Source: Branchiostoma lanceolatum (Eukaryota; Chordata; Leptocardii; Amphioxiformes; Branchiostomatidae). From it: DNA of 64,000 bases. A model generated the notes under the pieces. That model saw nothing but the letters and a program-made list of their open reading frames with translations. It was not told where the DNA came from and ran no database searches. The stretch covers positions 11,806,734 through 11,870,733 of the forward strand of contig NC_089738.1 of assembly GCF_035083965.1 (NCBI RefSeq). Direction: 5' to 3'. Numbering within the stretch: position 1 is the first letter of the stretch; every line of letters begins with the position of its first letter. The translations under genes were made by a program, and so were the position numbers. Shown here piece after piece: positions 1 through 64,000 of this stretch.

Positions 1-2285
<2,285 letters not shown>

Positions 2286-2663
2286 ATCAGCCGGCCTGTT
2301 CACCAGCAATTTCACTATTTCTTTAAATCAGAAGGACAGTCACTTAGTTTCACAGAAGTCGTGAACGATGTAGGCAAATATATCACTGTGTTGATTTACA
2401 TGTATGTACTGACGTTTCTCAATTCTCCGATTTTGTGAAGTGCTTGCAACACTTAAATGTATTCCCTTTCAATACATTGCTCTTTGTTTCTGCATTAGAG
2501 CCATTGTCTACTTTTTTGTAATGACATGGTATAATATTATATAATACTAACTAGTTCGATTAAAAGAAATTCTCATTAACATTGTTCATCTTCCAATTGC
2601 TACCGGTAGGTCATATGCGCTTTTGTGTTCCTTCTCATGAAAATGATATTTTCGATCAAATCA

Positions 2664-2669
2664 AATAAA
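2664..2669 (+). terminator. polyadenylation signal AATAAA
   Basis: An AATAAA hexamer lies about 380 bp after the stop codon of the first calmodulin gene, within AT-rich DNA and with no closer canonical hexamer noticed. Confidence 0.5.
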
Positions 2670-3981
2670 ATGAAGCATGCATAACCATGCTTGATATGCT
2701 CCAAGTTACTGCAAAGCCTTCTCATTTTATTTCAGCTGAGGAGTAGCGTAGATGGATATAGTGTAGCGTAGCGTAGACGACCGGAATGAGAGACATGCAT
2801 GATATGTAATAGCCTTTCGCTATTTCCCCATTCCGGAAAAGACAAAAATTTGCCATGTTGACGGTCGTTTGGAATTTTTGTCTCGGGGCGGCCAGGAGCG
2901 GTACTGCAGATTAGGCTCTGATAAGGTTTACTATAAAACACTATTTGACATAAAAATGATTCATGTCGCCAGTCGAGGAGCCAATGTAACACCGTAGCCT
3001 CCCGTTGAAGCGCCACCTACAGTATTTGTATCTGTATTAATATAGCCATTAGGCGTAACACACCAGCTTCAGTATATTCAGGTACACATCACATCTTGTA
3101 CGTAATAATTAGGAAAAGATATGTGGGCATCAGCCACTTTCCCCTCACAACTTTGGACTTTTTTCAACTGTTCAAACATCTGAACACAAATCCACACCAC
3201 AAAGATGGTATATAAAGGACATGCCAGCGAAACACAGACTGGCTTCGTAAAAACACCGTAATTGTCTAGTGGTACGTTACTGGGCTTGCTATTCGTAGCT
3301 ACAGTCCACTTTTTACTATTTAACGCTCTAGTATCATGTTACTGTTGGTCAACTTGCTAACACCCGGCCGACACCAAAGAGATTGACCCCTGACCTCCAT
3401 TCAGTATTTGAGCCCGCAGGGCATGACGCAATGACTAAAGGTGTTCACTCAACCAATCAGAGAGATCAGCTTGACTTTACCTGTCAAGGTGTATTCCTCT
3501 GACACATTCCAGTCTGTCAACGGTTTGGTAAAGAACGATTCGACAAGACAGCTGAAACAAAGGTACCTAACTGTTCAGTTTTGTGGGATTTGGGATATTC
3601 ATTATAATTATATAAGTGTTAGCTGCATGTTGTTTGTTAATACGAACGTGTAGGCGTAGCAGTTGTGTCAACTTGTCAGACAAGTTTTCTATGACTATTA
3701 TGGTATCGCCACCATTTTGGTCATATTAGGGTATCGCCAAGAACACAAAGACTAAAGAGAAGAAAACAAGTACGTTTGACATTCAAGACATCATTTTCTA
3801 TCGTTGGTGGTGTGATTTTGACTTACACGTAATTCTCTGGAGGCCCGTGTCACTATAGTTTTGGCAATCAACTGGTTTGAGATATAGTCAAGAGTATGCG
3901 AGAGTATGCAGTCCCGAGTCTGTCTAGAAATGTTGGCTGTATTTAGGTGTCATGTCAAATATTCTGGTCTATGCCGCTTCA
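2670..3981. other. intergenic region with putative promoter of second calmodulin gene
   Basis: No coding signal was recognised. Around 3050-3080 is a short stretch (TAGGCGTAACACACCAGC) that recurs almost unchanged at about 23990, downstream of another array gene. A TATA-like element is at 3209 and a CCAATCAG motif near 3453. A good donor-like GTACGT near 3281 would fit a short non-coding leader exon spliced to the coding exon at 4326. Confidence 0.4.
3209..3217 (+). promoter_or_regulatory. TATA-like box
   Basis: TATATAAAG on the plus strand lies 1.1 kb upstream of the second calmodulin start codon. A donor-like GTACGT about 70 bp downstream would allow a short leader exon. No transcript evidence is available. 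Confidence 0.4.
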
Positions 3982-5873
<1,892 letters not shown>

Positions 5874-5970
5874 AAAAAGCCAACTTTCTGTCAACCAGTT
5901 CCTGGGTTCAATTAGATTATACTAACCATATCAACTAGATCACATAGTAGTTGTGGGTAATCACTGTAGT

Positions 5971-5976
5971 AATAAA
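5971..5976 (+). terminator. polyadenylation signal AATAAA
   Basis: AATAAA lies 98 bp downstream of the second calmodulin stop codon, directly before a MITE-like inverted repeat. Confidence 0.55.
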
Positions 5977-5997
5977 GAGGTTTACGATTATAAGTAG

Positions 5998-6162
5998 GCA
6001 TTGAAAGGCATTGTGGGTAATATGTCAAAGGTGAGGGTCCCTAACTTGTAAACAGTTCTTGTCTCGAACGTTTTTTCTACTTGCATAGCGATGTCCAGAC
6101 GTTTTCGTTTTATGTCTCAGGGGCCTTCACCTTTGACATATTACCCACAATGCATTTCACTG
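5998..6162. mobile_element. MITE with ~40-bp terminal inverted repeats
   Basis: The left arm (5998-6037) contains GCATTGTGGGTAATATGTCA and the right arm (6123-6162) is its near-perfect complement. The loop is about 85 bp and non-coding. Partial relatives of the arm occur near 51330 and 52915. Confidence 0.7.
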
Positions 6163-6390
6163 CACATGCATACTTAGAATCATGAACCTCCTTATTGTCA
6201 CGGTGAACATGATACCACCTTTTCGTTGCTTGAAGTGTTCGCCAATGAGCATTGATTCCTTTCCCATAACCAGTGTTCAGGCAGGTGTTAAATTGTTAAA
6301 CGCAGGCAGCTGCTATGTACTTTGCCAAATAATGGAACAAAGATCTGTTTTCCCCGTTCAATCAGGATACTATTGTTTATTGCACTATAA

Positions 6391-7171
6391 GGCCACACCA
6401 ACTTAATCTTATGGATGACATCCGCGCGCGCATTGATTTTCGCCTGTTGTCAAAAAAAAAAAAAAAAAAATCACCTCCTCCAAGGCTACACGGAACTCTG
6501 GAACTTGCTGACGTAGATTGCCGCAAAAGGCTAGCATTGTGCCGGCTTATCGGAAAACTGGGGCGTATTTGTGGATTGGTATGCCATCGATGTTGGCTAG
6601 GGAGATTTTGCGTTTGTAAAGTTGTACGAGAGGATCGCGGAGGCCATGCAGCGAGTATCGCTCAAACACGACCTATCCAGAGTGGCTCTCACACGTTTCT
6701 TTTGCAATAATGGGAGACATGGCAGAGGAATTGAGGGATTGGCAGAGGTTTCACAGTGAGATTTGTGAGCGTAAACCATGGAATGCTTAATGTGGAGTTC
6801 AATGTCATGTATGTTGAAACTGCCCTTATGAGTGTATATGAGTTATAATTCTTATTACATGTACAGTCATATATCATCCACAGTCCTTGGAGCCAAATAC
6901 CTTCTAATAGTATACTTCTTTGGTCGTTCTTGTCAATATATTAAAAATCAATCACTTGCACTGAGTCTGCTATGATGAACAAGACAACCTACATGTACCT
7001 CCTACAAATAAACTGTGTTCTGTGGTTCAATTCGCAATACTAGCTTTGTACTAGTAGCCCTGTGGTTTAGCAGCATTTTTTTTTTTGGCTGGATTTTCTT
7101 TTTTTTCGCCCGCGCGCATTAGTTTTGGGGTCTCCAGAGGATGTCATCCATAAAATCAAGTTGGTGTGGCC
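6391..7171. mobile_element. non-autonomous DNA transposon, TAA target duplication
   Basis: Terminal inverted repeats of about 33 bp begin GGCCACACCAACTT at the left and end in the complementary AAGTTGGTGTGGCC at the right, with few mismatches. TAA flanks both ends (6388-6390 and 7172-7174). A TWA duplication and GGCC-type ends fit PIF/Harbinger-derived elements, an assignment by rule of thumb. The 781-bp interior has a poly-A run and no recognisable transposase. Confidence 0.65.
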
Positions 7172-7174
7172 TAA

Positions 7175-8199
7175 TGTGAACATCATCATTTTTCTTTGCT
7201 CAAATAAAATGGTAATAACTCGTGAATGTTGTCCATTCATAATTTACTTGGGTGTAAATAGCTAACAAGAGAAATCCAAATTTTCCAAATTTAAGTATCT
7301 TTCGTATAATGGTGGGCCTGACATGATTTGGGTGTCGAGCTTTCAAATGTGGTGATAGGAAATGACACATAGCGATAGCTTTGCAAATTGCAGCCACGAC
7401 CGTTGTACACTATTAAAGAAAAGGCGCGCAACCACTTACGGGCTATGTTACTTGGACATTTAGGGGCCTTTTTACCGTCACAATACAATATCTACACCAG
7501 TTGGTTTGAGACAAAAGTAGAACACAACAATTACAATGTTGATTAAAACGAGTGTTTGAATCCGGGATCAAATATCGGAATATCACATCTTATAAAAAGA
7601 AAGGAACCAGCTACATAAAGTGGGACAGTACAGTCATTTCGTTTATCACACAACAATTTAATTCTATTTATATGTTTGTCTTTAGTACAGCTACCTGCCA
7701 GCGATTTATTTGATATGTATATATAGCCTTAGGGTTCTGTCACATCAAGTTGTCACAAATTGAGAGCACATGTACACAGTTATGTTGTGGCTGTACATGT
7801 GTAATGCAACATTAAGCTGCATTGTGAGAGAAATGTAGTCGTAGATAATTGTGGTTCTGGCACGTGGTCTCGCTGAAATCGTACGACTGTGAAAACAGTA
7901 TACGTAGTGCGACAAATGTCACTGCGCCTTTGGTAGGCTAATGAGCCGATTCTGTGTGGGCAGTGGCATACCCTATGGGCCACAAAATAAGTGTAACCAA
8001 CGTCAGTAAAATCATAATAAGGCCGTTCAGGTGGTACTAGTAACTCACTTAATAGATCATATCAGGACATGCCTTATGCTCCGATGTCACCTTAAACTTC
8101 TCAATGCATGGTGGGGAAGGGTGGTCAAATCGTAGGACAGGTAATTGCTGGAGAATAGGCAAGAAAGGGCAACCAGTGCTAACCACTAAATGATTAAAC
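7175..8199. other. intergenic, nothing recognised
   Basis: Low-complexity AT-rich DNA with several short open frames but no domain, codon bias or splice structure that I can support. From about 8030 it begins to resemble 9340 onward, the start of the duplicated leader region. Confidence 0.4.
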
Positions 8200-8409
8200 T
8201 ATTCATTTGTGGGACACAATATCGTCATCTGCATACAAGTACTGAAATGGTCATCGTTTGCTGTTGATCCGTTTTTTCTGCGTTGTTATCAGATGTTTTA
8301 TTATTAGTATTCTTCACTGCTTCATTCGTACCGCACGTGCAAACTGGTGGGCTCAACCTCGCCTTCTGACCTCATCCAGGCAAGCGTTTCTTAGTTCTTT
8401 GGGAAGACG
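8200..8409 (+). promoter_or_regulatory. leader copy 1 (5' UTR exon of divergent EF-hand subfamily)
   Basis: This stretch recurs near 9500-9726 and 15430-15645. Shared pieces in order are GGACACAAT, TTGCATAACGA-type text, TCTGCGTTGTTATCAGATG, TTCATTCGTAC, AACCTCGCC and GAAGACG followed by GTAGGT. The common donor (ACG before GTAGGT) marks it as a non-coding first exon and its promoter. Here it precedes only a single coding exon. Confidence 0.55.
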
Positions 8410-8500
8410 GTAGGTTCTCATTCTTACTACAACAGTCTGGGGTCTGGGGTAGATGTAATGGTATGGGTAAACCAAAGTACCATGGCGCCATCTTCTGCAG

Positions 8501-8611
8501 GAGTACAGCCGCTGGGTAAATGCTGTTGACAGGACCGGAGATGGTGCCGTGAGTGTCCAGGAATTCCTCGCCTTTGTGGAAAAGATTATAATTTTCAAGA
8601 AGTATGGCGAG
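8501..8611 (+). pseudogene. orphan EF-hand exon (relic gene copy)
   Basis: A 111-bp exon with clean borders (ctgcag acceptor, GTAAGG donor) encodes 37 aa with one EF-hand loop, DRTGDGAVSVQE, and the family signature YSRWVNAVD. It matches the second coding exon of the fused gene at 10420-10530 and 12139-12252. The leader exon lies only 91 bp upstream, so the leader intron, first coding exon and next intron appear deleted. No matching third or fourth exon lies before the next leader near 9500. It could be dead, or it could be an alternative upstream start that splices onto the next unit. It has no early in-frame ATG of its own. Confidence 0.7.
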
Positions 8612-9499
8612 GTAAGGGTGAATTGTTGAAAGCTAAGAAAAATAATGTATGCTCATTTGAGGACCTTATTTCATCTGAGATCTCCCAACTCTTGTTTGTT
8701 TCAGAGTTGCTAATAGACAACATACAGAAAGGCATAGGATTTCCAACTACATCACAGAATTATCTGCACCAAATCCAATATAGTGAATAATGTACTGAGG
8801 CCAGGCTTGATTTGGTCAAAGATTTATCCAATGTTGACCTACAGTGACCTTAGGGCGCTTTCACACTTGTCACAAATTGGGGACAATCGTGGCCGTGCGG
8901 TGCAAAATTTAGCCTGGCAACCATGCCATCGGGGGTTCGCCGATATCTCTACGGCGCTGGCTGTGATCTCCGCCCGCCCAGACAGATTAGTCCGCTCGTG
9001 GTGTGTTCACGGCCTTGAATCACGGCGAAAATGTCGATGGCAAGCTGCGAAATTCTATATGGCAGATAAGTCGGCTCAATCATAAGCATACTGGGCCCAG
9101 TAAAACACCCCTAAGCCGACCCCTAGAGACTAGCACCAAGTTATGCAAAATTTTAATTTTTAAAAGCTGCCTTGTGACTGAAAAGTAGATCCTTGTGGCA
9201 TATAGCCTAACTGATACCGTACAACAAAAAGGACAGTAGTGCGACGGATGCACCTACATCTTTTGGTATAGGCCAGGATGGCATCTGTATACTCCAGAAC
9301 ACGAATGTAACCAACGTCTGTAAAAATAAGATTTTCAGTTGGGAACTCACTCAACAGGTCATATCAGGAAACGTTACCTCAGCATGCCCAAAGTCACCTT
9401 TGATTTCGCACTGTAGGATTTACTCTCAGCAAATCTTACGGGACAGGTAATTACTAGAGAACAGGTAACAAAAGAGCAAACAGCCCTAACTACGAAATG
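8612..9499. other. spacer between relic and fused EF-hand gene
   Basis: No coding exon recognised. A patch at about 8840-9060 is richer in GC and may be an unclassified repeat. From about 9340 the sequence resembles 8030 onward, part of the duplicated leader region. Confidence 0.35.
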
Positions 9500-9726
9500 A
9501 TTAAACCGTTCATGTGTCGGACACAATGCCGCCATTTGCATAACGAGTACTAAGAAGGTCCTCGTCTGTTGTCGATCCAGTTTTTCTGCGTTGTTATCAG
9601 ATGTTTGCTTATCCTCCATTACTTCATTCGTACAAAACGCGCTGTACTGGCTGACGAACCTCGCCCTCTGTCCAGTTTTTTTAACTTACCAAGACATTTT
9701 TTAGTTCGTCATCTGAAGGGAAGACG
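9500..9726 (+). promoter_or_regulatory. leader copy 2 (5' UTR exon of fused EF-hand gene)
   Basis: Homologous to the stretches ending at 8409 and 15645. It ends in CATCTGAAGGGAAGACG with donor GTAGGT. It lies 205 bp before the acceptor (ttatatag) in front of the ATG at 9932, so it is the likely 5' UTR exon of the fused gene. Confidence 0.55.
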
Positions 9727-9931
9727 GTAGGTTCTCATTCTTACTACAGCAGTCTCGAGCATAGGGTTGTCGTAGATTGCTATGTTGTTGGTACCCTTCA
9801 AAAGCAGTTAGTAGATATATTTGCCTCACCGATTGGGTTTAAGAATTATTCTTCCTGAAATATATCAATATTTCTGAATTAATTTCCTCAATTTTGCCAC
9901 CTCATTTTTGTTCCTTCTACTTTATATAGTA

Positions 9932-12900
9932 ATGCATCCAACAAAGCTGATCGGTCTCCTAAACCTGTGCCCATTCATACAAATTGAGAAGGATGGCGGT
10001 GGTGCACTAACAGCTCAGGAGATCATCGACTACTTGGATTCTCAAGGCTGCAAGCTAGCTGAGAATGAGAAGCAGGTAACGTTACACGTACTATCTTTGT
10101 CAAGTGCTGCTTCTGTCGATATCAAGATCTTCACAGATGAAGTTAGAAGTTAAGTAAATGTGTGAAAATGTAGACAAAAATGATGTAAAGGTACGCCGGT
10201 AACCCAGCTAAAAGCCCTCGAGGTAGGAGCAGGAATGTATGGAATGTAAATGATGATGACTGCGCCATTTTATGTAACAATAGTAACATGACGCCACCTT
10301 GACAGGCCGTTCAGTGTAATATAACCAGCTGCTGCAGCGCCGCGTGCCTGCGAAGCTGGTGTGTTACGCCGAAGGGCGGTTATACCGGCTATACAGATAT
10401 AGATACAGTTCTTCTTCAGGAGATCCGTCGCTGGGTGAATATTGTTGACAGGAGCGGAGATGGTGCCGTGGGTACCCAAGAATTTATCGCCTTCATGAAA
10501 AAGATGGAAGTTTTCCGGAAGTATGACAAGGCAAGGGTGTTTTGTTAACTTTTAAATTACCAATGGGTTGTCAAAACAAAAGGTTGTAACATGAGAAGTG
10601 GTACGGGGCAGTGTTGGTCAACATGAAATTCTGCTTGTTTTCCTTTTGCAGCCAGTTTTGTTAGAAACACAAGTCTTTACAAAACAAGCTATGTGTTGTG
10701 TTTTTGTCTGAAATACTGAAATATCTTCCCAACCGACAATGACAGGATCGCACCGGCTTCATCACGAAGGATGAAATACGCCAGGGCGTGTCCGACATGG
10801 GCGCAGGGGTAGAGATGGAGGAGATGCTGATGAAATGTGACACTAACGGGGATGGAAAGGTTAGCAAGCAACTGTTATCATTCGCAGTATTTGCACTTGG
10901 CTCCCTCAAACAACTACATTTATGTGTGTATGGTGGTAATATGTAACCCGTTTGCCACCCAGCTGACAACAACTTGTTATGCTCCTCTCTGCAGTTATGT
11001 ATTATCATTTGTATCAATTTCGTTTGTTTCTACCCAATATTGACTTACATTAATTCCATCGTTTATATGATTTTGACTAGACTTCAAGCATTGGTATTTG
11101 TGTAATTGAAATCTGCGTTTTAATAAGTACTTTTAGCACTCGGTGCTGCCGATGTGCCAACCATTCAAAGGTGAAAAAAGTTCAAAGATCATAGGCTCAT
11201 AAACTTAATACCCCCCTCCCCATCCAAATTTACTGTAACTGTGGGCACTAATAAGCAAATATGGGAAACTGCTCAATGCTCAGCTCTTGTTGGCAGTTAT
11301 CTATCCATTAAAGAAAAAATAAAACAAGTATTGATAGTGATTGGAATATTGGAAGTTGTATATTCAATTTGGCTAGTTGAAAATAGAGTTTGATACCTTG
11401 TCCTTGTATTTGGCGTGCCTGTGTATGTGTGTGTGTGTTTGTGCGCGCGGTGGCTGTTTTCGCTTCAGGATATTCTAGTCAGCATCACCTCAGAACCTCT
11501 GGAAGGACTTTGAGGATATTGGGTATGTGGGTCGATTTTAGGAAGACGAAGGGCAAGGTTGATCATGGGCCCCCTAGCGGCTTTTCTTGGCTCGACGAAA
11601 ATCGCTAAACTTTTTGTTGGGTGAATGAAACTTCTATTAAGTCGTATTTAACTGCCCTGTACCCCCTTCCTGTTGTAGATCAACTACGAAGAGTTCATTA
11701 TACTTCTTCTGGCAATGGATCCCAAACTGTCAGGTCTACCGGAGGAAATAGACCCGCACGAACAGGTTAAACTATTCTTGCAAAGTGACAAGGATCACAG
11801 CGAAACAGTCACAGCTCAGGAGATCATCGACTTCTTGGATTCTGCCGGCTTGAAGCAAGCTGAGAAAGAGAAGCAGGTTCATGTGCTATCTTTGTCACTG
11901 GTTCTGTCGATATCAAGCTCTTCACAGAAAAAGTTAAGTAAATGTGTGAAAATGTAGACAAAACAAATAATGTAAAGGTTCGCCGGTGACCCAGCGAAAA
12001 GCCATCGAGGTAGGAGCAGGAATGTATGGAATGGAAATGACGATGACCGCGCCATTTTGTTTCACGTGAGCGTAGGTGGAATTAGCCAGGAGCACAAGTT
12101 ACAAAATAGCAGTCGTAACATGCTGCCATCCTCTGCAGGAAATCCGTCGCTGGGTAAAGATTGTTGACAAGAACGGAGACGGAGCCGTGTGTGCCGATGA
12201 ATACCTCAACCTGATGGGAAAGATTCAATATATGAAGATGCACTTTGACAAGGCAAGGGTGTACTGTTCTAACTACTAATGGTCTATCAGGAGAAAGTTG
12301 TAGTATAAGATTGTGGTATGGGGCAGTGAGGTCAACATCTTCTGCTTGTTTTCGTTTTGCAGCCATGCAGTATTGTCACAAACACAAGAACATTGTAGAA
12401 CAAGCTATGTGGTTTTCTTTGTTTTCTTTGTCTGAAATATCTTCCCCACCAACAAATACAGGATGGTAGTGGCTTCATCACCCGGGATGAACTACGCCAG
12501 GCAATGCTGCAATACGAAGATTCGGCAGAAATAGAGGAGTTAGTGATGGCATGTGACACTAACGGAGATGGAAAGGTTAGGCTTATAAACTTTCAAAATA
12601 CCCTCACCGAGGCTACTAAACAATTATGGAAAATTAGTGAATGCTGCTCTTCTTGGTAGTTGTCCATTCACGAAGGAAAATATCCCAGGAATTGATGGTG
12701 TTTGGAACTTTGTATATCATATTTGGTTAGTTGAAAATGGAGTTTGATGCATCGGCCCAACTTTTCAAACGGACATGACTCGTTTCCTCCACGAAAAACG
12801 GAGGTATTGTCTTTGATGTGCCTGTGTATCATCATCACCATGTGCCTGTGTATTGCTTTTGTGTGTATGTGCGTCTGTGTTTTGGATATTTGTGGTCAGT

Positions 12901-13207
12901 ATAACGGCAGCATTCCCTGGTACTACAGCAGAACGTCCCAGGAAGTTTGCAAGTTTAAAATGCTTAAAGATGACTTTGTTATCAGAAAAAGATACTGAAA
13001 TCCACGGGCAGCCCCTCCTGATTGTATCAAGGTATCAGAGATCTAGCAAGTTTGCGGTTTAGTTTGTTTTTCTATTTTGTAGTTTGTAGTTGACTGACTC
13101 GTGCTTTTTGTTGTCAATAAAGCTTCTATAATTCCACAACTAATCATTCTTTTCCTCTTTCCCGCTAGGTCAACTACGAGGAGTTCTTGGAGAACTTTCA
13201 GAATTAG
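9932..13207 (+). CDS. fused EF-hand protein, eight EF-hands (277 aa)
   Basis: Exons are 9932-10075, 10420-10530, 10746-10859, 11679-11876, 12139-12252, 12462-12575 and 13169-13207, all phase 0. They give 48+37+38+66+38+38+12 = 277 aa. Exon four is double: it starts as the last exon of one unit (INYEEF) and continues through FIILLLAM into the first exon of the next (DPKLSGLPEE). Loops are EKDGGGALTAQE (degenerate), DRSGDGAVGTQE, DKDRTGFITKDE, DTNGDGKINYEE, DKDHSETVTAQE (Gly6 lost), DKNGDGAVCADE, DKDGSGFITRDE and DTNGDGKVNYEE. So six of eight look able to bind Ca2+. The introns after the second and fifth exons start with GC. The unfused gene at 15999 is the best reference. No known name is assigned; function is inferred only as a Ca2+ sensor or buffer. 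Gene prediction alone does not show that the full transcript is made. Confidence 0.75.
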
Positions 13208-13960
13208 AATGACGAAAAGGAAGACGGAGAGTAGCCCTGCATTCGTCAGATGATTTTTTTAGTTCAGGGATATCGACGAAGTTGAAAACAGCGTCTGAGG
13301 AGCAAATGTCGGTGCCAAGAGTCCTGATAAAAGCGTCTGAGATAAACTTCGGAGCGCAAGATTGACGTGTGCTTTCACAACGAGGTGTGGGCTGAGAATG
13401 ATTTGGATATAGGTCTGGGGGATGTGGCGGTGTTGAGACCACCAGAGGGTGTTGTTCGTTCATCGCCACAGGATATGATCCTGACACCCCCGTTTTACAA
13501 CCCCGGTTTGTCGGCTAATTGGCACAAAGAGATTTCGGGTTTTCACGTGGGAACGGCCTGACCACCCTGCTAGCTAGTCGGTCGGAGTTCCTTTTCTTTC
13601 AAAACACGTTTTTAGATGTCGTATCTATATATATATATATATTTAGCTTTTTCAGTTATGGTGGTTTTCCCAAATCGCTCGAACACAAATGCATATTTCC
13701 TTAAAACTGTTATTGCATAAGGTACAAACAGTAGGATAATAAAACCTTTGGTGGTATTTCTTAATGGGCGTTATGTTACTGGAAATTGCAGTCTTAAAAG
13801 TCAACAGCTGGGATGTATTTTGCGAAGCTACAGGATGAAGATTTATTTGGTGAGGACTGATAAAAAACTAATGTCAACAAAAACTAATGTATTGTTGGGG
13901 TCATGCTTTGTGCTTTGATTGAATAAAATGGTTGTAGAATGTACTACAATTATGAATATC
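13208..13960 (+). other. 3' UTR of fused gene with hidden acidic codons
   Basis: Directly after the stop at 13205-13207 the frame stays open for eight acidic-rich codons (NDEKEDGE) up to a TAG at 13232. The following text, CCTGCATTCGTCAGATGATT, matches the 3' UTR after the acidic tail of the gene ending at 18253. Polyadenylation signals AATAAA are at 13738 and 13922. The second is embedded in TTGGGGTCA...GAATAAAATGGTTG, conserved at 18605-18645. Confidence 0.6.
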
Positions 13961-14359
13961 GTTATTTGCTTCAGAGTTGCCTACTGAAAAGAAAGCGCAA
14001 AGGGGGGTTCTCAACTGAAAGCGATATATGGTGGAATTTCGTGCATAATCCATCCCCCCCCCCATTTTCCAGTTGTGATCAAGTATATGCATCACTTAGA
14101 AACCATGAAAAGGCTTTCATGTCCGATTAAAGCTCTCATTTTTCAGATTTTCTAGAAAATAAACATGGTATTTACATGATACATGTCGTTCTAAAGAATC
14201 GGGGGAGACATTTCAAATCCACTTGTACGCTACAATCGCAAACTCTGCAACTTCCCCATAAGAGGAGCACGATACGTCGATAGTCTTCTCTAGTAATGTA
14301 ACGCAAACCCAACGTCTATCAAGATTAAGACTAAGATAAAGGTACGTTGGTAAAGGTAG

Positions 14360-14626
14360 TCCCATGGGCTTTTTGAGGCCGAAGGGGCAGTGGGTTCTTA
14401 TTCACTGTGTCTTAAGGTCACGGTATTGGAAGGCAGAGCCCAACCCTCTCTTTCCACCACCTTTTACTTCCCCAACCGAAGTCAGGTACCCATTTTTACA
14501 CTGGGTGGGGTGAGAAAATTGTGCATTTCCTATGGGTGCAACGGCGGTGGAATGTGGCAGGTGATTCGAACCTAGGACCCCTTTGTTCTTGGCCAAACAT
14601 CCTAACAGCTAGCCAACACGACGCCA
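14360..14626 (-). mobile_element. tRNA-derived SINE
   Basis: On the minus strand the head (14626 downward) has an A-box-like TGGCTAGCTGTTAGG and a B-box GGTTCGAATC with tRNA-like spacing, followed by a non-tRNA body that runs to about 14360. It lies between the fused gene and the next EF-hand gene. Confidence 0.6.
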
Positions 14627-15429
14627 AGATCAAGATATTCAGGTGGTAACCCACTCAATAAGAACAATCGTCGCATCAGGACATGGTTCGTTATCATGCT
14701 CCGGGTACCAATGAGATCAACTACGTCCATACGAGATCTGAGGGTCAAATCTTACAAAATGGCCATGCGGGAGGAAATCCATACATGTTGTGACGCTATC
14801 TGTTTGTATAATACCAATGGTTACAGAAAGTCGACAGTAGTGTTTACGTAGTACGATATATGAAAAGGGGTACTCACACCATTATTCTATGTTGTTTTAT
14901 AGATGGTTACAGTAGTAAACGTTGTACCTCATGAGGCAACATTGTAGACGCGGAGTACGAAACAAAAGAGGGGACACAATACTGTTGAAATCGCAATGTG
15001 TCCAATGACAATGCAATGTTTGAAATATAAACAAAAAGTCAAAGGAATAAAAAAAAGTAGTGTATTAAAATTCTCATCTTGAAGCACTTTATTTAATTAT
15101 ATGGACGGAATGTGAACAGTTTTATTTTTCCAGGTAAGTAGGACAAGTAATTTTTTTTTGGTAATTGTACGTATTGCATACCCGGTAAGCCACCTCAAGG
15201 CGTAACACATTAGGTTTGTACTGAAGAGTAAAAGCTGCATACCCGGACAGATTAATTTGGTCCACTCACACCAAGATGGATCGACCCCTACTCTTTGCGA
15301 TAAGTGTAATTTGTTCTTCAACGTGCTTGAGGTGTGGCTCTTCTCAAACACGGGACCTACACTTAACGTCTCCATTAACCAAAGCTATGTACTCATTTTC
15401 ACCAGCCTGAGGGTAGAATGAGGAAATCG
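14627..15429. other. intergenic, nothing firm
   Basis: No coding or RNA feature recognised. Short pieces near 14640-14720 (CACTCAATAAG, ATCAGGACATG, TTATCATGCTCC) resemble the sequence upstream of the other two leaders (8040-8090 and 9345-9390), so this is probably the start of leader copy 3. Confidence 0.35.
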
Positions 15430-15645
15430 GTGTGCCATCCATTTGTTGGACACAATGCCCACATTTGCATAACGAATACTGCGAAGGTACTTTTTGCGGT
15501 CGGTCCGGTTTTCTATGTCAATATATCATGTCATTCGTACCAAACGCGCAAACTGAGTAGGTTCGTTCAACCTCGCTCTCTGTCCAGCAGGATCTGAGCT
15601 GATCCAGAGAAACGTTTTTTTAGGTCGTCATCTAAAGCGCAGACG
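15430..15645 (+). promoter_or_regulatory. leader copy 3 (5' UTR exon of four-EF-hand gene)
   Basis: Third copy of the leader region, with GGACACAATGCCCACATTTGC, TTCGTACCAAACGCGCAAAC and the end AAAGCGCAGACG before donor GTATGT. The next acceptor, atgtag, ends three bases before the start codon at 15999. Confidence 0.55.
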
Positions 15646-15998
15646 GTATGTTCTTATTCTTACTATAAACCAACTCAAAATCTTAAAGGGAGCAATCTAG
15701 TCACTTTTTTCGTCTGAAATTTTGAGATTATAAGAGTCAAAAATGTTGAAAGAGAAGTTGTTGGGCATGTCATTCTATGGGTTTCACAGCAGTCTATGGC
15801 ATAAGGTTGTCGTACATTGCGGTTTTGTTGGTACCCTTAAAAAGCAGGTAGTTGGTAGGTTGGCGCCCGTTTGCGCCGAGCGACTACAGCTTCACCGCCT
15901 TGGGTGTAAGAATTAGTCTTCCTGCTTAAAATGTAGCAATGTTTTTGGTATATTTTAACACTGGTCCTTCATTATTATCTCTTCGGTCTCATGTAGCA

Positions 15999-18253
15999 AT
16001 GGCAGCCCAACTGACAAAGGAACAACGCGACGAGATTAAGCAATTCTTGCTGAATGACAAGGATGGCAGTGGCACCGTCACAGCTCAGGAGATCATAGAT
16101 TTCACGTACTCTATGGGTGCCAATCTTACTGAAGAACAGATGCAGGTATTGTTTACATCTTTGCTTATGCCAATGCCAGTGTATTAACAGATGGAGGTCT
16201 GCAAATGTGTGCAAATGTAGCTTTGTCGTTATGGTACATGTTAGTCCGCAGCACTCACAGTAGAAGCGGGAATGTTAGTTAAAAAGTTAAAAAGTTAAAA
16301 TCCTCCCATCTCCGTTTCATAGCCCTGGGCCACACTGTTGTGCGATCACTGTAGCAGGGGGCTAGTCCACTGGCAGTGAAGTGTGTTTAACTTTCATACT
16401 GTTTCACAAGTATGTACCATTTTTATAAAGTCTTTGGTATGACTCAATGCGCCTCTTGTCCAGAGATGTTCTACCTGGGGCTTGAACCCCAGTCCTTCTG
16501 ATCCAAGTAATTGGAACCAGATGTGGTGAGAGACAAAGGCGCAGGCCACTACACCACAGGGACACCCCAGAAGCGGGAATGTATGGAATGAAAATGATGA
16601 TGAATGCGGCACTACATGTCACCTGAAATTATACGCCATGATCACTGGTTAGAAAGTAACGATGACAACATGACGTCATTCTCTCCAGGTGTACTGTGAT
16701 TGGGTAGAGTCTGTGGACAGTGGCGAAGACGGAGCCGTCAGTGTCGAGGAATTTCTCGCCGCGATGGAAAGAAACGAATTGGTTGATACACCGCTTGATT
16801 TTTTCAAGACGTTTGACAAGGTAACAGTGTATTGTTTAGAATTTTCAATAACAGGGTCACCAGGACAAAATTTTGTTTTGTTTCAAATTGAGGTTTATTT
16901 AAATGTATTGGATACTTCTGCTTGTTACCGTCATGAAAAATGGAGGTATTGATTTTATCTGTCTGTTTTTGCTTCCAGCTGTTTGTAGTTAGGGTCACCT
17001 TAGAACCACTGGCTGGATTGTATTATATAAATGATATTTGATATATGGGCAGGTGTTGGGAAGACAAATGTCAATGTCGATTTGGTTCTCCCGGGTGTCT
17101 GGCCTTGTTTTCGTTTTGTAGCCAGTCTTGTCAGAAACACAAGAACACTAGTACTTTTAACAGGCCATGTATTTTTTTTGTCTGAAATATCTTCCCTACC
17201 AACTAATACAGGATGGTAGCGGCTTCATCACCAAGGATGAAATACGCCAGGGGATGAAAGAAATGGGTGAGAAGCTGACCGACGAAGGTGTGGAGGATAT
17301 AATGAAAGACTGCGACACTGATGGAGATGGCAAAGTGAGATTCATTAACATACTAACCCCATCACCATTAAACGCCTGCTTTATCATTAGAAAAATACCG
17401 AAACCAATGATTAGCCCCACTCGATTACAACACTATACAAAAAAACGTATGCTAGCCCTTATTGTATTGTATTAGTAATTAGGATGTTAAGTTTTATTCT
17501 ATACTTCTATTTTGTATTATGTTTAAGGATTCTTACCATACTGTGCACCGTGTACAATTATCGTGCAGAAAAGTTGTTCTTCTTTAATCGTGGGTGCTAA
17601 TTACCTCCATGAAATGCCATGGAGGTTATGTTCTCAGCAGCTTTTGTGTGGCTGTGTGTGTGTGTGTCTGTTGATAAACAAATTAACTCGAGAACGGCTG
17701 AATGGATTGGTTTCATACTAGGTATGATGGCAGGTTGTGACAAAAAACTAGAAATGATTTGATTTGGGGCCTTCTACCTGCTTTTCTATGTACTGCAGCG
17801 GATCTTCCGGTTTTGATATCTAGTGTTCTGGATAATAATATGGTCACGATCTTTGGGTGGTAGAAAGCTCTTGTGCTCGGAGAGAAGTGACGTAAGTTTG
17901 GGTCCCCTAGTTTTACTTAATAGTTAGAACTTAGTACACATCTATCTAGTAGTTAGTACTCTAACCGTGACCACTGAACAATTACAGCTGATAAAGCAAT
18001 CATGTTATTCTTGACAATCTACTATCAACGAATATTTGGATTCATATTGGCTTGTTGAAAATGGTGTTAGGTACATCTTCACAACTCCTTTATACATGGT
18101 AGTGATGATTCTGTATTGAGCAAATGTATTTCCGCATCTCAATAAAAAGCCACAATCGTTCTGTTCATCTTTCCGCTGCAGATCAACTACGAAGAGTTCG
18201 TGAAGGGCTTCGCCAATCAGGAAGAGGAAGAAGAAGAGGAAGACGAAGAGTAG
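15999..18253 (+). CDS. divergent four-EF-hand protein with acidic tail (157 aa)
   Basis: Exons are 15999-16145, 16689-16820, 17212-17334 and 18182-18253, phase 0, giving 49+44+41+23 = 157 aa. Loops are DKDGSGTVTAQE, DSGEDGAVSVEE, DKDGSGFITKDE and DTDGDGKINYEE. Loop 2 has Gly at ligand position 3. Helices diverge strongly from calmodulin (MAAQLTKEQRDEIKQFLLN at the start, FFKTFDK before loop 3). The C-terminus continues past the calmodulin end as GFANQEEEEEEEDEE, a troponin C-sized protein with an unusual acidic tail. Exon borders match calmodulin. It is the unfused sister of the gene at 9932. A SINE sits in intron 1. A polyadenylation signal is at 18632. Likely a Ca2+ sensor; I do not recognise a named orthologue. 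Confidence 0.88.
16276..16568 (-). mobile_element. tRNA-derived SINE with 14-bp target duplication
   Basis: On the minus strand, A box TGGTGTAGTGGCC (complement at 16544-16560) and B box GGGTTCAAGCCCC (complement at 16477-16490) mark a tRNA-like head. The other end has repeated AGTTAAAA units. AGAAGCGGGAATGT stands on both sides (16262-16275 and 16569-16582). The matching introns of the fused gene have the uninterrupted site (GCAGGAATGTATGGAATG near 10230 and 12016), so this insertion is younger than the unit duplication. Confidence 0.85.
17590..17910. repeat. dispersed repeat fragment in intron 3
   Basis: Begins with a small hairpin (TTACCTCCATGAAATGCCAT then GGAGGTTATG) and continues with a GTGT run and AACTCGAGAACGGCTGAATGG, ending in GGGTCCCCTAG. 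Relatives occur at 19855-20000, 20100-20250, 11460-11600 and inside 59000-59260. Family not assigned. Confidence 0.5.
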
Positions 18254-18850
18254 CTCTGTATTCGTCAGACGATTCTTGAGTTCAAGGATATGAAGGAAGT
18301 TGCTTCCAAGCATTCACGAGTAGCTTTAGGTGTCGTTGTGGTATCTGTCGAGGTGGCTAGGTGTTCCCGAACTGCACGAAAACGAATTCAGATTAATTTC
18401 CATATCATTTGACACTGTTATTGTATGATATACAGTACAAGTATCAAGGCTAACATGTTTTAATGCACATTTTGGTGTGTTTAATTGGCTAACTGCTGGT
18501 AAATGTAGTCTAGAAAGAAACAGTTTGGATGTATTCCGCAAAGCTACGGTATGAAGACTTCTTTGTTTACGACTGATGAAACTAATGTTTACTTCTATGC
18601 ATTGTTGGGGTCACCTTTTGTGCTGTGATAGAATAAAATGGTTGAACTGAACATTTTTTTAAATCTTTCTTTCTGTTTACTGACTAAAGTTAGGGCTTCA
18701 TTGTTTGCTTTGGTTGAATAACAGGGTTGAACTGCAATCCTGGTCAACGTTATGTGTTTCAGAGTGATAGAATTTCGTACATAAAAGCCAAAGTAGTAAA
18801 ACCATGAGAACACTACGTTGATGAAAGTTAGACATCCAGGTAGTAAGATA
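18254..18850 (+). other. 3' UTR of four-EF-hand gene
   Basis: CTCTGTATTCGTCAGACGAT directly after the stop is shared with the fused gene's 3' UTR. So is the block around the polyadenylation signal at 18632-18637 (GAATAAAATGGTTG). Confidence 0.55.
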
Positions 18851-18927
18851 CGCCAAAAATAATTACTCAAGCAACTGGATAAAGTTTTCAAAACTTTATC
18901 CAGTTGCTTAAGTAATTATTTTTGGCG
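18851..18927. repeat. near-perfect 77-bp palindrome
   Basis: Two 38-bp arms, starting CGCCAAAAATAATTACT, flank a single central C at 18889. Only one mismatch (C/T at the eleventh base from the arm's inner half) was seen by eye. Such a structure can form a cruciform or a very stable hairpin. Confidence 0.9.
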
Positions 18928-20610
18928 CATGAGAACACTACTTTACAACAAAGTGTGAAGTCTTTGGAGCATGAAGTTAAATAGTAGAATATGGTCTTTC
19001 ATGGTATTCAATACATGTTTAGATAGATCGCCCACACTGCAATTTACCTGAGACGTCGAATACAGAAAGTATGAAGCTGCTTGACGACATACAGCTATTG
19101 GGACGAATACTGGGATTACCCCAGGGCATGAGTGTTCCTTTCTTAAAAGCCATACCGGTAATTACGGGTCAGTGGGTGTCACAAGTATCTTTAGCTTTCC
19201 GGCACACAGCCTAGATTATGTAACTTCTGTTCAAGATTTAGAAGGTAGTACTAACTCACACACACTCTCTTCCTCCCTCCATCTTCACATTATAAAGTCA
19301 TATTTGCACCCAGTAAGATATAACGTTACGCCACACTAGTTCCCCCGGGAGCTTTTGAAAGACCTGTCTGTGCTAAAGAGCAGGCATGTGGGCTGACCAA
19401 TAGAAATCCAGAGTCAGCGCAGGTGTTTACCAAACAGACGAGACCACTTGTTTACTCGAGATGATTGACAGGTTTTGTGATGACTCGTTGAACCAAGTGA
19501 TGTCTGACCTTTGCACTCTCATGGGTCTTCGTTTGTTGCTGTTTGTTTTCATGTATATATGCTTTGTTCGATTCGGTGGCCAGCGGCTAAGTGTACCAGT
19601 AAGATAGTACTAGACTAGTATATTGTCTTTCTACTCAACTACTAACGTTACACCGAAACTCATCAGAATACTTCCCGAGCAACACGCAGAAGAGGTCTCC
19701 GGCTGCGTATTAGACTTATTACACACCTGTGGCTGTGAATCAAGTGAAGATGTATAGTCATGCACTATGGTAATGCTTTACAAGATGTGCGACAATAATA
19801 CTATACAGCTATGTCTAGTTACCTTCGCCCGAATATGTTTTCGGTCTTGCTATGGTGAAGTGGCTATGGATGCATGTGTGTTTAATACAAACAGCATAGC
19901 TCGAATAGTTGTGAATGGATGTTCATGATATTTGGTAGGTGGGTAGGTGTTGGGAAGAGAGAGGGCAATTTCGATAATGAGCCTCCTGGTGGCCTCCTAC
20001 GATACTGCATGTAACTAGGTATGTATGTATGTGTGTATGTACGTGTGTATGTATGTGTGTATGTACTATGTATGTATGTATGTGTGTATGTATGTATGTA
20101 TGTATTTGTGTGTGTGCTTGTATATCAGCATAACTCGAGAAGCTGTGGACGGGGCCTCATGATATTTTGGTAGGTGAGTAGGGGTTGGGAAAACAAAAGT
20201 GAAACTCGATAATGGGCATCCTAGCGGTTTCTTACGGTGCTCCAGCAGAAATTCAATGTTTGGGGTCTAGTTTTCATGTTTCAAATGCGTGTTTACTGAT
20301 AATGCATTTTAAAAACATTCAACTGTCCTGGCCAGCCATCAGTATTTTGAGAAGATCCCAAATGAAGTAAACAGTGACGTCTTTATCTAATGTATTTATT
20401 GACAGTTACCTTGCGTTAGACAGCTATTATCATCTCATAAATTATGTATTTCAGCAACACGTGGTTTTGGTTGCTAGTACACAATTATCCACCCGCGCTA
20501 CATAATCATCAGATCAGAACAAAACAAGACTGTATTCATACTGACACGCGAACTGTGAACGCGACGTACCTCTACCCAAGACTTGTGACTCAACTTACTA
20601 TTTCATCAAC
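18928..20610. other. intergenic with repeats; upstream region of next EF-hand gene
   Basis: No coding sequence recognised. Two diverged copies of the 17590-type repeat lie at 19855-20000 and 20100-20250, separated by a GTAT-rich microsatellite at 20019-20119. A CCAAT-like GACCAATAG lies near 19397. The last 120 bp (GCGAACTGTGAACGCGACG) resemble the upstream regions of the genes at 25198 and 29066. Confidence 0.45.
20019..20119. repeat. (GTAT)n / (GT)n microsatellite
   Basis: About 100 bp of imperfect TATG/TGTG tetranucleotide repeats. Confidence 0.85.
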
Positions 20611-23600
20611 ATGGCTGGGACAAAGGTACTTATATTCACATAACAGTTGTAATATATACAAATTTCGAAAATCATATAACTGAATGCATCTTCCTGCTGT
20701 TTAAATTTCTGGACAATTTTTTCCATTCTTAGAGTATGCCATTCTGTGAATCAGAAAATATCTTTCTCTGTCTTTTTTTCTGTAACTAGTTGGAAAAATG
20801 TTAACGGTGTAAGATGAGAATGAAGAAGAACGGTACATATTTTGGAGATAACATTGAACAAAAAAGCTGTAGGATATACACGGATATTATGCTATGGCAA
20901 TAAGGTATTTGAGTGTTAACAAAGCACGTTTATGAAAACAATGTTAAGTAAAACGTTGTCATACCACAACAAGATATGAGTGTCATCGACAATTTGCACG
21001 TTACCCCACGTAACCCTGTAATGATTTTGATCTCTGTTGTTGGTCGTTAATAATTCATTGAGAATTGTCATACAAAAAAGACGGTAGGCTGGAAACTTTG
21101 TCCTTGTGAGCAAACCAAGATAGGAAAAATGACTATTCGCGTTTTTGTTCTAATTTTTTGCTGATATATCAAATTGTCATGTATTTGATGTACTTTCAGA
21201 AAAAAAACACAGAAAATGGACAGATCGACCAAATTAATCAAGGAGAGGTTTCCTTTTCAAATGATAAATGACGCATACGTCTTTGCGTGTGATTGTCGAT
21301 ATGCTTTTTGTCACGCTAACTCAGGGACACACGAGCAGTGACCAACTGACAGAGGAACAGATCGCTGAGTTCAGGCAGGTTTTCTCGATGTTTGACCAGA
21401 ACGGTGACGGCCACATTACCACTGCTGAGCTGGGAAGTGTGCTGCGAGCTCTGGGGCAGAACCCGACAGACGCCGAGCTGCGGGTACGGCCATGCTTTGT
21501 TCTGCATGTTTGTTTACTCAATAGAATGCTTGATCAAGTTATTTCATAATACCAATGAGAACTGAGAAAAATGAAGAAAAAGAATGTAAATAAAAGAATA
21601 AAAAAGATACCAATAAGAAACAAGAACTACAAAATATGATAAAGCTAATGAATATGGCGACATTGATACCTTAAATGGCTTAAAAAAGAATACTAGCAAT
21701 CAACAATGAATGTTGAGGAGAAACCAGCAATGTAAGAACGTACTGCAGAATAGCAAGACAAAAGAACAATGGTATTAATGAGAAATGTTACATTTTGAAC
21801 ATATAGATATCACTTTTAAGTGATAAAAAAGTTTAAAGTTGTAACATTTTTTTGGTCTCTGGATCTTTGTTCATCTGTGCAATCAACAGACTCAGATGGT
21901 TTTCGTTAACTAAATGAGATCCCACTACCAAAATTATATTCTGTAAACTACCACAGCCAAGATCCGTATCACATATGTGAACTACTGATTAATATGCATA
22001 TTGATATTTCGTAGGACATGATAAGAAAGGTTGACGTGGATGGAGATGGAACCACCAACTTCTCGGAGTTCCTGCGCCTTGTGGGTCGGAAGAGCTCCAG
22101 AGAGAAGACAGAGCAAGAGCTTCAGGATGCGTTTCATGCATTCGACAAAGTAAGGCCGAGGAAATAGAGTGTTTCCGGTTACCCGACCGAGCCTAGCAAA
22201 AACCTGCCAACCCTAGTCTTATTTTGTTGACCCGCTAGCACTGTCCTGATGCTGTCTAGCGTTGCAATCTTAAACAGTATTTCTTGGGTCACTTCGACTG
22301 CACTTTAAAAAAAAGAAGAAAGAGAACCCTTACCCAGCGACACTAATTTATGAGTACTGTAACCGGAATCACAACATTTTCTATTATGCCTAACGGCATG
22401 TCATGAATTGTTTGATAGTACCTAGCCTCCTGTACAACCCTTCTGGGTGGCAGGCCAGTAGCTTTTTTCGCCGATTTGCGCTGTTTTCTGATTGCTCGTG
22501 TATTGCTCTGATATATATGCTTCTAGAGTTGGCGCACTAATCAAGCTTGGTCATATTAGAACACTAACTTGCGAACGATTAGAAATAGCGCAAATCAACC
22601 AAAGGGCCATAGAAAGCCACCAGCCATCCAGAATGTCTGCGTATAAGGCTGGGTAAGGATGATACCACAGAACCAAAGGCAATGGGTGTTTAAAGCCATA
22701 TTTTGTATGCAAAGTAAACTTAAAAGTCGATTTTCTTTTGTACATGTAACTAAATCCCGCTTTAGAGTTCTCATTTAGGTTCATTTCAGCACCAAGGACA
22801 GGGAAGTAACATTATCATTGACATTTAAAAAGTCCATATACGTTCAATGTAAGAATACGATTTTGGGGATCGATGGGACACCACGTACAAAGGACGAGAC
22901 AAAAGCTAAGAGGTGTAACTGTAGTATGATATCTCTGAGTGTATTGTCTGGGAAGACTCAGTGGACTGGTTTGAACCGGCTGGGCTATACCATTCTATGC
23001 ACATGTGCGGGGCTGCAAATTGGTACCTCGCACTATAGCCAAGCAGAAATGAAAAATAAAACACAAAAATGAAAATATTTGACGGACATGCAACCACTCT
23101 CGAACCACTAATTGCAGTACTGTCATTGGTTGGACAGTTAATTGTGATGGACAGTCAGTATCGGTCTATTTATCTATCTTGCTGCTCAACGTTTCCAGGA
23201 TGGCAGCGGGTACATCACCCAGACAGAGCTGCGTCACGTGGTGTCCAGCCTGGGGATGGAGTTGACGGATGAAGAGCTGATGAAGATCATGCGGGAGGCC
23301 GACAGGGATGGAGATGGTCAGGTGAGGACCAGGGACAGAACTATGTGTCTCATTTTGTACGATGTGACCTTCTGTACTACTTACGCAGTCATGTGGAATA
23401 TAGATTACGCAGCCTTTTATAATTTTCCTGGTTATGATATTTGACCATGTACAATGTCCGGGTAGAAATGGGGATCTGGCAGATCGGCGATTCTACCGGC
23501 AGAGATAGCGATCAGAGTCTCTGTCGGGATCTCTACTGGTAACGTTACACGACAGAATTACCGATTGTACTAGTTAAGATCCTGATCGTGATCTCTGTAC

Positions 23601-23930
23601 ACAGAGGCTCATGTTTACATGGCATGGTACAATCGCCGATTGTACTGGAAGAGATCCTGATGTGTTGACAGAGGCTCCGATCACGATTTCTACCGGAAGA
23701 ATCGCCGAATCATCAAGTTCTACCTGATTGCGATCTTTCCCCTGGCATATACATTAGATGTTACAACAACAACAAAAATTCAAGGCTGAAGAAATGTAAG
23801 AAAATTAGTAGCCGTATTAAATGAAACTTGTGACGGTTCTTCGTAACCCCCGACTCACAACTTTTTAAATGTTTTATTTCCTCTATAGATCAGCTATCAA
23901 GAGTTTGTCAAGACGTTGGGCGTGAAATGA
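20611..23930 (+). CDS. calmodulin-like protein with MAGTK first exon (157 aa)
   Basis: Exons are 20611-20625 (MAGTK), 21325-21483, 22015-22149, 23199-23321 and 23889-23930, all phase 0, giving 5+53+45+41+13 = 157 aa. The tiny first exon ends at a GTACTT donor and the next exon opens with [16 protein letters not shown]. Loops are [24 protein letters not shown] (Thr in place of the usual aliphatic residue at position 8), [12 protein letters not shown] and DRDGDGQISYQE. This is the most diverged of the three MAGTK genes: [16 protein letters not shown] in the linker, GMELTDEEL where calmodulin has GEKLTDEEV, and a C-terminus of KTLGVK. A polyadenylation signal is at 23975, with another near 24069. 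Confidence 0.85.
23466..23745. repeat. GATCGCGATC-type dispersed repeat, copy 1
   Basis: Repeated near-palindromic pieces (CGATTCTACCGG, AGATCCTGATCGTGATCTCT, ACAGAGGCTC) fill the last intron. The same vocabulary occurs at 38056-38287 and 39645-39840. Probably a MITE family with internal tandem structure. Confidence 0.55.
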
Positions 23931-23974
23931 ATCTGCCGACTACATACATGCCTCTCAGCTATGTTGTGTTGAAA

Positions 23975-23980
23975 AATAAA
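23975..23980 (+). terminator. polyadenylation signal AATAAA
   Basis: 45 bp after the stop at 23930. A second candidate lies near 24069 inside a block (GATAAGGACAACTTGGCAATAAAG) that recurs near 32085-32110 downstream of the gene ending at 31511. Confidence 0.5.
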
Positions 23981-23994
23981 AGATCCTTAGGTGT

Positions 23995-25090
23995 AACACA
24001 CCAGCTTCAGTGTGACTTATACGACATACCGGATTGCTTTGACGTAAATGATAAGGACAACTTGGCAATAAAGAACATGTAACTGTAAGACTCTTTGTCT
24101 GGCATGCGTCTGTTTGTGTAATATCGTACGAGAACGTCCACCACTTGGGGATATAATTTCTACTGACCGTAATGCTGAGGTCACGACCCGGGGCCCGGCC
24201 GGGCAGGCTGCCGGAATTGTATGGTATAAACGATAACAAATACACAAAACAAAAATAAAAAAAATAGGCAAGAGCATAAGTAATGTATATTTCTTGATAT
24301 ACACTTTTAGTTTTCGTTTCCGCAAGCATCCCGGCACAGCCCTGGTTTGAAAATGTGACCGTAGCAACACACGGGTATATAAATGCTGTTACGTTTTCTT
24401 AGTACAGGAGCCCCCTCTGTCGATACAGTTGTGGTATAACAGCATCGGAGTCATCACTGAGGGTTGGGCAATCACGTCTGGTTTGTGTGCTACAGTTTAT
24501 TTGACTATAACATTCGATCATCCCTTGTCGCCAGAATTCTTTAGAACTTTCAAACGACCACGCTCTCAAATAGATAGAGATGTGTACACGAATGCGAATT
24601 TGTATGAAAATTACCCTGTGTTATATTTTCACCACAATTCATAGCAAGGAAAATGTAAGAAAAAGGGTAGACACTTTCACTGTTTAAATACAAAAGCGAA
24701 GCCAGAATAGATCACAACTGACCTCCTGATAACGTGATTCCTCATACGCAATTTGTACCATGTAAAGCCAACGCATTTGATACTATAGCAACAAAAATTG
24801 TCCTAACTTTGAAGCACGTATGGCTTGTGCAGACGACATTTTGAATGATTAGTGTTTGACATAATTCTCAAAGTGGTAGTCACATAGAGGTAGTCAAAGA
24901 CAGGTAGTCACGAAGTGAATGCCATGGCTCTAAGTGTTGATTCTTAATTGACACCATAATCACATAATCAAACATCATAGCCAGGTGCATTAGAGATAAT
25001 AACTACCTGTTGCTGTGTTGCTAACACACTTGAAAGATCTACACCCCTGGCCTCGCAATTAGCCCTTAGGCGTCACAACAACAGTGTTCA
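23995..25090. other. intergenic between the first two MAGTK genes
   Basis: No coding sequence recognised. Holds the 3' UTR-like block described for 24069, a GC-rich patch at 24180-24210 and a TATA-like TATATAAAT at 24376. From about 25055 the text (TTAGGCGTCACAACAACA, GTGAACTGTAAACGC) matches the upstream regions of the neighbouring genes. Confidence 0.4.
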
Positions 25091-25197
25091 TGAAGGCGGG
25101 AATAACAGGACAAGTGAACTGTAAACGCCCCAGTGTTGAACCAGATCTTCCCACAGCTTTTGACGCAACTTCTAAGTAACGTCGTCCGGATCAAAAC

Positions 25198-27706
<2,509 letters not shown>

Positions 27707-28960
27707 CCACCAACTACATCTATTTCAACAAGTTTCACCGCCATCTTGCTTCCCAGCATGCAACGCCAGCGTATTAGATTGATGTACAAGTAGTTTGTAA
27801 CAGCCTGACGCCCCCCTCCCCACATTAGCCTATTTCCTAATGGTAGAACCGCCTGAATATCGATGTAAGTTTAGCAATTACCATAACAACATAAACCGAC
27901 CAGATACATTACACATTGTCACGGTAACGATATTATTTGTGTCCTGGGCTACCCAAAATGCCCCGCGTCTATGCCATTATGTAATGGGATGCGTGGAAAG
28001 GGTAAAGGTGTATACATTCTGTTCTATGAACATATCACCTCTTGGAAAGTGCATTAAAAGTGGCCAGTGTAATTTCCTTATGTCAAGAAAAAGCTGTTGA
28101 CTTGCATCTAGTGTCTTGCATCAATATAGAGTTGGATGTATAAATGATATATCACATCCACGTAACATATGAAATATTTTACAAGGTAGAGGACTTGACT
28201 GTTTTAATATCATTCTCTGCTCCTTTTCCAACACACTATCTGACATGGTTGAAGAATAAAACACGTAACAGTGAAGATGTCGAATACATATCTCTGTTTA
28301 TTATGTGATATATATGTATATGTTGAAGCAGCAAATATCAACCAAACAACCAACCCCTTACGGTGGAATAACGTACCGTCCAAGAAGTACTGAACTGGTT
28401 GCAGTACCAGTATATGCTAATTATGATCGTACCGTCCCTTGGGTAATTGAGCGAACGTAAACGCTATTCATAACAATAGAGAACTTAGGCAAGAACAAAG
28501 GTATGCCAGAACATAGTATAGTAATACATAAAACTGCAAAATGATCAGCTATTCACTGAAACAATTATACATCTAAGAGTTGCAATCCAAACAACCTGAG
28601 ATGTGCTAAGAATTATACATTTATCAGTTGCACACCTAACAAGCTGGGATGTGCCACGGATCATACTGCAGACCTGCACAACCTGATTTTTGTAACCTTT
28701 ACGCTCCGTCTGGCTTGATTCATTTACAGTTAAGAACAAACAAAATCTACCTTGAAATAGCCTAAAGCATTGGTAGATTATTTGATTCAGGCTGGTAACG
28801 TTACAATGTATATGTAGCTTGCAGGCGTACAAAAACGTGGGAAGAGGGGGGATTAAAACTCTTTGCCTAAAGTACAAAGAGTTTCACCCCTGACCTCTAG
28901 TAACAATTATCCCCTGGGCGTTACAACAAGAACAAGCCAGGCGGTTTAGAAAGGTGGGGC
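27707..28960. other. 3' UTR and intergenic region
   Basis: The first 60 bp after the stop resemble those after 31511 (CGCCATCTT, CCCAGCATGCAACG). A polyadenylation signal AATAAA is at 28255. The rest has no recognisable gene. Near 28895-28990 the text again resembles the upstream region of the gene at 25198. Confidence 0.4.
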
Positions 28961-29065
28961 ATTAAACTAAGACGAGTCAACTGTGAGCGCGTGAATATTT
29001 GGAACATCTCTGTACACAGCTTTTGACCAAAACTTCCATCTTCTTGAGGGTTTGCTGGAACGACA

Positions 29066-31511
29066 ATGGCTGGAACTAAGGGAAGAGTAAGTACTCATAA
29101 ACCTGTGTTTGAAACTTGTTGCTGTTAGACTGGCGAGTGATCTCAGACCGTAGTAGCGTAGTAGTACTGGCGTAGTACAATTTAACTTGTCGGACGAGTT
29201 TTGTCGGAAGAGCTTAGTGTGGCCACCATATTGGATGTCAAGCACAAAAGCAAGACTATGAAGATTCTACTGTAATCTAATGGATATATGTTCTCCTTAA
29301 GCCGATACCTAGGTACCTATTTCACGACCATTGTTTTCTCAAGACTCCAATATCACATGATATACGATCAAAGAGGTTGGACCCCGGGTTACATTTGGCT
29401 GCGGTGTTGTAATATGATTTGATATTTGTCTGCCACAGTTATAATCATATAAAGGGTCATCAAGGCCAAATATTCAAACGTTTTGTAAATGAGTAGTGGC
29501 CAATAACGATACAAAGATATCTTAAACCAGATAACCAAATGCATCAGAATCAAAATGTTTGGCTACAGACTTGATATATATTAACGCGTCAACAGGGAAA
29601 GATGGGCGGCGCTGAGAGAATGACAGAAGAACAGATCGCCGAGTTCAAGGAAGCCTTCTCCTTGTTCGACAAAAATGGGGACGGGAACATCACGACTGGT
29701 GAGCTGGGAACTGTCATGAGGTCGCTGGGTCAGAATCCAACTGAAGCCGAGCTTCTGGTATGTTCTTCTTTTGATCTGCATAACTTGACATAGCAAGATA
29801 TTCTTTCAATTTATCATATGCATGTAATATCCACGTGATTTGACTGATGTCAAAAGATATCTAAGCCAACGTGTGTAGAATAGAAAGCAATCAAGAAAAC
29901 TATGATATATGGGATATCTAGACAATAGGAACCAAGACATTTATCATTTAGCAACTTTGAAATATTAGATATTACAATTGTACTTTCTGTCTTGACATGA
30001 TTTATACTTGTTCATTGGCCGTCACTGTCAACACGAGTTACATATCTTTGTCTACTCAGAAACGTAGTACTACGTGATAACACATACACTTGGAGAGGTC
30101 TCTAGAGGCCCGTAGAGAGAGTTCGAATCACATCAAACAATTAACGTGTTTTACAGGATATGGTAAACGAGGTTGACGCGGACGGAAATGGCACCATAGA
30201 TTTCCCAGAATTCCTCACCATGATGGCTCGAAATAAGAAGGATAACAATCAGGAAGAGGAACTGCGGGAGGCGTTTAAAGTGTTTGACAAGGTAGGGCAT
30301 GAGCGGTACAGGGGCAATTGGTGCGCAGCCGAGCATGGCCGCCGAACTTCTCCAGATAATGGTCGGGAGACTGTCGTTAGTTTGTCGGCGCGGTTACCTA
30401 CTGGTCTTTAAACGTCCTCTGCGCCAGCCGACTTTGCATTTGACATATCAAACTCGGTATAGTAATTTTTATTAGATGCGACCAGAGGAGTGCACTTAAG
30501 CTAGCATAGAATAGACTCCACTTTGGTTCGGGGATGAGGTCTTGAATTTGTGACAAGCGCTCAATAAAGCTTAGGTGAATATTCCCCCGTTTGAAGCTGA
30601 CTTATCGTTACATCTTTTATGATATTTTATTCTCTGAATTCAAAGTCTGCCAATCCTGAGTGTCATTTTGAAATTGTTGTCTTTTTGCTTTATAAAAATT
30701 TCAGATGTATATTTCTCACGCAGGACATACAATAATTAATTTGCTGATTGACAGAGTTTACAGAGTGAAATTTTCATCACTTTTCTAAATATGGAATTTT
30801 TGATATCAACAGGATGGCAACGGCTACATCAGCGCCGCGGAGCTGCGTCACGTGATGACCAACCTGGGAGAGAAGCTGACAGATGAAGAGGTGGATGAGA
30901 TGATCCGAGAGGCTGATGTGGATGGAGATGGCCAGGTTAGGGAAACTTACAATTTCGAGCTGTTTTGACACTCCACAGTTAATAACATAATAATTCATAT
31001 CTCTTGATACCTCCTTGCATTACGCTATTGTTTTCGGCGTGTCTGTTTGCCTGTCTGTTTTCCATATGCTGGTCACATTCACCGGAGAGAAACAGGGTGT
31101 AAAGGTCAGAGTTGCAAGAGTGGCAGGAAGTCAAGTTCAGAATTGCAAGAATTAGTGATTTATCAACCTTCAAGTAATAACTGACAGACATGCCAGGCCA
31201 TGGGTAAATTAAAGAACTAACTAGTTCACTGTTTCAAGGTGCTATGAGAAAAATGCAAACACGTAAACGAGAACTATTTCTGAAGCAGTCAAACAATGTT
31301 GAAAGAAGACTTAACATGCACCAATGTGTAGTAGCTTTTAAAAAATATGTCAAATCATAACCTCCTTTGTCAAATAATTATAGATTTCGTTTCCGAGCTT
31401 CTGATCTAATGGCTCACTTTGTTATGTCATAGAATGTACATGTAATCTTTATTTCAATTTTTCCCGTAGGTAAACTACCAAGAGTTCGTTTCGATGATGA
31501 CGGAGAAATAA
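29066..31511 (+). CDS. calmodulin-like protein with MAGTKGR first exon (160 aa)
   Basis: Exons are 29066-29086 (MAGTKGR), 29596-29757, 30157-30291, 30813-30935 and 31470-31511, phase 0, giving 7+54+45+41+13 = 160 aa. Exon 2 opens [20 protein letters not shown], so the N-terminus before the calmodulin core is 15 residues. Loops are [36 protein letters not shown] and [12 protein letters not shown], all with full ligands. The linker [12 protein letters not shown] is more basic and Asn-rich than in calmodulin. Helix 6 to loop 4 is almost identical at the DNA level to the gene at 25198. An internal ATG in exon 2 (29602) could give a shorter product. The 3' UTR holds a 114-bp copy from the next gene. 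Confidence 0.9.
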
Positions 31512-31844
31512 TCGCCAGCAACATATCGGCCATTTCAGACTTGTTGATTCCCCGCCATCTTAGTTTCCCAGCATGCAACGTTCAACACTACCAGTAGTAA
31601 CCATCTTAGCCGGACTATAACCAATCTTTGCATTCGACCTTTGTTTTTGGATTATTCGAAGTGCTTGAAATGCTGTTATGTAAAGCTAGAAGCTAGAAGT
31701 ATCATTCTCATCTTTCTTTTGACGCTATAAAACCCTCAACTTACTACATGTTATCTGACGAATTCGCGTCATGAGCGCTTTTGCAGGTCTAGTCAGGCAC
31801 TAAATATATATTTGACATATAAGAAGGTACAAAAGACTTTCGAC

Positions 31845-31958
31845 ATTGAAGAAGAACTGTAAAGAGGACGAACTGCGCGATTCCTTCAAAGTCTTTGACA
31901 AGGTCGGAAGTTTCTCAGAAAATGTTACTCTGCATACCACAATAGTTATCGTTGGAAA
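31845..31958 (+). pseudogene. partial exon-plus-intron copy from the gene at 33732-37248
   Basis: This stretch matches 35670-35783 almost base for base. It carries the end of that gene's second exon ([17 protein letters not shown]) and the first 57 bp of the following intron, including the GTCGGA donor. It lacks the exon's first half and any acceptor at its edge, so it is a recent segmental copy rather than a usable exon. Confidence 0.85.
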
Positions 31959-32104
31959 GTTACACACATTATTTTACACATTTTGGACGAGTATCTTGAA
32001 AAACGTTCTTATGAGTCTGAGAAAGACTTTTATGTTGCCGCTCAGTTGCCTTGGAATAGGGGAGCAGATTCTTTCTGTGGCATAAACGATAAGGAAAACT
32101 TAGC

Positions 32105-32110
32105 AATAAA
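32105..32110 (+). terminator. polyadenylation signal AATAAA
   Basis: Lies in a block (ACTTAGCAATAAAG) shared with about 24060-24075, so it is probably the ancestral signal of this 3' UTR, now separated from the stop at 31511 by the 114-bp insertion. Confidence 0.45.
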
Positions 32111-33731
32111 GATATGACGGCTCCGGAATGTATTCGTGATGTGTTATTTGGTGTTTGATACAAAACTGTCCTAATGTAGTATGGGTTCTCAAAGCCAAAA
32201 CTAGCTATTTTGATAGCAAGAAAAATGAACTGATTTTTATCATCTTTTTATCAAGGGGATCATCTTCTGTGTCGTTTATTTTGTGGACAATGAAAAATGG
32301 TTCTGGCATGGGCTGTCATCAAATGTAAAATGTAGTATTCTTCATTTTTTGCTAAAAGTGATGATATATTTAATTGGAGAAGATACATGTAACACAGAAA
32401 ACACAAACGATGCAGATACAACAACCATTGATTGCTCTTCCTCACTACACATTTTGAAGTCCCTCCTGTGCAGAGATGCCCCCCACCCCCCCACACACAC
32501 TTCGGACGAGTTACCAGCCAGACTAAGAGAACAGCAAGTAGTACACACAATTTGGTGTTCAAACAAAGCAACAGCGCTTTCATCAAAACTCGGTGTCCTA
32601 TCGCCCATGATTCAATCGGTTTGTCCACTTTCGACTATGTTCCATCACCCACGGAATTTGGCAGAGAGTAGCACTCATTCTGTTAATGTTGTTTTCAAAC
32701 CCTGATATAGTTCACTTAGCCCCGCCCACCAATGTTGACGACACTGACATCTATAAGGTCATGGACGTGCACTTTGACTTTTTACCTCACCTGTGTTATT
32801 ATCTCCCCGGGGTCACCACTGTGACAGTAGTCAGAGCTTCAAGCCTCCTCGTTGTGTGATCTATTGTACGTTTAAAGGTCTAAATCGCTGGTGGATTTAC
32901 CGAGTATATTATAACGAGGCGTTTGGAAAGGAGGTATGTATCTTTTTTTTTCATACACAAACAGAGCAAATAGTAAACATACAGGTAGCACTGTGTTCAA
33001 ATGACGCCACGGTATAACTAGTTTGACAAGTTTAATGTGTTACAATCTCCCCAACCCCCCCCCCCCCACCCACTCCTGAATTGGGGACAATTTTCATATC
33101 TTGTCTGGATATTTTATCAACATGTAGACACCGGCCGCTACTCAACAAGTTTAAGGCTATTATCAATGGAAAAGATGTGAAGTCGGAATTGATCGGGTCT
33201 GGTCATCGTACAGCGGGGCGTAGCTATAGGTATCCCACCGATCACTAGTAGTGTGTTTTGACGGCACTTCGCGACGAGCTCTGTGAGATTAGAATACACA
33301 ACTTTGGTAGGCAATAAAAGTACACGTGGTGGAAGGAGAGGGGTTGACTACACCTTCCAATTCAATGCCACAGACGCAGAGGATTAAGTCACGTCCTCAA
33401 AACTAGGCCATGAAACATTATTCTATTAAGGGGAGGGGGTGCCAGCAGCTAGAGACAGTGCTCATACCCGAAATTATTAGCATTCATTTTCCAAGGAATA
33501 AGGAGTATATTTTCAAAATCACAAGTGAGAATATTCCAAACGGTAAGATATATAGAAACGGTTATGAATTGAATTCTTACAAACTTGTAATTACCCACAA
33601 TATCATGTCTTCAGTGGTACCTTTTTGACTGTTTTAGATACGGTGATCACTATATGTTGACTACTATATGTCATAGCGTAATGACAAAGTGTATTTTGAT
33701 GCTGAAACGATTTATTGTCATAAAAAAAGCC
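32111..33731. other. intergenic and 5' region of last plus-strand calmodulin-like gene
   Basis: No coding exon supported. Includes C-rich runs at 32479-32502 and 33053-33070. The start codon at 33732 follows a poly-A run instead of a clear acceptor, so the coding exon may include its own 5' UTR. Confidence 0.35.
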
Positions 33732-36700
33732 ATGGCAGAACAAATGACGGAGGAACAGATCAGCGAATTCAGAGAGGCTTTCGAACTGTTCGACAAAGAC
33801 GGCAATGGCTCCATCGATGCGGAAGAGCTCGGAACGGTCATGAAAGAACTTGGGCAGAACCCAACTAAGTCGGAGCTACAGGTGTGTAAAAACACTTTGT
33901 ATTTTTCCATGTCAACGCGGAGGTAGCTTCGAAAAGGGAACTGTACAATGTATCAATCAAGTCAAAGTTTAGCAACACTAACACCCCCTTTTCATTGAGG
34001 CGGCTACCACTGAGCGCGACCAAAAATTCCATAAGTGGTTCCAATAAATTTCACTGATAAAGAATTGTATTTCATAAGTATTCTGTGTTTTGTTGTCTTT
34101 CAATCATATTCATACATCACGAATCATCTTAATCAAATCTATCAAATTTTGGTCGTTTAACGGTCTCTATCCAATGGAAAGGGGGCCTAACGTACCAACA
34201 AACAACGTGCGATTGGGTATCATCTAGGCGGGCAATGATGGGCTTTTAGCCGCCAACATCTTCTCACGGTCCCATACAATATGAGGCAATGTTTTGAATT
34301 GGTGACCCATGTGATGTGTTACACCCAAACAACAAAGGGCTTCACATCGGCGGCGTGAAAAGACAGACTCGTTGCGTGCCTGCAGATTATCATTTTAATT
34401 GCCGCAGGCCCATAGCCGGGTAAACAAGTCTTGTTATATCGACGGTGCATGCTTCATGTTTGGTTAAGTGTAAAATAAGACCATCATGTATGTGCTAAAA
34501 CTGGTCCATTTTCAGACTAAAGTGTATATATATACAGCACAAACTATTTTCAATTTGTAAATGTTCTGTAGTGTTACGCTTGATATATTTACTTGTAGAA
34601 AAAACACACTAAGCATTGGTGAGATCCAAAAGTCACACAGCTTGTCACAAGACCGAACAAACATAATGAATGGATAAATCTCTTTAGTTTCAAGTATGTC
34701 ACCCATAGAAAACAATCGTACAAACATGAAAACACATTTAAACTATACATACATGTACAACAACAGGAAAACTGTTTTGTATCTGATAAATAGCAATTTG
34801 TAAACACGGTCGGTATCATTTCCAACGTAGGTTGCATGGGGGAGGGGTGTGGAATGCTCCCTTGGGACACATGGGTTAGTGTATATTTGGCATCAAGGTC
34901 AGTTTCTATAAGTGTAGTCCTTTATTTCTGACAAAGAAAATGAGGTGCGAAGGACGGATATCCAATGGACATAACTATAGAAATTCATATTGAATCGAAG
35001 TACAGTAGAACAAGAACAGAACAAATAATTCAATATGTCAAATTATATCTTGTGCTAATTTGTTTGATGGCTTCGACAAGGGAGGTCGAAATTTTAAAAA
35101 GTGGAATTGCTTGAAGCAACGAAATAATTGCAGTCGCAAAATGGCAAAGGGAAGGCCAATTAGCAAATACCCAAAAGGCACGAGAAAGGCAGAACAAAAT
35201 TTGTCTTAGATTTGTTTTTTCTATCTACTTGTCTATTTATTGAGATTTACTAGTACCACATTTGCGGAAGGATTGACATAACAGGTGACTATCACCTTTC
35301 CAACATGTCAACCCAGACCAGATTAAACTGTAAGGTTGATCAACTGACACTGGGAAGGACATCTGTTCTTATTGATAAGTGTGGTGCTTTCTTTAACTTG
35401 CTCGAGATGGGAGTCTTAAGTCCCATGCGAGAGGACAACCCTAACCAGGGCAGCTCAAAATAGGCGTCTTTCTCTGGGGCATAACAATGGAGTCTCCCAG
35501 GGATTCGAACCCAGAACCTTTAGATTTGAAGTCAGCAACCCTAGCCACAAGACAACCTTGCCATTCTCAACTACATGTTGTGTTTTCAACAGGACATGAT
35601 TAACGAGGTGGACACGGACGGCGACGGCACCATAGATTTCACCGAGTTCCTGACGATGATGACCAAGAAATTGAAGGAGAACTGTAAAGAGGACGAACTG
35701 CGCGATTCCTTCAAAGTCTTTGACAAGGTCGGAAGTTTCTCAGAAAATGTTACCCTGCATACCATAATAGTTATCGTTGGAAACGGGCGTCTAAAGATCT
35801 GAAGTTAACACTTAAGAAAGTAGGGAATGCACGCAGAGCGAACATTGGGCATCAAACAATACTCATACACACAAAGTAGCTTTCAGGGCCATTTTGTATC
35901 CTTCTAATAACCTATGAATACCGTTTTTTTCTAAACAACCTGCCTTTTTGTTACCTGTCATTTTATTTGTCCAAAAGAAGGATACACTAGTGGCCCCGGC
36001 GATTTGCTGATTGATGGAGAATACTTATACATCTTTTCAGACAATTTGTTATTCCCGGTGATTGATCTGTCATTATGATAGTACATGTACTATCTACGCA
36101 AGTATGCACGTTATATAACATTATCAAGTACACGACTACATTAGAGCTTTGGGAATTTGTCACTCCAAACATCATCATCATCATCAAGGGTTACTCCCAT
36201 ATGACCCCATCAGGGGCAAAGTGTGTGTGGGGGGGGGGGAGGTCCCGGGCTAGGTCGGGCAGGCCTCCAGCCCGGCACGGAAAGACTCAGCGGTGGGGGC
36301 CATCACAACCGTGCCAGGCAGGGCATTCCACTGCGAAATTGTACGGTGGGGATATGAGTATTTGTATGTGTCTGTACTGGCGTTGATAGTTTGGAATTTG
36401 TCTGGTGTAGGATGGGAATGGCGTCATCAGCGCCGAGGAGCTGCGTCAGGTGATGTCCAGCCTGGGAGAGAATCTTACAGATGAAGAGGTGGATGAGATG
36501 ATCAAAGAGGCTGACAAAGATGGAGATGGCCAGGTAATACCAGAAACTAGGTCATCTTACACTACTCTTGATATGCAAAATCAACAACAAAGGATTAGTG
36601 ATCATTGGCTGACTAGTATCTGATTTTACTCATTTGCCAGCAATTTTAAAGCGAATCTAGATAAGTAAAGTAAAGCAGTCATCCTCAATTGAGGTGAAGC

Positions 36701-37248
36701 ATGATGCTATTTCAAGTAGCTAGTGGTGGTGCAATGCGGCTTCGCCACGGCTCGCGTTTTTGGCCAAGCACACCGGGTCACCCTTACTCTCCTCGATAAG
36801 AGTGTTGGGTTCTTTTAGATACATCTAAATACTGGATTTAAGTACATTGCATACAAGAGTGTTAGGGATGTCGCATCCATCACATAAAAACTTCTGTCTT
36901 TAGAATTGGAAGCAAGATGTCAAAGAACGAAAATGTAACGAAAGTGTTTTTCAGGCTTCTGCTACGGAAGGTATTACACCGTCACTTAGAATCATTAACC
37001 CAACTGTATATAATGCCGTTTAATGTGATATTTGATTTTTAGTAATCTAAAAAAATCTTCATTTTTATAATAACAAACAACAAAAGTGTAATCAGGAAAA
37101 TGAAATGCATACTTATCATGTTAAGTTTAGTTCATGCCTCCTTACATTTGCCTTTGTGTTTCTTTTACGTTGTTAACGTATCTCTAAATTCTTTACTTCT
37201 TGGCAGGTGAACTTCGAAGAGTTTGTGACGATGATGAAAAGCAAATAA
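33732..37248 (+). CDS. calmodulin-like protein (4 coding exons, 149 aa)
   Basis: Exons are 33732-33881, 35593-35727, 36411-36533 and 37207-37248, phase 0, 149 aa. It opens [20 protein letters not shown]. Loops are [36 protein letters not shown] and [12 protein letters not shown], all with intact ligands. It is clearly further from calmodulin than the genes at 488 and 4326: [15 protein letters not shown] in the linker, [12 protein letters not shown] (Asn for the methylatable Lys) and MMKSK at the end. The donor after exon 2 (GTCGGA) is weak. Introns are the longest of the array, and a SINE sits in intron 1. Likely a Ca2+ sensor with altered targets. Confidence 0.9.
35396..35563 (-). mobile_element. 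tRNA-derived SINE
   Basis: Read on the minus strand from 35563, GGCAAGGTTGTCTTGTGGCT leads into an A-box-like TGGCTAGGGTTGC, then B box GGGTTCGAATCC and a short body. It ends about 30 bp before exon 2 of the calmodulin-like gene, close to its acceptor. Confidence 0.7.
36180..36350. repeat. GC-rich unclassified repeat
   Basis: A G10-type run and GCAGGCCTCCAGCCCGGCAC text interrupt AT-rich intron DNA 60 bp before exon 3. The composition differs sharply from its surroundings, which suggests an insertion. Confidence 0.35.
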
Positions 37249-38055
37249 AGCTGTCCCGTGCATTCATGGATCCATCACTCCTCCAGCGAAAATGTCATAC
37301 TAACTTCGCTGTTATAAAAGTAATAATAAGACAACCCTTGGCTAGTTATTACAAGTATGCATCAGCACAGCACTGACTTATTTGTATCTTGATGACTTAT
37401 AATATTATTAGCTTGACGACTTAGCTTGACGACTTAGCTTCGAAGAGACTTGAGATCATTATGAGGGAATTTTTCATAACAGGTTGACAAATTTTCCTAT
37501 TCCTCCAAAAATATATGATCAGGTTCTGGTGCTATATAAGATCAAGAGCCAACTACATTAGATAGTCTTATGATATGACCCTTTTGATGTAATATTTAAC
37601 CTGGAACACGATATCAAGGGTTAGCATTCTATAATATCAATATTAGTTTCATGTATTCGAACACAGAATGCACAAGCGCACTGTATGTGACGTTTTAGAT
37701 ACTGATAATATATGATATGTTTGACTAGAAAGGGATAACATTTGTAGCAATGCAAATGGAGAAGCGCCTTAGATGCAGTCTTTGCTTAGCCACCCATATT
37801 TCATTATAGTCCGTATTAATCTTATTTATAGTGATTCACAAGTCATTATTCATAATTTGCGTATGCTTCTTCTGCCAGGGCTAATGTATTCTTTGCATTT
37901 TGTGTGATACTACCACATTGGGTAAACATATTAAAGATATTTGATCGAGTCATATCTGTTTATTACTTTATATCGTCACAAATCACAGTTTAGAAAGTAC
38001 GTTCTGACATGAATATGTTGGGCGTGGTAATGTTGTCTTCCATGTCTATGTCAGA
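37249..38055. other. convergent 3' intergenic region, nothing recognised
   Basis: AT-rich spacer between the plus-strand gene ending at 37248 and the minus-strand gene ending at 38285. No further feature supported. Confidence 0.4.
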
Positions 38056-38287
38056 GGAAAGATCTCGATCTGACAGAATCTGTGATTCTACCGGTAAAGA
38101 TCGCGATCAGCCGTCTGTCGATAGAGGTCGCGATCAGAATCTCTGCCAGTAGAATCGGCGATTCTAATATCACATGTACAGTCGGTGATTCTACCAGTAC
38201 AAATCCCAGTTCTATTCTCTGTCTACAGAGACTCCGATCGCGATCTCTACAGATAGAATCCCTGATTCTGCCAGATCGCGATCTCTA
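38056..38287. repeat. GATCGCGATC-type dispersed repeat, copy 2
   Basis: Contains GATTCTACCGGTAAAGATCG, GGTCGCGATCAGAATCTCTG and CAGATCGCGATCTCTA. It runs into the stop codon of the minus-strand EF-hand gene, whose TAG (complement at 38285-38287) is directly followed by repeat text. Confidence 0.6.
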
Positions 38288-40082
38288 CTTTGCTTTTGGC
38301 GTTATGATCTGCACGAACTCTTCATATTGGATTACACCATCACCGTTCTTGTCCGCCATCTGAAATATTGAAACCATCAACATGTTATAAAACCATGTAT
38401 AAATCGAGGTGAATTCAAATCATTTCAACTCCTTTTGTTAAAAAATATCGTAAACGGTACAAAAAATTGTTGTTGTTTCCTTGATGCCACGTAATGCCAT
38501 CTAATTCGCTTGTAAGTTGTATTTTTTCATCTTTCGTCATATTTTCCAAGGGATAGGATACATTATACTCACCAATTAGAGCAAGGATATGATGTTCTAA
38601 AATGACCATAAAATTGTATTTTGTTACCTTGACCATATTGTCGATGTACTTTTCGTGGTGTATCATGCCCAGGGATTTTATGGCCTCTTTTAACTCTGCT
38701 TTGTCCAAGACACCATTGTTGTCCTGCAGATGACAAATGTAACAGTCAGCGTTTTTTGCGGGCGGTACCGGTGTAGTTTCCGCTTCGTCGTGGCCGACAA
38801 GTACAAGTTTCTACACCTCTACTTTAGCTGTGCGACACACCTGATAATTCTCGAGTGGCCAGCATTTAACTTACAGAATTTAAAAGCTTTTGTTGCTTTG
38901 TGAGACAGAAGACAATAATAGCGTTCTATAACAAATTATGCCAAGGTGTTTGATGTTGATTCAAGTATATTATACATTTTTTGCAAGCCATGAGAAAAAA
39001 ACACAAACGTCATTCGATTTTGATACGCTGAATTAAAGTGTGTCAAGAACGATTTGTTTAGATTAAACTTTGCAACGGTCTAGATCTCGAGTAACACGAA
39101 ACAGTATTTCTAGTCAACATATCTAACGTCTACTACATAATTCCACCAGTGTACATATGTCCACCACCTTGAAAATGTACGTACCTGGGGGTGCTGCACT
39201 AGAGATCTCTTAAACACACTGTTATTCATGATCAAAGTGGCGTATTTATGTAACCCAGCAGATTAATGTTAATGGAGGTTACATTAAGATAAGTGCGTGC
39301 CTACCTTGTCATGCTTCTCAAACGTCTCTCTCACGAACTTGGGGTCTGGCGTCATCACGTGTTTGAGGAAGAACATCAAGTTCAAAAACTCCTCAAAGTC
39401 CAGCATGTTGTTTTCGTCGATGTCAAACGCTACCATAGATTGCTGTGGTAACGGGAATCCAATAATTCAAATCATTTGGTGGTTTGCACAATGCTTCAAT
39501 TTGTATCCAAATTTGTGGCGACTGCCGTATAAAACTGAAGTTTGAAGATCTTTACACCCAAAGACCACAACCGTTATAGCATCGTCCATAAGATACTGTA
39601 TACCTTTCTCCGTGTATAGTTTCATACATATGTCATGGTAGAGTTTGCAATCTGCCAGAGTTGCCGATTTTGTCGGTACAGATCGCGATCTGGATCTCTG
39701 TCGACACAATTAGCGATTCTACCGGTAGAGATCGCGATCTGAGTCTCTGTAGACAGAGATAGCGATCTGGATCTTTGTCAATACAATTGGTGACTCTACC
39801 GGTAGAAATCCCGATCAAAAATTTTGATATATTCGCTTAAAAGACAGTCAGAATTTTTCGACTTCGAGGACCGAAGGATTCACAATCGTTGCCAAATTGA
39901 ATGTTGGTCTGCCCTACCTTTAGAGCCAGGTCTGAGGGCATGGGTTGGATCCCGACTGACGTCATGACCTTTCCCAGCTCACGTGACAGGAGGAAACCAT
40001 CTTTGTCTTTGTCTAGCATCTCAAAGCATCTCTTGAACAAAGCCTTTTGTTTCTCATTAAACTTTGGGTTATCGGCAGCCAT
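38285..40082 (-). CDS. divergent EF-hand protein (157 aa)
   Basis: Minus-strand exons are 39918-40082, 39305-39442, 38628-38723 and 38285-38359, phase 0, giving 55+46+32+24 = 157 aa. It opens MAADNPKFNEKQKALFKRCF. Loops are DKDKDGFLLSRE, DIDENNMLDFEE (Asn in place of the conserved Gly at position 6), DKDNNGVLDKAE and [12 protein letters not shown]. The linker is longer (FFLKHVMTPDPKFVRETFEK) and the end is QIITPKAK. Exon borders within loops 3 and 4 match the calmodulin pattern, so it is an old relative despite the opposite strand. Copies of the GATCGCGATC repeat lie in intron 1 and against the stop codon. No named orthologue is recognised. Confidence 0.85.
39110..39290 (-). repeat. dispersed ~230-bp repeat, reverse copy
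   Basis: Complement of the family at 25815-26045 (GGGTTACATAAATACGCC, AGAGATCTCTAGTGCAGCAC, GGTGGACATATG). It lies in intron 2 of the minus-strand EF-hand gene, about 15 bp from exon 2. Confidence 0.55.
39645..39840. repeat. GATCGCGATC-type dispersed repeat, copy 3
   Basis: Shows an internal unit of about 49 bp, roughly CGATTCTACCGGTAGAGATC then CGATCTGAGTCTCTGTAGAC, repeated nearly three times. Lies in intron 1. Confidence 0.6.
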
Positions 40083-40156
40083 TCTGTGAATATGATAATA
40101 CTATTGACTCAACAGAAATATAGCAACTCTTGCAAGGTCTTTTACAACTATACTCA

Positions 40157-40192
40157 CAAACAAACAAACAAACAAACAAACAAACAAACAAA
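40157..40192. repeat. (CAAA)n microsatellite
   Basis: Nine or so CAAA units upstream of the minus-strand EF-hand gene start. Confidence 0.85.
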
Positions 40193-40319
40193 GAAGTGGA
40201 TACAGATGAGTTACCTATGAGCAAGTTTATGAATAAATCAAGATCTTGAGTTTACCGTATCGTTCACGCTACTGTTTCCAAAGGTTAAAATATTTCTATG
40301 TATCTATCTACCTATTTAT

Positions 40320-40386
40320 CTATACACAGTTAATGATATCTTCTCCCAGAATGTCCTTGAATTTATCTGCAGGATGGAATAATTTA

Positions 40387-40445
<59 letters not shown>

Positions 40446-40566
40446 CCTCTCTTGTTTTACATCTAGATAAAAGTTTGCGATAACTGTTACAAGATAAAGT
40501 ACAATTGCATCCCAAAATACATGATTGTAGGCAGCGTGTGGTCGCATTTACTGCAAGGTTATCCAA
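40320..40566 (-). pseudogene. LINE 3'-end relic with (CT)n expansion
   Basis: The minus strand encodes KLFHPADKFKDILGEDI, which parallels LHPIDKFKYFLEGD in the LINE relic at 52612-52842. A (CT)n run of about 55 bp (40390-40438) sits in the same frame directly upstream of this segment, so the relic has a microsatellite expanded within it. Confidence 0.5.
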
Positions 40567-43316
40567 GTTAAGTCTACTGAAAAATCATCCCTCAGTCAAA
40601 ACCACTGACCCCTTCAGAATTACGTTTTTACGACCTAAGCACCGACCTTGATTGGGGAGTGGTCGGGGGCTTTAGGGCTTAAGGTCCAGAGATGATAATG
40701 ATGATAAGATTCCTTGTCATAGGACGATGCCGATAGTTCTGATACAGACAGACAGACAGACAGACAGTGGCCCCAAAGTTGTATTCGTCCAAAAAATGTA
40801 CACACAAACATTTTCCCCTGTGTGTTTCAGGATAACAATAGTCGTAATGCTTCCGTTTTACAAATCAATGACTGGTCAGTTTAGGGTAGGGAGCACGTTA
40901 ACAAGAAATCCCCCTGCCTAAGGGTAAACGTGCACCTCACTTCAAGGTAATAAAAAGATCCCAGCAAAAGTACACGTGTATCCCAAACCCTTTCAGAACC
41001 ATGAAACTCAGATTCTGAGGGTATTTGCTGTGAATTTAGAGCATTCAAACTCGGCAAAGTCATGTAATTCATCCTTTTTAAGGCCCTATCTCACTGGACC
41101 CGTGGCACGTTGGTGACCTCGCTGCGACGGGGGGGGGGGGGGTAATTGACAGAGCGCTCAACGATTGTCATCGATCTATTACCTCCTTGCATCGATAAAA
41201 AACGAATCTTTCTACGCTTTGTGTGTTTTATTGTTGCTTTAGTCATACTTGTACGTTGCGCATGATATTCTTACTATAAAGTCAAGTGTAACATACATCC
41301 AATTTAGGACGCCAACGTGCCCAGTGAGATAGGGGTTTAGGGGAGCGAACTGGCTACTCCCAACCCAGCGCCGACCGTGGTTGAGGAGAGCTCGGGAGGA
41401 AAGTCTTGAACGTGAGACATGGGCTTCAGAAACACAATCTTGAATCAGCACGCACTAGCTAACACACCTTACCTGTTGAGACAAGACGGTGTGGAATCTT
41501 GTAGACCAACAAGACGGAGGAACGCACGCGGTGGGGGTCGACCTTCTCTGAAGAGAGGTGTGGCCTTTATGGTGAACTTTCAAGGGCCTAATCATACATT
41601 ACATGGGTCACTGACTATGACTGGGCCATTGGCCATGTTGTTCAACCAGACAAGTACTAGTATGTGCCAATTGTGGAATGCTTGACGAAAGAGAAAAGAA
41701 ACAGCTAGCATTTAGAAACAAACTTTACACGTTTTATTATAAATATCATGTAGGTATTTTTGTCTTTCAGATGTGAAAAAATGGAAATCATTGAATCAGG
41801 CATTTTAGTTCTTGGAAATAGAAGATTGTAAGAAAACTCATTTTTGACCTGGTAAATTAACGTTAGCTGTTATCACTGACAGTGAAGTTTGAAATCAAAC
41901 TCCCCTTTTTCTTCAAAACAAGATACATTCTATTCGACTGCGCATCTGACGTACCTATATTGTTAGGAGCGACCTCTTGCGAGATTGTACCCCTCTTGCA
42001 CATGTTCTAGGTTAGGATTTACATATACTGCATCCTATTTGCGTCAAGTATCATTTCGAATAGAACATTAATGTAGCATAAATAATCAAAAAAATTAAAA
42101 CCATGACATCATTATCATTACTAGTCGATTCACCATGGGGGAAAACGTTTTCTTTCCTGTGCTGATTATACACAGTTGTACCTTATATCCAAGCAGATGT
42201 AAGGATACGCCTCATTCTCCCTGTTTTACGTTGATTTTTTTTTGGCCACATATATCATTTTTGTTTAGTATTGCATTATTTAACGCTCCACCTTCTCCTA
42301 TTGCCTAGGATAGAGTAACAAATGTTGCAAAAACAGGCGTAAGATACCGTGAAAGAGCTCGTTCCTTACATCTACTTGGAGATCAATAAATGTACCGCCC
42401 TGTCCCCTAAATAGGTTAACCTTGTAGTTTAAGCATCCATTGATGCAGTGGAAGTGTGAATTGTATCGTATTTATTTCCAATACGGACCACCACTAACAC
42501 AATAGACTGAAACATAGAGAGAATTATTCGTGGTTCTAAATTGCATGCTTCTTTGCGTAAACGTTTAATATGACAGTGAAACTGCTGTTTTTCATATTGA
42601 AGTATACGTATATGAGGTTGAATATCACACACGAAACATTGTCACCCATTAAAAGTGTTCGTCCACGTAACAAAACAATGATAATATGATATTCATAACA
42701 TCATTCAGCAAATCTGACATCTATATCGAAGTTACTCAAAGTCTATGGATGCAGACTATGCAGTCTGTGGATGTTCAATTAAAATACTAATATCGCCTGT
42801 AGTTTATTTTAAAACTACATTGTATAGTTCATGTGCCCCCCCCCCCGTGATTGACAGCTGCCAATCAAAAGATTACTAAACTGATTATGATAGATGGGTC
42901 TTGCCAAAAATGAGAAGTACACTAGACTGCTCCTTACTACTCTATCAACTTCAGCTTGGCTATATGATACTCCGTTGAATTTTTCATGTGCCCCCATCCC
43001 CACCTTGCGATTGAAAGCTGTCAGTCAATCGATTGATTAATCACAAAGATGAATCAATGTTTATAAAAATGCAAAAAAAAGACAGCTGCATCTTGCTGTG
43101 TCCAATAACCAATATCAGAGGACTGCTGAATATAATTGTACTTAGTTATTGATAAATGTATCACAGTCTATATTGATATATGCATAGTTAGTAACTTAGT
43201 AATTAGTTATTGATTAAACCATGTACATTAAATAGGTATTTCAGTAACTAGTGATAATATTAGTACAAGATAGGCGTGTGTCACTTGCAACTTCTATATG
43301 TAGTGAAAGTATCGGT
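40567..43316. other. repeat-rich intergenic region
   Basis: No gene supported. Contains a GACA repeat at 40745-40768, a TTA-flanked MITE at 41081, a polyG run at 41130, and a loosely repeated block at 42831-42860 and 42987-43025 (CATGTGCCCCC followed by GATTGACAGCTG or a variant of it). Confidence 0.4.
41081..41336. mobile_element. MITE, TTA target duplication
   Basis: The left end AGGCCCTATCTCACTGG and the right end CCAGTGAGATAGGGGT are complementary, with GGCACGTTGG / GCCAACGTGC further in. TTA flanks both ends (41078-41080 and 41337-41339). A relative with the same logic is at 62470-62566. Confidence 0.7.
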
Positions 43317-44552
43317 TATTACCTTCGTCGACGAAATGGTTTCGTCGACAAGGTTATTCGATGGTGCTTGTTTGTGTGTCTGTTAGTGAACAGAATAAGT
43401 CGAGAACGCCTGGATGGTTTGTTGTCGTAGTTGGTGTGTCGGTGTGTATGTGGGACATCTCAAGATGATTAGATTTTGGGCGAAGTGTTTTGCATAATTA
43501 ACGAGAAAAGTGTAAAAATGTGTTACATTGTATGCTGAAGTATGTGTAGTGTTGGCTGCGTTATTCCAATTTAAGGCGTCATGGATAGGGGCAAGGGTCC
43601 TGAGGGGTCATATTGGAGGCAGGAAACGTCAGTTACACAAATTGGCTGTCAGCCAGCTGTTGGCATTGGTAAGGCAGTCTCCAAGCAGACGTATGGGTTG
43701 GCTATAGCAGGGGCAGGTTTTGCTTCAGACTTTGAAAGGGAATTACTCAAGAAGGGCTTGGTGGATGGTCATAAATTTTTGTAAGTACATAGCTTGAGTG
43801 CTGATGTACATGATTAGATACTTATTATGCAAATCAGTATCTAATTTGCATGATTAATGAGGAAAGTTTATACATCCATCAAAAGATAGGACTCTCAAAC
43901 ATGTGACATATGTAACTGAGGAAGAGAGAAATATTAATAGATATCAGCTTTGCAAATGAGAACCTCATTGACATAATTAATGAGAAAAACTATAACTCGA
44001 GATGGTCTTGATGGATGGTCATGATTTTTGGTATGTAGATAGCTTACGTGATGCTTTGTATGATTGGATGATAATTATGCAAATCAAATTCTAACTCGCA
44101 TGATTAATGAGGCAATTTTAAAAATCTGCTGTGTTCCATGATATGACTATTCAAATATGTGACATTTGTAACTAAGGAAGAGAGGAATGTTGATAGATAG
44201 GAAATATGCAAATGTTGGCCTAATTAGCATAATCAATGAGAAACTACTATAATTCCATACTAGTAAATGACGGCAATTTCATACTTGTGGCATTAGGAAG
44301 TTGTGTGAATGTGAACACCATGGAATCAAATTATGCTAATAAGGAGGGAGCTTATTTGCATAATTGATGATAAATGTTAGCATAACCTTCTTTGTTAAGC
44401 TCATAGTCATAACAAGGAGGTTTGGACAACTTATGTTATTTGGGTGAAGAGGGTCAACTGGTATGATTGATGATTGATGAAAAACACTCCTAATACGTCA
44501 GTCATAAAGGTCAAAATCATTTGACGAAGGTATGAGGTCGTAGAACTCTTGT
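43317..44552 (+). mobile_element. 1.2-kb dispersed element, plus copy
   Basis: Starts TTATTACCTTCGTCGACGAA and ends GTATGAGGTCGTAGAACTCT. The interior has many TTAATTATGCAAAT-type motifs. The inverted counterpart is at 58139-59998. Short matching ends (ACCTTCG...CGAAATG) suggest a non-autonomous DNA element. No transposase was seen. Confidence 0.6.
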
Positions 44553-44788
44553 TAAAAATCAAATGATGAAAATTACTTCTATTTTGCCATTGCCCACTAT
44601 ATGTGCTCAATTGCCAAGCGGTGCCACCAAGCAGTAAATTTGTCATTCTATATTCTGTAGATATCTCGGCAACGATAGGTCCAAATTTTATTTTGAAAAA
44701 AACATTTTACTCAACAGATTAAGCTCCACTAGATGGCATATATTGTTTTCCTTTAAGTCATAAGGTATTTTTGGTCTGATCATGCTAG

Positions 44789-47700
44789 CTACACGTACAG
44801 GCCTCTGACGCGATTGTCATCCTTTTTGAGACAACAACAACAGAAGATTACCATAGTAACCGTGACTATGGCAACCATCCCAGTCCCGACCACGGTTCCA
44901 ATAACCCACGGCTGAACGACAGGCCTCCCCGGGGCTTTGGCGGACCCTGCATATGGAGTATAGGAAGGTATATATCATATATTTGTTAATAATATCACAG
45001 ATATGCTCCCTTTAAGTATGTTATTAAATACAACGCATTCAATATTGTTTCGTCTGTTCAAGGATACAATGAGTTAGTGACATAACTGATAAACACATAC
45101 TATATGCTTTAGCATACAGCTATACGATACATGTTCTAGCATAAGCTTAATTTCCAATGCATTTCAAAGGTCTCTCTTGCTAAGAACGTTATAACAGAAG
45201 AAACAAGGATGTTATGCAAAAGAGGGACGCAAGTCCTGTCAACCTATTATTATAGCAAGTAAAAGCTTGGCATTATTTACGGAACAACTTGAAATTCAGG
45301 ACTTTTGGGCTGTACTCTTCAAGATCCTTCAACCCCGGTGATATACTTTCGAAGCCTGTGTGCCATCTTTCTCCTACATGGGCTCCTACAGCCGCTGCCC
45401 TGAACAAATCTCAGGACAGCGAGTGTAGGAGTCCCGGTAGTAATCGAATAACACCCAGGCTAGTACTTTCTGTATCTTGAATATCAACTATCCCATTGAG
45501 AGTTATATATCGTACCGGTAGTTGCTGTAACCAATACAGCTGTAGCCGTTGTATTCGCAGATGCTGCAGATGCTGATGATGCAGTCTGATCCCTTGTTGT
45601 AGCTGATGGCGTCGGCGGTGGCGTTGTCACCACTGGACCAGTCGACGCTACAGGTGCCCGGTTAGTTGTGGCGGTTGTAACATGTGCACCCCCACCCGAC
45701 GTTGTGACCGGTGCAGACGTTGTAGTGGATGTATACACCGCTGGTCCATTGCTGGTCGGTGTCGTTGCACGTTGCGTTGTTGTTGTTGTTGCTGTTGTAG
45801 CTGGGTGTGAAGGTGACACATTGGAAGCTGTAAAGGTCGATGCACGTGACGTAGATGACGGCGTTGTAGTTGTTGTTGTTGTTGTTGACTTGGTTGTACG
45901 TTGTGTTGTTGTTGTTGTCGTACGTGCCGTAGATGGCGGTGGCGCAGTTGTTGTTGTTGATGGCGTTGTACGTGCCGTAGATGGCGGTGGCGCAGTTGTT
46001 GTTGTTGATGGCGTTGTACGTGACGTAGATGGCGGTGGCGCAGTTGTTGTTGATGTCGTTGTCCGTGGCGTAGATAACGGCGTTGGAGTTGTTGTTGGCA
46101 CCGTTCGTACAGGTGTAGTGACTGGGTGTGTTGTAGCTGAAGATGTCGTCGTAGCGGCAGCTGACGTTCTTCCAGCAGTTGAGGTCATCGACGTAGTCAC
46201 GACAGCACAAGCCGTGTCTGTACAGTCAAGTCAAATTCTATGGTTTACAAACTAATACGAATGCGTGACTTAAAAACAACATGTAGTTCAATGTATGGCC
46301 TTTTGAAAGACGGTCTTCTATGGATATGTCTTCCTTAAGTGCCTTTCAGACATTCAGGGCCTTCTTACGACTTTGCCCACGACCACTCCCCAACCAAGGT
46401 CGGTGCTGGGTTGGAAGTAGCCATGAATCTATTCTACTTCAGCTCCGATTCACTCATCTGATCGCATCCGAGCAGATTTGACTTTCCTGACTTTGATTCT
46501 TATCTATAGTCGAATGGCGCATACGACTTTTAAAGACTAGTACGCAATTAACCTCGCCAACCAACTCCAAACCACAGATGACCTTGCTCACGACTAACTC
46601 CCAACCATGGTCTGGAGAATGTTGGGGTGCATGGATGGCTGTGTGTGACAGGGACTTGACGTACGTCTACAGACAGTGGTAAACACGTACCTGATTCTGA
46701 AAATGATGCGAGAAACCCACGGTAAGCGTTAGCGGAGTCCGTTGTGAACTCTACAGTCATCTTATTGGAGCATGACTGAACCGTGGAAGGAGTTGTGGTA
46801 CCACAGAATGATCCTGGAAAAAATGCAAAAAAATCTTATAATATATCTTTGAATCTATGGTTAATATCTATCGACAAATCTATGAATGTGGAGTGTTCGC
46901 GGTGGTCTTTCGTTGTTCACCGTTGAAACAAGGTGGCAGGCGGGCAGAAGACAGATCAAGCATTTTCGAGTGAACTTGAAAACGGTGAACACTAAACCAC
47001 CTTGAACTTGAATGCATTTACAGCATCAGTTCATAATAAACAAGAGGCGAAGTAAAGTACGCGTGTAGATAATAGAATGAACCCGTACCAAGCTCTGTCA
47101 GCCCATTGGTAACCCCAGAGTAGACCGTCACTTTGTCTCCTCCTAGGCAGAACGGGTCGACCCTGAATGTCCGGTGAAAGGTCAAGGTCACGTACTTCCC
47201 GGATGTGACCGTGATCTCCCACTTGCAGGAAGCGTTGTCCTCGTAGTTACTATTGGTACCGTAGTACATGGACGAGATGGTCCCAGTTGCAGCACCGGTC
47301 CAGCTCGCAAGGTTGTAGCACCCCGAGTCCAGGTCTAAACACAATTTCATAAAAAAAGATAGCGGCAGGAAAAGGACAAAAAAGATTGTTTATTGCATGA
47401 CTTGCATGCTGCATTGTTTTTACCTTTATTGTTTTTTCAAAAGAAAATTGCAAATTCAAATAGATATTCAGAAGATGGACACACACGGGGCACAACAAAA
47501 CTAAGTAAAAACCAGGACAATGTGTATAGGAGTAGTACACAGACACTCACAGAAAACCATAGCCTCCCTTAAATTATCAACTGTCATTTGCTACCAATCA
47601 ACATTATTTAAGTATCAAATTATATCATTTGCATACATCTAGACCATCATATCATGTAATGACTATTTCATACACATCAAATTGGATTAAACATGAGGTT

Positions 47701-50131
47701 CCCCACTTTAGTATTCTTTAGTTACTGAGTAGCGTGCGGCGTACCATTTAGTGTAGTGAGCTTTTGTAGGAAACAGACGTTACAAACATCAGCTCTAGCT
47801 AAGGTATAGTTAGGTCGTATCTTAATTATCATACTGTTTTTTTTTTAGATTGTATCTATCGCTTTGTTACTTGTAGTCCGTGAAATACATGTTTCGCTAC
47901 GTGTTTTGTACTGTTTTATGTGTGGGTCACGACACCAGCAATAGCTGCTTGTGTCCCACGTGTATTGTACCGTTGCAACTACATTGTATAATGAAATCAT
48001 TTAAAATCAAAGGTTACAGAATCAGACCTTACCGCAGACTGGTACGTCACAGTACTCCCATCTGGTGCTGTTATCCGCGTCGTAGCACCAAACTCCGGAT
48101 TCGCCGTCCGGATTCCGGCAGTAGTTCTGCTCCAGTCCGGATGATGGGTTATCTTCAGGTGTGTTGAAGCCATAGTGTGCTTGAGGTGTCTGACTGTCCC
48201 AGCGTTGACACGTGTTGCCCGTTGCTGTCACAGACACCGTTCCTCGGTAGCTTGCTCCATCACCCCTTTGACAATCTAATGGTTGATGAAATTTTAAAAA
48301 AAAATGCTTCAATAAACAATGTATTGAGTTTCAAGTGAGACATCACCAAATTTGTAATGCAAATAACTTTTCATACTTAGTTAAGCTATAAGAAAAGACA
48401 AGTAAAAAAGCATTGACCGATAATTGTTGATATTTCGAAGGCCATAGCTATCGCCGTCATTTTGCCATGCTCGAAGTATCAACATGGTTCTATATATTGA
48501 GAAAATGCTGATGATATGCAAAAATATAGGGTCTAAGGTCTCTTTGTTGCTTGCCTGACTACATGCAGAGTGTGATAATTAATGAGCTACAATCAGGTCA
48601 AGCAGTACGAAAAACTCCAAATATTATACGGAAGTATTTATCTTTGAACCTTAAGCTTGTTTCCAGTGTAGTATCGCAATGAAAGTGTAAGTACATCCCA
48701 ACACCAAATGTTTGTTTACCTGAGCCCTTCTCTGTGAATGAAGCTGAGAAGCCAGTGTACTCTGTGTTACTGAATCCAAACGTCGACAGAACTACTGTCA
48801 TGGTGTTACTTGTAGACAGCAAGGCAGGCGGTAAGATGGTTCCACAAAACTGTCCTGGATCATTCATAAAGGGGTGAAATGGTTGGGGACGATATTTGAA
48901 AGCAAACTTAAGAAGAGCAGTAAATTTCTACTTTCATTTCTTTTGTAAATTGAAGATATTGAGGCAGATCGACGTTGCTACATGTATATTTGTTATAAAT
49001 TTATTTGTCAAGATATGCAAAGCGAGTAACGAAGGTACCAGTAAGTTAAAAATAATAAGTATTTACTTTTAGAGGAAAATCCTGTCTTCTGCTGGGACCA
49101 TTGAGCACATCATTCATCTAAGTAACGTTAATGTTTTGAACACATTCTATTTCGAATTCACTCAAATGACAAACAATAGACCCGATACACGTATGCTTTT
49201 AACTATGATTTCAGCAACCATTATCCAAATTTTTGTATCAAAGTTTTAGGGTTAAACCTTGGGGTAAATACAGTAGGTCAGTGATAGCTTTGATGTATGA
49301 GATCAACTTACCGAGTTTTGTTCCGTTAGTGTTGCCGTCATATATGATTACATTTTCAAAGGCACAGTTTCCGAATTCCTCAATATTAAATGAACTGAAT
49401 TTTAACAGGATAAATGAGCCAGAGGGGACCTCCAAACTCCAAGTGCAGCTACTTTTTGGGTAGAAGGACGGGTAGTTGTCAGTTGTGATAGTGGCACTGG
49501 ACGATGTGGTATAGGTCCCTCCGTTAGTGCATGCTGCAGTGATATAGAATGAGAAGTTGTGGTCATTTTGGCTGTTCCAAATCGATCAAATGGCGACAGT
49601 AGAGAGAATTGGCGAGGGGATGTTCAAGTTACAATATGCAATATTCAATATGTAGAAAATATTCGTCAGGATGAAATACGTAATTAATCACTGAAAAAAA
49701 TTAACATATCAAGACAAATATGTACTTCTACAAACACCGTGAAGTTTCAGGAAAGACTGTTATAAGCTATGACACAGTGGGTCTAGATCTGTTACAGCTG
49801 TTTTTACATGTCTTTACGTATAAGATTCTTTGTTGAAGCCGACATGGCAGAAAACTTTACTCCTAACAATATCTGAAGCACAACTTTGTATTTTTTACTG
49901 TCCAAAACATCTTATGTCTTCCATGCTATTGGATTCACGGAGTTTTGTTTCTAAATTTCATGATCACGAAAGATTTAATAACGCGATGCTACCGCAAGCC
50001 AAAATATCCATAAGTAAATAATATAAAGGTCAGAATAAAGTCTTAAACTTACCTGCCGATGCGCCGAGGTTGACAGTGCTCACCAAAAGTAACCAAACAT
50101 TCGCAGACCCGACCGTCAGCAATGTGTCCAT
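44789..50131 (-). CDS. CUB-kringle-CUB-mucin stalk type I membrane protein (635 aa)
   Basis: Eight minus-strand exons: 50053-50131, 49312-49533, 48720-48854, 48033-48275, 47089-47334, 46691-46813, 45516-46217 and 44789-44946. Every junction is phase 1 and all join in frame (1908 nt). In order they encode a signal peptide (MDTLLTVGSANVWLLLVSTV), CUB 1 over two exons (CTNGGTY to SASFTEKG, with QFCGT), a kringle with six Cys, YRG, NYCRNPDG, VWCYD and RWEYC, CUB 2 over two exons (CYNLASWTG to FLASFSES), a 234-residue Thr/Pro stalk, then a transmembrane helix (WVIGTVVGTGMVAIVTVTMV) and a short tail CCCCLKKDDNRVRGLYV. It resembles Kremen in parts (kringle and CUB on a membrane anchor) but lacks a WSC domain and has a different order. 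Likely a cell-surface binding protein; the ligand is unknown. Confidence 0.85.
45921..46061 (-). repeat. 48-bp coding tandem repeat in mucin exon
   Basis: Nearly three copies of a 48-bp unit encode TPSTTTTAPPPSTART, a likely O-glycosylated stalk repeat. Unit number may vary between alleles. Confidence 0.75.
46878..47025. mobile_element. TTCGCGGTGG-type MITE fragment
   Basis: GTGGAGTGTTCGCGGTGG and the far end GAACTTGAATGCATTTACAG match the elements at 50417 and 55122. It lies in the intron between the two halves of CUB 2. Confidence 0.55.
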
Positions 50132-51457
50132 TGCGGCTGATTGGAATTTTCAAAATGGACACTGAGACCATATTGCCACCATCTGAAAAACAACGGACAG
50201 ACACCTACTGGCTGTGTACAAAGAATGACCTCAAACGGACAGCTCAAATCTAGTATTAGCGGACGGATACTGCTATCCACAACTATGTTTTCAAAGACAA
50301 ACACACAGTTAAGTCAGGAGGGTGCACGTTTTTTAAGGATCCTTACCTTCCCCGTACCCTGCTACACGCTGCTGTAGTTGTAATGTTGTAGTTGCTATGT
50401 CGCGCAGACGTCTGGATACTGTAAATGCATTTAAGTTCGCGTGGTTTTATTTCACGCTAAGGGGAAAATGGAGTGTTCGCGGTAGTTTTGATTTCGCGGC
50501 AGCACTGTAGTCACATACTACTACAGTATTGGACAAAAGTTTTCGCAGTGGTTTTAAGTTTGCTGTGAAACAGTCGCCGCGAAAACGGCGAACATAAAAC
50601 CACCGCGAACATTTCTTCATTTACAGTAATGCATACATGCTCCCATCGATCAGGGTCAATGGTTATGAATAATGAAGGCGATTGACAGTCACGCCAACAT
50701 GGATCTCCCATTGTTACATCTCCGTTTAAATGTCACTTGGGTTTATATTTAGTCTTCTGAATATCTGCTTCTGAATACCTTCCCACTGAATTATGTAGTC
50801 AGTCGAGCCCGTACTACCACATACACATAAACACTACGTATGTGACTTTTTAAAGATACTTCTTTGTTCGCAAAATGACAGGCTCAATTCCGTATTGAAT
50901 TCATATACTTTATGTTACCAAATGGTTTCTAAGCACCATGGTAATAACCTCTATTAATAATTTAGGTATAGATTATGGTAGCTAAGAGATAGTACATCCT
51001 TCGTTATGGAGGATTGCACGAGCATTGTGTCATGACGACAATCGTAAATGATACATGACTTTCCTCTCAATTGACGTCAAAGACAACAAATGAGAATTGA
51101 TAGTTTTACCTTATAGGGTCATCCGTTTTATGTCTTTCCTCTGCTCAATTGGTTTATTGTTTAGCCATGTTGTTACAGAAGACACACAAGGAGAAAATGA
51201 ACCGCAAAACATCAGCACACCTGACCAAAACCTACGAAGTTGAACAAATTCGAAATCCTTGATTTTTTCAGCTGCGCTGTTATGGTAGAAAATGTTGGTT
51301 CGTAGCTTAAACTGCACCTGCACAGCGAGGTGCATTGTGGGAAATATGTCAAAGTCAAAACCCACGAGACATAAATGAAACATATCTGAATATGATATCA
51401 TGCATGGTCTAGACAAGAACTGTTTACGAGTAAGGGGCTTTCACCTTTCTTTATATT
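50132..51457. other. upstream region of the CUB-kringle gene
   Basis: Contains a full MITE at 50417-50628 and a partial arm of the 5998-type MITE near 51330 (GCATTGTGGGAAATATGTCA). No other feature supported. Confidence 0.4.
50417..50628. mobile_element. MITE with TA ends
   Basis: The left end TACTGTAAATGCATTTAAGT and the right end CATTTACAGTA are complementary. Inner arms (GTTCGCGTGGTTTTAT and ATAAAACCACCGCGAAC) also pair. TA stands at both borders, as in Tc1/mariner-type elements. A second copy is at 55122-55332 and a partial one at 46878-47025. Confidence 0.7.
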
Positions 51458-52489
51458 ACGTATACGCTACTTGTCGGGGTACATACGCTACAGGTCGGGG
51501 TACATACACTACAGGCCGGGGTACACACGCTACAGGTCGGGGTACATACATAACAGGTCGGGGGTACAGGTTGGGGTGCTTGGCTGCATTGGATGGAAAG
51601 GGCCATTCAAACGCTACAAGTCGGTCCCCGACCTGTTATGTATGCACCCCGACTTGTAGCGTTTGAATGGTCATTTCGGGGTACATACGCTACAAGTCGG
51701 AGTACAGGCTGGGGTGCTTGCTTGATTGGCTGCATTGGAAATGACCATTCAAACGCTAAAAGTCGGGGTGCATACATAACAGGTCGGGGACATACGCTAC
51801 AGGTCGGGGTGCATACGCTACAATTCGGGGTACATATGGTACAAGTCAGGGTACATACGCTACAAGTCGGGGGAAAAACGCTATAGGTCGGGGTACATAC
51901 GCTTCAAGTCGGGGTACATACGCTACACGTCGGGGTACATACGCTTCAAGTCGGGGCACACAAGCTACAGGCCGGGGTACATACGTATATGACACAGGTC
52001 GGGGTACATACGCTACAGGTCGGGGTACATACGCTACAGGTCGGGAAACATACGCTACAAGTCGGGGTACATACGCTACAAGTCGGGGTATATACGCTAC
52101 AGGCCGGGGTACATACGTATACGCCACAGGTCGGGGTACATACGCTACAGGTCGGGGTACATACGCTACAGGTCGAGGTACATAGGCTACACGTCGGGTA
52201 CATACTCTATAGGTCGGGGTACATACGCTACAAGTCGGGGTACATACGCTACAAGTCGGGGTACATACGCCGTAAGTTGGGGTACATACACTACAGGTCT
52301 GGGTACATACACTACAGGTCGGGGTACATACGCTACAAGTCGGGGTACATACGCTACAGGTCAGGGTACACACGCTATAGGTCGGGGTTCATACGTATAC
52401 GCTACTTGTCGGGCTACATACGCTACAGGTCGGGGTACATACGCTACGGGCCGGGGTACTCACGCTACAGGTCGGGGTACATAGTTAAA
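51458..52489. repeat. 21-bp minisatellite (~1 kb)
   Basis: Units of about 21 bp share CGCTACAGGTCGGGGT followed by ACATA, with point variants (CAAG for CAGG, GTTCAT, CACGTC) and longer units of about 27 bp carrying an extra GTATAC. Twenty-one is a multiple of three, so several frames stay open over long stretches without being genes. A unique segment (51560-51600) and inverted material interrupt the array near its left end. Confidence 0.92.
51603..51670. repeat. hairpin inside minisatellite
   Basis: CCATTCAAACGCTACAAGTC plus two bases (51603-51624) is exactly complementary to 51649-51670. The 24-bp spacer carries minisatellite text in reverse orientation. Confidence 0.88.
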
Positions 52490-52611
52490 GAGAAACCTTT
52501 ATTGACAAAACAAAAGTACAGCGACTCTAGTAAGGTCTTCTACAACTAGACATGCAAACAACAATCAATGGTATACAAAATGATTAACCTACGCACAAGT
52601 ATAGGAATACT

Positions 52612-52842
52612 TCAACATGTCGAGTTGTCTCCTTCTAGAAAGTATTTGAATTTATCTATAGGATGTAATGTATCTAACGTTAATTCTGTTGAGCAAGCGG
52701 AAAGAAGGCTGAACAGCTTCGAGCGTTTATCATGATATCGTGGATAATCTAGGATAAAGTGTTCTTCATCTTCTATTTCATTTGGACAGAATGGACAAAA
52801 CCTCTGGTAACGGGGAATCTTACGGTATCTTCCGATATCCAC
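52612..52842 (-). pseudogene. non-LTR retrotransposon (LINE) C-terminal relic
   Basis: The minus strand encodes MDIGRYRKIPRYQRFCPFC, then CPNEIEDEEHFILDYPRYHD and LHPIDKFKYFLEGD. The pattern GRY..IPR..R.CPFC...E.EDEEHF...CP.Y is typical of the region after the reverse transcriptase in many animal LINE proteins. Here the last usual Cys is Asp (DYPRY). Only this end is present: a 5'-truncated insertion. Confidence 0.65.
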
Positions 52843-53051
52843 ATTCCATCTATGACTACATATTCTTATGTTAGTGATTGCTCTACGAACTTCAAAATTA
52901 TGTATATCCGATAGGCATTACCCACAATGCAAGCCTACAGGGCCGAGGGACATATATCCGCGGACTGTTGACGTCAAAGACCACGCAATCGGACACCTTT
53001 TGTAGTGAACTTCACTGCAGAGGTAATGTGAAAATGGTGGGAAATGTGTGC

Positions 53052-53216
53052 CGTGAAATGGAGATACTTATCAGCCAAGCTTTGCACGAAACATCTTCCT
53101 TTTGGTATCTTCATGTAACCTTGTCCTATTTGTTCAGTCAGTTGAAATATGTCACTGTGAGTTTGAAATGTCCCATTGTCTACAGGAAAGCCCCTCTTTT
53201 CTGCCAGTCACAAATC
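53052..53216. repeat. 165-bp direct repeat, copy 1
   Basis: Matches 53426-53590 almost exactly (begins CGTGAAATGGAGATACTTAT, ends CAGTCACAAATC). Both copies stay open for about 50 codons from an ATG (MEILISQALH) but show no splice context or further similarity to a known protein. Confidence 0.85.
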
Positions 53217-53425
53217 GACAACAACAATGAAAGTCTGTGGAGAGATACACCTTGGGCATGTCTTGTACTTTGAAAAGAAGCCGCCTGAATGCCATTTCTG
53301 ACCTTTTGACATCCTAAAGTTTTCAGATATCCGCTGACATTCTAATACGGCATTCTAAACTTGGTAGCTCAAGACGTTTAGCCGTGAGTCGTACATTTTG
53401 TCTGAAAATCGTGGTAAATTCGTAT

Positions 53426-53590
53426 CGTGAAATGGAGATACTTATCAGCCAAGCTTTGCACCAAACATCTTCCTTTTGTTATCTTCATGTAACCTTGTCC
53501 TATTTGTTCAGTCAGTTGAAATATGTCACTGTGAGTTTGAAATGTCCCATTGTCTGCAGGAACACCCCTCTTTTCTGTCAGTCACAAATC
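53426..53590. repeat. 165-bp direct repeat, copy 2
   Basis: Second copy of the block at 53052, starting 374 bp downstream of the first with unrelated DNA between them. Confidence 0.85.
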
Positions 53591-54653
53591 CTTCTCTTTC
53601 ACGCTTCAGGTATGTGCAAGATTAAAGAAAAAACAAACGAGCAAAAGAACATCCTCATTGCACGTCAGCAGTAATATAGTTGTGAAATGTCGACATAATG
53701 TAAGTAAAGTTAGCAACTCCAAAGAAGGTAGCATGCAACGCACCCTACACAAAAGACATGTCAATTGTACTAATGACTTCAAGCCTAGAGTATGAAAAAC
53801 GTTATAATGGTGGGAGGAATTTGGACATTTAAGGGTCATTCGTTCCATGAAAGAAGATTGGTTGAAGATAGAAATGATGAACTGTACTTTTCAGTTTTGA
53901 AAGAGACGGAAGTGAGTTCTCGGCTAGTACGTACGAAGATTATCGATGAGTCCGACCGAATGATTAAGACCGGGTCGAAGGCATTTGATCAAGTAGGTCA
54001 TAATCTTTTCTGTCAAGAACACGTCAAGCAACATCGACATACGTGACTAAGGGCCGAATTATGGTTTAATATTAGTATAATGTTTCTAGTGTTCTCTGGG
54101 AAACTAGAGTGGATATTCGTATGACTCGTGTCTTGGTCACCGTAGCAGATTCATAAACTGACCATGATCAATCTTGAGATTCTCATCCCTTTCCTAAGGA
54201 GAGAAAACCAGCTCGACTAGTTCCTCATTTTGCTGACCAGTTACAAACTTACACGTTGCTGGCCAGTTACAAACTGACACGTTGTACAGACACAGTATAT
54301 AGCCGAGTAAGAAAGCTAGTTATCTCCAGACCAACAAAGCTGTTCCAGCATATATTCATATCTCCGTGAACGACAACCGCATCCATAAGGTAAGAGAGCT
54401 CACGCCGTTTATTTTAGTCAGTGGTCCAGATACTGTTATTTATTACCTCCGTCGTGAGGTCCACAATGCAGTCGTGACGAAATCATCGCAAGTAGAAGAT
54501 AGACTGCCTCTTGAGAAAGATTCAGTCATATTCGTTGTACCATAGCTACTAAGGTTTCATTTACGCCAGGAAAGTAAAGTCATTCTGTGGACAGTTGTTG
54601 GTACATGGTGTGTCGTACACATTTCATCAGTCTCGTGGCGGAAAGGGTTCTTG

Positions 54654-54845
54654 ACAGTCGGTCATGTCATAGTCTCACTAAAAGTCATGGTAGGACCAAT
54701 GTGACTGTTGGTGTGGGTTTTTTCTTTAATCTTGCACATACCTGCAACAGTCGGTCATGTCATAGTCTCACTAAAAGTCATGGTAGGACCAATGTGACTG
54801 TTGGTGTGCCTTGGTTTTTTCTTCTTTTTTTAATCTTGCACATAC
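54654..54845. repeat. 93-bp tandem duplication
   Basis: Two units begin ACAGTCGGTCATGTCATAGT at 54654 and 54747 and end in CTTGCACATACCTG. Unit two has a slightly longer T-rich run. Confidence 0.85.
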
Positions 54846-54889
54846 CTGAAACGTGTAAGAGAAAGATTTGCGATTGACAGAAACGGAGG

Positions 54890-57023
54890 GGCGCTCCTGA
54901 AGACAATGGGCCATTTCAAATCCCAGTAACCTATTTCCACCGACTGAGCAAATAGGGCATTGGGTCTGAAGATTCCTACCTCTTTATGAGGGACACTGCC
55001 CTGTAGCGATGACAGAGAAGTAGCTCGACTGGTTTATGAATAACCCTGGCTGACCAGTTGATACCGAATCGCTGCACAGATAGTACAATTGTGTCATCTC
55101 CAGACCAAAACTATTCTCGCATAGTGTAAATGCATTTCAGTTTGCGTGGATCTTCTTTCGCGGTGGGGAGAAAATGGAGTGTTCACGATGGTTTTAAGTT
55201 CGCGTTTGAAACAATAGTAGCGCTACATTCATCGGTGGGCAAAAAGTTTCGCGGTGGTTTTATGTTCGCGCTGAAAGTTCACCGCGAAAACCCTGAACAT
55301 AAATCCCCCGCAAACATTTCTGCATTTACAATATATTCAATGACATACTTCCGTGGCCGATAGTCGCTTCGATAAAATAAAGTTAGAGAGTGAGGTTTCT
55401 GCTGCTACTAAGATTATATGAGATCGATTCACAAATCTGTGGGAAATTTGAATCTTGAAATACCAAACAGCCACCCTTGGTACTCAACATCTAACTATCT
55501 TGATATACTCATGCCCTGTTTGCTTGATGCCGGTTGAATTGTATCACTATGACTTAAATTTAATTGTCGCCTTTTTCTACGACAACGCCCCTTTCCTCTC
55601 AATCAGAACCCACTCCGTTCCATTTGAAAAAGAAAAAAAAGGAAGGAGACAATATAGCTGCGCTTTTGGGTGGAAAAAACACAACGTAGTACGGTACGTA
55701 CAACATCCGGCTAAAAGTAACGCTTTCAGGTCTTCATCTTGATCTTGATCGGGTACTGGGCAACACCCCTCTTGTTGGGGTAAAGCGCCCAGGGGAGAGT
55801 GCGCTGCGCTTTTATTGTCCTCTCAGTTGCAAGAGAACAGCCTCCTTGAACTTGGGAGGATCGGCTGTGTCCGTGACGTCCTGTGGTAGTGAATTCTAGT
55901 CTCCAAGCAGACCTACGGGTTGGCAAAGACCGTATCCAACAGGCAGAAGGAGTTTTCATAGCCAACCCAAGGTCTGCTACAACTCAAACAGGGCGGAGCA
56001 TTTCTATTCAATAAAGGTGCCGCTGCCCCTCCTCGTTGTAATGCTAACAGCCGTACGAATGTCCGGGGTACTAATCTTTTTATGACCAAGCCCAGTCACC
56101 CGCGCACGTCCCAGTGGGAGGTTCGCGCCTTGGTTGAGCCTAGTAAAAAGCTCTCACAATAGCAGTTTCTTTCACCCATCGGCGATGTTTGTGGCATCAT
56201 GGAAAACCGTGCTTACAAAAACATTCGTAGACAATGTTTACTGTTTCGGGTTCAAGCCACTATTACTAGAGATTAACTGCAAGATTCCACGTGACCACAT
56301 GGCGGGAATTGCCCTTACAGTTCCGACGTAACTGGTCAAAATTGATCGCATTTTGTGACGATTGAAGCAGTTTTGGTAGCGATCTTCGTAACAGATTGAT
56401 TTTGAAAAAGAGACCAAGTCTTTTCTGTTGGCAACATTTAGTTTATTTTTCCTGGGAAGTTTAATTTTCGCGGTACAGCCCTGCCCAAGTGAACGACCTC
56501 TCAGTCGCGGCCTGGAGGTGTCAGCCCGGCATGGCGCCGCACGCCCGTGTGGACAGCAGAGAGTAATAAACTCACTTACAGAAGCACAGTTTGATTAGGT
56601 AACAATTAGATGTTAATAGCCTTTGTTCAGACCGACTTGTTCCAGACCTTAGATTGCACTATAAGCTCCTTCTTCCAGTTGGATACGGTCTTTGCAATCT
56701 ATTGGGTCTGGTTGGAGACTAGTGAATTCCAGTCTCTAACAGTTTGAGGTTAAAAAGAGTATCTATAACAGTCTTTGTGGAATGGTAGAGCCTTATATGA
56801 ATTTTGATTTGAGTGTCGCGATTGGCGCGGTGTAGGCTTCAAATGAGTTTCGACCGGTAAGGCTGTCTTTCGCTGCCTTGCTTTCTGCAGTACTGTAAGT
56901 CTATTTGATGTCCGTCTATTCTTTAAAGTATCCCACCCCAAATCAGAAACAAGTTTAGCGGTACTATCATAAGTGTAGTATGAGTTTGTAACAAATTCAC
57001 CCCTTCACTCTTTTATTCACAGC
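54890..57023. other. intergenic with MITE and inverted repeat
   Basis: A TTCGCGGTGG-type MITE lies at 55122-55332. Text at 55884-55950 (AGTCTCCAAGCAGACCTACG, CAAAGACCGTATCCAAC) returns inverted at 56661-56738 (GTTGGATACGGTCTTTGC, GTTGGAGACTAG), which outlines a possible 0.85-kb element. No coding exon supported before 57024. Confidence 0.45.
55122..55332. mobile_element. MITE, second copy of the 50417 type
   Basis: Begins TAGTGTAAATGCATTTCAGT and ends TTTCTGCATTTACAATA, with inner GTTCGCG/CGCGAAA arms as in the first copy, but more diverged. Confidence 0.65.
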
Positions 57024-60000
57024 ATGAAGGTAGCTTCAATGATCGCTGTCATGGTGGTAGCAGCAGTCTTGGTAGAGATGGTAGCTTCTACCGGAGAATC
57101 GAGGCTGCGGTCCTTAATGAGGAGGAGGAGGAGGAGGCGGAGGCCTAGTATTTCCGCCAAAAAAGAAGAAACAGCCGCAGGTACTTGACATTTTGACGTT
57201 TTTTTACCATCAACAACAAGGTTAATCGGCCATACGTCATGGTGTAACATTGATGAAAATCAGAATGGATTGCACGGTGATGGAACGAGAGGCCGATGCA
57301 ACGAAAGGCCACAGGCAACCATACCCAAAACAACCGGTATAACATCCAAGGGTCCTTAAGTTATACTTACTACAAATATCCGGTGACATACACACACATA
57401 CATACACAAATGTACATACAGAAACACACACACACAAAACAAGACCTCAATTTTTCATGAAGGTAACAAGCAGCCATTAAGTGTGTAGCATCTAATACTA
57501 CATGTTTATTTTGTGCTACAGGGGCCCTAGGGGGCCTCGCTGAGCAGTTGGAGATGCTCCAAGATGCTGCTGCTATGCTGAAGGAAGCTGTGGATGAAGC
57601 GGAAGAGCTCGAGGGTGCATCCCTGGATCTGGGAGGACCGCAGGAGGTGAAGGGGCTCAATGATGATCTCGATGGTGAGGAGAACTCATAAAAACCTTTA
57701 AAAGTCCTATTTGTTTTTTCTCAATCCAATTTCTTTAAGATTCTTGTTATTTGTATACAATATCTATCAAGTAGTTTTCTTTCTTTTCTCAGGAGACGCC
57801 TTCGGGAAGAAAGCGGCTAACCTGCAGGGGCCCGCGGGAGAGCTGGAGAAGAAGATGAATGAAGTGGAGGAAGATGCCGCCTTGGGCCAAGTGGAGGAGG
57901 AGCTGGAGGAGCTGGAGGAGGAGCTAGAGGGAGCCAACGGCGACCCTGATGGTAAGGATGACTCTAGTTCAAAGCCACGCCCTGTGTTTATCATTGCATT
58001 TCATCATAAAGTGCAGTAGAAAAATAAAAGATAACCAAAGTGGGCTTGTCAAAAAACGGGCTCGAAAAACTGAACTTTAAGATTAGAAAAGACAACAAAA
58101 TGATGATAAAAAACAAAGGTGATGGAAAAATGTAAAAACAAGAGTTCTACGACCTCATACCTTCGCGAAATGATTTTGACCTTTATGACTGACGTATTAG
58201 GAGTGTTTTTCATCAATCAAAAATCATACCAGTTGATCCTCCTCACCCAAATAACATAAGTTGTCCAAACCTCCTTGTTATGATTATGAGCTTAACAAAG
58301 AAGGTTATGCTAACATTTTTCATCAATAATGCAAATAAGCTCCTTATTAGCATAATTTGATTCAATGGTGTTCACATTCACACAACTTCTAAATGCAACA
58401 AGTATGAAATTGCCGTTATTTACTAGTATGGAATGATAGTAGTTTCTCATGAATTATGCAAATTAGGCCTACATTTGCATAATTTCTATCTATTGACATT
58501 CCTCTCTTCCTCAGTTACAAATGTCACATATTTGAATAGTCATATCATGGAACACAGCAGGTTTTTAAAATTGCCTCATTAATTATAATCTGATTTGCAT
58601 AATTATCATCCAATCATACAAAGCATCACATAAGCTATCTACATACCAAAAATCATGACCATCCATCAAGCCCATCTCGAGTTATATTATTTTCTCATTG
58701 ATTATGTAAATGAGGTTCTCATTTGCATAGCTGATATCTATTAATATTTCTCTCTTCCTCAGTTACATATGTCACATGTTTGCGAGTCCTATCATGGAAA
58801 TTGATGAATGTATAAACTTTCCTCATTAATTATGCAAATTAGTTACTGATTTGCATAATAAGTATCCAATCATGTACATCATCGCTCAAGCTATGTACAT
58901 GCAAAAAATCATGACCTTCCATCAAGCCCTTCTTGAGTTATTCCCTTTCAAAGTCTGAAGCAAAACCTACCCCTGCAGTTCCAAAAAAGTTGCTAGGGGA
59001 CCCAAGCCTATACCACTTACTCTCTGCCCAACGAGCTATCTACCACTTAAAAATCAGTTCCATAGCATGTCCACAACACGAGATATCATAACATGAAGTT
59101 CCGCTGCAGTACCGTAACAAGCCGATAGGGGGCCCAAAATCTAATCATTTTCAGGTTTCATCGAGACCTACCAACATACCAAATACCAAGACAATCCTTC
59201 CAAGAATTCTCGACTTATCGTGTTCACTAACAGACACACAGACATGCTCGGTATTCCCATGCTGTGGCACTGCATTAATGACTGTTCTTACTCATATAAG
59301 GCCGTGTATATCCAACTTTGGTCAAAATTTGTATGTTTCAGTCTTTTAATTGGTGTAAGGAGATATCTTTGTGGTTTGGTTTCACATGCTCCGAGTGGAC
59401 TCTTCCAGGCTGGGAGTAGGTCAAAGTTGACGATTGTTTTCGTCTGTCAGCTGTTACGAGAGAACGAGCTGGTCAACTGTCTATTTTCTTTGCATGATTC
59501 TAAAGTAGACAGATGTGGCTTTCTGGTGCATAAGAATTTTTGGGGCTTGCAATTAAGGTGAATCCTTTTCTGAGCCCTTGTTTTAGTGCTTTAAAGCATT
59601 ACTGCATGGGCAAGCCTATCTCTTGTATCTGCCCTACAGCTGGCTGATAGCCAATTTGTCCCTGGCAGCTGCAGTACATGTAACTGACTGCCTCATGACC
59701 CCTCATGACCCCTCATGACCAACTTTGCCCCCAATCTACCCGTATCAATATCCCCGTCGCAACCAGAACGCATAGTAAAGCATACAATTGAACACATTTT
59801 TACACTTTTCTCGTTAATTATGCAAAACACTTCGCCCAAAATCTAATCATCTTGAGATTTGCCACATACACACCGACACACCAACTACGACAACAAACCA
59901 TCCAGGCGTTCTCGACTTATTCTGTTCACTAACAGACACACAGACAAGCACCGTCGCATAACCTTCTCGACGAAACCATTCGTCGCGAAGGTAATAAAGA

Positions 60001-60125
60001 TTTTGTATAGATCAGACATCCCACATTTTTTTAACGGATGGACGCAAGTACACTTACATGAAATACATGTGCTGGGTAAACTGAAAGACTTACACGACTT
60101 CTCTTTTTCCTCAGTGACCGATTAG
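57024..60125 (+). CDS. small secreted acidic protein with Arg8 tract (159 aa)
   Basis: Predicted exons are 57024-57180, 57522-57674, 57793-57951 and 60115-60125, all phase 1, giving 480 nt. The start MKVASMIAVMVVAAVLVEMV is a signal peptide. Then come RLRSLM, eight Arg in a row, and PSISAKKEE. Exons 2 and 3 are Ala/Glu/Leu-rich and helical (LEMLQDAAAMLKEAVDEAEE; VEEELEELEEELEGANGDPD). The last exon is only four codons including the stop (VTD*), after a good pyrimidine tract, and intron 3 contains a 1.9-kb repeat. The Arg run would be a strong furin-type cleavage site. No Cys was noticed in the mature chain. Family not recognised. It could be a propeptide precursor or a mineral- or polyanion-binding secreted protein; the last exon is the least certain part. 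Confidence 0.65.
58139..59998 (-). mobile_element. 1.9-kb dispersed element, minus copy
   Basis: Inverted counterpart of 43317-44552. It ends with the complement of TTACCTTCG...CGAAATGGTTTCGTCGA (59960-59998) and begins with the complement of GTCGTAGAACTC. It is longer than the other copy because about 0.6 kb (around 59000-59600) holds a different repeat of the 17590 type. It fills most of intron 3 of the secreted-protein gene. Confidence 0.6.
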
Positions 60126-61592
60126 ACCCTGTGGCAATGGTCCTGACTGGATAACCCCAGCCCAAGCAGGAAGAGACCCTGTCGAAGATAGATCGAATAG
60201 TTTTAGATCAGTCTATCAATAATAGAGCTGACGCTATATCTACCTTTTTCTTTTTACACTAAGGTGTAATATTGGTGTAATATTGGTCATAGATAACCAT
60301 GATTAACATCCAGCATATAACTGGCCGAGTGACCATGGTCTAACATTACTGTTACGAAGCTCGACGTAGATATTTCTTTTGATTGATTGGTTGATTGATT
60401 GATTGATTGATTGACCAGAAAATGTTTTTTCGAATCGTTTTTTACTTGATTTCCTTTTGCAAAATCTTGTAGCGGTGGGGAGAATAAAGGCATAAGACAA
60501 AACATTGGTCTGCTGTATGCTGATTCAGTTGATATCTAGTGTTGTTTTAATGTTACGTAGCGTCGACAAAAAACATCGTCACAAAGACAAGTACGTTTCG
60601 TGCATTAGCGCGCATCACTTAGCAGGCGATCGTGCTTGGTTGGGAGTTTCAATTCCAGTTGTCGTCATTGTCATGACCACATCATCACCGAAAAGAGGTA
60701 CTCCCCAAAGTCCACTGTCCGTTGTTCATGAAGCTGAAGAGCAGGCGGATTTCCTTCAGTTGATACATCTTAGCGTTTAAGTTCTTACACACCATCTGTC
60801 CTTCTATAGCGAGCAATACAACGATGATCAATAGCTTTTGCACAGCAAACAAAGTATATTCCTCATTAAGTTCAGCAGAGGAGGGTACAGCGTTTATTGA
60901 CTTAATTGACTGTCGATCGCACAGTCATTGATAAAAAGGTCGTGAAACACAAGAGTATTAAAATCCATATTACATATGACAAGACGCCTCCTATCTGACT
61001 AAAGAAGAATTAAGGTATTGTATCAAAACCGACGAAATCGCAAAAGATATCGCACATAAAAACTCAGGCAAAATATAAAACATATAGAGAGAGACACGCA
61101 AAGACATCAAAGACATTATGAAGACATCAAATATATATTTAATTAAGAAACAGAACAAAAACTTTATATACACCGCTCTTCGAGAATACACTTCGTTTAA
61201 GTCAACAGGATAGAATTTTCAACTCGCGTTGAGTGATATCCACAAACTGCATATCATATATGCAGCATGGCAAGATGTCCTGGTTCCAAAGGGACAGGGA
61301 ATTAATAGCCAACAAAAATGCCTGGACTATATTCCGGGCTATGTCATACAAAAACGGATACGTCTATAATATGCTAATGTTAATGCATTCTAGGCTCCCT
61401 CCTTCCTCCAAAACTTTGACTGATATATAACGTTTTTAGCTGAATCAACGAAACACTTAGAAGTAATATCTCCAATTCACACCGATACCGCTATGTAACA
61501 ACAATAGAACAATATGCTTCTTATATGAAATATACACAACGTACTGCATATCAGACTTTAGAAAAATAGAATCCCTCTAGGGTGGAGATTTA
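60126..61592. other. intergenic, tail-to-tail
   Basis: Contains a (TTGA)n microsatellite at 60379-60412 and otherwise AT-rich DNA with no supported gene. It separates the secreted-protein gene from the minus-strand LDLa gene. Confidence 0.4.
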
Positions 61593-61989
61593 CTATTTGA
61601 AGCCGGCCGTGGGTGGGTAGGCGGGGTCGTTGTTGTAGGGTGACATGCCGGGCTGGGCGGGGGGCATGTAGGCTGGCGGCCCCGGGGCAGGGGGGGAGCC
61701 GTACGCAGGCGGGGCCTGGGGCGGTCCGTAGCCGTACCCTCCCGGCTGGGTGTACATCGTCTGGCTGCTCGACGTGTAAGCAACGGTGGCTGGTTGGGTC
61801 GGCACCTGCAGAACAGCCATGGAAGGTAAGGACAGTTATTTAGTTTCACTGATAGCGTATGTATGTAGTGAAGTGATGGAATGGGAGTGAAGCGTTGTTT
61901 TTTGCCCCTCTGTGTGTGTGTGTGTGTTTGTGTATGTGTGTGTGTGTGTGTGTGTACGTGTGTGTGTGTGTGTGCATGTGTGTGTGTAT

Positions 61990-62036
<47 letters not shown>

Positions 62037-63186
62037 CGTGTTTGTTTGTGAGCGTTTGCGATTTCCAATATAGAAAATGCAGCGCTTTTATATATCTTCA
62101 TTGCTGCAACTTTTGTCTGTGGGTTGCATGTCGTGTCGCAAAGCAGTATAGGTTATCTAACTAGTTGATAGATTACTCACCACGATGCTGGTCCGTGTGG
62201 TGTTGTTACTCTTGCAGCAGCAGAAGTACGAAGCCACCACGATGAAGACGATGAAACTGATCACTCCGAAGACAATCCCGATGATCGTTCCCACACTCGG
62301 AGTCCAATACCAAGCTACAAAAAATTTCAGCAACACAATAAATCAATACGCGTAACGGGATCATATTAGAAAGAATAACATTGTTTTCTTTTTTCAAGCT
62401 CGTGTAATGATATCTGTACTTCTAAACGCCCATGTATGATTTTACTAGTACAGCTGCGTTTCTTAGTAAAGCCCCCCCCCCCTCACAGGACTCGCGGCAC
62501 GCTGGCGGCGTCGCTGCGGCTGATCGAATTGAAAAAGCGTGCCGCGGGTCCAGTGGGAAGGGGGCTTAACACTTATCAGGGGTTTCTTAGGCTTGTGAGT
62601 GACAATGACTCTCGCCGCCATATGTCACGATGTCGGCGCATCGAATGGTAGTCACGGCCTAAGTTTGTTTTACTTTTTTTTCTTAAACAACTGAAGAATA
62701 CACATGACACAGAGGTGATGCACTCTAGCTGTAGCTAATATCAAACATTACCTCTGAAAATAAGAATTACAACTTACATAGACAAATACAATAACAATAA
62801 GAAACAGCAATTGGGTAGTCCAATACAAACAAGCAATATGCGCAACAAACAATATATCAACACAGCCGTACTTGGTTTTAAAGCGTTTGCTTGTCAAACC
62901 CAAAATTTTACAATTGTAATCAGATGAAACAAAAGATGAACCCCTTAGTAACAAATTAATGAGGGCTTGATCAGACAGACTGTCAAGACCAAGTTTGTTT
63001 GACTTGTGTCAGATTTGATTTAAGATGAAATAGACTCACTGGTATAGCTCCAGTTAAGAGTGCTACATCCAGCCGCGGATGTTTCATCCGAGTTATCCCA
63101 ACAATCGTTGTTACCATTACACTTGTAACTGTTGAGGACGCATCTCAGGTTGTCACAAGTGTACTCGGTAGCCCAATTGCACCAAG
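61593..63186 (-). CDS. LDLa / transmembrane / PPxY-tail membrane protein (partial, 3' exons)
   Basis: Minus-strand exons are 63040-63186, 62181-62314 and 61593-61805. The first is a phase 1-1 module with an LDL-receptor class A domain: CNWATEYTCDNLRCVLNSYK then CNGNNDCWDNSDE and C, with six Cys and the acidic Ca2+ cage. The second encodes a transmembrane helix (VGTIIGIVFGVISFIVFIVV) and a CCCK palmitoylation-type motif. The third is a Pro/Tyr/Gly-rich cytosolic tail with two PPAY motifs, which are known ligands of WW domains such as those of NEDD4-type ubiquitin ligases. It ends PPTAGFK. The signal peptide and any other domains must lie beyond 63186 or outside the window. Likely a surface receptor or adaptor; the name is not assigned. 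Confidence 0.82.
61906..62042. repeat. (TG)n microsatellite
   Basis: About 135 bp of TG with occasional interruptions, in the last intron of the LDLa gene. Confidence 0.9.
62470..62566. mobile_element. 97-bp MITE, TAA target duplication
   Basis: The left end AGCCCCCCCC...CGGCACGC pairs with the right end GCGTGCCGCGGGTCC...GGGGGCT, with TAA on both sides (62467-62469 and 62567-62569). It shares end logic and part of its text (GACCCGTGGCACG-like) with the element at 41081. Confidence 0.7.
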
Positions 63187-63214
63187 CTGTGGGGTTACAG
63201 AACAGACAACATGT

Positions 63215-63415
63215 AACTTCGTTAACATAAATCCGGCGGTTTACATGAATCCGCCACTTTGAAAAACGGTGGGCTTCATAGAACTCAAATGCAGCACCCC
63301 CCCCCCCCCAGGTATGCACTCTTTAGATATGCATGAGTGAATAATACTAGGGGACGCTAGGTTGGAGATCTGTTTGGACGTATCTTTTCAAGATGTACCC
63401 TGGCGGAATCATATT
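63215..63415 (+). repeat. dispersed ~230-bp repeat
   Basis: Fourth copy of the family at 25815 (ACATGAATCCGCCACTTTG, ATGCAGCACCC, GAGATCTGTTTGGACGTATC, ATGTACCCTGGCGGAATC). It starts about 30 bp upstream of the LDLa exon's acceptor. Confidence 0.6.
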
Positions 63416-64000
63416 AGATGTAATATTATCAACATCTAAACTCAACACAAAAAGCTTTGGAACTTGATCTCTGTTGATCATATTGCCGTGAATCCTTTAT
63501 CAAATCTATGGCATTGTATATCATAGCCTAGGAAAACTTCTTTATGGCCCATTACACACACAAACAATGATATTCAATTTGCTTTGATCATACATTATTG
63601 AGATGGGCAAGGAAAGAAGTGTCCAATGTCCCTTGATCATATATATGTCCGTTGTTTTTCAATGTGAAGCATTATGTGTTATATCATTTGTATATTTTCC
63701 ATTAAAATGATTCCTCGGCATTTGTCACGTAGTTGTATCTTTTTGCGTACTGTTTTACAAGGGAGTTGACTACATTAACTATAGTTCGGATTAATGTGTT
63801 ACAAGAGCTAAATCAAATGCTCAAGGGTCTGGAATTGTAGTACTGTAGGGTCGTGATGAAATCTTCCAAGCTTAGCCTGTACGAAAATTTTGGCTTGGCG
63901 ACAGTATGAAGTATAGCCCTGTTTAGTTGCCGGAAACGCCCCCAACCTTAACATTACACACACACAATTACACCTGTTACGTACAATACATACAGTGATT
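63416..64000. other. intron or intergenic, nothing recognised
   Basis: No exon of the LDLa gene was found here on the minus strand. Probably intron sequence, with the 5' exons outside the window. Confidence 0.4.

Follow-up and report, generated by a model that had tools for sequence, protein, structure and literature searches.

The question raised by this locus is whether two neighbouring calmodulin-like genes have become a single gene encoding a protein with eight EF-hands. The locus belongs to a plus-strand gene array in the window, i.e. the whole stretch of 64,000 bases of lancelet DNA that was analysed. Exons of six calmodulin-type genes were matched in the array at 500-2273, 4338-5489, 21346-23324, 26095-27401, 29620-30938 and 33744-36536, and a divergent subfamily, consisting of a remnant (unit 0), the fused gene (units 1 and 2) and an unfused paralogue (unit 3), sits between the second and the third of them. 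Cephalochordates have a multigene family of calmodulins (Karabinos and Bhattacharya 2000, as cited in PMC4987107). The fused gene resembles calmodulin and this family in its EF-hand pairs and is flanked by calmodulin-type genes on both sides.

Base-by-base retracing of the seven exons (Table 1) yielded a stop-free frame of 277 amino acids followed by a stop codon on the plus strand between 9932 and 13207. The preliminary description of this DNA had proposed the exon order A-B-C-(D+A)-B-C-D, and the retracing bore it out, although the frame requires two GC-AG introns and a weak donor at the double exon (DA), which were not mentioned there. Exon 11679-11876 was also confirmed to serve both as the terminal exon of unit 1 and as the first coding exon of unit 2, with Met 11715 inside it. 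All seven exons are multiples of three and every intron is in phase 0. The phases are those of the unfused gene at 15999, as had been claimed, but the exon sizes are not: the coding bases in unit 1, unit 2 and the gene at 15999 number 144, 162 and 147 for exon A, 111, 114 and 132 for exon B, 114, 114 and 123 for exon C, and 36, 36 and 69 for exon D, respectively.

Table 1. Positions of the fused gene's exons and of related features in the window (a slash in a donor sequence marks the exon end)
Feature	Position	Strand	Description
Conserved block upstream of unit 1	9721..9746	+	26 bases; donor ACG/GTAGGT
Exon A1	9932..10075	+	144 bases; start codon at 9932; degenerate EF-hand loop 1
Exon B1	10420..10530	+	111 bases; EF-hand 2; GC donor AAG/GCAAGG
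Exon C1	10746..10859	+	114 bases; most of EF-hand 3 and first half of EF-hand 4 loop
Double exon D1+A2 (DA)	11679..11876	+	198 bases; INYEEF (unit 1), bridge IILLLA, unit 2 from Met 11715
Bridge IILLLA	11697..11714	+	18 bases; probably former intron 5' of exon A2, acceptor AG now GG
Exon B2	12139..12252	+	114 bases; EF-hand 6; GC donor AAG/GCAAGG
Exon C2	12462..12575	+	114 bases; most of EF-hand 7 and first half of EF-hand 8 loop
Exon D2	13169..13207	+	39 bases; EF-hand 8 end and stop codon TAG
Unfused paralogue, unit 3	15999..18253	+	exons 15999-16145, 16689-16820, 17212-17334, 18182-18253; 157 aa, acidic tail
Remnant unit 0	7992..8627	+	upstream region and exon B

By the Pfam cut-offs, the 277-aa product is a member of the EF-hand superfamily. 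It matched EF-hand_7 (EF-hand pair, PF13499) with an E value of 1.2e-40 and 138.1 bits (cut-off 30) and EF-hand_1 (PF00036) with an E value of 9e-41 and 134.9 bits (cut-off 25.4), and four stretches of the product passed individually for EF-hand_7 and likewise for EF-hand_1. Its sequence matches in the PDB were mostly calmodulins or calmodulin fusions among the best 60 of 377 distinct sequences. Calmodulin has four EF-hands, whereas the fused gene holds two divergent units in one frame, and with 277 amino acids, eight hands and subfamily exons that matched the calmodulin query at 27-47% where matched (5 hits), it is not calmodulin proper. The exons of the calmodulin-type genes matched the same query, in register, at 47-100%.

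The canonical EF loop of 12 residues has a defined residue pattern at positions 1, 3, 5, 6, 8 and 12, and the eight loops were checked at these positions. All six positions fit in five of the eight loops (loops 2 and 4 of unit 1 and loops 2, 3 and 4 of unit 2). The remaining three have one miss each: in unit 1, loop 1 carries Glu at position 1 instead of the first ligand Asp and loop 3 carries Thr at position 5, and in unit 2 Glu replaces Gly 6 of loop 1. Judging from this check, our guess is that five to seven calcium sites of the predicted protein would work. An AlphaFold model of the double exon alone (66 aa) placed a helix at residues 3-13, across the bridge, but with a mean pLDDT of 62.3 and a pTM of 0.34 it is too weak for reliance.

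At the genomic level, the evidence supports an in-frame joining of two calmodulin-like tandem genes through loss of the intervening DNA, because unit 2 is without the conserved block and its donor, the region 10860-11714 holds no 3' counterpart, and the acceptor is gone. The 26-base block precedes units 0, 1 and 3, being identical at 8404 and 9721 and having three mismatches at 15640; no further copy was found elsewhere in the window, where the mean expected by chance is 0. It reads like the closing part of a putative 5' leader (UTR) exon with its donor. Neither pattern search nor alignment detected a copy of the block or of the upstream region in 10860-11714, ahead of unit 2. When the regions 5' and 3' of units 0, 1, 2 and 3 were compared with 10860-11714, the best E value was only 0.38, whereas the best matches among those regions themselves reached 6e-56 (units 0 and 1), 8e-18 (units 3 and 1) and 5e-27 (3' regions of units 2 and 3). 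No counterpart of the 3' regions common to units 2 and 3 was found in 10860-11714 either. The C-D intron of unit 1 can be aligned with that of unit 2 (11248-11394 with 12613-12748, E 1e-15), and the sequence preceding exon D1 is therefore unit 1's own intron. Taken together with the missing block and flanks, this argues that the deletion spanned from inside exon D1 to just before the ATG at 11715. An eight-EF-hand protein made by in-frame tandem fusion had been proposed in the preliminary description; the fusion stands on these genomic signs, and the protein is predicted from the open frame.

At the joint itself, the acceptor AG expected ahead of the unit 2 ATG reads GG. The stretch 11694-11714 matched the pre-A intron of unit 3 with P 0.015 (2000 shuffles), although the match is short and comes from one of two uncorrected tests; the shuffle test with the pre-A intron of unit 1 gave no detectable match (P 0.34). 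Since the unit 3 intron is matched and the acceptor AG has become GG, the IILLLA bridge is probably a former intron. The open joint was rejected as significant in itself, since 2971 of 9240 simulated joins (32%) between a D tail and pre-A sequence were open and in frame.

A deletion fusion is the best reading of this DNA, and the predicted eight-hand protein is plausible. We give a probability of about 0.6 to the full reading, in which one promoter would drive a seven-exon mRNA for the 277-aa protein; the sequence anatomy, the missing block and acceptor and the open frame are observed, and from them we infer transcription, splicing, protein and function. A deletion or unequal crossover within the calmodulin-like array would have removed the 3' end of unit 1, the intergenic DNA, the promoter and leader of unit 2 and most of the intron preceding A2. 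It would have joined GAAGAGTTC of exon D1 to the intron about 18 bases upstream of the unit 2 ATG, possibly at a short TTC that appears to be common to the exon and the intron. The intron remnant would now code for IILLLA, which would stand in for EF-hand 4's hydrophobic exit helix and run on into unit 2. With the unit 1 promoter alone driving the mRNA, the protein would have two calmodulin-like halves with eight EF-hands; its most likely role would be to sense or buffer calcium as a tethered double unit in which five to seven sites work. A more ambitious version, which we put forward only tentatively, is a lancelet-specific tethered double sensor with one promoter and an intron-born bridge, in which phase-0 exon skipping would let a single locus provide four-EF-hand as well as eight-EF-hand proteins.

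The two halves have probably been under some constraint, though a weak one, since their split, as far as can be read from the divergence of the units. Over 130 aligned codons, units 1 and 2 showed a dN of 0.323 and a dS of 0.47 (NG86). Their dN/dS was 0.69, with a bootstrap interval of 0.44-1.16 and a value of at least 1 in 7% of 300 replicates. The bootstrap medians were 0.39 (0.22-0.58) for units 1 and 3 and 0.62 (0.37-1.0) for units 2 and 3, and YN00 gave 0.441/0.48, i.e. about 0.92, for the latter pair. Between units 1 and 2, K was 0.22-0.29 in exons A-C vs 0.15-0.20 in introns, all of these being low estimates because the aligner tolerates gaps freely (it brings even shuffled introns to 0.73-0.75 identity), and the coding parts therefore look no better conserved than the introns. 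Strong purifying selection on the fused gene is thus unsupported by the dN/dS and K values. The probability that neutral evolution would leave both halves free of stops was 0.115, 0.064, 0.0185, 0.0105 and 0.004 at distances between units 1 and 2 of 0.15, 0.20, 0.28, 0.35 and 0.47, respectively (simulation with 2000 runs per distance), which makes two open halves improbable under neutrality at the larger distances. Exons A-C differ in net length by multiples of three throughout, as against one of six intron differences from unit 1, an argument which is partly circular because the frame guided the choice of exon ends. Of 48 loop positions, 15 differ in amino acid between units 1 and 2, and of 82 positions outside the loops, 42 differ. 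The family probably evolves fast. The conservation of the open frame dates from the split of units 1 and 2 and not from the fusion, and neither the age of the fusion nor its use follows from it.

The seven-exon mRNA of the deletion fusion would depend on splice sites of very different quality, and the rival explanations draw on them. GC-AG splicing is required after B1 and B2 (at 10530 and 12252), where both GC donors lie at the 99.88th percentile of 2559 plus-strand GC sites, their remaining positions being near the consensus. The DA donor, CAG/GTTCAT, had the lowest score (-2.65) of 31 array donors and lies at the 72nd percentile of all GT sites, which is a warning and not a verdict since the matrix weights are human values and some boundaries of the calmodulin-type genes are uncertain. 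Of the 31 donors, 13 belong to the divergent subfamily, with its leaders counted in, and 18 to the calmodulin-type genes; the boundary was shifted to a neighbouring GT in 10 of them. Scores were also obtained, outside this set, for three alternative donors located six bases 3' of B1, DA and B2. If the intron after the double exon were kept, a stop would follow 26 residues on, and if the B1 or B2 donor were unused, it would follow after 5 or 8 residues (6th and 9th codon past the exon, respectively). Because all exons are symmetric (phase 0), exon-skipped frames are open as well: A1-B1-C1-D2 and A1-B1-C2-D2 (135 aa each), A1-B2-C2-D2 (136 aa) and the form skipping only DA (211 aa). These open forms and the weak DA donor would suit a single transcription unit whose main product skips DA, by joining C1 to D2 or by mixing B and C exons, and is an ordinary four-EF-hand protein of about 135 aa. 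However, 12 of 15 positions at the DA acceptor are pyrimidines, and unit 2 has kept its frame and canonical loops 2-4, some of which would then be unneeded, so that we consider this explanation unlikely. The weak donor may also mark a locus in decay, where both genes were damaged by the fusion and the frame has simply stayed open so far. The degenerate loop 1 in both halves, the dN/dS near 0.7 with an interval reaching 1, the exons diverged at least as much as the introns and the adjoining remnant unit 0 all point the same way, but the locus is without a stop or frameshift, both B donors hold the same strong GC consensus and five loops are intact. Decay ranks above the skipping of DA in our estimate and is nevertheless rather improbable.

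The locus might also still consist of two genes, unit 2 starting at Met 11715 from its own promoter in the C-D intron of unit 1, and unit 1 ending elsewhere, e.g. at an intronic poly(A) signal. Met 11715 has the same context (gcaATGG) as the gene at 15999, and ATTAAA and AATAAA occur at 11307 and 11318, respectively, but unit 2 is not preceded by the block and upstream region common to units 0, 1 and 3, and we regard this arrangement as very improbable. The lowest probability is given to an assembly artefact: tandem arrays are prone to misjoining of two copies, but the window is without N, and units 1 and 2, with 28% of their coding bases different, are no collapsed pair of near-identical copies.

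The preliminary description had called a fusion of this kind unusual and perhaps undescribed. No prior report of this fusion was found among the literature matches listed, which cover few subscription papers, but fusion of tandem paralogues and eight-EF-hand proteins are both already known, and the lancelet gene is plausibly a new example. By its sequence, it fits the pattern of such fusions, as two paralogues are read in one frame and the stop and upstream region that normally separate them are missing. LpS1, from the sea urchin Lytechinus pictus, is an eight-EF-hand protein from a doubled four-EF-hand Spec-type gene. The predicted lancelet protein can be likened to it, by description, in having eight EF-hands from doubling; the lineage and the parent genes are different. 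According to the available part of PMC4250520, mitochondrial aspartate/glutamate carriers also have a domain with eight EF-hands in one chain, but there the EF-hands are joined to a mitochondrial carrier domain, in contrast to the two calmodulin-like units here. The available parts of PMC9199173 and PMC5460883 describe the origin of new genes by gene fusion or by exon shuffling through tandem duplication. As in those cases, neighbours would have been joined or duplicated; the differences are that the partners here are paralogues and that an intron remnant has apparently turned coding. If transcribed, the fused gene would be a compact, readable case of array recombination lengthening a protein, and it would provide a natural tethered calmodulin-like pair for testing cooperativity. 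The missing block, the lost acceptor and the putative intron-derived bridge can all be read against the unfused neighbour. The fused gene opens no new class of system.

Unit 0 is apparently the product of another deletion within the same array, and its exons A, C and D were not found by tblastn. Its exon B is open and has a good GT donor (GAG/GTAAGG); it was rejected by inspection as an additional exon of the fused gene because, when spliced to the acceptor before 9932, it reads GAG TAA, a stop. A lone partial exon at 31849-31911 (21 protein letters), which matches exon B of the gene at 33744-36536, is a further fragment of the array. Where units 1 and 2 are aligned, intron A-B is by eye more alike in its 5' half (10076-10245 and 11877-12045, respectively) than the exons are, which hints at local gene conversion or a constraint on the intron. 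Intronic AATAAA motifs occur at 13116 and 18141, about 53 and 41 bases before exon D of units 2 and 3, respectively, and the aligned site of unit 1 reads AATGAA.

No tRNA was found in the window. About 34 copies of a 21-base tandem repeat (51753-52483) overlap long ORFs on both strands, for which no Pfam match at E 0.01 was obtained. Minus-strand EF-hand coding pieces at 38303-40082 adjoin the array and suggest a further EF-hand gene in the opposite orientation. An inverted repeat of 41 bases at 18848-18930, with one base between the arms and 95% complementarity, is possibly a relic of a mobile element.
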